DNA from: Owenia fusiformis
Taxonomy: Eukaryota > Annelida > Polychaeta > Sabellida > Oweniidae
Length of the DNA: 64,000 nucleotides
Reading direction: 5' to 3'
Assembly (NCBI GenBank): GCA_903813345.2
Contig: CAIIXF020000010.1
Span: forward strand, 13,957,181 to 14,021,180
The translations under genes were made by a program, and so were the position numbers. Shown in pieces: positions 1 to 64,000 of this stretch (the first letter of the stretch is position 1; each line of letters begins with the position of its first letter). The notes beneath the pieces were generated by a model. It searched no databases. It saw only the letters and a program-made list of their open reading frames with translations, and was not told the DNA's origin.

Positions 1-422
1 TTATTCTGAAGGGTTTATTTCCATTATGTAAAAAATTAGTTATAATTCATGGTACATTTCCTTTGCAAACTACAATAGCTATATTTTGGGAGAATGCAGG
101 GAATGGATGATCGTTGAATGATCAGATTTGAGGATTTAAACACGTGACCCGATGCTTTTCTTGTGACATAAATCACAAGTCACTTGTTGCTTGCGTTAAA
201 CCAAGACCGAAGTTTGAGGTTACAAGTAATGAGTGATATAAAAAAAACGTGACCAATTTCCATTCTATTCCAGTCGTATTTTCAGAAAGTGTTCTCCCTC
301 TGAATCTAATTTATATACTATATGCGAGTAGAAATAATCTTGATTTATCTCATCAAATATTCAAAATTCAGTCAACGTGATGTCGAGTCATATTTGAAAT
401 TTACATGTTAATTAAAGCACGA
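1..422. other. intergenic, nothing recognised
   Basis: AT-rich sequence without a convincing coding frame, RNA gene or repeat boundary. It precedes the inverted-repeat element that begins at about 423. Confidence 0.5.
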
Positions 423-1669
423 TGCCCATGTCAAGCAGCGTGCCTACTAGGCACAGTTTGAAACTCTGACAAACTGCGCGCATATTTCAAAATGTGAGAC
501 GGGGAGGACACGACTCCCAAAAAGAGCCAAAATACGAAAAATACAAGGTTGGTCTCGTTCTAAAGATAGTACCATTCTGTGAAGATGAACTTAATTTACT
601 CATAGTACTCAATGTTCTTCCCGATGTAAACCTAGTTATCTCAATATAAGGGTCTTAAGTAACTTCTGTGTTCAAAATTTACAGTGTAAAGTTATACCTA
701 TGTCTTTTTATCGTCATTTGCCGTTTATTCAACCATTGTGTCTGTGTTTGCTAGAATATATAGGATCACTCCATCTGATTAAAGCAGCAAAGTTTGTGTT
801 CAAAACGATAATACGCCATAAACGTGATTTTAAACATTTTTCTTGTCAAACTGCGCGCCTATATTCACATGTATTTCCAAAACTGCGTGCCTAATATTTC
901 CAAACTGCTTGCTTATCCAAGCTTGTTTTGTATTATTAGAAAACATAAGTGCCATACAAGGCACATATGTGTCTAATAGTAGGGCCCCATAATTGAAACA
1001 CTATGAGAGTCCATCCACCAAGATTGTGATCTGAAAATAAAAGTTTTTTTCGTTCCCAACTTAATTGTCACTTCTATTATACATTTTGACTTTCAATATG
1101 AAAATCTCATAAAATCTGACGATAAAGCAAAATTTCCAAAGCTACATGAAAAACACCTACACATGCCTCTGTAGAAATTCCTATGATAATATGTAGCTTT
1201 AATAGTGTATGTGCACAGTTTGTAATTTCTGGCTAAAATAGGCGCGCAGTTTGTGGTTTATTTCTTTTTAATCTCCTGATTATCTGTTTTAACTGGAAAT
1301 ATTTTGAATTATACATGATAAATGTGTAAGGAATTAAATATAAAACGAGTCTAAAGTATTTGTCATTTATGTTTAAAGTGCTAGATCGATTTACGTATAC
1401 ATTCCCGTTAAATCAGTGACGAAAATGCCATTAATCTGCTTATGTTTAAAAACTTAGATTCATTTGCACATAGTTTTTGCTAGTATTTGCAAGATTCGTA
1501 TATTCGCCACAGAATGAACGCATTGAACAAGAAAACAATGCAGGATAAATGTCTTTAAATTACGTTTCAAAATACAGACTCCAACTTAAATGATGCAATG
1601 TTGTTAGGCACGCAGTTTGTGATCGAAAAAAACTGCGCGCCTAAGTAGGCGCGCAGCTTGACATGGGCA
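423..1669. mobile_element. 1.25-kb inverted-repeat element with dispersed AAACTGCGCGCC motif
   Basis: The ends are inverted copies: TGCCCATGTCAAG starts at 423 and its complement CTTGACATGGGCA ends at 1669; the match continues about 40 bases inward. Inside, the motif AAACTGCGCGCCTA or its complement recurs near 470, 848, 880, 1240, 1610 and 1630, in both orientations, mostly in the outer parts. The element encodes no protein I can see; the small frame at 700-894 is not credible. This looks like a non-autonomous DNA transposon with subterminal repeats. I could not identify a target-site duplication, so the superfamily is open. Confidence 0.6.
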
Positions 1670-4642
1670 CCGTGTAAAGTACATCTAGTTTGGGGAGATT
1701 CCCCGTAGACCCCATGTTATAAAATCACAAAAAGTGAAATATCTTTTCTTGTATTGGACAGATGACATTTTTTCTTTTACTGGACATATTTTAATTTGCA
1801 TAACTATTAGATACATAAGGGTGATGAAAACTGAACCTATAAAACTGATGAATGTTTAACTTAAAGAGCTAAAAGGGAACTACTATTACCCGCCATGCTA
1901 TCCAATTTGACCTGAATGGGCCACCTGGTGGTGAAACTAGAAACTACCTACTCGCATCTGAGTTATAGGAATGTGCCTAAATATCTATTTCGAAAGTAAT
2001 AATGTTCAAATAAATATGTAGAAGAAATGTGATAGACCAGGCTATGTGTGAAAATGAATGCAACAATGCCAAAGTGTGAAAATGTTGAACAAGTTGATAG
2101 ACATAACATGAAGATCATGATAAAGCGTGACTTATTCTTAAAATCGTGCTCTGAACAAAACGGGGCGTGATGTGGCCATGTCAATTCTGCTACATTGCAT
2201 CATCGACCACGTCAAAGCAGTAACGTGTTGCCTTTGGGAATGTCTGACTGTTTTCTCCGTGACCAAGCATCATTTTAACGGTATTGGTAGTCAGAGCGAA
2301 CCGTTCCCAAATCGAACTTTACCATTACTACAAATTACTTGATTTCTAAGTAAGGACAGGGACACGATGGAAAAAGAACAAGAAATGCTACTTTTCTAAT
2401 GATGATAATCTCGGGATTCTGAAATCGATGCTACTATACTGATTCCACGATCTTGGGAGTCATCACACTCTGGTCGATACGGCCAGGGAGCTTCCGGTCT
2501 GGGGGTTCCGACTAGCGTTAGATTGCGAGATAATTACAAATATTGAGATGTCGGCATACCCATATATCTTATAAGTGTAGTGTAGAATTCTATGAACTCA
2601 AACAATCAGATTTTTGAGGTTATGTGTTTAAGTGATATGGTGTTGCAGTTTCAGATATTGCAGATATTGGAGCATATGTGGTGGAATTATTTCAAGGAAA
2701 CGAAATTACTTCAGAGCATTTTCTTTATTAAAAAATATTGGGGACCATGAAACATTGGTTCTGAATCTGATAAATGCAATGACGTCAGTTTATCAACAAG
2801 CAGGTGTACTTGAATAATATAATTCTTAATTGCATCTTGGAAAAATATTCCAAATGATCCATTAATTCAGCTCTCTTGTAGATTGACAACGGTCATGTTT
2901 TATTTAACGTTGTTTAAATCAGAACCTGATTCAGAAAAATATTTGCCGAAATGAATTTAACCTCCACACAAATCAGAACTTAAAAAGTCAACCAAATATT
3001 CATTAATCCTTCTTAAATACATTATGACCCCGTATATTCTATAAACACCTCCAGAGTTCAAATAAAGTTAAAGTAAATGGTGGGGGGGGGGCGACTAGAA
3101 GCAAGATCCATAATTGTGAGTTTCCCGTAATATTCATGAAATAAATGTCATAAAGATGGTAGTTCTATCAACCATGTGAAGTACGACACTTCATATCATG
3201 TTTTCGGTGAATCGATAACATGCGATCGCTAAATCGCTTTAAATGTGGGTGCCCCAATTTTTCAATTCGAAAAGTGGGGCAAAATTTTGAAACTGTGAAT
3301 TCAATCCTGATCCTTACCCTGATTCCAAATATGCCTTCGGTTTTGGAATCCGATCGCTGGGTTAAAAGTCCAAAAGGGTCAAAAAGTAAAAAGTAAAGGA
3401 TTTCCCAAGAGGAGGGCGACTTTTGCGTACGGATGGATTGCGCTGCCGACACACCAACGCAAATTTAGACCCTCTACGGTACATTCTGACAGAGCTATAT
3501 TTGCAACACCCCTCCCCTTCAAACGGGCTTGTTGTTATATTCTAAACCAAGATAGAGTAAAATTGGTAAAACTTTTGACCTTGACGTTTGACCTTCACCG
3601 AAATTTAGAAGGAATCGCTTTTGGTTGCACCTTTTGCCGTTGCGGCGTTGACTGACACTATACGAGATCGATTCCCGCAATTTTAATATCTAGATATTAC
3701 CGTATTACTATCTAGTATTTATAGTTATTTACACAAGGTCTTGTTTTCCTTGTTAAAATTTTCCTTTATTTACCATTCTATGGGAATGACTATAGCATGC
3801 TGTGTTCTGATTGACAAGAATTCGATATATCACACTCAGCTATGTGTGAATCGTTTTGAATATTCATTCAATACTGAATCATTCAATTTTGAATCATGAT
3901 ACCTTATAAAGCGATTGCACAATGTAGTTTTTCCATCACTTGGGCGTGTATCTGAAAGATTTATACCAACAATTATTTGAGACACAACAAATAATCCTTC
4001 AGAATTGTTTACTTTAGTGTTTTTGTTAAAAGTCAATAAACATTATATTAGATCAACATTGGGGTTAACTCGCTTCGGAATGTCAAAAAGCTAAGTCAAT
4101 ACAGCGATGAATTTTTAATAGACTGAATTCCTCTTTGACATATTTGTTATAGAATGATAACTTGTTCATACGGTAGTTTAGAAAATACATCACCAAGAAA
4201 ATGCATTTTCTAAAATTTTGGGGCTCCCAGAGGGTAAATTTAAATTATGAATTTTACTTTTAGATTTTTATGAAACAAACTGCCTACATCATTATGTATG
4301 TTGTAATATTATACATTAATTAATAAGAGGTACTAAAGTATTACTACTACACATTTAATTTTTAAATGTTATTATCGAATTCAAATATAAATCAACTATT
4401 TTAACTGAGCCAAGTATTGGATGATTGGAGGCAGTATTGATCAAATTTGCAAAGGGTTAATTTTATTCTCACCTGTCTCAACAAAACAGGAATATCCCAG
4501 AATTCATACAGTCATACTTCTCTTATGTAAACTATATCATTGATTGGCCAAGGGTTCATCTATAATCCTGGGAAATGACCTCTTCTGGACGAAAAGCGTG
4601 GGAACATCTGATATGACCAGTTCCCATAACAGTGTGTCACCT
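1670..4642. other. intergenic, no gene seen
   Basis: About 3 kb of AT-rich DNA with no supported gene. It holds a run of ten G at 3082-3091 and otherwise only short random frames. Confidence 0.45.
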
Positions 4643-6757
4643 CACTGTATGTACAGTGATCGCCTACTATTAAAAGTGCGTGATCAAAGACTCGACAAGA
4701 TGTGGAAAATTCGAAATGTCGGAGGAAAGGTATGTTTGTTTCTCTTTTCTTTACCACCTTAATGACATTTTACCTACAGATGGTATTCCATATGCTGTAT
4801 AAGAGACTCAAGATTCATTTGGTAACAGGATTCGGTGATTGGTTCAACCGAAATACCTGAACTGAGTTAATAAATGAAGCAAAATCAAAAAACCTGCCGA
4901 ATGAAAATGTATATTTCACCAAATTTTCTGTTTTTAGATTACCAAAACCACAAAACCAACATGCTTATGGTTAATATACATAATACTTAACATTACATGC
5001 ATATCAGACGTTCCAACTCCCCTTCAGTATCGAGTAAGAAGGATGTTATGAAAACAATTTATGATCAGCCAAGTGGGTGATTTTACCATGTGGATTCTAA
5101 TGATATGTTCTTTGCATTTAAGAGTGGTTGGGTTTACATGATTTTACTGTCCTTCATTACGAACTCCTAAATTTCAAATCATTATAAACCACCTTGTAGA
5201 ACATCATGAAGAAGAAGAGATGAAGATGAGAAAGATTACTGAAAATAGAGGCAAATCTAGAATGATAACAAGAAATTTCTCTGGAATAATACCAAATGAA
5301 GTGAAATCAATAAATAAACACATACTTGTAGAAAGTGATGAATTCATGACAATTTCAGTGATTGACAATAATCGAATGAAATCATCCAGAATCTCTGATT
5401 CAACAACTGCTACAAAATCAAATAAAATTACCAATGAAATTGCAATAGAACGAGAATATCAATTAGTAATGAAATGACAATAAATGATTCTGAAATTACA
5501 ATAGACTCTCATTCTCCAATAGTGTCCACCAGTTAATCTGAGATGATACCCCTCTGAGCAAAGCCTAAACTGGAACTTTTACTCGGTCCCATCGATCCAC
5601 ATAACTCTGTCATTAGAGATAATAGCATGGTATTTATTTCACATTTTGTAGAGTTTCTCTAAAAACGCTCACTGGTCGTTTATTTTGCATTCGATTACAT
5701 ACAATTCTAAAATTCTCAAGCTAATCACTTATAGACCTTAGTTGAAAATTGATCAATAAATCTACTGAATATTGAATACCTTAGAGGAGTTTTCCCTTAT
5801 ACCTGTCATTTATATATGACCCAAGTTAGCCATCTCGTGGTGAAACTGGGAACTGACTACTGGGATCTACTGAAGGTTATTACGTCATTACATTACTTAT
5901 TGATACCTTGCTGCAAAAGAATGATTTAACTCCCCAATGAAATAGATAATGTACAATTCAGATTTTATATTTTATTACAATTACAATTACATTACAATTC
6001 GACAATCATCTTGGATGCCAAGGTGTATAGTTCTCATACCTTGGGATCAGAGGCGTAAAATAAATGGACTAAAATGGAACTTAAAAAACGGTTCCACTTG
6101 TAAGGTGTTACGCTTCAAGAGGTGTTTCACTGAGCAGGTTCTAGAGGTTCAGTGTATATATCATTTAATGGTAATGTATTCAAATCTAGGCAGAAAAACA
6201 AAATGAACACACACACAGTGACCATTTAATTGACTGAATCAGTTTGGACATACATTTTGCGAGATCCTCATTTTCTTCTCTTGAAAAGCATATAGATATG
6301 GGTGTATGGTTTGCTGAAACTCACGCTATTGGCTGATCCATTCGTTTCTGTGTTAAAATATTTATTCCATGTTATTGAAGGGGAAACGTGAATTTCATCA
6401 TGGTCAAATGGAAGTCCAAGACCCTACCTAAGTAAAAAAAATTAAAGAGAGTAAAAATGTTCTATTGTTTTTGATATTTTCAAGCTTTTTAAATAAAATA
6501 ACACATATTGTATCGCATTTATATCTTTAAATTGTAAAATCAATAACATATACGAAAAATGGTCAAACTAATATATATTTCTCAAAGCATATGGGTGTTC
6601 TTGTGCCTACAAAACCTAATTGAATCACCAGTAGCCTGTAATATAAACACAAATAAATCTTTTAAAAGTAACCGTTACTAAATATTTGAATTTTGCGCAT
6701 CTTGTCAAGTCTTTGATCACGCACTTTTAATAGTAGGCGATCACTGTATATACAGTG
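4643..6757. mobile_element. 2.1-kb element with CACTG inverted ends
   Basis: The left end (4643 to about 4725) and the complement of the right end (about 6680 to 6757) align over some 75 bases with few differences. Both begin with a near-palindrome, CACTGTATRTACAGTG. The flanks are CACCT (4638-4642) on the left and CATCT (6758-6762) on the right, a possible imperfect 5-bp target duplication. The interior is AT-rich and shows no transposase, so the element would be non-autonomous. The reading frames at 4544-4762 and 5220-5477 overlap the terminal repeat or low-complexity sequence and are not genes. Confidence 0.55.
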
Positions 6758-6819
6758 CATCTGTCATTTCTCTGGAATGATGTACACTTTCCTCCAAAAG
6801 ATTGAAAACAATTGTAGTA

Positions 6820-7274
6820 CAGTAAAACCTGTATATCTGAACACTTGGCTAATCCGAACACCTCCCAATTTGAACATTTTTTGGTCCGTTTTTTCTCCCA
6901 TTGACTCAAATGTTTAAAAAACTTGAAATATGAACATCTCCCAATTTTGACAGTGAACAGTCATGTTTGAAAATTAACCTATCTAATCTGAACACATAAA
7001 ATATCACATGTTCCATAAATTGATCAAATATTTGAAAAAAACTTGAACGATCTCACTCATGGTGGGGCTTTCTAGGATGACTAAATTCATTTGAATCAGA
7101 TTTTCATGTCACTCTAATGCCAAAGCTAAGTTGTCAAAAGAACTATAATATTTATTGAGAATTTGTTTCTATTTCTTCAAAAACCCAAATCTTGCAAATG
7201 CAAAACCTCAAAATGTGAACACCTCCTAATCCGAACGCTCTGAGCTGGTCCCTTGGATTAGACAGATTTTACTG
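6820..7274. mobile_element. TA-flanked MITE, CAGTAAAACCTG family
   Basis: Starts CAGTAAAACCTGTATA and ends with a related inverted copy (AGATTTTACTG), with TA on both sides (6818-6819 and 7275-7276). Inside, short GAACACCTCC-type motifs recur. The TA flanks fit the Tc1/mariner group. A second copy with the same termini lies in the ODF3-like gene at 62980-63212. Confidence 0.6.
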
Positions 7275-7312
7275 TAGGTACAATCCCCTCTAAAAGTTAC
7301 TGAAATCACTGG

Positions 7313-7680
7313 CTGGGAATTGGTGTTCGCTTACACACAGGTGTTCAATAGAGTATACTCATATGTTCGCTGGGCACAGTATTTCACTAAAGAGATGTTC
7401 ATTATGACAGTTTTACTGTACTGGGAATTGGTGTTCACTATACACAGGTGTTCAATAGAGTAGACGCATGTTTTCACTGGGCACAGATCTTCACTAAAGA
7501 GGTGTTCATTAGGATATTTTTACTGTACTGAACTCACTGGCTGGGACGGAATCGGTGTTCACTATAATATACACAGGTGTTCAATAGAGTAGAGGCATGT
7601 CACTGGGCACAGATCTTCACTAAAGAGGTGTTCACTATGACAGTTTTACTGTACTGAAATCAATCACTGGGAATTCACTA
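7313..7680. repeat. tandem repeat, about 3 units of 108-127 bp
   Basis: Units begin CTGGGAATTGGTGTTC (or a variant) at 7313, 7421, 7541 and 7668. Each unit contains CAGGTGTTCAATAGAGTA and ends in a TTTTACTGTA motif, the terminus of the adjacent MITE. The array therefore seems to have arisen by amplification of MITE-end sequence. Confidence 0.65.
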
Positions 7681-8574
7681 TATACAAAATTGAAATCTGT
7701 GTATCATGCCACCCCTGCAAAATAATTGACTTGCCCACTTGGTCTCTTGGATCCACTTGCAAAATATATATAGTAGATGTGAATATTTTCGAAACAAATG
7801 AGTGATATATACACATATTTTGTACCAAATGCGTGACATAAACGGCAATCGCGTGCAAAGACCGAACGGAATGCGTTCGCTTTTTTCGCCATTCGGTATT
7901 TTACCATGTTGGCCAGGGGGGAGATTCCCCAAAGATGCCCTATCATATTAGCACGTTCGAAAACAAATTTTATAAACAGGCCTCAATTTGCCGTTGAAAT
8001 GGATCTCCAAATTTTCACTGTAGTTTTATGAGTATTCTTTACAAGTATGGATCGAGTAACTTCAATAGTATTACCGTAGGTTTGAAATGACGATGTTGAA
8101 CTGATGTAAACGCCATTCCCACGATTTCAAATGTAACTCTGCGCATGCGCAGCACTGAGAGAGCATGTGCCCATGATCGTCACGTGATCGAATCCTGCAA
8201 TTTGATTGGAGATGAAAAAAGCACTTGGTGAAAAATGTGTATACCCTCTGGGAGCCACCAGCATGCATTTTCTTGGTGTTGTATTCTCTAAACTACCTGT
8301 TCATACACCTATAAATAATCATTTGACCTTTACTGTGACTATGTATACCGAGCTGTTTGTCAAACCACATGGGTGTGAAAAACTACTTTAAAATAAAATT
8401 CAACAATTTTTACCGCTTCAACTCCACAATGCCACTGAGATTATGCTTTCGTATAAGGCACATTTTCTAGTTTTGTAATGTTTTCTGTTCTTAGTTATCA
8501 TGGTTTTATACGGCATCTGCATCGCTGTTTCTTAAAAATGATGAAAATTAGACAAATAGATAAATAAAACTGAG
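7681..8574. other. intergenic, no gene seen
   Basis: Several overlapping frames are open on the minus strand at 7664-7946, but they use different frames, lack similarity to anything I recognise, and look like chance. Confidence 0.4.
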
Positions 8575-8754
8575 CTTGTATTCGCGAATGCAACTAAGGG
8601 CTGACGGCTAGCGGATCAACCTACTATTTTATGACCAACTCATTAAAATATGAATGGAATAGTGGCAAGTACTGTAAATATTTAAATGAGTTACCCATAA
8701 AATGGAAGGTTAATCCGGTAGTCGACAGGCGTTAGTTGCATTTGCGAATACAAG
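8575..8754. mobile_element. 180-bp foldback MITE
   Basis: About 60 bases at the left end (CTTGTATTCGCGAATGCAAC...) are repeated in inverted form at the right end (...GTTGCATTTGCGAATACAAG). The spacer is AT-rich. This has the form of a small non-autonomous foldback element; no target duplication is clear. Confidence 0.65.
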
Positions 8755-9303
8755 TTGAATATACATGCCCGGGATACATGCATTATCAGCAATAATCATA
8801 CTTGACGCAAATCGTCAATTAAATTATGTCAAACACCAGTACAGCACCGAACATCACCAAATAACACATGGATGTCGACTGAAAAATAGACAAAGACCGT
8901 GGGAGACACAGGTTGGAAAATGAAGGTTGCTATAGAATGGCATGAGACTACGATTACAAACTTCAATCATGAGGACTCCATGGCGAGTGCATTGAATGAA
9001 CACCTAACAAACAAGAGCTTTGAATCTATTGGTGTCTTATAATTATTGAACCCTCAAGGATTTTATCTTGTTACAGCATTATCCAACGCAGCCGGTGGAG
9101 CTATCAACTTCTAATACCAAATAATTTCCCTTTACTTTTCAAGATCAACGTAATTGAGCGGTATGTATCTAAATAAAAACTCCATATCCTGTATTTACTC
9201 GTTATAAAACTTCCTTTACATTACGTCCAACGTCACCGTCGTAGCTTACTATGTATGTACCAAATATTTGCATACTTAGCAAGCGAGCATCAATGCCACT
9301 AGA

Positions 9304-9488
9304 CCAATCAAATCACTTCACACGTACGTATGAGCAAGCACTCGCAATTTGACCAATCAAGTTGCTTCACACTGTTATGACCATTCAGGCACTTACATTT
9401 TGACCAATCACACATTGATATCCCAAGGACCAATCGAATCGCTTCATTAGTGACCCGATGACTGACCATCTATCATTACTGAACCAAT
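9304..9488. promoter_or_regulatory. cluster of five CCAAT boxes
   Basis: CCAATC occurs five times in 185 bases (9304, 9353, 9404, 9430, 9484), several as GACCAATC followed by a CTTCAC-like string. Clusters of CCAAT are NF-Y sites in animal promoters. An alternative is a decayed tandem repeat that happens to contain CCAAT. No gene is identified next to it; the nearest open frame, 9533-9730 on the minus strand, is unrecognised. Confidence 0.3.
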
Positions 9489-12366
9489 CACACAATGATA
9501 CGCATCTGTCAAAAATCAAATATCAATCGAATTTAATAAAGCATAAAAAATATGTATTTACCAGAGCCTGAAGTCGAATGTGCATGCCGTGCAACTCGAC
9601 AAAGTGAAGTGAATATTCCTTCAAGACGTCGTCCGCAATATTCAATGTTAACACGTCGACCTGGGACATTAGTCTTGTAAACGTTCCTCGCAAATAACCT
9701 TGTTCTATTCGGCCTTTGTGTCGCTCTCAAATCCTCCGTTTACGTTGACGACTGCAGAAAGCTTTCTTAACAATTTTGTTTATTTTGATGAAAGTAATGG
9801 GACATTCCGGTACAAATGCATTTATTAATTAATCGGGTAAAGCTGATACTATATCCATGTTTCTTAGAATGTGTTACAGTTTCTTCTTTCTAGGTCCCAC
9901 ATGTCCTGCTTCTCAGTACAATACGAGTATATAAAATAGTGGTATATTTTAACACGGCACCTTTACGATGTCCTACGTACTCTTTACTCTTTAATGCAAC
10001 TTGAGAACTAGGAATGTCGTAGAATTGTGTTTAGAATACAAATACCAGAGATTGTTTTTTATTTCATACCTATAAAGTTGATGCACAGATTGCGTCGGTG
10101 GGTTTTAAATTGCCCGCATTTATAGGCTTAATGTCAACACTGTACTCGTGTATGGGATTAAGAATAATGAATTGTCATAATCCACTTGGTTATATCTTCC
10201 TTTCTTTGTCAACAGACACAATTCTCCAGCCTAAAAATATAAAACAGCAATGAAACGCCTTTATTATATATTTTTAGCACACCGTGATTACACTGTGATT
10301 GATTTCAAAGTCATTTAAAGTATCAGTGGATGTTTTCACTTACCTATATCGCAAATCCATTTCTAGACCTCCACTAGAACCAAATTACTTTCCAGTAGTG
10401 ACGATTGACAACAAATAGATATAATAGTAGTTACTGCCTTTAAATAGTTCGTCAACTTGGTCTCGTCTGAGAAATTTAATTAATTACCGGGATTGGCGTA
10501 ATTACAACAATTCCAGATAGAGCAGTGGGGTATTGAGAATTATGACTGTGTTAAACATAGTAAAATAAGTAGATCATATGCAACCAGGGTATAAAATGTA
10601 TATTCGAAAGATTTAAATGGCTATCTTACTGCTCAATTATCTCACTTGAATCGTCCATATGCAATATACGTAATCTAATAGTTATATTGAATTTCAGTTT
10701 CTTTTATTTTCACTTAGACCCTGGATCTTGATAATAAACAACATGAAATAAAAACTTACCTCAATTATCTGTCACTATAATTCTCAGTGTTTGAATTTTA
10801 ATTATGTTTCTTCGTAACACTCCCCCTTGTTAAAAAATAGTTTGTCCTCGGAATTCATCATTTAGTAACGATCCAAGATGCGCATTAATAAAACCATAGC
10901 TATAGATTAATGAACTTATGATTGAATTTATTGATGTAGTAATTAGCTCGAGGTGTTTTGATTCTCCTAGTGAAGTTTGATATTTCTACTCTAAATGACA
11001 GCGATATAAAACGATCAGATGTTTATAGGCTGGCGCTCTTGAGTGGGCATTGATCGTATAGTCATGGTCGCTAGCTAAATAAACCCAATGGGAAGTTGGA
11101 AAGTAACGGATCTCTAATTGTTCATTTAATATCTAACTCGTGTAAGTTTTTAAAGGTACATACATTCTCGCTCTAGTTATTTTTTGACATTCTGAAAATT
11201 TTGCAATGATTATGATGATAAAGTACAAGGGGTAACATAAGAACAATTATTAAAATACAAACCGTTGATATAAGCTAAAACAAGACTCGAAACTGTTTAG
11301 GGTTTAAAGGGTCCTGTTTTCAATACAAAACGATAGTTTTTAGCTCACATGGTGAGCTTTTTTAATGCATGGGATAGCTTAAGACAATGGACCGACGTTT
11401 ACACGTTGATCACGTCCATGGGCAGATTAATTTTTTATCTATTTTCCATGCATTACATTAACAAAACCTTTGATACCATTACCAACCAATATATTTCCAG
11501 TAATAATGAGTTACTTAACCGTGTAATTATTTAAAATACTTATAAACAGTTTCAATAATTTTCTTACATCTATGATCTACATCGTTGTTTCATGATTTTG
11601 GAACAATGAAGAAAATATGAAACAGAGAAGTCACCGGTGACTATATATTTCACACATTGTGTACACATATTTGCACAATCGGATTTTTATTAGTCTGCAA
11701 TAAAGCATTAAGTACAGAATCTGAATTTTTGTAACTATTTTGCCTTTGATCCTACACTGACAATCTTAAATAGATCGAGACGGCGATCTTGGAAATTTTA
11801 ATTCAAAGTGGTGGCCCACGCCAGGTTTCTATTTTATAATTCAATTTTGAAACCTCAAAAATGTGACAATAAAGAAATTTGTCTTATTACCCACGCGCAA
11901 ATTTGAAATAAGTCTTTCTTACAGATAAAATCGCCCGGAAAGTATTGGTTTATCCTGATTAAGAGGAAACACGCATTTTTCTATTAAGCCGTCTGTAATT
12001 AAGTTTAGTGCGTTGGTGTCAGCTGAACCCGAGCTGAGTTGCCTAGGTAAGTAGGACTCTATAACTCATTTTAGCTCCCACACAAGCACGTTAACTGAGG
12101 AAATATCCCGTATCATCAGAGTAAATCCTGCATCCTACAGTAAAACATTTGTAACACGTCCATGGCCATGGCTGAGTGTCACGAACTAGTTAAACGAACC
12201 CCATTCTTTTTACCCTACCAAACGAAGTGCGAGGGGGGAGGAAAGCTATAACTCAAAATAACTCAAATACCATTCGAAGGATTTGATTCTTTATATGCTT
12301 ATGCCTTATGGGAGTAGAACCTCTGCTCGTGAAGATGGCAGCTGAATTTCAAAATGGATGTACACG
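9489..12366. other. intergenic, no gene seen
   Basis: About 2.9 kb without a supported gene. The part at 9540-9760 is less AT-rich and has an open minus frame that runs into a possible splice donor (CTG|GTAAAT near 9561), but nothing recognisable is encoded. From about 12240 to 12366 there is a copy of the GATGGCAGCTGAATTTCAAAATGG repeat also seen at 17400-17700; the next element has inserted into it. Confidence 0.4.
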
Positions 12367-13165
12367 CACTGGGGAGTATCGTGATGCAACAACACCGTGT
12401 TGTTGCATCAAGATGGCCAAACTTCCGATGATAGATTTTCGTACGATTTTTGTTTCCCCAATTTAAACCCATTTCTAGGACGAGTTGCTCAATAACCATA
12501 CACGTGCAGTTAGCGCACGATCTATATTTAAAGAAACTGTCATTAGTATACATGTACCATCACCAAGAAGCAATACGTTCACGGTTTTAGTTCCTCACTA
12601 TTGATGCAACAACACCAAACCGAAGATGCAACAACACTCCTCTAGATTTGAGCAATGATGCAGCAACACCAATTAATAGTATAATTTCAGGAGACCATAA
12701 ATCTCGAGAGGAACAGATTTTTAAATGCTACTATTGCAACACCGTTACCCATTACCCATATTTCCGTTCTTCTCAAGGCATTCAAAATACACGTCCTGCG
12801 GGCGAAGATCCTTTATATTAGGTATTTTCAAAAACTTATAATATTATATATTATAATGTACTGGACGTTGTTCTATGACATAGTTCAATCGCCTTTAACA
12901 TGGCAAGCTTTAGTAACCCAATCTATTTTCATAAACCACTGTTCCATAGCTTGATGACCTTGACTCCAGTTAGTATCATTCAAAATGGTGGACAAACATC
13001 TTTCGTTCTCGGTAAACATGACGAGCTATTGGAAATCATCTGTCATCCATCTATGGAACAGTGTATAAACTAGTATATGTACGTTACCACTGTTTATCAA
13101 ATTATAACTAAAACAGTTTAACTGTGACATTCGTGAGCTTATGTTGATGGGATGATTGCTTCATC

Positions 13166-13250
13166 TATGATATGATATGATATGATTCTTTATTTCCCCC
13201 AATTTGGAGAGCCAACGTGTAAAAACAACTAATTGACTTTATTAGAGAGG
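13166..13250 (-). repeat. possible non-LTR retrotransposon 3' end with TATGA microsatellite
   Basis: On the minus strand, GGGGGAAATAAAGAATCA runs into repeats of ATATC. The LINE at 15944-17222 ends in a similar way (GGGAAATAAAGATATAATAATAAT). This is probably a short 3' remnant of a related retrotransposon sitting inside the larger DNA element. Confidence 0.35.
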
Positions 13251-13566
13251 CCGTTTGGTTACACGTTTAATGGAAATCTTGCACGACGCACATGTAGAAT
13301 TATTGCTCTCTTTGGATTCCTTCTCTCCGACTGAGAAAAAAGGTATTGTCTCTCGGAATAAAACCAATATTGAATCCCTCTCAGTAAATAACCTTTATAT
13401 ATTAGCATTGTATAACTGCAATATCATTAAACCAACACTCATCCTATATACATCTCTTGAGAATGATGTACAACTCCTGGATAGCGTAAACTCCTGAGCA
13501 GCGTATACTCTTCAACTTGATATATGACATCATACTTTGGATGGGATAACAAAGGATATACAATAT

Positions 13567-13710
13567 ACAATTGTAGACCTCTCTTAAGGTCAACTGGCAA
13601 AACTGTATACCGATACTGTAAACCTTGAAAGTTCTGTTGATCAAGACCAGATGTCGAGGACATTTTTGCCAGTTGACCGAAAAGAGAGGTTAACAATTGT
13701 TCTGTTAGTC
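13567..13710. repeat. hairpin module, copy 1
   Basis: Begins ACAATTGTAGACCTCTC and ends GAGAGGTTAACAATTGTTCTGTTAGTC-like sequence; GGTCAACTGGCAAAA near 13588 faces its complement near 13665. The module is repeated at 13924-14076. It is an internal part of the 12367-15095 element. Confidence 0.6.
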
Positions 13711-13923
13711 CAAATAATATAATAATTGGACGAATATATAATCGAATTTCACGTGAACATATTTTATAAGTAAAGGTATCATATTTTAGCAAAAAATCCC
13801 CAAACCGTCGAATGCTTGTAATTTTTTACACAACTTATTTTTTCAAAATTAAAAAAAATTCAACATTAAAAAACAATTTTTCAAAAATTGCGGTCAACAG
13901 TATCTAGTAGTGGTCAACAGTTT

Positions 13924-14076
13924 ACAATTGTTGACCTCCCCAGAGTTCAACCGGCAAAATTGTATACCGAGGCTGTAAACCGAAAATCTACTGTTGACAG
14001 AGACCGAAGTTTACAGTCGAGGTATATGATTTTGACGGTTGATCTAATGGAGAGGTCTACAATTGTTCTGTTAGTC
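13924..14076. repeat. hairpin module, copy 2
   Basis: A diverged direct repeat of 13567-13710, with the same order of motifs (ACAATTGTTGACCTC, CAAAATTGTATACCG, ACAATTGTTCTGTTAGTC). GGTCAACAG motifs are also scattered just before and after it (13891-13925, 14335-14430). Confidence 0.6.
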
Positions 14077-15100
14077 TGAGTAAACTAATACACATATAGA
14101 CGACAATCATCAATCGGCATGGCTTCATTTCACAACCTTTTCTCCGAACCACGTTAGCAATATTTTTTTTAGAAAATCTGGAGACAGTGCAAGTAGCTTA
14201 TCTATTTCAGTATTTGGCACATCACGGCGTACTCGTTAGTGAATTAATGTTAATTTTAAGTTTCTATTTGTATTTTTGCTATACTTGTCGCCTAGTAAAG
14301 TCATTTTCATCAATGTTTACAACAGTACCTAGTAGCGGTCAACAGTACATAATTTTGACCGCTAATCAACCAATCAGAATCGAGTATTTCTGTTGAGGTA
14401 CTAACAATACATTTTGTTGACCGCTCATCAACCAATCAGAATTGAGTATTTTGAGGTACTAGCAACACAAACTGACTGATATCTGTTGTCTTTCCAAAAT
14501 TATATAAGTTATTTGTAAACAATATCCATACGGTAAATCAAGGGCATTTAATTTAGAAAATGTATAATCTTTATTTTTCAGATACAATATCAATGAGACT
14601 GCCTCCCGGGGATTCAGTATTTTATTTAGTTTGCCTTGTATATCCTTTTAACTTTGATATAGACAAAGAAACCAAACAAAATACGTTTCGTTCATGGACC
14701 ACTGACTCACGCGTTTTATTCATGTCCCGACCTACACCTGTAAACAGAACATAAAACAGTTTCTCTTGTTGTTCAATGATACATTATATTGGCGTTTTTG
14801 CATCAGCACATTGGTGTTGTTGCATCATCGATAAGAAACAGAGCGGTGTTGTTGCATCAATAGTGAGGAATTAAAACCACGAATTTATCGCTTCTTGATG
14901 ATGCTACATGTATACCAATGACAGTTTTTTAAAATATAGATCATGCGCTAACTGCATGTGTATGATTATTGAGCAACTCGTCCTAGAAATGGATGTAAAT
15001 TGGGAAAACAAAACATCGTACGAAAATCTATCACCGGAAGTCTGGCCATCTTGATGCAACAACACGGTGTTGTTGCATCACGATACCCCCCAGTGACACG

Positions 15101-15943
15101 TCGCACGAAACTGGGGGACAATTAGCGTAACATTATGGCGTCAAAAAACCAAGACAAAACAATGAGCAGCATAGGGCGCAAACAGCCTTACAACGTCAAA
15201 AACGACAAGCGTCACATTTTTGTCAAGTTTAGTCAACCTAAAAATAAAATACTTTATCCTTATAAAATCATGACAAAATTCACAGGGTAGCAAGATCTCG
15301 AGGACAATATTTCTAAAATGTTTTTGAATTTTGGAAAACGGTCAAGAAATCCACTTGGGGCGTTGGTAAAAATTGATATGTATGGAATTTGTGGTAGAAA
15401 ATCAATGCGTCACATTTTTTTCAAGTCTCGAAAACCAGCTCTTATTTTAATATTATTTGCAAAATAAACAAACTGGTTATTGTTTTGTGAATTTCGCCAT
15501 GACAATATTGTGCAGTTAATTTTTCTTTCAAATCAGACTTGAATTAGAAGGTTAAATGAAGGTAAACTTATTGCTCGTCCCACTCGCCTTCAAAACCTTA
15601 CACAATTTTGAAAATTTTAAAAGCGTTCATATATAATAATTTGAACTGTAGCCGTTAAGCAATTGTGACGTCATAAATGAACATGTTCCATTGAATAAAT
15701 TGTGAAATTTTAGTGGGATTTTGATTATTATTTCAAAAGTTATCCCAATTGCAACGAGCCCTGTAAGTGTAAAGTGTTACGTCTTACAGCGTATTTGACG
15801 ATTTTGGGATATGTTTAACTATAAAAAAATGTTGGATCCCATCAAAATTTTGAAGAAAAAAGAATTTCACTGAAATGCGAATAAAAAATACTTCAAAATG
15901 ATATATAAAACACATAGGTAGCTTTTTAAATAAGGCAGAGATT
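15101..15943. other. intergenic, no gene seen
   Basis: About 840 bases of AT-rich sequence between the DNA element and the 3' end of the retrotransposon. No frame is convincing. Confidence 0.4.
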
Positions 15944-17222
15944 ATTATTATTATTATATCTTTATTTCCCATTATTCATGGATCATTTTACAACGTAGTT
16001 ACAGGTTAATAAAGTGTATAAAAATTTTCAAACGAAGGTTGTTTTTGTTTTGTTTTTAAAAATGGTAGTTATTTACATCATTTATACATTTATGTTGAGC
16101 AGAAAGCTCTAACACCTTACATTATTATCGCTTTAATCTGGAAACGCTGGAACCAATGAGATTCCGTTTACAAAAATCAATTTGTGTATTTGTGGCAAAA
16201 TTTTACTTAATGCTGCTATTTTGTCGCTTGTGTCTTCATCAGCGTCGCGGGGGTCACATACTAAGTCGTCCATGGTCATACCTTTGCAGACAGCATCACA
16301 GCAGCATTGAAAGAGTAAATGATTTACTGCATCTTTAAATAAATTTCCGCATTTTTCACATAAATGATTGGTTTCTTTGTCTTCAGGAAGTGCTACTAGT
16401 TTCGCTAGTGTGTAACAGTATTCTAATAGATGCGGATGTTTTTGACCAGTAGTCCATATGATATTGTTAGATAATTCGACTTTGGTCAACCTTAGAGTGC
16501 TGATGCTAGCTTCAACTTGTATTTGAACGTTATTTTTACAAATCAATTTCCATAGTTTTGTTGGGGGAAAGTACCCGTCATCTACGTTTTTGAATCAATA
16601 GGGAATTCTGGTGTTTAGATTCACCGAAAGATTTTTGCAAAACGCCATTTCTTAGAGTAGATTATGGCAGTTTGAATCAACGTATCAAGGCTAAGCTTAG
16701 TGTTGGCCAGAATAGAGATGTCGTCGGCGTAAGTTGGATTTCCACATAATATGGTACCCATCTGTGTGCATATGTTTGAGCGTTCTAAATTACATAATAA
16801 TTCATCTATGTACACTGTGTAGAGCCAGCCAGCAAGAATACTTCCCTGACGGATAGATTGCTTTATAGGGAACCAGCTGCTTATGTTGCCTTTAAAAATA
16901 ATTGCACCCTGCATTCTTGAGTACAGTTTTCTTAAGACGTGCCATAGTCTACCTGTTATTCCAATGTTATGAAGTTTGAAAAAGAGGCCATCGTGCCACA
17001 CCGAATCGTAGGCCTGGGTACTGTCCATACATGCCATGAATGTCTTTTGGTTTAGTTCATCGTTATAACGTACAGTCTCTAGAACGTTAAACGAGCAAGT
17101 GACGCTGCACATGTTAGGAGCGTAGGCATTTTGCTGGTTGCTGTTTAAGTACTTACAATTGTTTCTGGTTTCACTCTCAAGTAAGCGTTGTCGAACTAGT
17201 TTTTCCCATAACTTTTCCAACG
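15944..17222 (-). pseudogene. 5'-truncated non-LTR retrotransposon (reverse transcriptase remnant)
   Basis: Two minus-strand frames, 16621-17220 and 16133-16546, together encode the C-terminal part of a LINE-type reverse transcriptase. Visible blocks are the catalytic motif A region (MDSTQAYDSVWHDGL), motif B (QSIRQGSILAGWLYT) and the YADD box (PTYADDISILA). The second frame has a Cys/His cluster (LCEKCGN...HLLFQCCC) of the kind found after the RT domain in many LINEs. A frame change separates the two parts, and the N-terminal RT, endonuclease and any first ORF are absent. The 3' end is AATAAAG followed by an ATA/ATT microsatellite (15944-15960). It is a dead copy; the clade (CR1/Jockey-like or another) cannot be fixed by eye. 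Confidence 0.85.
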
Positions 17223-17329
17223 CTCAAAGCTGAAATCAGCCCGTATTTCCCGAATTGTCCCCAGGTCCGTGCACGTCATAACGGCATTTTTCGTAAAATA
17301 GCGTCATCATTATCATTGATAACTCAAAT

Positions 17330-17705
17330 ACCAATTTGGTATATGCTATTGCTTAGAGATAAGTAGCTCTGCTCAAAAATACATTTTTAGAATGGCTACT
17401 GATTTTCAAAATGGCCGCCATTTTTTCGTAAAAACATTATCTTTGATAACTCAAATACCATTGGGTGGATTTACTTTAAATTGTACATATGCATATGTAT
17501 GCTGATGTCTAGGGCCTAAGGAGTTCTGTTCAAGAAGAAATTTCTAAGATGGCAGCTGAATTTCAAAATGGCCGCGATCTTTTTATAAAAAACATAATCT
17601 TTGACAACTCAAGTACCAGTGGATTTGGTTCAAAATTCATATCTTGATATCTAGGGACAAAGGAGCTCTGTTCAAGAAGACATTTTCAAGGTGGCTATAT
17701 ATCGA
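17330..17705. repeat. degenerate tandem repeat with AAAATGGCCGCCATTTT core
   Basis: Three diverged units repeat the order: ACTCAAATACCA, ATGCTGATGTCTAGG-like text, GGAGTTCTGTTCAAGAA, then GATGGCAGCTGAATTTCAAAATGGCCGC. A fragment of the same repeat lies just before 12367. The satellite at 53060-53980 shares the TTCAAAATGGCCGCC core. Confidence 0.55.
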
Positions 17706-20626
17706 AACAATTTTTGCTCGGTTGGATTTGCTACTCCGTGGAGTCGCTGTTTTTTAGTTTATGTAGCACCCTTGACACTGTATCGTGTCTTCTGGTGAAA
17801 TTAAGGGAATTATTTGATTCTGCAGCCAAGTCAGTCGGCCTTGTTCATTTATTCAAAAATACAAATGAATGTCTCAAATTGAAACTATCAGCGATATATA
17901 GTATTGATAAATATGAATGAATCTAAATTCATCCAACACTTGAATGCTTCCTAAATATGCCCAGAGAAAGTACATATCTCGTACCAAGTCTCACTGTGGA
18001 AGAACTCGACAGGCCGGTTAACAAAGCGGATTCGTTTCGGTAACAAAATGGTGCAGCTTTGGCGGAAAGAATTCGATGAGATTTTCATTTTCCCATGATT
18101 TCAGGAGATGGAGGCAAAAATGTGTGTCAGCATCATATTTTTAAGAAAATCTAAGGAAACCCTAAGAAAATCTAAGGAAACCCTTGTATTCATTAGGTAG
18201 GTCCGCCAGTCGTAGTTTAACGCCCTTTATCTAGGCCAGTATGTGTTAATTAAACGCTTGGGTAATTCACGTCCACACATGTGTAATTAACGTAGGCCTA
18301 TAGATGCACATGATTAAACAACGCATGTATTCATTGGGTAGGTTCACCAACCGGCGGGTATGAACGTTTACGCTGATCGACGTTCTAATTTTAACTGTTC
18401 TCATTTTTATCTAGATTGAAATGCAACATGATATGATACCACTATTGTTTTTCTTTTGCAATCAAAGTTTTTCACCACTCATTATTAATACATGTAATAT
18501 TTCTACCAGCCACGTTGTAATGCAACACTATCTACACCTACTACAGGAAGTGAGTTCTTTTTCGGTTAAATATGCAATGTTTGTATTAATTCGTTCACCT
18601 AAAACCATTAGTATTGGTTGATTGACATACAATAGCTTTGTTGCACATTACTTTGAAGTATGTTCATGATCTCCTTTAAATTTTAGTGTTGAAATAATTC
18701 AAATTAACATTATTTCTTATGACTGAAAATACTCGGACATTTTCGAATTTTTATTGAAAAAGTTTATTTTTAAATGTTTGATTTTCCCACCATTACAAAA
18801 GTTAAATTCTTTACAGTGATCTTAAAAGACTGAACGACACCAGCTTCAAGGGAAAAAATTGTCAAAAGTTACATCATTTCAGAAATTCATGATGAACTTT
18901 ATTATTCCATAGGATTTTCAAAATGTCAGGATGTCACTATAATGAGATGATATTGTGAGTCTATTTCTCGCTCCCTTTCAACCGATTTTCTAGTCTAGCT
19001 CCAAGACTCCAAGACTCCGTGACCCACCAACTACTAGACTAAACATGGGGGGGGGGGCACAAGGGCTTGTAGCTCGACTACCGATTTTCTTAATTGGTAT
19101 GAATAGGCATTGATTCAAGAAATTTCTACATTATTTGTAAAGAAATTTTTCAATACAAAATTTCAAGATGAGTCCCGCGAATTTTATTTTCAAGAAAAAA
19201 GCTATAAATCCATTATTAGTGGACAAATTAGAACACCAATATTTAGTTAAATGGTTTATATATCACCTCTTGTTATATGGGTAATACCATGTGTCTGAAT
19301 CTTATTATCTGCAAATCAAGGGTAAATATAATATTGTGATATATTAGATTAATAAGTGCTTAGGAATATTATTTTTTCCTCGTTGGGACATGGGTCATTT
19401 TCTAGTTTCGAGCTCGTCGGTAGTTTCAATCGACGCGAACGACTTTTCTTCTCGAATATATGATCAGAAATCAAAATCTCCTCAGATAATGAAATCAGGA
19501 TAGTAAGGAACATATTGGCATGCTTTTCAAAAACAGTTTACCATTTTGCATTCTCTATCCGTCTAATTCATTATTGCTAAGTCATTGTAGAAAATGCACT
19601 CATTTGCAAACTACTTGTGGGTGTAAAGATTAAGGAAATTATGAAAAGTCTCACTCAAATATGACAGGTAGACAATCCTTCGTATTTGTTCTATTCTCTA
19701 ATTAACTTTTAGACGATATTTTTAGTCATTCTGTCAAAAAGTACAAGAGGCATGAAGACAGAATACCTTCGCATTCGACCTTGGGATTAACATACATAGT
19801 GCAAAACCCCGGGTGCAAAACTAACCCTTTTCGTATATGCCTTGGTATTGTGAATAAGGACTGAGAGAGGTCCAATACCGGGAGTCCAATAGCCACAAGA
19901 CAAATGTTGCAACAATTGCATGTTTCTAAAACTCATTAAAAGTGATATTTAAAGACATTAACCTTTAGGAGAACTATATCTTTACTGTTAGAAGGAAAAA
20001 CTAAAGAAGGTTTATCGTGATTTTTGTAATCCTATAGGAGGACTGCTTTTCCAATCTGCATCTTATTTTCACCGATATCATCGCTGCACAATTTTCCCAA
20101 AGCGCAATATCTTGTAATTTCCGTCGGGACACTTTTCTCCCCGAATGAAGCCTTTAAATGAGAATTTTTACAAAATTTAATATATAGAACTTAAAACCTA
20201 AAAGTCTAGATCTATGTCTCCCCACGATTAATGATACGGTTACACCACCGGCTAAACATGCTAAGAGTTTAAGAAAACCTACACCAGATTAAAAATTCGT
20301 TTGGACCAAGTTGAAAGTGAGAAAAACCTCAAAACTGGTACACATGAAAAAATTGTTAACAAACTAATAAAGATATAGAGAAGGATGTCAATTTGACCCC
20401 ACCGACGTGACACGTGACAAAAACAACAGCAATACAATATATCCAGAAAATTGTATCAAATATTGGAAATACAGTACTTTGGAGAATAGGAATTAGGATT
20501 TAATTGTTGTTATTTGTAAACAGTGGATTGATTTATTTGTTAACTTATAATTCTTTAATTACGAGTGTGAAAATCAATAACAATTAATCATTGTATTTAG
20601 CGATACAATAAAACATGCCCATGGGC
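17706..20626. other. intergenic, no gene seen
   Basis: About 2.9 kb with no supported gene. It contains a short duplication (AAGAAAATCTAAGGAAACCC, twice at 18138-18185), a diverged direct repeat of TGTATTCATTRGGTAGGTYC at 18185 and 18325, and a run of ten G near 19028. Confidence 0.4.
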
Positions 20627-20854
20627 CTAGTGAACACCTCTAAGGTAGTTTTCAAAAGAACCAAGCAATGTTCCTTTAAATGGACTTTCTCTGCCAAAAG
20701 AACACTTGTCTACTGGAAAACTAATTGTCCACATTCTGATACTCATAGCATCTTTCTGTTTCACCTGAAACATCTCAGGGCTGAGAAGAAATGAGATGTC
20801 ATGGTTTAGCATGATGCTGTCCACAAGGAACAATTGGTGACACTGTACGCACAT
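20627..20854 (-). CDS. unrecognised 75-codon open frame, possible exon
   Basis: I do not recognise this product. The frame is less AT-rich than its surroundings and has a balanced amino-acid make-up (for example SIRMWTISFPVDKCSFGRES), which is why it is listed. It opens with a CxxC pair (MCVQCHQ) and has no membrane segment or signal peptide. It lies about 870 bases downstream of the methyltransferase gene on the same strand. It could be an exon of another gene, the remains of a transposon ORF, or chance. No clear splice sites define it. Confidence 0.2.
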   Translation of the reverse strand: MCVQCHQLFLVDSIMLNHDISFLLSPEMFQVKQKDAMSIRMWTISFPVDKCSFGRESPFKGTLLGSFENYLRGVH

Positions 20855-20879
20855 CCTATTGTTTTTAGAGGTGTGAATG

Positions 20880-21720
20880 AAAGTGCCTTATAAGCCAATA
20901 TCTAATTTCAATAGGCTTATTAAGTAATATAAATGAGATTGGGATAAGCTAATCATTAATAAGATGTGACCTACTACCTACTGCTAATTAGCCTAATAGT
21001 TTTGAAATCATAATGATAATCGGTTATCAATTGAGATGACACTAATGCTTTCTTTAAAGAAGCTTTAAGTACAACAACGGGTCTTATCTAGAGACTGACA
21101 AAATTGTTTTTGCAGATGATAGAATAAAAAATCTTTTGAAGATTCAAATTAACAGATTATTAATGCTTTTGAAAGTATTAATGCTTTTGAAAATAGAGTT
21201 GAAAGAGCCTGAATATCAGTTCAATACAGGGGGCGGAAATGGAGTATTTTTGTTTGAAAAGCATGTAGTCTCCAACCCCTGCGATATAGAGATGTCAAAG
21301 TCTGTTCAAAAGCATTTATCAGAAGTTAACTTTTCTAAACCATTTCAAAAAGTTCAAGAAAATGATATGAGTTGACACATTCCCTAGTTACTTAAGTATA
21401 AAGACAAGTAAAACTGGATATTTTGAAAAATTTCCAGTGATTGCAATTACAAAAAAATGTTTTACAGGGTGGTGCAGAAATAAGATTAAAGATGTTGCCA
21501 TTTCAATAATTCTGAATTAATATACAAGTATAATATAACACATATTTTAATCGATGTATTTAAAGAAGCAATTTATTCAGGTCAATATTTTTAAGTAATT
21601 ATTTTTAAGAAATAAAATTTCCCCAATAATGTCATTACCATGAATATCAACCAACCATGCATTTCCATTTCAATGTGACATGTATGAAAGAAACTGAATG
21701 TTTTTATGATATCAGTTCTG
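20880..21720 (-). other. 3' flank of the methyltransferase gene
   Basis: Read on the minus strand, this follows the stop codon of the METTL25B-like gene. AATAAA occurs about 150 bases after the stop (complement of TTTATT near 21570) and could be the polyadenylation signal. The plus-strand frame at 21136-21375 is repetitive at its start and unrecognised. Confidence 0.4.
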
Positions 21721-23223
21721 TTACTTATAAGCTACCAAGGCAAGGTTTCTTGGCGAAAGTTGAGAGTCAAAGAGGGGAATAATATGACACTGAAGTCCAT
21801 GTTCCTTCAGGAACAGTACCCTGTCAATAAGTATGAAGGTTTCCACAACAGGTCCAAGTGAGAGACGTAGCATGTTAAATGCACCATAGTTTCTCCATTT
21901 TGCAGACAAAGATTCCACAGTTTCAAGATCAGAATCTGTGAGATTGGCATCCAGACCTAAATGTTCCAATCTTGATGTGATGTAGTTCACTAGGTTTTTA
22001 TTTTTCTTAAATGACTTGTTTTTTGTACATCGAAGTTTTGCAGTTGCATCTGGGTTTCGTTTTTCAATAATTGTCTGCAATACAGCTCTGTAGCTCTGGA
22101 ATTTCACATCGCCAGTGCCATCTTTTAATTGTGCTGCATAAGAATCTATGGAATGGCATGCCAATTCTGCAGTTTCCCATGTCAATACTGGATTCAATCT
22201 TTTAACATAGCTACTGAGTGGGAAGCCAACATCAGAGCTTAGGGTCATTTTCATGTAACAGCAACCTACGACAGCAATAGCCTTTGCGCTGGGACAATTC
22301 ACAAATAATCGCAACATTGTTGGAATCAGATCCCCACAGGAGTGTAAGCCTGTTAGTACAAAATGACCAGATGAGTCTAGATTTAATGACTTTGCGAAAC
22401 TACTGGGATCAACAGATGGCTCTATATAATGAACAATATGATTAGGTAGATCATTTTGTTGGTCATTGCAGACATCCTGATCATTCTTATTTGATATTTT
22501 ACCATTTTTCTTTTTTATATCTTGTTGTACTTCTTTATCAAATTGTTGAGCTTTAGGAGCATGTGAGGAAGCAGATTCCACAGTAGTGACCTTGAGCCCA
22601 TATCCAAATGTAAGCAGTCTTGACAAGTGACCTTGACCTGCTCCCACATCTACAACATTGTCGCAGTCTACCGATTTACAAATGTTATGAATGAGCTTAG
22701 ATAAGCGATGTATCTCATGTTGTTTCTTTGGTTTTACATGACGCCTGAAGCTGTGCTCTAACTTAAGATATTGGCCATTAAGAATAGCACCCTTTTCCTC
22801 TTTGTCATTTTTGCTTAGTCCATTGGGATCATTTGTTTGTGAATTGTTGAATAAGGATTCAGTTTTGATTGGAGTCCTTGGTAATGAGTAACACTGGGTA
22901 GCAGCTTTGAATGATAGCAAAGACAACGGCCATATATCTTTTTTTCTAGGATCACATTCCATGAAGGTATTGTTGATGAAACAAGTAAGTTCTTTTGGAT
23001 CTCTGTCATTCAGAACCTTGCTCCATTTGGGGTTCAATTCATCCCATAAATCATTTGTAAAAAAATCTGACATATAGGCATTGGTAAGCCATTGATATTG
23101 GGAAAGCAGTTTATGACATGATTGAGCGATATATGTAAGATCAATCTTAGAGTTTTCGTTTGAGAGAGAATCGATATGTTTACTTTGCTCCATCTCATCA
23201 GCAGATGGCGCAATTTGAAGCAT
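21721..23223 (-). CDS. METTL25B: METTL25B/RRNAD1-like methyltransferase
   Basis: A 500-residue SAM-dependent methyltransferase-like protein of the METTL25 family; the human relative is about 475 residues. Its substrate is not settled; the old name RRNAD1 reflects resemblance to rRNA adenine dimethylases. Visible landmarks: an N-terminal helical region with FFTNDLW (54-60) and WPLSLLSFK (98-106); the family signature HVKPKKQHEI (162-171); the SAM-binding glycine loop VVDVGAGQGHLSR (190-202); TGLHSCGDL (291-299); VGCCYMKM (319-326); and a C-terminal LSPRNLALVA (489-498). All align with the human protein as I recall it. An in-frame TAG eight codons upstream of the ATG fixes the start. The frame has no intron, whereas the human gene is split. 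I saw no poly-A tract or flanking duplication that would prove a retrocopy. The gene is divergent from the noggin/trunk-like gene. Confidence 0.93.
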   Translation of the reverse strand: MLQIAPSADEMEQSKHIDSLSNENSKIDLTYIAQSCHKLLSQYQWLTNAYMSDFFTNDLWDELNPKWSKVLNDRDPKELTCFINNTFMECDPRKKDIWPLSLLSFKAATQCYSLPRTPIKTESLFNNSQTNDPNGLSKNDKEEKGAILNGQYLKLEHSFRRHVKPKKQHEIHRLSKLIHNICKSVDCDNVVDVGAGQGHLSRLLTFGYGLKVTTVESASSHAPKAQQFDKEVQQDIKKKNGKISNKNDQDVCNDQQNDLPNHIVHYIEPSVDPSSFAKSLNLDSSGHFVLTGLHSCGDLIPTMLRLFVNCPSAKAIAVVGCCYMKMTLSSDVGFPLSSYVKRLNPVLTWETAELACHSIDSYAAQLKDGTGDVKFQSYRAVLQTIIEKRNPDATAKLRCTKNKSFKKNKNLVNYITSRLEHLGLDANLTDSDLETVESLSAKWRNYGAFNMLRLSLGPVVETFILIDRVLFLKEHGLQCHIIPLFDSQLSPRNLALVAYK

Positions 23224-23795
23224 TTTGACAAGTCTATGAGTATCCTACTGGTTCGAACACCTGTTAGTTTATATATTAGTATAAGTATAATCTGTTGTTT
23301 GTTCCTGGGATGGTATTATTAGGAGTATGGTAATCACCAATTGTACTCCACAACATCATACATCACAAACACCTGGAAAAATTGTACATCTGTTATAATT
23401 TAGTTAACATTTGTCCAAGTTGTAGGATAAAGAAAAGAATTAGAATACTGATGTGCTTGTGAACAAAAGTTGAAATATAGGCAATCATACAGTACATGAG
23501 TACTCCACGCCTATTGTACATTTACATAGGGAATTACATTAGTTGGGGTACATTTTGTACTTTGAGATATTTCGCCCAGACAAAATATGGTGCAATCAAT
23601 TAAGTATGGCGAGACAAGTTTTCTTCCCATTTCTACAAGTTTCCTGTCGTCTCAGATTTCTACAATATGTCTATATTCAGTTGTAACACACATCCTAAAC
23701 AAGTGGATTGCCAAACCAAGAGCAAACTTACCAGTTACCAGTTATACTCAGTTTATTATTGGGCAAGGATAACATCACTCAGTGTACATGTAAAT

Positions 23796-23958
23796 TGTAT
23801 CAAGTCCTTTTTGGGCTTCTACAGGGTTCTTTGGGGGTCCTCACGCTCAGTACTTATTTATACCTTAATAATGTACTGAGCGGAACGACCCCCAAATAAT
23901 GTACTGAGCGCGAGGACCCCCAAAGAACCACGCTGAAGCCCAAAAATGACTTGATACA
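23796..23958. repeat. 163-bp hairpin element
   Basis: TGTATCAAGTC at the left faces GACTTGATACA at the right, and GTTCTTTGGGGGTCCTC faces GAGGACCCCCAAAGAAC. A third copy of the AATGTACTGAGCG string lies near the loop. Probably a small foldback transposon. Confidence 0.7.
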
Positions 23959-24272
23959 ACCTCCGGTTGTACAAATGGCATGGGGTTTTGTCTTTTGTAT
24001 TGCAAATAAATTTATACCCTACATTGTGACCTTATAACCGTACCCCAAGTCCACTGGCTGATCGTTGGAAGTTCTCCCTTTGTTTGTTTGTTCTCTGTCT
24101 ATACTTTATTCCATATCTGTGAGCATTTGAGTTGACTATCATTTACTTTTATATATCAATATAAAACTTTTTCTAAATTTTCAGAAGCTCTGCCGGATTA
24201 CGCCTACATGGACACTGTACAAGTTGTTTGATAAAATTCCCGGGAATTAAATGACAAATGCCAAGTTGTGAA

Positions 24273-24854
24273 CATAGGCCAAGGGAAAAGTAATAGTAAG
24301 CTGTATATAGAAGAGACAGGTCCACAAGTAAGATTGAAAATTTTTCAAATTTTTTTAGTCTTGGCACTAGTTCTCCTTACTGGTATCAAATTTTATTCCC
24401 AAATCTCTCCAAAATCTTCTTCAAAGTGTTTTTCAAACTTATATCATTGTTTTTTTCAAATCTTTATCTAAAAACTGCATATAATACTGCATATAAAACA
24501 ACAGCTATGGATATCTGCAATTGCCTGGCAAGCTGAAACTGATTGTCACTGGTGGAGGTCAGGGAGGTCAGCAGTGACCAATCAGATCACTTGTTTACTA
24601 ATGAACTTGCCAGGCAATTGCAGGTTTTCAGAAATTCTCTCTTTTAGACAGCATTATTCACTCTATATCATCTGACTGAGTTTCAATCTTAGGTAAGAGC
24701 TACAAACTATCAATTTTCTATCAACTCCCCATGGCTTTTTGAAAATAATACACTAAATATTGTTGAAATCTCCATCTTAACAAGTGGTCTAAGTCAGAGT
24801 TGTTCACCTGTCTCTTCCATATACGGCTTACTATTACTTAACCATTGGCCTATG
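24273..24854. mobile_element. 580-bp foldback element with an inner hairpin
   Basis: CATAGGCCAAG and the following AAGTAATAGTAAGC...AGAGACAGG at the left are matched in inverted form near 24810-24854. In the middle, CTGCAATTGCCTGGCAAG (24515) faces its exact complement ending at 24623. The nested symmetry suggests a long foldback element or one hairpin inserted in another. Confidence 0.65.
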
Positions 24855-26397
24855 GTTGTGAAGATATCAATTTTCGATGGCCAATGTATGCTGAAGACAA
24901 TGGATAGCATGAGTTTTCCCTAGGCTATATAACATGGCCGATTTCAATACCCATCTACCTTTCAGAAGTTGCTAATAGTGTAGAAGTTCCTCTTTTTAGA
25001 AAATAAGCCTAACATTTTTAAAAAAGTGATAAGATGCGTTCCTAATTTATAACTTTTTTCAGAGTGAGTTGGGTTAATATTTTTACGACTACCGGGGAAC
25101 TTCACATCGTCGGTTCCCACGCTCGATCACTACGTTCTATTGAGGATAGGTCCGAAGCTTGATAAAGCAAGATGGGAACTTCACCGGAAAGAACCTAGAC
25201 ATATTGTTTTTAAAAAACACTGTATTTATGACCAGAAAGTACTCATCGTTAAATTAAGTCCAAAATCACTTGCCATACAATACCTGGTCCTTTAACAATG
25301 ATGGCCCGAAATCACTTGAAAAGCAATCAAATTGGTAAAAAAACTGCATGCTTTTGAAATAATTGTTAACCTCGACCCCCCCCCCTCCGAATACCCCCCC
25401 CCCCACCCATCGGCTTGCCTACGGAACCTGAATTGTACTTTTATAACCAGTGTACTGCATGTGTATGCTGGTCGGCCTAACAGTATACCATGGACCTACA
25501 GAAAGTTCATACTAATACATACAACTACTGATCATGACTAGCACCATTACGAGCTATTAAAATGTATTTCTTGATCAAATTGACTAAATTGAATTTCAGT
25601 CCAATGTATTGACATTAGCAATATATTTGCTCACATCATTTACGTCGTTCCCTCGTCGTTCTTTCCCTTCCAGCTGTTACTGTACTTTAATAACTCCGTC
25701 AACAAATTTCTTTATAACCATCATATAAAAAGTATCAAACAAAGTTAAACACATTCATTTATTGGTCTTCAGTGTTTAAAACCTTATATACATGTAATAT
25801 TGCTTACACCGACTCTATTTTTGAATGAAATTAGGCTCATGAATCTTAACTAATCACAGTGCACCTAATTACTTATTGTTTCTTTGAGTAATGGTATTAT
25901 GCATATGTGAAACCAATGAGTAATAAAAATTAGAGCCAATTTGCAATTTTTACTGAAAATATATAAATGAAGCCATGCATTTATCTTTAAGTTCCACTGA
26001 TTTGTCATTTACATCATTAATGTTGATGTGCTCGGACAGACTTTTATAACGCTGCAAGTAACACAATATTTACCATTATAAGAAATAATTACAGGATTAT
26101 TCTGAAGAATTAAAGGATATACATGTACTAATTGGCATTGTGTTTGCGAAATTACATGTTGGTGACAGAACATATGACCAGTTTTAAAACTGTGAACAAA
26201 TGATCATGTGAATAATTTAGTGATATTAATGGACATATTGCGTTTATTCACAAGCTTAACACTTAATGGATTAACACTATACTATTACTACACGAATAAC
26301 GGTTCCTGATTTAGTTCCACCAAGACAACGAGAACTGAAGTTAACATATTGTTAGATGTCAACATGAGACGCAAACGCAATTCGCATCTTCTAAAAC

Positions 26398-27585
26398 ATG
26401 GGATGTAGTTCGACAAGTTTGGCCTGGTACACCATCTTATTTCTTTCAATGGCATTCTCGTCTGCAGCCCCAATATCGGAAATCAAAGATGGCAAAGATT
26501 CCCCATCAGAAGGCGATTCGTTCTTTGCGCAAGCCGTTCAATATAAACAGAGAATCTTCGTTGAACAAGAGCAAACAACAAAAGAGACAACAGTTAAAGA
26601 GAAAGCAAAGAAGAAACAAAAGGAAGATATATCTGGAATGGACAAAACTATTTTCAAAAAGACCGCCACGTTTCCTACAATGAAAATGGGAGGCAAAAAA
26701 CCGATTGCCAAAGCTACTAAAACTGTACATAGAAAAAAGGATCTCGGTATATTTGATGATAATTTCGACGAATATGATGATCTTGGAGAATATGATGACT
26801 ATCTCGATGGACTTAATGGGAAAAATATCAAAACAACAACTCCAAAACCTAAACCATCACAGAATTCAAATTTTGAAATGTTGAATGATAAAGGACCCGT
26901 TTCTCATAAACAGCGACATAAAGGCAGCAAACACTCTGTCAAAGTAGATTGTGAACCCACAAAGGTTAGAAAATTGTCAAAAATGCTCGGCCCTGCTTTT
27001 AATCCCCGATACATGTCAATCGAGAGGCCCACAGCTGGATTTTCCGGTTCTGCAATGACAGGGGTAAGCGGATTAGGAAAGGCACGTGATACAAGAGGAT
27101 TTATGAGAGATCAACCGTTGATTATAAAGAACATTTCGGAAGCCACACCACATCTGCCATTTAGAGTCTCTCATGATTTCAAAAGAGATCTTCCGAATGA
27201 GGGTAAATATACCACTGACACGAACAATGCCAAACCCAAAAATAGTGATATACCAAGTGTTTCGCACTTTCTAGAAAGTATAAGGACTAAACGATCGACG
27301 AACAACGATCAACCATGGCAATGCGCTTCTAGAATTGTCTGGTTCGACTTAGGTGACGATCATTTTCCACGATTTCTGAGAGCAGCCGAGTGTGTCTCTG
27401 ACAGGTGTTGGTTTTCTCATTACAAGTGTGTCCCAAGAGCTTTTACCGTCAAGGTACTTCGGAGATCGAGTGACACGTGCAAACCAGTCTCTCGCAAGGC
27501 ATCAAACGGGCCCCAACGGTTCGAGCAGGAATGGGTGTTCGAGGAGAGAGCTGTGACTTTTTGTTGTGATTGTGCTAAGAGTTAG
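26398..27585 (+). CDS. trunk: noggin/trunk-type cystine-knot ligand precursor
   Basis: A 395-residue secreted precursor in a single exon; an in-frame TAA at 26392 precedes the ATG. Residues 1-24 are a signal peptide (hydrophobic YTILFLSMAF, likely cut after SSA). A lysine-rich stretch (62-115) and an acidic tyrosine-rich patch (DDNFDEYDDLGEYDDYLDG, 120-138) follow. MLGPAFNPRYMS (196-207) resembles the noggin propeptide motif. RTKR (296-299) is a furin-type site that would free a 96-residue C-terminal domain with eight cysteines (309, 332, 337, 344, 361, 389, 390, 392) and VWFDLGDDHFPRF, close to the W-DLG-PR core of noggin and trunk. Trunk and PTTH activate Torso-type receptor kinases in insects; noggin binds BMPs. 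The processing site and spacing favour trunk-like; the role here is inferred. AATAAA follows at 27624 and 27637. Confidence 0.8.
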   Translation: MGCSSTSLAWYTILFLSMAFSSAAPISEIKDGKDSPSEGDSFFAQAVQYKQRIFVEQEQTTKETTVKEKAKKKQKEDISGMDKTIFKKTATFPTMKMGGKKPIAKATKTVHRKKDLGIFDDNFDEYDDLGEYDDYLDGLNGKNIKTTTPKPKPSQNSNFEMLNDKGPVSHKQRHKGSKHSVKVDCEPTKVRKLSKMLGPAFNPRYMSIERPTAGFSGSAMTGVSGLGKARDTRGFMRDQPLIIKNISEATPHLPFRVSHDFKRDLPNEGKYTTDTNNAKPKNSDIPSVSHFLESIRTKRSTNNDQPWQCASRIVWFDLGDDHFPRFLRAAECVSDRCWFSHYKCVPRAFTVKVLRRSSDTCKPVSRKASNGPQRFEQEWVFEERAVTFCCDCAKS

Positions 27586-27730
27586 ATGGATTGGTATTTC
27601 TTAAGTTTGAATTAACATATCTAAATAAATATTGCTAATAAAATTACTTGTTCATTAAGTTACTTTCTGTCAGTAATTGTGAGAATAGATCCAAAATGAA
27701 GTCCAGTTAAGTCCTAGCCCGGGAGCCCTC

Positions 27731-27890
27731 GTCACATTTGCTCTACGGCAGCCGTACGATGACCGTAGCTTTAAGAATTAATATAGAAAATCGGCGTCGT
27801 ACTGCTTATCCCTATATCTTATGCTCTGTATATTTCTCTCGATTTTGGAAAGCTACCGCCGCTCTACAGTTGCAGTAGATTTAATGTGAC
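27731..27890. mobile_element. 160-bp foldback MITE, copy 1
   Basis: Starts GTCACATTTGCTCTACGGCA and ends with a diverged inverted copy (CTACAGTTGCAGTAGATTTAATGTGAC-like). CCGTAGCTTT faces AAAGCTACCG. A related end begins at 28621. Confidence 0.6.
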
Positions 27891-28620
27891 TGTGGGATTA
27901 CATACATAAGAATTATGTACAAGGGGTTATGGGGATTATATCCAAAACCGACAGTACATAATCAGAAAATGTATCCCATAGCGATTGAGGTTCTAGGTAC
28001 ATAATAAAGATAACTTCTAAGGTTCCAAAAATGATTATTTTGATATTAATTTCAAAACTTCAAATGTGTTTTTTCCAAAAAATACGCCTTGGATTGTCGT
28101 ATGGACTTGGGGCCAACACGATCCTCGGAGACCCAGAGGGTGCATGAATGCATCTACATGAGGTAGTGAAGGTAACGAACGAAATCAATTTTGAGAATGA
28201 CCGGGTTTGTAGTAGGCCTAGTCTAGTATGACATCTTTAATACATAGAACACTAATTGTCACCTTTCTACCATGGCCCGGGATTCGCAAAAGTCCGCTAT
28301 TGGGAAATGATATTTTTGTAAAAATACTATAAAATTCTCACAATATATTTTTGAACTCAGATGTTTTATTGTTTCAAAAAACATATTATAGCATACTCTG
28401 CAATGGCCGTTAGGCCCTATAATTTTTCCAAGTAACAATAACGCTTGGTGACCTATGTGCAACAATTAGCCAACAAATCTTGCTTATTCAATAATCTGAT
28501 TTTTAATTGGGGCCAGATTAATAAACCTATTCTAGAGCAACAAGCTAGATATGTCAGATAAGAAAGAAGGCCCCGAGACTAGGTTTAACTTTTTGTTGAA
28601 CTAGGTGACCTAATGTCTCA

Positions 28621-28830
28621 GTCACATTTGATCTACGGCAAGCGTACGGCGGCCGTAGCTTCCCAAAAATCGAAAGAAATCCCATCTTGATTCACAAGGG
28701 CTCACAAGGTTCTGTTTGAAGATGGAGAAATCCTATTCAGCATAATCCTATTCAATATATTTATGAATAAAGCAGTAGGTTTTCTCATGGGCTTTCAAGC
28801 CGCTGTACGGTCACCGTCAAGCCGCGTGAC
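28621..28830. mobile_element. foldback MITE, copy 2
   Basis: The left end (GTCACATTTGATCTACGGCA) is nearly the same as at 27731. The right end is diverged but again terminates in GTGAC after a CGGTCACCGTCAAGCCG string. Confidence 0.45.
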
Positions 28831-29879
28831 CGAGGCCATGCTATTGAAAACGGCACTAGGAAGGGGAACATACTCTAAAATGCACAATTTTTTTTAAACT
28901 TTCTGATGTCACCATTATTATGCGATGGAGACGTGATGATATTAAGGACGCCAACTTTGTGTCGGGTAAAAAACTGTCCGCTATTGTCGAGGGATAAGGT
29001 CAAACATGAAATACAAAAAATAAAAGAATCCATAACGTGTAACTTTAACAGCAAACTGCCAGCCCCGGCACCCAGCCAATTTCAAGGTATGTGTTAAGGT
29101 CATGGAATGTCATGCTAAGTTAAATGTCAATGCCTTCAGGCTAAGAGCCTCTCGAAGACCAAAGATATAAAAAATGTACATCGAGTCTCCATGTCAGCAT
29201 ACCATACAATGAAATGTGGCCAATTGTAATTTAAAATATTTTTCATCCCAGGAACTATCAAAAATGGCATATTGTAAGGTCATTTCTCAGAAGATACGAC
29301 TGATGGCATTATTCCCTTTCCCGGTTCCCATGGAAATAATCATGAAAATAAAAATCGTATTCACTGTGCACGACTGTGTAACTGGTAGGGAAAGAGTTTT
29401 ATCCTCGATTCTAACATGATTGTATTCACGTCTTCTATAAACTGTGAACAAAGTCAACATTTTACCCGGGGTGTATTCGCGGACAATACCCCTGGTGATA
29501 TGAGTAATGTGTGGCGTCTAACAGCGGGCCGTAGTACAGTCTCCGAGCCTTTCGTCCAGTGCCATCCGTACCTCCTGTGCCTTACCTCATGCAGATCTTT
29601 AAATTCCCGCGAAATTTACCCTTCTAAATATTTTGACCTGCTTCAAAAAATATATTTGTTTGCGTTTGCTACTGATTTTATTTGTTATATTTTATAAAAT
29701 GTTTATTTCTAATGTAGTAAGAATTCATTCATAAGAAAAATATTAAGTAATTCGTAACAAACTGTTAAAAATGAATACTTAGGAATTTGCAAGGTCAGAA
29801 ATTGTTTATTACAACGTTGCTATGCAGTTCGTTTTGAAGTGACGTCATCCCCATATTCGTAATTTTAATCGTCTAATAA

Positions 29880-30060
29880 ACAAATATCACATGTCGATGT
29901 GATGTTTTAATCGATAAAATTGAATTTCTTACATATTTCTTTATCTTGTTGTTAGATAACACGTTATAATATTGGTGAACTCGCCAGAAATTAACATAAT
30001 ATTATTTGAAGCGTTTTTGGAAAATTATGACACCGCCATCTTGAAATCGTGTAGTAATGT
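29880..30060. repeat. dispersed repeat related to the 594-bp duplication
   Basis: The string CAGAAATTAACATAATATTATTTGAAGCG... with the following ACCGCCATCTTGAA matches 54330-54390 (CAGAAATGAACATAATATTATTCGAAGCG). Hence the sequence duplicated at 54125-55312 is at least partly a dispersed repeat. Confidence 0.55.
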
Positions 30061-32371
30061 TGAACCCAGTGATTATCGATCTTGACATTTTACAATTTGT
30101 TGCTCCGCGGAGATTTTTACCTAAAAACACATCAAATACAACATTGATTACCAATTTCAATGGTAAAATCATTTGTAAACGTTATGTTTAATGGAATGTT
30201 AAAGTTTTGGCGTTGTTGATTTCGTAATAAAGAAAGTACTAATTTCTGAAGCTTTCTAAGATCGTGCCCCGGGAATTTTAGAACTATTTTAACAACGTCA
30301 GAGAGGTAGTGAAGGTACGCAACGAACGAAATGAATTTTGAGAATGGCCGTAGTAATGGCGCACCATAATGAATATTCGAAACATTTTGGTGAGTTTTCA
30401 TGTTCGAATCGTGAATATAAACCTCAGAGCATTGGTAATGTTGTCGAATACACTCCTTAGGGCTACGAATCCCTCACTCCCTTCGGTCGTTCGGGTTACA
30501 GAAAACATTTGTACCTAGCCCAATTCGACGATATTACCCCTGCTATTCGGTCTATATTTCTTAATTATATCTAGTATCCCGGTCCCGCTCCGTAAAAAAG
30601 GACCGGGGTGGATCTGGGAACCAACAAGGGGGGGCCCAAACTTTTGGTCTGAGAAAAAAACCTAAAACCAAAAAGTGGGCCCAAATTTTGAAATTTTGAG
30701 GCCCATTTTCTTGAAAATTTGGCCTCAAATTAAAAAATAAGGCCTTAGAAGGCCCATTTATGACCAAAAAGGCACTCTTTTTGGGGTCTTAAGGCCTTTT
30801 TTGGCTCAAATATTATTTAGTGCCCAATTTTTATGGTTCCATCCAAGCCCCCCCCCCCCCCAGATCCGCCAGTGACAATCCAACGCATTAGAGGCGGTGT
30901 TCACCGTCTGTACCTCATGGGGAAGGTAGTAGCTCTTAGGTAAGGAGGCACGGATTGCACTGAACGAAGGCTAGGAGATTGCAACCCGGTGTTTTGAAGT
31001 ACAATTTTCCACTGAACGAAAATATTACAGGTTACACTTCCGGCCAGAATTCACATTTTCACGTTTTTTTGTTTTTATCAATATTGCAGGAGTTGCTTCA
31101 TCTCTATTTGGGTGATAAGGTAAATATAGACTTACATCATACTTTGCACTATTATCTCACCGATTACAGATCACTAGGTTCTTCGGAAAATACTCAATTC
31201 ATTAGAAAAAATTCCCCAAAATTCTTCTGGTCAACAAATTCAATCAAAACCTTGAAATACAATAGATCTACACATTTTTTTTCTGATTACTTTGGTCGTG
31301 AAAATTAAAGAAATGATATGATACTCACTATGTATCTAGTATGTTGTCTGTGATGGTAATGGTAGTCGCATTGATGCGCCTCTGGGGGTTTATATATATA
31401 TTTGAGATTTGTCACGACCCCATTCTAAGAAATTCTTGCACCACTTCATTGCGATATAACCAAACTCGTCTGGCCCAGTTATCTACTCCCCGATTCTGAA
31501 AAGTCGTAGATCTACGACGTCAAGAAATCATTGTATTGATTTCTCGAAGCTATCTTCAATCTTTGCAAATTATTCACGGAACAAACCATGACAATGTGAG
31601 AAATTACCTGGGTTATTGACTTTTCAATCGAATCAGCGCAATTACACCATGTTCAACAACAAAAGTGTGGTAAGTGTGGTAAACAATTCAACATATAAGA
31701 TTCTGTATATTGGGACAAACATATTGTTAACCTAAGTGGGAATGTAAAAAATTCAACTCCAAAGTAGCGCTTGGTTCAAAATTCAAATTTTTTCTCAAGT
31801 TCATGAATTTCTAATATGGGACAATCCCTGCCCCCTACTGTCACTTTTAAAACTCCGATAGTCAAAGTCATTATGGGCGGGGGAAACATGCCTATTGTAA
31901 TGGTAATGTGATATAATTCATGTGTGCGAAATATTTAAATGATCTGATTGGTTTTACTTATTGTGACGCATGCGCATGTGTGCCATGTTTTTTCTAATCA
32001 TTTCATTTTGTTCCATGGAACTCGAATACTTGTAGATGGAATTTATTCATATTTTGTGGAAAGATTTATATTCAATATTGGTGAATAGTTTTACGCCAAA
32101 TTTCCTTTCAAGATGGCTGTCACTTAAAAAATGGTTCATATTATCAATTTATTTCTAATATAAAATGGTGAGAATATTTTGTGAAAAGTTTTTCATTTTA
32201 ATCGAAAGTAGCCTAATAAATATTATTGTTCTAAATTTTGGTAGTATATTCATAACATCCATCTTTTTTTCAGGAGAGTCTAATATTATATCTCAAATGT
32301 ATGTCTTTTGATATCTGCCAATTATGTATTCAAGGGAAGAGTAGATAATAAATTTTACATTTGATTGTGAT

Positions 32372-32551
32372 CAGGCCCGTAGCCAGGGGGGGTTCGGGGG
32401 GTTTGGGCGAACCCCCCCTGGCCAAAATTTCTTTCAAAATCATGCAGTTTTTCACCATTCTGACTATTTTTTGAGTGATGTTTGGCCAAATTTGCCAAAG
32501 TGAACCCCTCCCTAGAATTTTTTGGAAAAGTGGAAAATTCTGGCTACGGGC
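32372..32551. mobile_element. 180-bp MITE, GCCCGTAGCCAGG termini
   Basis: CAGGCCCGTAGCCAGGGGGG at the left faces TTCTGGCTACGGGC at the right. A G/C-rich palindrome (GTTCGGGGGG...CCCCCC) lies next to the left end, and GGGAGGGGTTCAC lies in complement at the right. Similar termini are common in hAT-type MITEs of many animals; no clean target duplication was found here. Confidence 0.55.
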
Positions 32552-33005
32552 GAGGTGATATATACAGATTCATGGAAATAGTGTTCGCTGAGATTTGCAA
32601 CTCCATGGGATTGTCGATTTCTAGTTTTTTCTCAATCAAAGTAGTCAGAAAAATATTTTCTGATTGTAAGCAAGGATCCTGGTGTTCCATTTCTTTTCTT
32701 TAAGTCTTATATATTTATTAAATAGACTAAGAAATCAATGATACTGTAAACAAAATTTTAACCGTGAATAAATATATGTATAAAAAAGGATCCTGGTGTA
32801 TATAACCAGTTCATAGTAGAACACCACTCTATCCATGGCTTTAGGCTATTCTACTGTGGTCACTGACCCCCTCCCTCATTTCTCAATATTTTAAAAGTGT
32901 AAGATATAATTAATGTTAGTATATAGCACTAGGTAGAAAGAGGGAATTATTCCAAGGGCTTTTAAAAGTAAGCTTGAAAGTTATAATTTTTTTTCATCTT
33001 TTCAG

Positions 33006-35617
33006 ATGACACGTTGGGCCAGGGCTGAGGGGGTGAACAAGAAGAAGCCCTTAGAAAGCACAGAATGGTTAGTCATGTTTAAGTCAACCTCCCAAGAACA
33101 GAAGTCTCCAACAGATGATACAATATCACAACAAACCCCAGCCAAATCTAAAAAGAAACGGAAGGCTGAGAAACAACATAATAAAGATAGTGACATGTCC
33201 GACCAAAGTACAGGTGTATATAAAGTAGACATAGGAGAATCATTGGTTAAGAAAACCAAGCAATCAAAAGTTAAGACCCTAACTGATGAACAATACTTTG
33301 CTAAATTCACTAATCATCGTGAACAGAAGAAGAAAATGCGGACAATTGACCTGAATGACAAGCGTAGAGAAGAAAGGAGGATGAAAAGAAAGGAAGAACG
33401 AGAAGGAAAAAAGGTAGAAATTCTAACTTATAAGTGAGCATACAGTAATGTTAATATCATATGTTACAGTTAATATTTTGAAAATTCCTCTTCGATTTAC
33501 CACTCAAAATTAATGCATTTATAAAAGCTCAACTTTTTCCAACACTCACTATAAACTCACTTAGTAATTGTTGAGAAACCTGAACCCATTATATCTCATT
33601 TTCCATTATCTGAGGCTTTAGGCCCATAGGCTGCTCTATTGTGGTTACATAATGGATGATGGGGTTCTCAAAGGGTAAACATTTTGGCAAATTATTGAAT
33701 TGAATTACTCCAGGTGTGCTTTAACTGTCGGAAGCTGGGTCACAATCTTGCAGACTGTCCAGATATAAAGGGGGATTCAGAACAGGGCACTGGTATCTGC
33801 TTCAAATGTGGCTCCACAGAACATACATCTAGCCAGTGTAATGTGAGGCTCAAGAAAGGTGAGATATTGTGATATAGCTCTTCCACTTGATATACTATAG
33901 TTTCTAAGGGTTTTATAAGTTCAAATCCTGCCATTCGTGCTTTCTAAGATAAAACTAATTTGCTACATGTGTTGATTGTATGTTATATTCTTATTGCAGG
34001 AGAGTATCCATTTGCTAAATGTTTTGTGTGTGGAAAGATGGGCCATTTGTCCAAGAAGTGTCCAGATAACCCAAAGGGACTCTACCCCAACGGTATGTGA
34101 AAATCCATTCTCCAAAGGCATCGCTCTTTTGATTCATCTCTGCAAATGGCAAAATTAGTTTAAATATTTTAGTGACATATTTTACTGAAGTTATGATTGA
34201 ATATTATAAGGGAATATACATTTTATGGTCCCATAAAGATTTATGAATTTTATTTTATGTTCACATTTAAGCAAGTCATGTCCCAATTTCTATAGGCTAT
34301 GTTTATGCAGACTGTCAAAGTTAATTCTATAATGTGCACTTTTCTATTGTGAATTCCCCCAAAAAATAAAAAATGTACATTTGGCACTGCAGGAGATTAT
34401 TGCTTATTCAGCCATATGTTTCTTGTAATGTTACAGGTGGGTGTTGCAAGGGATGTGGATCAATACACCACTTTAAAGCAGAGTGCCCAGTGCTACTGAA
34501 GAAAGAAGGTAAGCTTGTTGTTTGTCCTTCTGTCTGGGCAATAGCCCAAGTTCCTGGATGGAAGGTGCACAAATGACCACATGTTTTTCAGAAGAAATTT
34601 TCTTTAGTATAACGCAAGAATTTGGTGCAAATTTTATAGGCTAATGCCTTGTGGGCATACTTTTCGATAAGGAATTTAAAATATGGCGTTGTCATGGTTG
34701 TAGATTTTGACAGGAGACTATACATTGTTTACTACTCCCTACATATCATATCACCACCAGAAGTGGGGACATATTATAGTCTCCAACTTTTTTGTGGATG
34801 GTTCTGGTGTTTCATGGTTGGCTTCAGTAACAAATGAAAAACTTACAAGGTGATGACATTTTGTCGTGTTAATAGACTATAATGCCTCATTTCTATAATG
34901 TCATGTTCAGATAACATGTTTTTCAGTGGGATGTGCTATTCTTGGGAGTAGCTGTTCAAATAACTGATCAGCTATTGAAGTACATACCATTGAGAGTAAC
35001 ACTAATACCATTGAGAGTAACACTAATACCATTGAGAGTAACACAAATACCATTGAGAGTAACACTAATACCATTGAGAATAACACTAATACCATTGAGA
35101 GTAACACAAATACCATTAAGAGTAACACAAGTACCACTGAGAATAACACTAATACCATTGAGAGTAACACAAATACCATTGAGAGTAACACTAATACCAT
35201 TGAGAGTAACACAAATACCATTGAGAGTAACACTAATACCATTGAGAATAACACTAATACCATTGAGAGTAACACAAATACCATTAAGAGTAACACAAGT
35301 ACCACTGAGAATAACACTAATACCATTGAGAGTAACACAAATACCACCGAGAATAACACAAATACCATTGAGAGTAACACAAATACCACTGAGAAAAGCA
35401 CAAATACCATTGAGAGTAACACAAATACCATTGCGAGTAACTCAAAAACCACTGAGAATGCAGTAACACAAATACCATGGGAATTGTTCTGATTTCAGGA
35501 ATAATTGAAACTACAGTTGAGAAGATGGCAGTTTTCACAAGCCCGGACATTGAACCTTCACTTACAATAACCAGCAAACAAAAGAAGAAATCTGGACCCA
35601 AACTAGTGAAATTTTGA
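33006..35617 (+). CDS. ZCCHC9: ZCCHC9, CCHC zinc-knuckle protein
   Basis: Coding exons: 33006-33413, 33714-33858, 34000-34092, 34437-34508, 35499-35617; all junctions are GT-AG and phases join to 278 residues. The product matches human ZCCHC9 from end to end: start MTRWAR, a basic middle (KKKRKAEK, DKRREERRMKRKEER), then four CCHC knuckles: CFNCRKLGHNLADC, CFKCGSTEHTSSQC, CFVCGKMGHLSKKCPDNPKG and CKGCGSIHHFKAEC. It ends GPKLVKF, like human PKVVNF. ZCCHC9 is a nuclear/nucleolar nucleic-acid-binding protein; yeast Air proteins, with similar knuckles, serve the TRAMP RNA-surveillance complex. The start lies directly after an acceptor, so the 5' UTR is split. Intron 4 (34509-35498) carries a 21-bp minisatellite. 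AATAAA is at 35713. Confidence 0.95.
34977..35466. repeat. 21-bp minisatellite, about 23 units, 168-bp higher order
   Basis: Unit ATACCATTGAGAGTAACACTA with few variants (CAAATAC, GAATAAC, ACCACTGAG). The order of variants repeats every eight units (168 bases), so the array grew by block duplication. Because 21 is a multiple of three and no unit has a stop, long frames are open on both strands (34933-35466 plus, 34907-35452 minus), but these are by-products. The array lies in intron 4 of ZCCHC9. A good acceptor (TGTTTTTCAG, ending 34926) precedes it, but joining exon 4 to it gives a stop before the array. Confidence 0.95.
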
Positions 35618-37329
35618 AAAAAAAATTATGAATTAATATTGTATGTGATGAATATGGACTGAGCAAAAAATGCATTTTCTGTTTGAATTTATTTGTAGAA
35701 TTCAGCATTCCTAATAAAGTTACTTTAAGAGAGATTGAATATTGTTAGGTATCTACAAAATTAGCTTTTATCTTCTGTTAATTAGCTTTTCTTTCATCAT
35801 TTATCTTAATCCCAGGGCCCACCAATTATATTTTCAAACAGTACTATTATGTTTGAATGTTTTGATTGGCTACTAGTTGTTATCCTTGATTACATGGAAC
35901 ATCTGACAAAGATAGGTGGCTTTTGATCTTTTTTATTGTTATAATGGTTTAAAAGGATACTACTCGTAAGAAGATGGATGGAGAGCTAGATGAGTCAAAG
36001 TTTGGGAACTGAAGATGTTTTAAAGTGTGCAGTAACTAAAGAAAAAGGAGTTCTATAATTAGTACTATGTTTTTGAATAGAATTGCTATTTTTAGAATCG
36101 TCAATATTGAGTACTCATCTCATCAATTTCATAATTTCAAGTTTGCAGTTGAGTGAAAAACTATATAGTCTAAAGTATTATAATGAATAGCCAAGTGGGT
36201 GTTTATGCAGGTCACAATGTGGTCACAATTCTCTGTATTGTATTTTGCAAAAGCTTTTATAATGTGTTAAAAGAACGACTCATTGAATTGTGGGTGATTT
36301 CAGCTATCGTCTCAAGTCTCAGAACAAAACCCTCATGCTTAAAATCATCCACAATCCATCGAGGCTAAATCCTTTTAAATATAAAATTTTGAAATTTTCT
36401 CAACACCACAATGCTACCTTAGTTTTCAAACCGCGACATGAAATTCAAGATATATGATTCTTTAGAAAAACAAACAAAAAATGTATAATGGGGTACCCAA
36501 TTTTGGCAATTCATTCTCAAAACATTCTCTTTAGAAAAAGTTTACCCTTCAAGTACCCAAGCATTTTCTTTCATGTTTAGAAAATACATGAGAGAAAAGA
36601 ATCCTTGGAGAAAACCATCATACATTTTCTGTCAAGTATTTTTCGACTATAAAGAAATAGAGCTGATGTTGGAAAAGCGACAGCAACGATTTAGAGAACA
36701 ATTAGCCGAAGAAGTAATTTTGTGTGATTCATTGAAGAATCTGATTTGTTCGTAATCTGGACATTTTACATTTAGGTTTGCATACTGATATTATGCAAAT
36801 CTATTTAAAATTCATATTGGGTTGTTTTAGTTTATATCACAACCCAAAAAGGTGTGAATTAAAGATTAACTTTCCTGTTATCTCAAAATCTGCTTGGAAC
36901 TATACCATTAGATTTCTAGGGGAAATTCCTCAGAGTGAATTTTAGGGATAAAGGAGTGGGTACCATTAATACAATCTGAGAAAATATTGGCAAATATGAA
37001 ACCTATTTAAAACTGCATATATATTATTCAAAAGCGGATATGATCAATGATTCCCAATCCTCTGAAGTTTGAAAAATGAAAATACCTGGGTGATAATCCA
37101 TAGATAATCCTTGAAAATGAGAATTTTTGGGGGATTTTATGGTGCAGTCTTATAGTCAATAAAGCGTTATAAAGTGTATTGATGTTTTTGGGATGAAAAA
37201 CATTAGGGAAATGCTTGAAAAAACTACACCGATTCATTCTACAAACAACCCTCCCTTCTTTCTCTGCCTTATGCTGTCTCCATGTTCATAATTATGTTAA
37301 ATTATCCCAGAAATATTTCTGTTCACTTA
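35618..37329. other. intergenic, 3' flank of ZCCHC9
   Basis: After the polyadenylation signal (35713) nothing is supported. The frame at 36573-36755 (ending ...CDSLKNLICS) is unrecognised. Confidence 0.4.
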
Positions 37330-38137
37330 CCCTACTATCACACCAAACTAGTTCTCACTACGTTCTCGAAAACGGGCTTCAACTGTGTACGAACGGACTG
37401 GACCTACTAAGAACCGTTTGGGATCTATTTACAAACGTCATTGAACGTACTCGAACGGGTAGGTGCTCTAGAACTTAGACAATGCTCAAAATGTTCTCGT
37501 GGTCGTCACGTTCTACAATTAGAACGAGTGACAACGTACTAACGACGAGCTGGACGTACTACGAACGGAACCGTCGTACTTCAATCCTACTAGGGACGTT
37601 TTAACAACGAGTTGAACTGTCTGAGGACGTGTTGAGAACGAGGTAGAACTAATTGCAAACGGGTTTAAACTGATTAAGAACGTATTTAACACTGCTTATG
37701 AACGAGTTAGCAAAAATATAGCTATCACACCAAACAAGTTGCCACTGCGTTCTTCAAAACTGGTTTTAAACTGTATGCATACGGAATGAACGTAGCTGCA
37801 ACTTTCTAAGGTCTATTTACGAACTTTATGAACGTTCTCAGACGGGAATGTGATTTTAGAATTTTGAATCGATTCAAAATTCGATGGCGACCATACCGTT
37901 CTGTAATCAGGTCATGATGACCTTCTAGACTAAGGGACGCGTTCTACGACGTTGCACACCGACGTGGTGCGACCTGAACGAACTGCGAACGAGATGGACG
38001 TATTGAAGACTGTTTAAGAACGAAAAAGCTAATTATTTCAGACATATTTCCCGACCACAGCCAGATTGAGCCCGTTTTACGACGTTTTCGTAGGACTGGC
38101 AAGAACGGGTAAGAACTAGTTAGGTGTGATAGGGGGG
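37330..38137. mobile_element. 808-bp PIF/Harbinger-like element dense in AACG/CGTT
   Basis: Ends are inverted: CCCTACTATCACACCAAACT at the left, and CCCCCCTATCACACCTAACT in the complement of the right end, each followed by AGTTCT. Both sides carry TTA (37327-37329, 38138-38140), the target expected for PIF/Harbinger. No transposase is encoded. The interior is full of GAACG, CGTTC and ACGT, dozens of times in 800 bases. CTATCACACCAAAC returns at 37732 with at least 120 bases of following similarity, so the element contains a diverged direct repeat with a step of 397 bases. Confidence 0.7.
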
Positions 38138-39282
38138 TTAATACAGAACAAAATACATTAATAAAGATGTTATTAATGGCACAGACACCATTTATTGACT
38201 AAATGTAGAAATATCAATAGTACAGAATACTTGTTAGATTATATAATGTTATAAGAGTTTGACAAAAGAATATAAAACAAGATGAAGAAACATTCCAATT
38301 TAACGATTACAAAGTACTGTACTCGCACAACAAATTACTGCAAACATTTCATATATTTACAACTTCCATGAGGTCCATGAGTACATGATACGCTACTACA
38401 ATCATCTACTAAATGAGAATTTTTAATTATATATTTTAGTGCAAAACATGAGATTACCCCTTAGTGTCAAGCACAGTTTACAACCAAATATTGTGTTTAA
38501 AGCAATTCTTTCAATATGCACAAGCGATATATTGTGGCTTTGGAAAAATGCATTAACAGCCACATCTACATAACTGCATGAGCCTTGAACCTTTGCAAAA
38601 ATATCAAAATGGAAGATTTCCTCGCAAAATACTATTGACACATATGTTCAGATTGTCCACATACAGCTTAATACTGTCAAAAAGTTTAGTATTGAAAAAA
38701 TCACTATTGAAAAAATATTTCTTTTATCAATTTGCACAACAATCTGGAATGCTATATTATATTAAACCTAAGCATTCAATAATGAGATATATTTTTCTTA
38801 TAGTATATCTAATTCACAATGGCACTTGACATAATATAGAGAGTATAATCATATATTCCAGGGTGATATAAAAGCTAGCAATCTGATTGACACTGTGAAA
38901 TACTGTCTTTCATTGGTTCAATATTTTCTTCATATCACCAGCATAGCATGTGATTTTAGACTCATATCTTTGACCATGAGTATATTATGGGATCATCTTT
39001 TTAGAAAATGAAAAAGGTGTCAAAGTGGGGTTCTAATCCAAGATTCTTTGAATAGTTTGATCCCAGGAGTTTGATTTATAACTTTATTATCTTGGGACTT
39101 AACTCAAAAAACTCATGGTCAAAATGAAACTGTCTAAAATCACTTGCTATAACATACCTGATTTTTATCTAAACATAAATTTTATGTACATAACAGATTC
39201 AAAATCTTATCATTGATACAATTGGCTCTAGAAAGCCTATGTTAATATATGTGTCACAATAGTGATTAGTGTTGTATTAGAT

Positions 39283-39600
39283 TAGTGTTGTTGCAATGTG
39301 CCATAATCATACATCGATGCATCGGCAATTTTTAGTAGTAAAAATCGATACACATCGCGATGTACATCGAGAGAAAGTCCGTGAAAAGTGCACAGAAATA
39401 CCAAAAAAAACACAAATAACTTATAGTACGCTGGTACATCCGAATTGTTCATCCATGAAAAAGGTAAACCATTTGCGTCAAAATAAGATAAGAAAGGTTG
39501 ATTCTTGAAACATCGATGTTTTGATTCAGACATCGATGCATCGCCTGAATCCCCTTTGGCGATGTATATCGCGATGTATCATTTAATCGCGACAACACTA
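39283..39600. mobile_element. hAT MITE, copy A (318 bp)
   Basis: Starts TAGTGTTGTTGCAATGTGCC and ends ATCGCGACAACACTA. Internal ACATCGATGCATCGGC and CATCGCGATGTACATCGA strings are palindromic around ATCGAT. It is the same family as 49218-51646 but without the inserted satellite, so it shows the empty site. The flanks do not give a clean 8-bp duplication. Confidence 0.8.
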
Positions 39601-40525
39601 ATAAAGATATGAAAGTGATTCCATCTAGAAGTTGAAAACTAGTCAATTCAGAATTTGTGAAATATGTATGCATAAATTACAGCATAAGATTTTAATTCTG
39701 AAAATCTGCATCATAAGTTGAATAAGTCATCTCATATTTACATTAATCATCATATACATAATTTCAGAAAAATCATTACGTTAAAATATCTGTTCGCTAA
39801 AAATCCAAAATATCATACATATTACAATATTATCATTCTTTTAGAGGAAGTTCCTGTTATCTTTCTCAACCACAAGAAACACTCCCTAACAGCAGGACAA
39901 ATATGGCAGTCATATTTGTGTGATAATATACAAACATTTTTTCTATTGATCGAAATACCTGTGTAGATTTCACAAGTAATTTTCCCCCATGCTTTGAGAG
40001 CAAGAGGAATATTAATTTTGAAAGTGTCACAGGTATTTTCCGAAAATAGAACAAAATACTTCTTACTTATTCACTGTTACGTTTCTCATTCTGTAAAAAG
40101 GGAGAAGGGATGTGAAAACGAGATGAAGGAAATATTCGCTCTTCAGAACGAGCTACATACTTTAAAGGGCCTCGTATTTTTTTTCCGTGGGTGGGATATT
40201 AACAACAGAGTAGAGGAAATATATTCGCTCTTCACTACCAATGAAAAGTAAGCACCTATGATATCAAGTGATATCTAATGCCATGTGATGCAAGTTCAAC
40301 CAATCACAGGATGAGAAACATAACACCGGGATGATAATACAAAATATTCTTATATGAAAAACTACCTTGGAAGGAACTATCTCGGAAGGAACTTTCTTGG
40401 AAGGAACAATGTGGATAAATTCAGTTATCACTGAATTTAAGATAATTCTTACAAAAATACTTTCCCGTGGGAACAGATGACCTCAGCCAATAAATGAAAT
40501 ATATAACCTCAACAGTATTTAAAAT

Positions 40526-40675
40526 AACAAGGCATTAAAATGCAAAATGTCACCACTTGCCATCTGTTACAAATGCCGACATTTGACCCACCGCCAAACA
40601 CCATTTACCAGATGCCCTCAACAAAAAAGCTGGGAGACTATAGCTATCTCACCACTACAACTGGTGGTGACATAA
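40526..40675. mobile_element. short satellite-seeding element, copy 1
   Basis: Starts AACAAGGCATTAAAATG, then AAAATGTCACCAC, and ends GGTGGTGACATAA. Same termini as 43923-44141 and 49571-51553, but without the TCAGATTTGAA...GTAGATGATTTTGAAA unit that makes up the array in the longest copy. Confidence 0.65.
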
Positions 40676-41142
40676 TATCACTGAAAACCATTTTTATAGC
40701 ACATTGATAAATACAAATAACTGCACTCAAGGAGTTAAAAAATCCAAACACTGATGATAAAGAAAATACAAAAATACAAACACTGATGATAAAGAAAATC
40801 CAAACAAATCTCAAAATAATTTCTAGTATTATGCTCTATCAGATTCTGAATATATAATATTTCTATGAAAATAATAACAGAAATATAGCTTGAATAAGTG
40901 TACAAACTTTGATGTAAACATATGCCTAGTCCACCTTAACAGTTTTATTTGATCCCTGTGTACTACTAATTGGAGAAAAGATCACCAGTGATTTGCGATG
41001 TTTTGACAAAAATCCAATGTTGTGCCTTGGGGTACATATACTTCAAAAGTTCTCCGAAAGACTACTCAGTGTAAACCAGGCTTAACTGACAATAAATGAC
41101 TTATATGACTTTTATCGTCTAGAAGTCAAGAAGTAATTTATT

Positions 41143-41223
41143 TTTATTTTTATTCGATTGAAGGGATGTATAATGTTATATCTTGTAATGAAATAAATTT
41201 ATCTTAATAAATAAAAAAAAAAA
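41143..41223 (+). mobile_element. short retroposed fragment with poly-A and 12-bp duplication
   Basis: AAGTAATTTATT occurs at 41131-41142 and again at 41224-41235. Between them lie about 80 bases ending TAATAAAT plus a run of A. This is the signature of target-primed reverse transcription: a heavily 5'-truncated LINE or transcript end with a target duplication. Confidence 0.65.
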
Positions 41224-41564
41224 AAGTAATTTATTATACAAAAATAAAACCTGTTATATTTTCTTGAATATAAATTGATTACCCTTGTTAATCTATCATG
41301 ACAATATTGGGTCCTGCACAGTCAAAAAGTTGATCAGATTCTGGCATGTAACTACCTTTCATATACATATAATAATAATCATACTGCAGCAACTGACAAA
41401 TGTAATTTATTGAAGACATTAATAAAATTGCAATTATCACAAATTAGAAATTAACAGCAATCCAGTATGCCAGCCCTAAAAATGATTGCTAATTACCATT
41501 TACGATGAAGTCTTTAATAATTTTATATGATACAAGTGCCTGCATTGGTGGACATACATATGTA

Positions 41565-42440
41565 CAGGGTGTCAAATAAATATGTTCTCCCCTCCTTAGG
41601 TTTAACATCTAAAGGGTGTCCCGAAAGTATGGGCCCCCCCCCCTAGGCAGACATATTCCAGTGTCCTCATAGTATGTGTCATATATCATTTTAAAGCTTA
41701 TCCAAAGTTACATTGATTTGCCAAGTATCATGGTTTAACTCCCAAATGGGAAAAAGTTACAGCCATTTTAAAAGTTAGTGTTTTGTCAAAATAAAGTTCA
41801 ATTTTACACCACATTACTAGTCAATGTGTCCCCCTTTGGCCATGTTAACATAAGTAATTATTTTCAAATATGACCCTAAAAGCCCTTCAAAAAGGGGTTT
41901 GGAATTTTATAACCCTCTTAAAACCTGTTCAGGGACTTTAGAAGAGTTTCCTTAGAGTTTCTACCCTCACCGTTCTCTTTTTCCAACTCAATATCTCTCC
42001 GACCCTAAAAAAATTGCTGCTGTAAAGTTGGCCCGAGAGGACACATTGACTAGTGATTTGATGTAAAATTGAACTTAATTTTGACCAAACACTAAATTTT
42101 TAAATGCCTGTAATTTTTTAATATTTGAGAAATGAACCATGATACTTGGCGAATCAATGTAACTTTGGATAAGCTTTAAAATGATATATGACACATACTA
42201 TCACGACACTGGTATATGTCCACCTAGGGGGGCCCCATACTTTCGGGACACCCTGTACATAATGTTGCATAACATTTTTGTCTACATGATATCTGACATC
42301 CGAAGCAGATCAAAACTATGCTTCATGGAGCAACTCCACAAGAAGTTTAGATGACTATATAGCTCAACTAGATGCACTTTAATGCACAAAAGTTCATTCT
42401 CTTGAAATTTAGGGGTAGAACATATTTATTTGACACCCTG
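41565..42440. mobile_element. outer CAGGGTGTC element, TA-flanked
   Basis: CAGGGTGTCAAATAAATATG begins at 41565; its complement CATATTTATTTGACACCCTG ends at 42440. TA lies on both sides (41563-41564, 42441-42442). It is interrupted by the inner element at 41612-42256. Confidence 0.75.
41612..42256. mobile_element. inner CAGGGTGTC foldback element
   Basis: Arms of about 215 bases: AGGGTGTCCCGAAAGTATGG at the left faces CCATACTTTCGGGACACCCT at the right. The match continues through AAGCTTATCCAAAGTTACAT and CACATTGACTAG-type strings. A C run (41634-41643) next to the left end matches a shorter G/C run at the right. The shared CAGGGTGTC terminus implies the same superfamily as the outer element. 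Confidence 0.75.
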
Positions 42441-42855
42441 TATATCAAAATATGCCTAGCTATTTGATCAATATAGTTAATCAACATATAAACTCATATT
42501 ACTAACATTAACAATTTCACACTCATGCAAGTTATTACAAAAATCAATTATTTCAGTTGAATGAGGAAGGAATATGTTACAACTTCCCTTTCGTCTTTCC
42601 CCCAAAGTCCCTTTTGCTAAACTGTCTAACTTCTTGAACACTGAAATTTTATATTATCAATCAGTCAATCAATCCAATGTCTGAATGTTCAATGTTGAAT
42701 TTTATAAATCTCATTTCAGAGAATGTTTTCATTTTCTCAAATCCTGTGAGAAAATCATCATAATTATTATATTTAACCGGGCACTAAAATGATTGTTTGA
42801 TTTTATATGTCAGAGGTATCACGTTAGTACAGAAAATAATCCACAATCATATTAA

Positions 42856-45800
42856 TTATATGTCGGATGCTACTATTGGATTTCGCAGTTGAAGTTCTGT
42901 GTCTTGTGACATGATTGGTAAGTTATTGTCCATGTGGTAGCACACTAAGTGGCTCACACTGTCAAATGTACGGTCCTTGGTACGCACCTAGAAAATAAAT
43001 GACAAAATATTCATAATTCATAGACTAAAGACTAAGTGGCATTTTATTGGACATGATTGATGTTTATACAATGATGTCATTATAAAAAATAATTGACGCC
43101 ATTTACCTTTTAGAAATGTTTGTTCTGTTGAAAGATGAACATCATATCCAAAAGAGTAAGAAAAGAGTTCAAACTGTATAATATTATTGTGAATTGGTTT
43201 TGATTCTACTTTGATGAGGGCTGATCCAAAAGTTTTGCACTGTTTGTTCTAATTTTCTTAGCATTTGTTAAATATAATTTTGCCTCAACCACCCCATGTA
43301 TAGTATAACATTGCATCAAATATCATAAATATAGAGTCAAAAAAGCCTCTTTGAGTCAGCAGCCTTAAGAATAACTATAATCAAAAATCGTATTCAGGGA
43401 TAAGAAAAATAATTATCTTACCACTCCTTGAGGATCAACCAATAGAAGGTGCTTTGTCTTGTTGTTCTTGCGCCCGCTGAGTACATACTGTCCAGGAGAG
43501 TTGGAGCTCTCACGTACCAGGAAATCGCCTTCATGGTGCAGGAGCTCTTCAGTCTGAAGGAAAGAAAGCAGAGGCCATGATAGAGCAGAATAAATACTTT
43601 GATCATAAGTAATATGATAAGAAATTCCAACAAATGAAACCTTTTACCAAATCACTTATTTTTTGAAAAGCAAAATCTACATCCATGGCCTAAGTCACAT
43701 GACCTGGTACCACATTAGAAATTCTTAGTAACAAAATAAGATGGGGAAAATTCAACCCCTAAAAGTAGGGTAAGTCAGTCAATAGCACTTGCGCTAATGT
43801 TAATCATTTAAAATAAATCATCCTTAAAATAAATGTTGTTACTATATAATTTGTGTATTACATTCTATTTATGGTTTTTACCCTTACACTGTAGCATTTG
43901 ATTTCATATTCAACACTGTATTAACACGGCACTAACATGACAAAATGTCACCACCTAGTTACTCACAATATAAGTCAGATTTGAACTTCTGAGAACTTGT
44001 AGCTGATCTTGAAAAGAATAAGTACCGTTTTTTATTTACCTTGGGATCATTGGAGGTCATTTCTCGAATCTAAAGTCAGACATGAACTTCTGAGAACTTG
44101 GTCAATTTCAATTTATGTCACTACTTGTTGTAGTGACATAATAAACCAAAACCACCCCTGTTTACCTGTTTTCGTGTTAGTTTACCATGGAACCATTCTT
44201 CATGGTATGGTGTGTTGTCCTTCTTTGCTTGTTTGGGTACAGTGCCAATACTACTGCCACTTGCTGCCTCTACTGCGCCACCTGTGGGCAGGTTACTGCT
44301 AAATGGTTCTATAAAACATACACAGCAATTCATTATAATCTGGGTGAAAATATTGCTAGGCTATTTTGCCATAAATGATTCTAAGGTACCCCAACATTTT
44401 TAACAATATACTATTGGACCAGCAATTGTCTATGACACAAACTTTCTGTAGAGATCTTGCTTCAAAAAACTCCTAAGAAAGCAAATTTTAACAATGATTT
44501 AAGTCATATATCATGACTATATCATTGATTTGAATGATATTCTTTATGATAAACTACTTATTATTTGATTAACAATTACCCATATCAAATGGATCCAGCT
44601 GACCATTGGCCCCTCCTAACTTGTCTTTATTATCATACACTGGGTCATCAAATCTTGGATTAAAATCATTATCTTCTATTGAAGATGCTTTGGGGTTGTC
44701 ATACATGGTAATGCCAACTGCTCCTGGATAAAGACACAAAATATAAGCCATAATCATCTCATAATCAAGTGCATGGTATGCTTTGCGGTTGAGCATGGTA
44801 TGCTTTGCGGTTGAGTCAAGACTAGAGACACGTTGAGAATAATTTTCTCAAATATTGCCACAATTTCAGAACATTTTTATATCACAAAATTCTGTGTAAT
44901 CTCTTTTTAAAAGGTCCAACAGTAAGCACAAATAAGTATGTTTTAGTAATTATTGTCAATAAACCAAACTGTGATTACTTCTGCTCTCATTTAGATATGT
45001 TGTCATTCTTACATTTTTAGAGCAGAACGAGGACTAGCTTAGAACTAATTTTCAAAAACTTCTTACAATTTTGTTTACTAACATTGCTGCCTGCAAAGAA
45101 AGACATTGCAAAACTAGTGAAAATATACCCTCGTTTCCTTGATTCACAAAAATGGTCAAGATATATTTATATTGGAAATGTCTATTTCAGCAATCAATTA
45201 TAGGTTTGAAGTTATGAGGTTTTTGAGGCCTTTTTGGTCACCATGTGTGTAACATTGGCTATACTACAAAATCTTACCATTTGTATGTGTAGTTATTTCA
45301 GATTCAAAATCTTTGGTGCTGCCAATCTCACTGCCTAGATCAACTAGGATGCCCACACTGCCATCTTTATTGTCATATATAGGAGACTCCTTATGTTTCA
45401 CAGATGAGTATATGCCATCACTTTTCTGCAATAGGAATGCATGTTTTAATTGCTAAATATAGTTTTCTATTTCAGTGAAAAAATGCATCATTTGGTGGGC
45501 TCACATGGTGATTCGCAATACCCATTTTTCAAGAAAGGTGAAATTGCAAAAGACTAGAAAGATTTATGCATGTCTTGTTTTGATTCTTTGTCATCAAAAA
45601 GGTACCAAAGTGCCATTTTGGTACCAATCTGATGTCAAAAAGTCACCCAGATTAGGGTAACAGTTTTCACCTAGTTGTAAGTTGTCACAATTGGATACAT
45701 CATATTGAAGTATTCTGATGATTATCTATTTTTCTTGATGAGGGAGGAATAGTGGAACAGCAGACTAACCTGTAGATTACTGGTTGGTGCAGAATACTCT

Positions 45801-48800
45801 GGTAGTGGGGGGATAGATGGAACAGCCGATGCCTCTGGTGGCTGTGCCCCAGGTCTGTCATTGTAATAGTCAGGATCATCACCCCATTGTGAGCCCCACA
45901 TAGATTGAGCTTCATTGCCAAATACTGGATTTTCAACTCTGTAAAATAAAACATGTTCCAGTGCTAGTTATTGATTGCTCATATTGCTCACAAGAAACCT
46001 AAAAAAAGGTGCAAATTCACCTTTTCTTGATCATTCTTTCTAAAATTCGGGCCCATAGCCTAGATATTATAGATTAATTGTGACAAATTCTTAGGCCTTT
46101 TTGTCTTCAGGCCCTTTTTTGTCAGAATTTTGGCATCACCATTGTTTAGGTCCCAGCTATGGTGGAGGAACATGGCTCACCCCACCTTATTAAAGGATAA
46201 AGGATGAATATTACACAGGGGTTTCATCAGCAGCAGGCAACAGGCAGTTTTCACCGGTTGTTTTCACAAAATCGCCTGTTTTTTAGGGACTTTTCAACTT
46301 TTCCATGTTAAATTCATAATTTCCATTAATTTTGCCTATTGTTTTCATTTATTTAGCCTGTTGTGAGAAATTCTAATGAAACCCCCATTACATACTTAAC
46401 AACATACAACTTTGAAACTATTATGATTATTATTCATTGACATCTTACCTGTCAGGTAACTCTATTGGTTTGGCTTGATTTTTCAGAAATTCTTTAAATC
46501 TCAACTCGAAGGCCTGTCCTATAGTAGTTATAACATCTTGAGCAAGTCCCCCTCCACACTCTAAAACATGACAAGCACGCCCATGGATCGGATCTTTTGC
46601 TATGTACGCTACAAAGTCCATTGTGTCCTGTAAAAAGTAATAGGAAATTTAGAGCTATATCACAATAAACAAAATGTGAATACTTTTTCAGCTTTTTTAT
46701 AGAAATTTAGAATCTTAGAATTTCAATTCCAAAAGTGTTAATATCCTTTTTTCAAATTTCCCTCTTCTAGATATATCATGACCTCAAAGAGTGTAATGTG
46801 AGACCTATTACGGGGGGGGGGGGGGGGGGGGGGGGGGGGGTGATGTTGATTTTTGGTTTCTTTTCATCAGGCTATGAAGATTTATATGTTCTGTTGATTC
46901 ATTTTCCTTACACTCTGAATATATGTATTTCAAAACATGACCATTTTCACAGTTGGTTATATTCATGATTCTAACTTACCGGATCGCCGCCTGAAGCAAA
47001 CGATATCCCTGGCATCACATGCTCAGCAATCAGCTGAAAGAAAAGAAACATTCACTCATGTTATCCAGGACAAGGAGACAGAATTTACAAATGTTCAATT
47101 TGTGTGCAAGCAGAGTAGTCTGTCATAATGGTTTCTAGACCAATATAATATGTCAATAGGGAGTTTAAGCTTGCATGTAAAATCGAAAAACCAATCTATA
47201 CATTTCACCAATTGCCCATACAAATGCATCGCTTAAATATTTTCCATTCACACTTAGGTTGTGAAAAACATTGCAAGCTTAAACTCCCTAATATCTTGTC
47301 TTATTGTTGTTACTTACAGTTCAAATGTACTTTCTGAATGCTAAACAATTGCCCAGTTTGACACATATAGTACTATATATGAAAGTAACTGGCCATTGCA
47401 TTAGTATTTGCCTTGGGAACTTTTGTCAACTTGGTTTAATTTTTACCAAATCTGTCTCAGAATGTCTTGGACATTCACTTTGTACAATAGAGATGTCATG
47501 GAACAAAAAAAATCGGAACGGTTCAGAACATTTTGTTTCGGAATGGAACAATTTCGGAACGGTTCAGAAGAGAGTGACTGTGTGTATTGGATTAAAATAA
47601 GTTGATCATCTCGGTCTATTTGGTAGTGAAAAGCTTTTCAAAGCTCTTCAAGGAAAAGGAGTGAAAAGAATGAATGCAAAATATTGAAAGAAAGCAGTGA
47701 AAGGGTAAGATTTTCTTTTTCGGGAACCGAACAGAAATACTTAATTTTTGTTCCATGTTCCAAAATTGGGTATTTGTGACACCTCTACTATGTAGTAACA
47801 TATGACTGAACATGACAGTGTGTGTACAACCTTGGAATAAAGCGATTTGCTAGCTATAATATATGCCATTTTGTTATAAACTGATGTCAATATTGATGTT
47901 ATCATCAGAAACATCAAATTGTAAATAAATCACTATGGTGAGAGACTATACAAGCAACACAATGCAAATTGGAGATGTACTTAAGGCTGCTAGGCAACAG
48001 TTAGACGAGTCCATAATTAAAGCAAGCTAGCTACTTATTTTGACAGTGTGACTAGAAATCATCTTCATGACTAGAAGTCAGATTAATATCAAACCAAGCA
48101 TTCTGGGATCATGAGAGACTTAAATGAGAATTCTGGGATCTTACCTCTGCTGATTCCATAATCATGAGAGAAAGACTTTCTATGGTGATTGTCAGATTTA
48201 TATTGAAGCCAGCATTCTGCATGATTGGCTGGTTACCAAGAAGCTTTGAAACCTTCTTATCCTGCAAGAACATAAATTGTACCAATGGTGTCAATTGTTA
48301 CAATTATTCAAAACTAAGACAGTTAGTGACAGCCACAACCTAAACGTTAAAAATAGGAAGGCCAAAGAATTAGTGGAATCTGTCTATAGTTAGATAAACT
48401 GAAGTAATGTAATATGAGAAAGTGATTGTTTTAACTTAATAGGCTACAATACATGTCTATTTATCTTTTTGTCATAGGGAGCACCGTTAGCCTTGTGAAA
48501 CCAGAAAAATGTTAAATGCTACAAGTTTGAAAAATAAAACTTTTTTTGGCTTGAAATAGTAATAGATATCCTCTTGGGTTCTTGTTTTCTGACTGATTAA
48601 TAGATTTATAGAGTCACACTGAAATAGCCTGACAATGGTAAAGTCAGACACTGTTGTCACTTGGTCCTCATTTCATTTCATCATTTTCATTTTATCCTCG
48701 CTAATTCTGTGCAAGTATTAAGCTCTTGTGATGGTGTATCATATGAAATCCCAATTTTGATCAAATTGGTATCTGACTTTACCATTGTCAGGCTATTCCA

Positions 48801-51800
48801 GTGTGAGAGTGTTACATATGATTCCCACAATGTCAAGATTTAATCTGCATGAGTTACATCTTTTTAGAACTAGACCATGAGTACCTTTATTTCCCTCACA
48901 TAGTATACTAGAAGATAGAAAATACTCCTGGGTCAGAAGTTTCAGGAACAATGGTTGTGATTTAAAGGTTCAACCCTCAATCAAGAATAAATTGTTAAGA
49001 ACAATGTTCATCTAAATTTTTTTACCTTTTTCTTTTTAGTAGCTGTTTTAAGACCTGCGGCATCACACACTCTGCTTATGGATTCTCTGCAATTTAGGGA
49101 ACGTGTATGCAATCAAAAAACATGTGAATGTAATAAAAAACATGTGCTGTCTTATTCAAGATGACATTCTTAAAGTACAATGAAAACTATTGAAGGTGTT
49201 AAGTAGTTATAATATACTAGTGTTGTCGCGATGTGCCATAATCTTACATCGATGCATCGGCAATTTTCAGTAGTAAACATCGATGCACATCGCGATGTAC
49301 ATCGAAAAAAAGTTCGAGAAAAGTGCACTGAAATACGGAACGCTAATGCACTAAAATACCAAACACCCGGTACATCCGGGAACATAGTAACGGTGAAATG
49401 AAAGTAAAGTAATTTTTTTAGATTAATGGATCATTTCGACTAGCTAAAACAGTTTTAAAGCGAAAGAATATCAGAAAACATTTGAAAATGAAACAAGACA
49501 TGAAAAAAGGTAAGCAATTTGCGTCAAAATAAGATAAGAAAGGGCGATTTTTAGCAAATTAAATTTTTTTAACAAGGCATTAACATGACAAAATGTCACC
49601 ACCTAAAACAATTTGGTCAATTTAAAGCAAGTTGGAAAATACCTTTTGACCTTAAGAAGAACTTCTGAGAACATGTAGATGATTTTGAAAAAAAAATTAG
49701 TCAATTTGAAGCAAGTTGAAAAAAGACCTTTTTGACCTTGAGAAGGTCATTGAAGGTCAAAGGTCAAATCTAAAGTCAGATTTGAACTTCTGAGAACTTG
49801 TAAAGTCAAATTTGAACTTCTGAAAAGATGTAGATGATTTTGAAAAAAAAATTTGGTCAATTTGAAGCAAGTTGAAAACAGACCTTTTTGACCTTTTTTG
49901 ACCTTGAGAAGGTCATTAAAGGTCAAATGTCAAATCTAAAGTCAGATTTGAATTTCTGAGAACATGTAGATGATTTTGAAAAAAAAAATTAGTCAATTTG
50001 AAGCAAGTTGAAAAAAGACCTTTTTGACTTTTTTTTACCTTGAGAAGGTCAAATGTCAAATCTAAAGTCAAATCTAAAGTCATATTTAAATTTCTGAGAA
50101 CATGTAGATGATTTTGAAAAAAAAATTTAGTCAATTTGAAGCAAGATGAAAAAATACCTTTTTGACCTTTTTTGACATTGAGAAGGTCATTGAAGGTCAA
50201 ATGTCAAATCTAAAGTCAGATTTGAATTTCTGAGAACATGTAGATGATTTTGAAAAAAAAATTTAGTCAATTTGAAGCAAGTTGAAAAAAGACCTTTTTG
50301 ACCTTTTTTGACTTTGAGAAGGTCATTGAAGGTCAAATGTCAAATCTTAAGTCAAATCTATAGTCAGATTTGAATTTCTGAGAACACGTAGATGATTTTG
50401 AAAAAAAAAATTAGTCAATTTGAAGCAAGATGAAAAAATACCTTTTTGACCTTTTTTGTCATTGAAGGTCAAATGTTAAATCTAAAGTCAGATTTGAATT
50501 TCTGAGAACATGTAGATGATTTTGAAAAAAAAATTTAGTCAATTTGAAGCAAGTTGAAAAAAGACCTTTTTGACCTTTTTTGACTTTGAGAAGGTCATTG
50601 AAGGTCAAATGTCAAATCTTAAGTCAAATCTAAAGTCAGATTTGAATTTCTGAGAACACGTAGATGATTTTGAAATTTTTTTTTAGTCAATTTGAAGCAA
50701 GTTGAAAACATACCTTTTTGACCTTGAGAAGGTCATTGAAGGTCAAATGTCAAATCTAAAGTCAGATTTGAAGGTCAAATGTCAAATCTAAAGTCAGATT
50801 TGAATTTCTGAGAACATGTAGATGATTTTGAAAAAAAATTTAGTCAATGTGAAGCAAGTTGAAAAAAGACCTTTTTGACCTTGAGAAGGTCATTGAAGGT
50901 CAAATGTCAAATCTTAAGTCAGATTTGAATTTCTGAGAACACGTAGATGATTTTGAAAAAAAAATTTAGTCAATTTGAAGCAAGTTGAAAACAGACCTTT
51001 TTGACCTTTTTTGACCTTGAGAAGGTCATTGAAGGTCAAATGTCAAATCTAAAGTCAGATTTGAAGGTCAAATGTCAAATCTAAAGTCAGATTTGAATTT
51101 CTGAGAACATGTAGATGATTTTGAAAAAAAATTTAGTCAATGTGAAGCAAGTTGAAAAAAGACCTTTTTGACCTTGAGAAGGTCATTGAAGGTCAAATGT
51201 CAAATCTAAAGTCAGATTTGAAGGTCAAATGTCAAATCTAAAGTCAGATTTGAATTTCTGAGAACATGTAGATGATTTTGAAATAAAATTTAGTCAATGT
51301 GAAGCAAGTTGAAAAAAGACCTTTTTGACCTTGAGAAGGTCATTGAAGGTCAAATGTCAAATCTAAAGTCAGATTTGAACTTCTGAGAAGATGTAGATGA
51401 TTTAGAAAAAAATTGAAGTCAGTCTAAACAGTATTTGTTAAGTTATAGGAAGTTGTAAGAAATTGTTACAGACGCCGGACGCCAACCACCAACCGCCGTC
51501 GCAAAAAAACGGAGACCATAATAATATGTCATCACTTTTTGGTGGTGACATAAAAACATCGATGTTTTGTTTCAGACATCGATGCATCGCCAGAACCAGC
51601 TTTGGCAATGTATATCGCGATGTATCGATTAATCGCGACAACACTATAATATACATGTAAATGTATTGCTTTGGTAATTTAAAACCTATTTCTTCAAAAT
51701 TAACTTTTATATGAGTTGGGTTATTGCTGAAATAATTCTTACTTTGCAACAGCTGTCCTTGTGTCAAAGTCAAGTGTTCTCATAGATTCCTTCACCTCCA

Positions 51801-52603
51801 GACAACCAACATACTGGAAGTGAACAGTAAATGCTGAATAGAATAGAATACTGCACCTCTACTTAATTTGGCGCTACTTACATTGGCAGATTTGCACTTT
51901 TTAACATTTGGCGGCTACTCAATTTTGCGGACTTGCAATATAACAATGCACTAATTGTAATTTGGCGGCTACTCAATATGGCAAATTAAAACTGCGGCCA
52001 AATTAAGTTGAAGTACAGTTATCTTTAAGTAGATCCGAACTTTTATGAAACTTCAATGATTATTTTACCAATAACAAATTATTCAGATATTTGTAAACAT
52101 ATTTTAATATTTCAAAATTAAAATATTACAATGAAATGGAATTGAATCACCATGTAAGCTAAAATGTCTGATTTTTGACAAAAATGACACGCTTATTGCT
52201 GCATGCATTAGCTTAACAAACTAGATTAGCAGACTATAGTCATATTAAATTGATAGTTATTTATATACAATGTACTGTTCTGTACATGATTTTATATTTT
52301 GTTCATGTTTTCAGTTAAATTTTCAACTTTTCAAATTTCCACGCATATAAATTCCCAGACTTTTATCAAATCTGAAATTCCATAGATAGACCTAGTCTTT
52401 AGCCATTTTAGAGGCAATTGATTCCAAATTATGGATTACAATTATGTACTTACCCTTACGCCATAACATACTCCTGCCTCAGAAGCAAGTTGTTCGTCAG
52501 GGTGTAGCCATCCCCTCACAGGCTTGTTCATGAAACTGCCACTATTTGCCCATTCTTTTTTATCTTTATTTTTTCCCTTCTTACCAATAAAACCACTTGC
52601 CAT
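42856..52603 (-). CDS. SHC1: SHC adaptor protein (PTB-CH1-SH2)
   Basis: Twelve coding exons, in order: 52454-52603, 51743-51813, 49026-49086, 48145-48261, 46980-47033, 46449-46627, 45770-45938, 45278-45425, 44580-44723, 44166-44308, 43422-43553, 42856-42987. All introns are GT-AG and phases join to 499 residues, matching the p52/p46 layout. PTB about 25-208: [55 protein letters not shown]1 about 211-400: YYND (235-238, equivalent of human Y239/Y240) and three further Y-x-N sites (Y284, Y324, Y346), all Grb2-SH2 consensus, plus LDPFDMG, an adaptin-type motif. SH2 403-493 with FLVRES (Arg426). SHC links activated receptor kinases to Grb2-Sos-Ras. The ATG lies directly after an acceptor, so upstream exon(s) exist and could add a longer isoform. 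SHC paralogue type cannot be assigned in an invertebrate. Confidence 0.95.
43923..44141. mobile_element. short satellite-seeding element, copy 2 (SHC intron)
   Basis: Starts AACACGGCACTAACATGACA, then AAAATGTCACCACC, and ends TAGTGACATAA. Inside are two partial units (AAGTCAGATTTGAACTTCTG...; AAAGTCAGACATGAACTTCTG) of the satellite expanded at 49571-51553. It represents the low-copy state of that array. Confidence 0.7.
44770..44814. repeat. short tandem duplication
   Basis: GCATGGTATGCTTTGCGGTTGA is repeated twice in tandem in an SHC intron, just upstream of the acceptor side of the Y324/Y346 exon. Confidence 0.7.
46812..46840. repeat. run of 29 G
   Basis: An uninterrupted poly-G tract in the SHC intron between the exons at 46449-46627 and 46980-47033. 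On the transcribed RNA it is poly-C. Length in the genome is uncertain, since such runs sequence poorly. Confidence 0.9.
47159..47288. mobile_element. 130-bp TA-flanked MITE
   Basis: GGGAGTTTAAGCTTGCATGT faces ACATTGCAAGCTTAAACTCCC with TA at both sides (47157-47158, 47289-47290). It lies in an SHC intron. Confidence 0.75.
48615..48805. mobile_element. 190-bp foldback element
   Basis: CACACTGAAATAGCCTGACA at the left faces TGTCAGGCTATTCCAGTGTG at the right; ATGGTAAAGTCAGA is also matched. It lies in an SHC intron. Confidence 0.75.
49218..51646. mobile_element. hAT element, copy B, with 8-bp target duplication
   Basis: Starts TAGTGTTGTCGCGATGTGCC and ends ATCGCGACAACACTA. The flanks are a perfect 8-bp direct repeat, TAATATAC (49210-49217 and 51647-51654), the hallmark of hAT elements. 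The element is a MITE like copy A (39283-39600) but 2.4 kb long because a second element with a satellite sits in it (49571-51553). It lies in the large SHC intron between exons 2 and 3. Confidence 0.9.
49571..51553. repeat. 13-unit satellite inside a nested element
   Basis: Termini AACAAGGCATTAACATGACA...TGTCACCACC and GGTGGTGACATAA define the inserted element. Between them the string GTAGATGATTTTGAAA recurs at 49675, 49830, 49966, 50104, 50240, 50388, 50512, 50660, 50818, 50943, 51111, 51268 and 51392. The step is 124-168 bases, because sub-repeats of AAGGTCAAATGTCAAATCTAAAGTCAGATTTG vary in number. Every unit also has GACCTTTTTGACC and AGTCAATTTGAAGCAAG. Frames such as 49916-50200 only reflect the repeat. 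Confidence 0.92.
51851..52018. mobile_element. 168-bp MITE with TTGGCGGCTAC repeats
   Basis: CTGCACCTCTACTTAATTTGG faces CCAAATTAAGTTGAAGTACAG. TTTGGCGGCTACTCAAT recurs twice inside, with a third shorter form near the left end. It lies in the first coding intron of SHC. Confidence 0.65.
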
Positions 52604-53059
52604 CTGGAAACATGTCATAACAAGCATCTTCATAAATTCTACAAGAGCTAGAGAGAAAATAAACAGGAACTCATGAGAACTTCCTTAAATAATTGAAACC
52701 AAAATGTGATAATTGTAATAATTTCCTTATAAATTAAGAAAAAGAGTTTTACAGTCAAGAAATAGAAATAAACCAGAACAACGGCAACGCCAAAGCGTAG
52801 CGAATCCCATCGAACAGAAATGGTTGGCATTTTTACAAATGAAGCGCAAATATCATAAAACAACACACCAGAAAGGCCACCATTTTCAAAATGGTTGCTC
52901 ACTAGCCAAGTTGTCATCAGAAGAAATAATATGCTTTTAAGTAGCCATCTCTAAATTTTTTTGAAAAATCGCACACGTACTTGTAAAATAACACACGTAA
53001 AAATGGTGGCCATTTTGAAAAATGGCCGACTACTCCCCAAAGACAATGTGCCATGCCTA

Positions 53060-53980
53060 AAGTATTCACATATCAAATATGAACAAAATCGCTCCACTAC
53101 TTTTTGAGTTATAGTAAAATACGTTAAAATGGCGGCCATTTTTCAAAATGGCCACCTTCTACCAAAAGCATCATTAGAAATAGATGGTGTTCCATGCTTA
53201 TAGTATTCACATTCCAAATATGAACAAAATCGCTCCACTACTTTTCGAGTATTAGTAAAATACGTTAAAATGGCGGCCATTTTTCAAAATTGTTTTCAAA
53301 ATGGCCGCCTTCTACCAAAAGTGTCATAGGACAGTGTGCCATGCTTATAGTATTCACATACCAAATATGAACAAAATCGCTCCACTACTTTTCGAGTTAT
53401 AGTAAAATACATTAAAATGGCGGCCATTTTTCAAAATTGTTTTCAAAATGGCCGCCTTCTACCAAAGTGTCATAGGACAGTGTGCCATGCTTATAGTAGT
53501 ATTCACATACCAAATATGAACAGAATCGCTCCACTACTTTTCGAGTTATAGTAAAATACGTTAAAATGGTGGCCATTTTTCAAAATGGCCGCCTTCTACC
53601 AAAAGTGTCTTTGGACAGTGTGCAATGCTTATAGTATTCACACACCAAATATGAACAAAATCACTCCACTATTTTTTGAATTACAGCAAAAATCGTAAAA
53701 TGACGAGTAAAGGCCACCATTTTTCAAGATGGCTGCCATGTGCTTTTTAATATCTACATTTGTAGCATTATTAATGTCCTTTATAATTTTTTTACATTTA
53801 AAACATATTGCTATTACAGTTTTACATATTGCACCTTAATTACTGTAAAATCGTCACTAAAATGGCCGCCATTTTGAAATGAGCGGCCATTTTGAAAATC
53901 GGCTTTCGAGCAGAACTTCTACCCCCATAGGGTATATGTGTACGAAATATGAACAAAATCGGGCCAACGGTATTTGAGTT
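53060..53980. repeat. satellite of about 145 bp, five units plus a diverged one
   Basis: CAAATATGAACAAAATCGCTCCAC and the following GTTAAAATGGCGGCCATTTT recur with starts at 53074, 53215, 53362, 53511, 53646; a diverged copy is at 53944. Each unit holds the palindrome-like GGCGGCCATTTTTCAAAATGGCCGCC. It shares its core with the repeat at 17330-17705. It lies upstream of the first coding exon of SHC. Confidence 0.9.
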
Positions 53981-53987
53981 ATTGCCC

Positions 53988-54059
53988 GGACGGACGGACA
54001 GACGGACGGACAGACGGACGGACGTACGTACGTACGGACGGACGGACGGACGGACGGAG
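53988..54059. repeat. GGAC microsatellite
   Basis: Repeats of GGAC with CAGAC and GTAC variants directly follow the last satellite unit. The array then ends in CGTTCCCTATATCCCTCC and GAACTTCGTTCGATGGGATAATA. The combination of satellite, tetranucleotide run and fixed tail suggests one compound repeat. Confidence 0.9.
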
Positions 54060-54124
54060 GCGTTCCCTATATCCCTCCGAACTTCGTTCGATGGGATAAT
54101 AAATACATGATAATTAAAATTATG

Positions 54125-54718
54125 AAAGCTTGATTATTATGTTACTGTGATAATAACTTGAACTAAGAGGAGGGAAAGCCCCAGATTTTAAAGATGACAG
54201 ACATAATTACATCTCTTGCTTACCACCTTCATTCGTTCAAATTTTCATTGGCTAGTTATCAAATACTACATTTCGATGGGATGTTTTAATTTATATAGGC
54301 ATATTCCGTACACCTTTGATATTGGTTAACATGCCAGAAATGAACATAATATTATTCGAAGCGTATTTCGAAAATTTTGAAACCGCCATTGAAGACATCA
54401 TTTGTTTGTCAACTTTTGACCAATCAGAGATGTATGTCATCTCAATACAGGTTTACATTATAAGCGTATGTCATCCCCCTCTGACTTGAACTGATTCAGA
54501 TCCAAGTCAGAAGAACTAGAAAAAGATCTATTGCAATTTTTTCAAAATTGTATTCTTGAAAAAGATATAGGGTAATGTACGATTTTAAATTATAGGTATA
54601 CATATAGTATCGACCTGAGTAACCAAACCTGTCTGGCCGAATTGTCTACTCCCTACATGTCGTGGCCTACATGTAACCTTTCTGGCCCAGTTATATACAC
54701 AACAAATCTGAAGTACAT
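54125..54718. repeat. 594-bp tandem duplication, copy 1
   Basis: Begins AAAGCTTGATTATTATGTTA. Every position I compared is identical to 54719-55312. The content partly matches a dispersed repeat at 29880-30060. Confidence 0.9.
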
Positions 54719-55312
54719 AAAGCTTGATTATTATGTTACTGTGATAATAACTTGAACTAAGAGGAGGGAAAGCCCCAGATTTTAAAGATGACAGACATAA
54801 TTACATCTCTTGCTTACCACCTTCATTCGTTCAAATTTTCATTGGCTAGTTATCAAATACTACATTTCGATGGGATGTTTTAATTTATATAGGCATATTC
54901 CGTACACCTTTGATATTGGTTAACATGCCAGAAATGAACATAATATTATTCGAAGCGTATTTCGAAAATTTTGAAACCGCCATTGAAGACATCATTTGTT
55001 TGTCAACTTTTGACCAATCAGAGATGTATGTCATCTCAATACAGGTTTACATTATAAGCGTATGTCATCCCCCTCTGACTTGAACTGATTCAGATCCAAG
55101 TCAGAAGAACTAGAAAAAGATCTATTGCAATTTTTTCAAAATTGTATTCTTGAAAAAGATATAGGGTAATGTACGATTTTAAATTATAGGTATACATATA
55201 GTATCGACCTGAGTAACCAAACCTGTCTGGCCGAATTGTCTACTCCCTACATGTCGTGGCCTACATGTAACCTTTCTGGCCCAGTTATATACACAACAAA
55301 TCTGAAGTACAT
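54719..55312. repeat. 594-bp tandem duplication, copy 2
   Basis: Exact copy of 54125-54718 as far as I can read, in direct orientation and directly adjacent. Either a very recent duplication or an assembly artefact. It contains CTGGCCGAATTGTCTACTCCC, a string also seen in variant form near 31485 and 57680. Confidence 0.9.
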
Positions 55313-55407
55313 AAATCTGGGCCAGATGATGTCCAGTGCAAAAATGGGTGTATTTACTTTTGAAAAATATGTAGCTGAATCATCACTAGTATTAGTAATC
55401 AAACCTG

Positions 55408-57675
55408 CCCTTACGGAAATACATTGCTGCGGCAGCGCTGCTGCAGCGCTGCCGCAGCGCTGCCGCAGCAAATTGGCTCCAAATGTTGGATGCAGGTAAT
55501 TGCAGCCAATCGCTGCGGCAGCATGATGCTGCGGCAGCATCATATTTGCAGCGAATTGGCTCCGACAGCGCTGCAGTTAATTGCAGCCTTCTCGGAGCTG
55601 GCTCCGACAGGGCTGCAGCAGCGAATTGGCTCCGACAGCGCTGCAGTTAATTGCAGCCTTCTCGGAGCTGGCTCCGACAGGGCTGCAGTATTTTCCCGCT
55701 CTTTTTATACCAAAAGAAAGATGGCTGACAAAGAATTTCAACTGTAAGAGATTTGGGTAATTTTATGATTTTATAATAATAGTATGAAAATGACCAATCA
55801 AATATAGATTCAGAAGTTACTGACATACTTGAACATTCTGCATGTCTATTTTGTGAGAGATAAAATGTAAGTATTGCTGTGTTATTCCAGTTTAGATGGG
55901 CAAATCTCATTTTCTTTGTGAATTTATAAAGGCTAAATTTTAATTCTATTCATACAGTCAAAGTGGTCAAGCATAAATGTGTTGTGTATGAGGATTGTAC
56001 CATGCAGTAAAAATATAAGGTATTTTATAAAGATTATGAAGATAAATACTGCTGGAGGCATAGAGGGTCCTTCAATAACTGGAGCCTTCTGGCCTTCAGG
56101 ACAATTCTGAATGGGTAAAATCACCAGTGATGTCCCATAATAATTGCTTATATCGTCTTACGTCCCGGGCCAACCTAAAATGAACAATTTGCGTGAGATT
56201 TCCAAAAATTGTGGTACTTTTATGGGAGATTTTTCCATAATCTGGTAGTTTTTAAAAAAATTGGTAGTTTTCGCCGTAGATTTTGAAAAATCTGGAGTTT
56301 TTTAGGTAAATTTTAAAACAACTGAAGTTTTTACGGTAGATTTGAAATAAAACAGTACTTTTTAAAAAAAAGCAGATTATCTCAAATTTTTTTCTTATAA
56401 AAGCAATAGTTTTTGTGGTAAATTCTGCAAAAAGTGGTACTTTTATTGGAGATTTTTGACAAAATCTGTAGTTTTTGCAAGAGAATTTTGAAAAAACTTT
56501 GGACTTTACCTTAATTAGTACGCTTTGCATGGCCAGATTTGAATATTCACGGGAATAACATATACTTCGAATTTGTGTGTCCCTACCCAATTTTGCATAT
56601 TATTTGATGTTTTGGGATCGTATAGTAGAAAATGAATTTTGTAGACAATAATGCATAATGGGTAAGAGTAATGCAAGAAAAAGGTTTTAAATATAGCTAA
56701 TAAATAGGTAATACTCTGATAATTCTCATCTAACACTACCTTGTTGTTACAATGTAATTTTCATTTTATAATCAGTCAATATTCTACATGAGCGTTGAAT
56801 GGTAACAATATCTTATTATGAACACCTATGTATTTATTAACGTAATTCTCTCTAATTTGCGTGATAATTTTTTTAGTTGTTTGTTAGCTAAGAATTAATA
56901 GAGTATTACCTATTTATTGTCAATATTTTCCCATTGATTTATTTCACTTGGGCCCTCATTGATAAAAACAATAAAATGCCCCAAAGCATCTCGAAACTGA
57001 ACAAATATTACGCTAATAAAATAAGGGGTCGGGAAAGGGCTAAAACCATGAGACTCAAGTCAAACAAGAGGAAATCTATGAAAATTCAATATTAAGATTT
57101 AAGAAATCCAAAAATTGTGCATTGCTTTCTTGTTAACTCATATAGGCAATCAAGTCGTAAACAAGGTAGAAAGTGTGTGTGTGAAAAATGTACAAATAAC
57201 TCTGAGTCTGATTACCACCATGTTTCTGACAATGTTTGTTCAGTTAGGCAAACTGGGGGATATAACCCAACAAAATCACAGCCATGCAACTATAATGGAA
57301 GAGATAGGCATCCATCATATTGGGTGAGATGTTTTCAATCCCCCTCCCCCTAAAATACCTCAGGCCAATAGTAGCCTTCTCTGCAATTGCTGCGGTTAAC
57401 CGCAGCTTAAGTCCCAGAGTGAAATGGCTCCGACAGTGCTGCGGTTAACTGCAGCCTTCTCGCAGCATGCTGCGGCAGCGCTGCGGCAGCCTAATTTGCA
57501 TGCTGCGGGAGCGCTGCGGCAGCCTAATTTGCATGATAAATTCCAATGTGCTGCCGCAGCGCTGCGGCAGCATGCTGCGGGAGCGCTGCGGCAGCAGGCT
57601 GCGGGAGCGCTGCGGCAGCAGGCTGCGGCAGTGCTGCGGCAGCAGGCTGCGGGAGCCAGTAAATTTCCGTAAGGG
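55408..57675. mobile_element. 2.3-kb element with GC-rich palindromic arrays at both ends
   Basis: CCCTTACGGAAAT at 55408-55420 is matched in inverted form at 57663-57675. Just inside each end lies a GC-rich array of GCTGCGGCAGC-type palindromes (55424-55690 and about 57380-57656). The left array includes a 70-bp unit repeated in tandem (55551 and 55621). The middle is ordinary AT-rich sequence with no transposase. A flanking module (GCCAGATGATGTCCAGTG...AAAAATGGGTGTATTTACTTTTGAAAAA) occurs before the left end (55322) and after the right end (57771), so the region outside is duplicated too. No certain target duplication is seen. Confidence 0.65.
56195..56510. repeat. degenerate tandem repeat of about 33 bp
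   Basis: Variants of GGTAGTTTTTGCGGTAGATTTTGAAAAAT recur roughly every 30-36 bases, about nine times. The open frame at 56252-56590 is a by-product. Confidence 0.6.
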
Positions 57676-58121
57676 TGTTGCCGAGTTATCTACTCCCTCG
57701 TGGCGCAGCCTAACCTTTGGGGCCCAGGTACATATACCCAAAATCTGAAATCCGTAGATCTTGGCCAGATGATGTCCAGTGAGTGCAAAAATGGGTGTAT
57801 TTACTTTTGAAAAACTGGTGGATGAATCAGCCTTGTCAGGCAACAGGGCCGCTTGGGAAAATTTAACTCAAACAATGTGGGCTTTCAAGAAACCAATCAA
57901 AGATACTGGATAACTTAGAGTTTGTGCGTGCAGATGGAAAATATAATGAAATTCAAATTCATCATACCCTCCATTTATGGGATAGATTCCAAAAAAGATT
58001 TTATATTTCCCTGAAATGAAACAGGAACTTGAGGAAGTAGAAAATAGAAGTGGCACTAAATATGGATATATATGTATGAAATATGTGATTTTTTCTGACA
58101 TAAAAAGTTAAAAGTCTTACC

Positions 58122-58557
58122 TTGGTCAATCAGATCATGCTTTCTTACCAATATCGTTCAAGAATTTTACTATAAGGTGTCAAATTGACTAGTCTATAGA
58201 AACACTAATCTTAGAATGTTTTTATTTTTACATTTTTGTTTACGCAATTGCGCATGAGCAGTGACCTAGTTTTGACTTAGATTTTTTAATCTTTTTTCTT
58301 AAAAGCGATGATCGTCACTAATCATGTATTGCAAATTATAAAATACATATCATATAAGTTTTCAAAGAGTTTCAACAAGTTTGAAACAACTCTTAATTGA
58401 TTTTTAATTGATCGACCAATCAAATGATGTAAAACTTGTCACGTGACTATATCTCTCCAATCAAAATTTCAGCTGCGACATTTAAATTTTAAAATTTGAA
58501 GAAGCAAGAGAAGCAACAGGATTTCTGCAGATAATTCGATATTTAGACGTATTAACG
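58122..58557. promoter_or_regulatory. divergent SHC/CKS1 promoter region
   Basis: Upstream of the CKS1 ATG: CCAAT at 58416 and 58457, a palindromic E-box GTCACGTGAC around 58440-58445, then TTTAAA (58481) and TTTGAA (58495), both CHR-type strings. CCAAT plus CHR is the known layout of NF-Y- and DREAM/MuvB-controlled cell-cycle promoters, a group that includes vertebrate CKS genes. On the minus strand, ACCAAG|GTAAGAC (exon end 58121) is a strong splice donor that could end a 5' non-coding exon of SHC, which would make this a shared promoter. Motifs are seen; function is inferred. Confidence 0.45.
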
Positions 58558-60593
58558 ATGGCTCACCACAAGATATTTTACTCAGACAAATATAACGATG
58601 ATGAATATGAATACAGGTTAGTTTTATGGTGGCTTTAATTTAGAAAAAACATAAAATTGAAAATATCTTTTTTTGAAAAATGTTTGGGAATTTTTGTTCA
58701 TCCATGGTGGTCATTTTGTTAGTATTTGTCCAAGTTTAATTCCTTTCTCCTATGGCATATATAAACAACCTAGCACAATAAGCTATACTTTCAAGACTGT
58801 TTCTGTTTCAGACACGTTATGTTGCCGAAAGAAATCACAAAGTTGGTGCCCAAAGATCGCCTGATGTCAGAGAATGAGTGGCGAAGTATTGGTGTACAGC
58901 AAAGTCAGGGATGGGTCCACTACATGATGCACACACCAGGTAATATTTGCTGTCACGATGTCTTAAGGTCTCATGGAAGTTAACAGGAAATGACAAAACA
59001 AAAAATGACAAAGCCATGCTGGATTTTGAAAATTTTTTGAACCAAGATAACAGAGTTCTGTTTGGACTTCCAGTCAGTTTAACTAGTTCCACATATCATT
59101 TACATGACTTGGAACACAATTGAAATGGTCAGAATGACCATAAACATGATAAAATAACCTTTCCAGCCCTCTGAAAATGTGACTGAAAAATAGCTAAAAG
59201 TAGGTGCTCAGGAAAGGTCAATCGACAGAATCTTTTGATTTTTTCAGAAAATGTGTCCAATATATTGCTCTAAATGACACAATCTTTGAAATTTTAAAAA
59301 ATTGTCTGAAACAATAATGGCTGTAATAAAAAGGAAAATATATCGATTTTCAATTCAGTTTTTTTTTAATTTTTTCTTTTTCTAAGAATGATATCAAATT
59401 TATTTAAATTGTATCATTTAGAGCAATATATTGGGCACATTTTCTGAAAAAGTCAAAAGATTCTGTTTGGTGACCTTTCCTGAGCACCGACTCTTAGCTA
59501 TTTTTTAGTCATATTTTCAGAGGGCTGAAAAGGTTATTCTATCATGTTTATGGTCATTCTGACCATTTCAATTGTGTTCCCGGTCATGTAAATGATATGT
59601 GGAACTAGTTAAACTGACTGGAGGTCCAAACAGAACTCTGTTATCTTGGTTCAAAAATTTTTCAAAATCCAGCATGGCTTTTTCATTTTTTGTTTTGTCA
59701 TTTCCTGTTAACTTCCATGAGACCTTAATTAATGGCAGCTTCAGTGGAATGTTTTTATTCATGGACCGGGCGCACTCTTTTGCCTGTACGATTACAACTT
59801 AGGAGAATTATCTATGCCCCTTACACTTAAGATATCTACTTCAATAGATTCCTTGGTATTTTAGCATTCTTTTCGTGTAGTTAAATCCACAATTGTCAAG
59901 GTTTATCGGCAGAACGAAGAAATTTTCGTTTTTGATCGCAATATTTGCATATAATATTTAACTTATTTCAACCGTCAAATTCCTCCATTTATTGGTACCT
60001 GCCATTTCCGGGCTAGTCAACAGGGGAATCCCCTTTTAAATCCAACCGCCATCTTGAAAAGTGATGGAATTTCTCTCGATGAAAAAGAAAAATGTTCCCA
60101 TTCTGCCGATATACCCAGACAATTGTGGATTCAACTACACGAAAAGAATGCTAAAATACCAAGGAATCTATTGAAGTAGGTATCTTTACTCCACCAGAAA
60201 CTTTCTCTCAATGGCCAAATTGAGTCTCACTGTCTCAAATTGCAGTAATATTCACTTCAATCTTTAAATCTACCAGCAGTATTCAGCAATTCGCAATCCA
60301 CTTCCGGAATTATCTGGAACACATAACGAGCAAACCGAATTAGATTATATCTGGTATCTTCGAAAGCCAAGTACATTACGAACATTCATGGGCTTTCAAA
60401 AGAACATTACTGCAGTCATTTTAAGCAAAACTAAAATATACCAATTTATTTCTACATTTTGTATTGAAAAAAAGAAAAAGTTGAAAATAAAATCTAAATA
60501 ACTAAAGGTTTAAAATTCATTAAATGATTTATTAATTTTGTAATTTCAGAACCTCATATACTTCTGTTCAAGAGACGAGCCCAGTCATCCTGA
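58558..60593 (+). CDS. CKS1B: CKS1 cyclin-dependent kinase regulatory subunit
   Basis: Exons 58558-58616, 58812-58939 and 60550-60593; GT-AG introns, phases join to 76 residues (human CKS1B and CKS2 have 79). CKS proteins bind CDK1/CDK2, recognise phosphothreonine, and help SCF-Skp2 degrade p27. Seen: start [20 protein letters not shown], the strand [10 protein letters not shown], the hinge [12 protein letters not shown] and [20 protein letters not shown]. All belong to the highly conserved core; the phosphate-binding residues known in CKS1 (Lys11, Arg20, Ser51, Trp54, Arg71) have plausible counterparts. It ends RRAQSS, shorter than the vertebrate tail. Intron 2 carries two foldback transposons. 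CKS1 versus CKS2 cannot be separated in invertebrates. It is divergent from SHC and convergent with the ODF3-like gene. Confidence 0.96.
58967..59724. mobile_element. 758-bp foldback element flanked by TTAA
   Basis: Arms of about 300 bases: GGTCTCATGGAAGTTAACAG at the left faces CTGTTAACTTCCATGAGACC at the right, and similarity runs on through GGTCAGAATGACCATAAACA and AATATATTGCTCTAAATG. TTAA lies directly at both ends (58963-58966, 59725-59728), as for piggyBac or Kolobok elements. It sits in CKS1 intron 2. The mirrored frames at 58835-59092 and 59599-59802 encode the same nonsense peptide and come from the arms. Confidence 0.85.
59829..60186. mobile_element. 358-bp foldback element
   Basis: AAGATATCTACTTCAATAGA at the left faces TCTATTGAAGTAGGTATCTT at the right; the arms continue for about 100 bases (TTCTTTTCGTGTAGTT, CCACAATTGTC, TCGGCAGAA). 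It lies in CKS1 intron 2, just beyond the TTAA-flanked element. Confidence 0.8.
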
Positions 60594-61965
60594 TCTCATG
60601 GCATCGCTCAAACAGCCAGTTCCTCCGCACTCAGGCATACATACACAATACACATGGACTCAGAACATTTTGGAATGAAATTGACATTCTCCTGAGAAGA
60701 TGCTGTCAAATAATCTCATCAGTTTAGGAGTTTATGCTAATAGCTGTCAAGAAGTCAGTATGACTGCTATTGGTTTGATAATGAGTGGGTTAGCCAGGTA
60801 ATATTTAAACAACATTGAATTTATTGAACTTGGTTTACAGTTCAAAAATGTTTCAGTTTCTATTACACATAGACTAAGAATTATTCCATATTTTCTGGCT
60901 AACCATACATCTGAATCGACAGGATTTAGTGGATCACATAGGTTGGATTTGAGATACCTCAGCTAGCACACATGCATTCATAATTGGTAGCAATAATTGT
61001 TTCAAACGCTCAAGCTACACAAACATTGTAAATAAAACATAACATGAACCTTCAGGAGAACTGTAAGGTGCAATAAACATGTGGCCCAAATGTAATTTGT
61101 CAGATTATGAGAAATCATTTGAATCATTATATGTGGTGTTTTGTGTTGAACTTATTAGGATATATAGTGATGAAGAGAAATAAAGTATATATTAGGCCTA
61201 TGTCTCAAATGACAAATTTATTAGGACATTGATTTAGAGAAATGGAACATAGACATTTGGTAAAACTGTACTTGTTCATAGATTGTGAAGATTAAAATTA
61301 AGATATTCTCACCATCAAACAAATTGAAACAATGGCTGTCATTGCTACGAGATGACAAGAAAGATTTTTCAGATCTTTGTTTTTGATTTCAACATAGAAA
61401 CGAAATGCTTTTCATTTAGAACCTGTTAGAGTTAATTTGGTAAGACCAGATAGGTCTTATGCCATGCAAACATGCCATTGTCAAAACTACTACATATGTT
61501 GTACAAAACAAACATTTTATTAACTATAAATAAAATAATTTTATTACAATATCAGTATTTACATATATATATTCAGTAATTATTGCAAAATAATGTATTG
61601 AGAATGAAAATAAGGCCAGGGAAAATACCCTTGTTTCTTTTCACTAGATGGGTAACATTTTTGAAAAGAATAGTTGAGTTGGTCAGATGTAAATGATTAA
61701 TTCCAATGCAAAATTATTCTTATTTCAGTTCTATCGAGTCACTGAGCTATCAATAAATTCTTCAGCATCAAGTAATAGTATCGGACAAAAATAATCAATA
61801 GCAATTTTACAGAAGTTCTAGATATTTCTGAGAGTGATAATGAGCAATTTGTAAAAGACAAAAAATGGTCTAAAAAGACCAGACCAGAAACAAGAATATC
61901 TTTCCCTCTGCCTTTTTACTGGCACTTTTATAATTGCTCTTGACTTTTAAAATAGTCTGAGTTGT
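60594..61965. other. intergenic between CKS1 and the ODF3-like gene
   Basis: 3' ends of two convergent genes meet here. AAATAAAG near 61180 is a possible CKS1 polyadenylation signal. No further gene is supported. Confidence 0.4.
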
Positions 61966-63516
61966 CTAGTCCTTACACTCCATTATAAGTGGAGTTACAA
62001 ATTCAGAATGACGTATGCCTAAAGAATGTTTTGGTGCTGCTGGCTTGTTTAGGTCAACTACTTCTGGTCTGTGTGCCCCTGGGCCTGGTTTCACGGTCCC
62101 ATCTCCAGGCATGTGGTTGCGTCCTAGCAACGAATATCTGAAATTAGGAATTTCATTCACTGTTCACTCTTTGGTGTTAATAATGGACAGGACTTTGAAT
62201 GATTCTAAAAAACAAATGAATGGATTGTTCAATTTCATTCTTGAGTTGCACAAAAATTTCATCAAGATAGAATTCAGTGGTTTTTAGAACGTATTTCACA
62301 TTCTTAGGGATCATTACCTTGGAGCTTGATTACGCATAACATTTGGTTGAACAGCATTGTACTGTCCAGGGCCTGGTGTCTTAGCAAGATCCTCTGCAAA
62401 GTTCCTTGCATGCGATCTTCCTGTCATAGACCAACTTGGATATGATTGTTTGTTAGCCTGAGTACTGCCCATGACTGGTGGCAATGCGTAGACATTTGAC
62501 GCGGGATTCAGGTCACGTTTGCGGCAACGCGTCCTGAATCCCATACTGTACTTGCATGAGTGTCTCTCCCCTGGGGGATGAACTTTCTCAGGATGATAAC
62601 AACCTGGAGCTGGAGTCTTGAATTCATCTAGAATTAAAATTAATAGTACAGTTAGATGATTTCATAGTCTTGTTAGTCTAACTTCAAGCACATGTGACTC
62701 CCTCCACTACGTACCTCCCCACTCTGGTGCTGAAGAAGGTACAGGGGGTCAGATATTTGAAACATGACTAAACGTCTTGGTTCAAGCTCTCATACCACCT
62801 CTAATGAAGATAAAGTAGAAAATCATAGATGCAATGCCAAGACTAAAATTACTGGGCTCACAGATAACATGGATTCAAGTCTCATCTCTTTGGACTTAAA
62901 TTGCAAAAAAATTCTAGATGGAAAAGTGCAATTTTTATCAATCAATCAATTTGACTATATTATATTTATCTTGCGCATACAGTGAAACCTGTAAAGTGGA
63001 ACACTTGCAAAGTGGAACACATGTAAGTGGAACACCTCAAGTAGAACACCTCAAAGTCCCGCAACCTATTGAGTTATTGTTAAATGAACATCTGTAAGTG
63101 GAACACCTCCCAAGAGGTACCATAGTAAAACCTGTCTTGTAGAGGTTCATTTAACATTAAATAAATTGGTCTTGGGACTCTAACAGAGGTGTTCTCTTTA
63201 CAGGTTTCACTGTATGTTCAATGTTCATGTAAATCTAATTGATACTTCACATCTTTTCAATGATAAAGTCCATATTGAAAGATGAAATGGAACTTACTTA
63301 TTTCTTTCTGCCTCGATAACATAGAGTATACTGGTGTTCCATCACGACCATTCCTTGTGATGTGAGGGTTTATTGAATAACAAGGTCCTGGACTGCATAT
63401 GAAACTGGACAGTTTAAACCTTCTTCCAAAAGAGTATGATGGTTTCTTGTGTTTCGTTGCATCATGTGCCTCGTCACCACATGTGGATGGTAATGCATAT
63501 CTACCAGGACCTGGGC
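61966..63516 (-). CDS. CIMAP1A: ODF3/CIMAP1-like sperm-tail STPGR protein, N-terminus missing
   Basis: Three coding exons: 63298-63516, 62318-62627, 61966-62137, with GT-AG introns and matching phases (1, then 2), giving about 233 C-terminal residues; human ODF3 has 254. Six proline-glycine (STPGR/SHIPPO) repeats align one by one with human ODF3: GPGPGRYALP, SPGPCYSINP, TPAPGCYHPEK, NPASNVYALP, TPGPGQYNAV and KPGPGAHRPE. Conserved linkers include PSWSMTGRSHARNFAEDLAK and LGIRHSEFVTPLI. ODF3-family proteins are ciliary microtubule-associated proteins of the sperm flagellum. The first exon here begins after an acceptor in phase 1, so at least one 5' exon must lie beyond the part I can resolve, probably outside the window. 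Which ODF3 paralogue it represents is uncertain. A TA-flanked MITE lies in one intron. Confidence 0.92.
62980..63212. mobile_element. TA-flanked MITE, CAGTGAAACCTG family
   Basis: CAGTGAAACCTGTAAAG faces CTTTACAGGTTTCACTG, with TA on both sides (62978-62979, 63213-63214). AGTGGAACACCTC repeats fill the left half. Same family as 6820-7274. It lies in an intron of the ODF3-like gene. Confidence 0.8.
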
Positions 63517-63684
63517 CTGAAATGAAATATTCAAATAAATGTTTATTTTATAGCTCACCCTGCAGAACTTGTACACCAATTCAGACTTCCCAACCTCATT
63601 TCATAATGTGAAAAGTTACACTTTATCTTTGAATCAAATGGCGCATTGGATAGTTCTTACTCAGCAATGGCGGGTATTAACCAT

Positions 63685-63820
63685 GGGGTCATTAACAGAA
63701 ACTTCATAAAGTTACGAATTCGTAAATCAATTGTTGTTACCATGGATATAATGACGTCACAGTTAGAGAACAATGGACTTTACGAATTCTTAACTTTATA
63801 AAGTTTCTGTCAATGGCCCC
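63685..63820. mobile_element. 136-bp MITE
   Basis: GGGGTCATTAACAGAAACTT faces AAGTTTCTGTCAATGGCCCC; ATAAAGTTACGAATTCGTAAA faces TTTACGAATTCTTAACTTTAT. It lies upstream of the last exon I can place for the ODF3-like gene, so probably in its first intron or 5' flank. Confidence 0.7.
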
Positions 63821-64000
63821 CATTTTAACAGATTAGAACAGGTAAGAATCCAAATATTATTAGCATTCACCAAAACCAGACAAAGAACCACCAACACAAC
63901 TGATTGTCAACCTTACACAACACAATTGGTCACAACCTAATTATAAACCAACATGACACAGCCAACAAAACCAAATTCAGCACAACCCATTGTAGAATTA

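Follow-up and report, generated by a model that had tools for sequence, protein, structure and literature searches.

The length of the target-site duplication serves as a label of transposon superfamilies. In the CMC group (CACTA/EnSpm, Mirage, Chapaev) duplications are of 2–4 bp, RAG/Transib targets are GC-rich, hAT elements usually have short ends and the tip consensus YARNG, MuDR-like elements typically have long ends, Ginger tips are TG, and Polinton tips are AG. EnSpm families are described with 3-bp duplications, and the hAT5 and hAT6 groups with duplications of 5 and 6 bp, respectively (PMC12730594); MuDR-like elements are reported, with IS256, as making duplications of 4 to 10 bp (PMC10045372). 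Protostome RAG-like elements are reported to have, invariably, 5-bp duplications, and a TIR consensus CACTWMCAAACKTYKBB with AAA at positions 8–10 (PMC7204232).

The window (the whole 64-kb stretch of DNA analyzed here), when its sequence is read, contains a 2,729-bp transposable element with inverted ends and CACTGGGG tips at 12367–15095. Its features, and a related site in the same window, are as follows.

12362–12366, no strand: left target-site duplication ACACG, same letters as 15096–15100
12367–15095, no strand: whole element, defined by tips, inverted ends, flanking duplication and the genome-wide tip family
12367–12616, plus strand: left inverted end with tip CACTGGGGAG, “A type”, aligned to the right end
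12378–12414, no strand: left subterminal palindrome of two head-to-head 14-mers with 18-nt arms and 1 nt between them, from inverted-repeat search
12603–12670, plus strand: three further left-half 14-mers starting at 12603, 12625 and 12657, with 0, 1 and 1 mismatches, from the 14-mer scan
12680–14790, no strand: body common to most sampled copies, from centre alignments and open-frame scans
14791–14858, minus strand: three further right-half 14-mers starting at 14791, 14813 and 14845, with 2, 0 and 0 mismatches, from the 14-mer scan
14846–15095, minus strand: right inverted end with tip CACTGGGGGG, “G type”, aligned to the left end
15048–15084, no strand: right subterminal palindrome, from inverted-repeat search
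15096–15100, no strand: right target-site duplication ACACG, same letters as 12362–12366
48698–48769, minus strand: empty version of the repeat that family copy L045 took as its target, with one AAATT instead of two, from the filled/empty comparison

The two ends of about 250 bp are 91.6% alike as inverted repeats (251 columns aligned), and the first 314 bp of the left end have 97–98% identity to 39 other scored genome copies. The inverted ends and the exact ACACG repeats on both sides, described in an earlier sequence-only reading, are confirmed. The same reading took the element for a non-autonomous DNA transposon with CAC tips, and our data agree with it: the element is a genuine DNA transposon with inverted ends and such tips, apparently a non-autonomous one. 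Of its 11 overlapping open frames of 60 aa or more, the 10 other than 12299–12559 were scanned and show no transposase match in the shared body.

At least 567 exact 17-bp tips, summed over the tip searches (control 0 in each), and 625 near matches to the 30-mer tip (control 0) have been found in the genome, hence we put this young family at about 300 recent copies. The 452 distinct ends listed, about three quarters of all ends, form 165 head-to-head pairs with a median of 2,907 bp. Copies below 4.2 kb were examined by centre samples: 16 of 20 centres match the shared body across 340 or more of 501 bp, and little or none of it is seen in the other four (L099, L102, L107, L113). A divergent tip occurs once: the exact 17-mer at C3:26085481, a 43-bp head-to-head remnant, is the only one to depart from the 14-mer at each of the four positions tested.

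A perfect target duplication flanks every one of the 38 complete copies read, which form a convenience sample with 28 copies from contigs C1 and C2; it measures 5 bp in 22 copies and 6 bp in 16, the assignment being ambiguous in none. As a control for chance, flanks of unrelated copies were paired at random, and 40 of 1951 pairings matched at 5 or 6 bp. The target consensus is C^A-W3/4-T^G, that is, C^AWWW(W)T^G. CA is present at 44 of 76 cut half-sites compared to the background of 7.6%, and at the other spacing it is found in just one of 76 positions; therefore the register moves with the duplication length, and it seems that a single enzyme recognises two CA half-sites at a distance of either 5 or 6 bp. 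Two CA half-sites are present at only 10 of the 38 sites, and four sites, that of the window copy included, have none. Pooled duplications of 36 copies contain 11% G+C, compared to 33% in their flanks, which makes ACACG of the window copy atypical; the “GC-containing” 5-bp duplication noted earlier thus holds for this copy and fails for the family. In the open-licence PMC literature, “5 or 6-bp” together with target site duplication and transposon is not found by a phrase search (which misses other wordings), nothing relevant is found for the CANNNTG target, and CACTGGGG is not found together with transposon and inverted repeats.

The comparison of filled and empty sites, suggested in the sequence-only reading, gave one pair within the DNA retrieved here: out of 36 joined sites, that of L045, located in the window, has an empty counterpart with a single AAATT. 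These data bear on the possibility that the sequences are not mobile, the inverted repeats having arisen by chance or the stretch having been copied by segmental duplication. Nothing beyond the single, atypical site of the window copy speaks for it, and we reject it as vanishingly improbable given the hundreds of tips in the genome, the duplications proper to each of the 38 copies, and the empty site.

The previously proposed assignment to the Transib/RAG-like group is not supported and seems improbable. Elements of this group (PMC7204232, PMC8355894) resemble the family in CAC tips and in the 5-bp duplications of 22 of the 38 copies, and the subterminal ACAACACC, by our own reading, resembles the nonamer; the spacer between the first seven bases and the first ACAACACC is 15 bases, as had been counted. 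On the other hand, the family differs from this group in the 16 of 38 duplications of 6 bp, the AT-rich C^AWnT^G target, the long mirrored ends, and the lack of a linked enzyme in the copies opened. The tip CACTGGGGRGTA misfits the protostome RAG-like consensus, including AAA at positions 8–10 (PMC7204232). The family tip consensus is CACTGGGGRGTATCGTG, and it has no match to the RAG-like one beyond CACT, the 50 compared ends having been chosen by a pattern beginning with CAC and the CAC tips of the window copy read directly. Low G+C content of the duplicated bases also disagrees with GC-rich Transib/RAG targets. The two-length, AT-rich target and the tips unlike the RAG-like consensus therefore argue against this group, and the family is probably no relative of RAG/Transib transposons. 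The RAG1 domain PF12940 has no match in the genome, but the 14 control genomes equally yielded none, so that the enzyme may still be present.

The family might instead derive from the hAT5 or hAT6 group and be moved by a hAT transposase encoded elsewhere in the genome, which we regard as possible but doubtful. These groups are, like the family, DNA transposons with duplications of 5 bp (hAT5) or 6 bp (hAT6), each group being described with a single length (PMC12730594); as both lengths occur here, the family fits neither definition cleanly. The genome contains at least 138 matches to the hAT dimerisation domain, many of them in open frames (150 of 183 candidates scored). However, none of the 134 matches on C1–C12 lies inside any of the 165 listed pairs, and matches are no nearer to the 315 ends listed than random positions (two within 15 kb, compared to a mean of 1.97). 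For 20 of the 138 matches the 3' flanks, each of 2.2 kb, were inspected; they contain only a scatter of 8-mers that differ from the tip by one base, with no 14-mer beside any of them. The third tip base is C in the family and A or G in hAT, so that the window copy fails the YARNG consensus, and its ends of about 250 bp contrast with the usually short hAT ends. No hAT enzyme is linked to the family.

Long ends of the family are typical of MuDR-like elements, and the range of duplication lengths reported for the latter with IS256 (PMC10045372) covers both lengths observed here. The tip CACTGGGG is unusual for MuDR, and the origin from this or another known superfamily with long inverted ends is rather unlikely. 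The CMC group shares CAC...GTG tips with the family, but among the 38 copies no duplication is shorter than 5 bp; lengths of 2, 3, 4 or 8 bp, which the sequence-only reading had set against its own assignment, are not observed among them. Tips of the family, CAC..GTG, also differ from those of Ginger, IS3EU and Polinton, being neither TA..TA nor TG..CA, as described for IS3EU and GingerRoot. IS481EU, similarly to the family, has more than one duplication length, but these are about 4, 15 or 25 bp rather than the neighboring 5 and 6 bp, its hosts are parabasalids, and its enzyme is similar to retroviral integrases (PMC10045372). Dada elements insert in small-RNA genes, and Dada-U6 and Dada-U1 are described as having no terminal inverted repeats (PMC3706591), whereas the window element has inverted ends of 250 bp; no Rfam match is found in the window.

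None of the superfamilies whose published descriptions were consulted combines CAC...GTG tips, ends of 250 bp carrying 14-mers in mirrored arrays, and two register-locked duplication lengths. An undescribed group, the alternative named in the sequence-only reading, could thus be at hand: a superfamily of eukaryotic DDE transposons with an enzyme that recognises two CA half-sites and is flexible as to their spacing, which we find unlikely in itself. We assign the family to no superfamily, the hAT5/hAT6-like and the undescribed options being the leading ones. A little less probable still is the stricter version, with an undescribed transposase joining at two independent C^A half-sites and tolerating a gap of 5 or 6 bp, so that the target dictates the duplication length.

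The 14-mer GATGCAACAACACC occurs in the window 10 times with at most two mismatches (four copies are exact, the rest have one or two), always within the element and five times per half, compared to a mean of 0.54 and a maximum of 3 in 100 shuffles. The right-half set of three 14-mers is the mirror image of the left-half set. Repetition of the 14-mer near both ends, including the head-to-head palindrome, had been noted before and is now extended to 10 copies and palindromes at both ends. As ends were selected by exact patterns of 17- to 30-mers, their conservation at positions 1–17, and in many ends at 18–30, is built in. Beyond the part fixed by selection, the palindrome of two 14-mers hardly varies from copy to copy: at positions 31–44, its second arm, 50 ends show variation in 2 of 700 letters, both from the right end of L045, which is rearranged, compared to 18 of 800 at positions 45–60. 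In 37 ends, 2 of 1591 letters vary at positions 18–60 versus 396 of 9582 at 61–320. Conservation of the inner 14-mers is uneven: positions 236–250 vary in 0 of 285 letters at the left and 19 of 270 at the right, and right-end positions 259–304 show 11–13% variation. The 27-bp palindrome has no exact match among viral contigs, and the 30-bp tip, none among prokaryote genomes. The earlier suggestion that the 14-mer could be a transposase binding site gains support from its position, which fits a putative site, and from this near-invariance.

A full-length copy with a transposase or RAG1-like core, which the sequence-only reading advised to look for, was sought among 24 pairs above 4.2 kb. Twenty-three were opened, 14 whole and nine in the interior only, with their own duplications outside the part read; the remaining one is a 25-kb pair on C7. 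Two more apparent long pairs were discarded: one of 14.8 kb on C7 has no duplication and is in fact two copies, each with its own, and one of 5 kb on C1 pairs a short copy with a tip that belongs to a different repeat family. No source transposase is recognised in the 23 opened copies, where 28 selected open frames were scanned (one of these from the centre sample, L102) out of 133 complex ones of 70 aa or more that lie outside the shared body in 24 loci, plus further long ones. With only these 28 scanned, an intron-split, broken or Pfam-less enzyme could be missed, as could a rare autonomous copy. Non-autonomy, movement in trans and the enzyme class are thus inferred, as neither an autonomous copy nor a transposase has been found.

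Several long pairs contain other elements. L050–L051 contains an LTR retrotransposon with 2.6-kb direct repeats 99.9% alike and a weak Ty3-capsid match below the Pfam cut-off, and a 1,363-aa frame in L052–L054, read by eye, is a candidate LTR-retrotransposon polyprotein. L096 contains a mariner-like transposase, and L091, a reverse-transcriptase fragment. The remaining DNA inside the opened long pairs has no recognised identity.

We are confident in interpreting the family as young and apparently non-autonomous inverted-end DNA transposons, which number about 300 and would depend on a separate transposase acting in trans. This enzyme would bind the GATGCAACAACACC palindrome, whose first 14-mer begins at position 17 in both ends, pair the ends, and then cut the element out. 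Each 3' end (...CAGTG-OH) would attack a C^A step, one per target strand. Both 5- and 6-bp staggers would be used because, as we propose, the enzyme is more sensitive to the half-sites than to their spacing, and gap repair would convert the stagger into the duplication. Such a target rule is unusual, and two neighboring lengths in one young family, each tied to a C^A...T^G register of its own, suggest that the target can choose the stagger. Filing elements by a single duplication can mislead, as the window copy alone looked Transib-like. The structure of the source enzyme, if found, would show how two target spacings are accommodated.

One more repeat, CACYGGGGCGTATCGAAACC, with 118 ends in the genome, resembles the tip, 13 to 14 of the first 15 bases being common, of which 11, plus the preceding T, were fixed by the search itself. 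It is not a member of the family, as its ends start further out (TCACGCGGTACTAACT...) and its duplications are of 3 bp (TTA and TAA in two copies read); we put the remaining likeness down to chance.

The inverted-end element, ACACG duplication and repeated 14-mer of the sequence-only reading are borne out: the element's two ends are 91.6% identical across the 251 columns of their alignment, the tips being CACTGGGGAG (left) and CACTGGGGGG (right). Features of the window are listed below.

12367–15095, inverted-end element, ACACG direct repeat on either side
16621–17223, (–) strand, reverse-transcriptase fragment (RVT_1)
21721–23244, (–) strand, frame with a methyltransferase domain (Methyltransf_32)
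26395–27585, (+) strand, 396-aa frame, by eye looking secreted with a cysteine-rich C-terminus; no Pfam match at E 0.001

All ten occurrences of the 14-mer GATGCAACAACACC (up to two mismatches) in the 64-kb window lie within the element, the mean in 100 shuffled sequences being 0.54 and the maximum 3. They form a mirrored array: each end carries one head-to-head pair, a palindrome beginning at position 12, and three further copies at about positions 237–305. Of the eleven open frames of 60 aa or more that overlap the element, ten were scanned against Pfam, yielding no transposase and two chance-level matches (E about 0.07). Within the element body, positions 13567–14066 form a 500-bp stretch bounded by perfect 17-bp inverted ends (ACAATTGTAGACCTCTC), a unit whose degenerate copies recur inside it; the stretch may be an older element that nested there and travels with the family.

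A search of the 498-Mb host genome with the element tips gave a family of about 300 copies (tip count divided, with two tips per copy). The 30-bp tip has 625 matches with at most three mismatches (control, 0), and exact 17-bp tips, 567 (66 + 88 + 146 + 176 + 91). The 452 distinct ends listed form 165 head-to-head pairs with a median length of 2,907 bp, and most copies sampled share a common body (in 16 of 20 centres the alignment covers 340 or more of 501 bp). In the first 314 bp 39 other copies, the best 39 of 749 candidates, are 97–98% identical to the window copy, which points to a recent origin of the family, or at any rate of the part of it that matches best. We conclude that this is a genuine family of DNA transposons, young and apparently non-autonomous.

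The flanks on both sides were read for 38 complete copies, namely 20 short copies from contigs C1 and C2, the window copy, five long copies, two with nested retrotransposons, eight more, and two inside locus L078. A perfect duplication is present in all 38, of 5 bp in 22 and of 6 bp in 16, with no ambiguous cases; among 1951 pairings of flanks from unrelated copies, 40 match at 5 or 6 bp. The sample leaves aside the outer ends of L078, which belong to two copies and match at no length, a short copy at locus L086 with a mutated tip and AGAGT at both flanks, nine copies whose interior alone was opened, and a remnant without duplication at locus L085 (5766–5808, contig C3). The latter, two family tips head to head in 43 bp, is possibly a product of excision or deletion.

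The copy at locus L045 is inserted into a repeat also present, uninterrupted, at window 48698–48769 (67 of 73 positions identical, one gap), with AAATT found once in the window repeat and twice in L045, the element lying between. This pair, the sole match when joined sites of 36 copies were compared with genome DNA fetched for this analysis, provides the filled and empty sites sought by the earlier reading and shows that the element inserted exactly and duplicated 5 bp of its target.

The G+C content of the duplicated bases is 11%, compared to 33% in the flanks (36 copies). In the 38 copies, CA is observed at the cut in 44 of 76 half-sites (background 7.6%), on both strands at 10 sites, on one strand at 24, and on neither at four, including the window copy. 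The CA steps shift with the duplication length, CA-W3-TG corresponding to 5 bp and CA-W4-TG to 6 bp, since at the other spacing (6 for the 5-bp cases, 5 for the 6-bp cases) CA occurs at 1 of 76 positions. What is unusual in the family is its mixture of 5- and 6-bp duplications, register-locked to a C^A...T^G target.

This mixture also bears on the proposed Transib/RAG membership, which is not supported. Protostome RAG-like transposons have the terminal consensus CACTWMCAAACKTYKBB and duplications invariably of 5 bp (PMC7204232), whereas the tip of this family departs from that consensus and 16 of its 38 duplications are 6 bp long. By duplication length, the nearest described kind is hAT5 and hAT6, named after 5- and 6-bp duplications (PMC12730594); however, each has a single length, and this family has both. 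We assign the family to no superfamily. Dada-U6 and Dada-U1 are described in PMC3706591 as having no inverted ends, in contrast to this family. PMC10045372 gives TA..TA tips for IS3EU, TA..TA or TG..CA for GingerRoot, and mixed duplications of about 4, 15 and 25 bp for IS481EU. No matching description was found in the open-licence papers searched; as Repbase and Dfam lie outside the comparison, "undescribed" means not found in those papers.

In 50 ends, the palindrome's second arm (positions 31–44), which lies outside the 30-mer by which the ends were selected, varies in 2 of 700 letters; a single rearranged end accounts for both. At positions 45–60, 18 of 800 letters vary. Among 37 longer ends (42 minus five weakly aligned, one each from L045, L046, L085, L086 and L050–L051), variation amounts to 2 of 1591 letters at positions 18–60 and 396 of 9582 at positions 61–320. 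As positions 18–60 and 31–44 vary far less than neighbouring ones, the subterminal palindrome looks constrained, as a putative binding site would be, binding being what we infer from sequence. The inner 14-mers are partly conserved at the left end (0 of 285 letters vary at 236–250, 14 of 266 at 291–304) and hardly at the right (19 of 270 and 27 of 252, respectively), and this unevenness speaks against a simple binding-site reading. The right end of the L045 copy (about 9159–9225) has an extra partial repeat of the palindrome, which suggests recombination between repeats.

The full-length copy with a transposase or RAG1-like core envisaged by the earlier reading did not emerge: 23 of the 24 pairs longer than 4.2 kb were opened, nine in the interior only, and no source enzyme was found in 28 selected open frames scanned. 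Besides unidentified DNA, the opened pairs hold nested retrotransposons, one mariner-like gene and a fragment of a reverse transcriptase. At least 138 matches to the hAT domain occur in the genome; of the 134 on the large contigs, none falls within a listed pair, and in 20 hAT 3' flanks the tip is present only as scattered one-mismatch 8-mers. A RAG1-domain search of the genome gave zero matches, as did its control. A rare autonomous copy may exist, as about a quarter of ends fell outside the list. The nested element at L050–L051, judged by its 2.6-kb direct repeats (99.9% identical), is a very recent insertion; it has a weakly capsid-like open frame and no long pol frame among the frames listed.

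A separate repeat family with TCACGCGGTACTAACTCACYGGGGCGTATCGAAACC ends (118 tips in the genome) was observed at L086 104–608 and L087 102–953, with 3-bp duplications, TTA and TAA, in these two copies and inner sequence resembling the CACTGGGG tip. A short tandem array in the window (7313–7672), whose unit includes TTCACTGGGCACAG, is superficially tip-like, which we put down to coincidence. The window also contains a 21-bp minisatellite of 22.6 copies, open in several frames (34984–35457). Another array, at 49659–51412, is satellite-like, its units being about 136 bp long.
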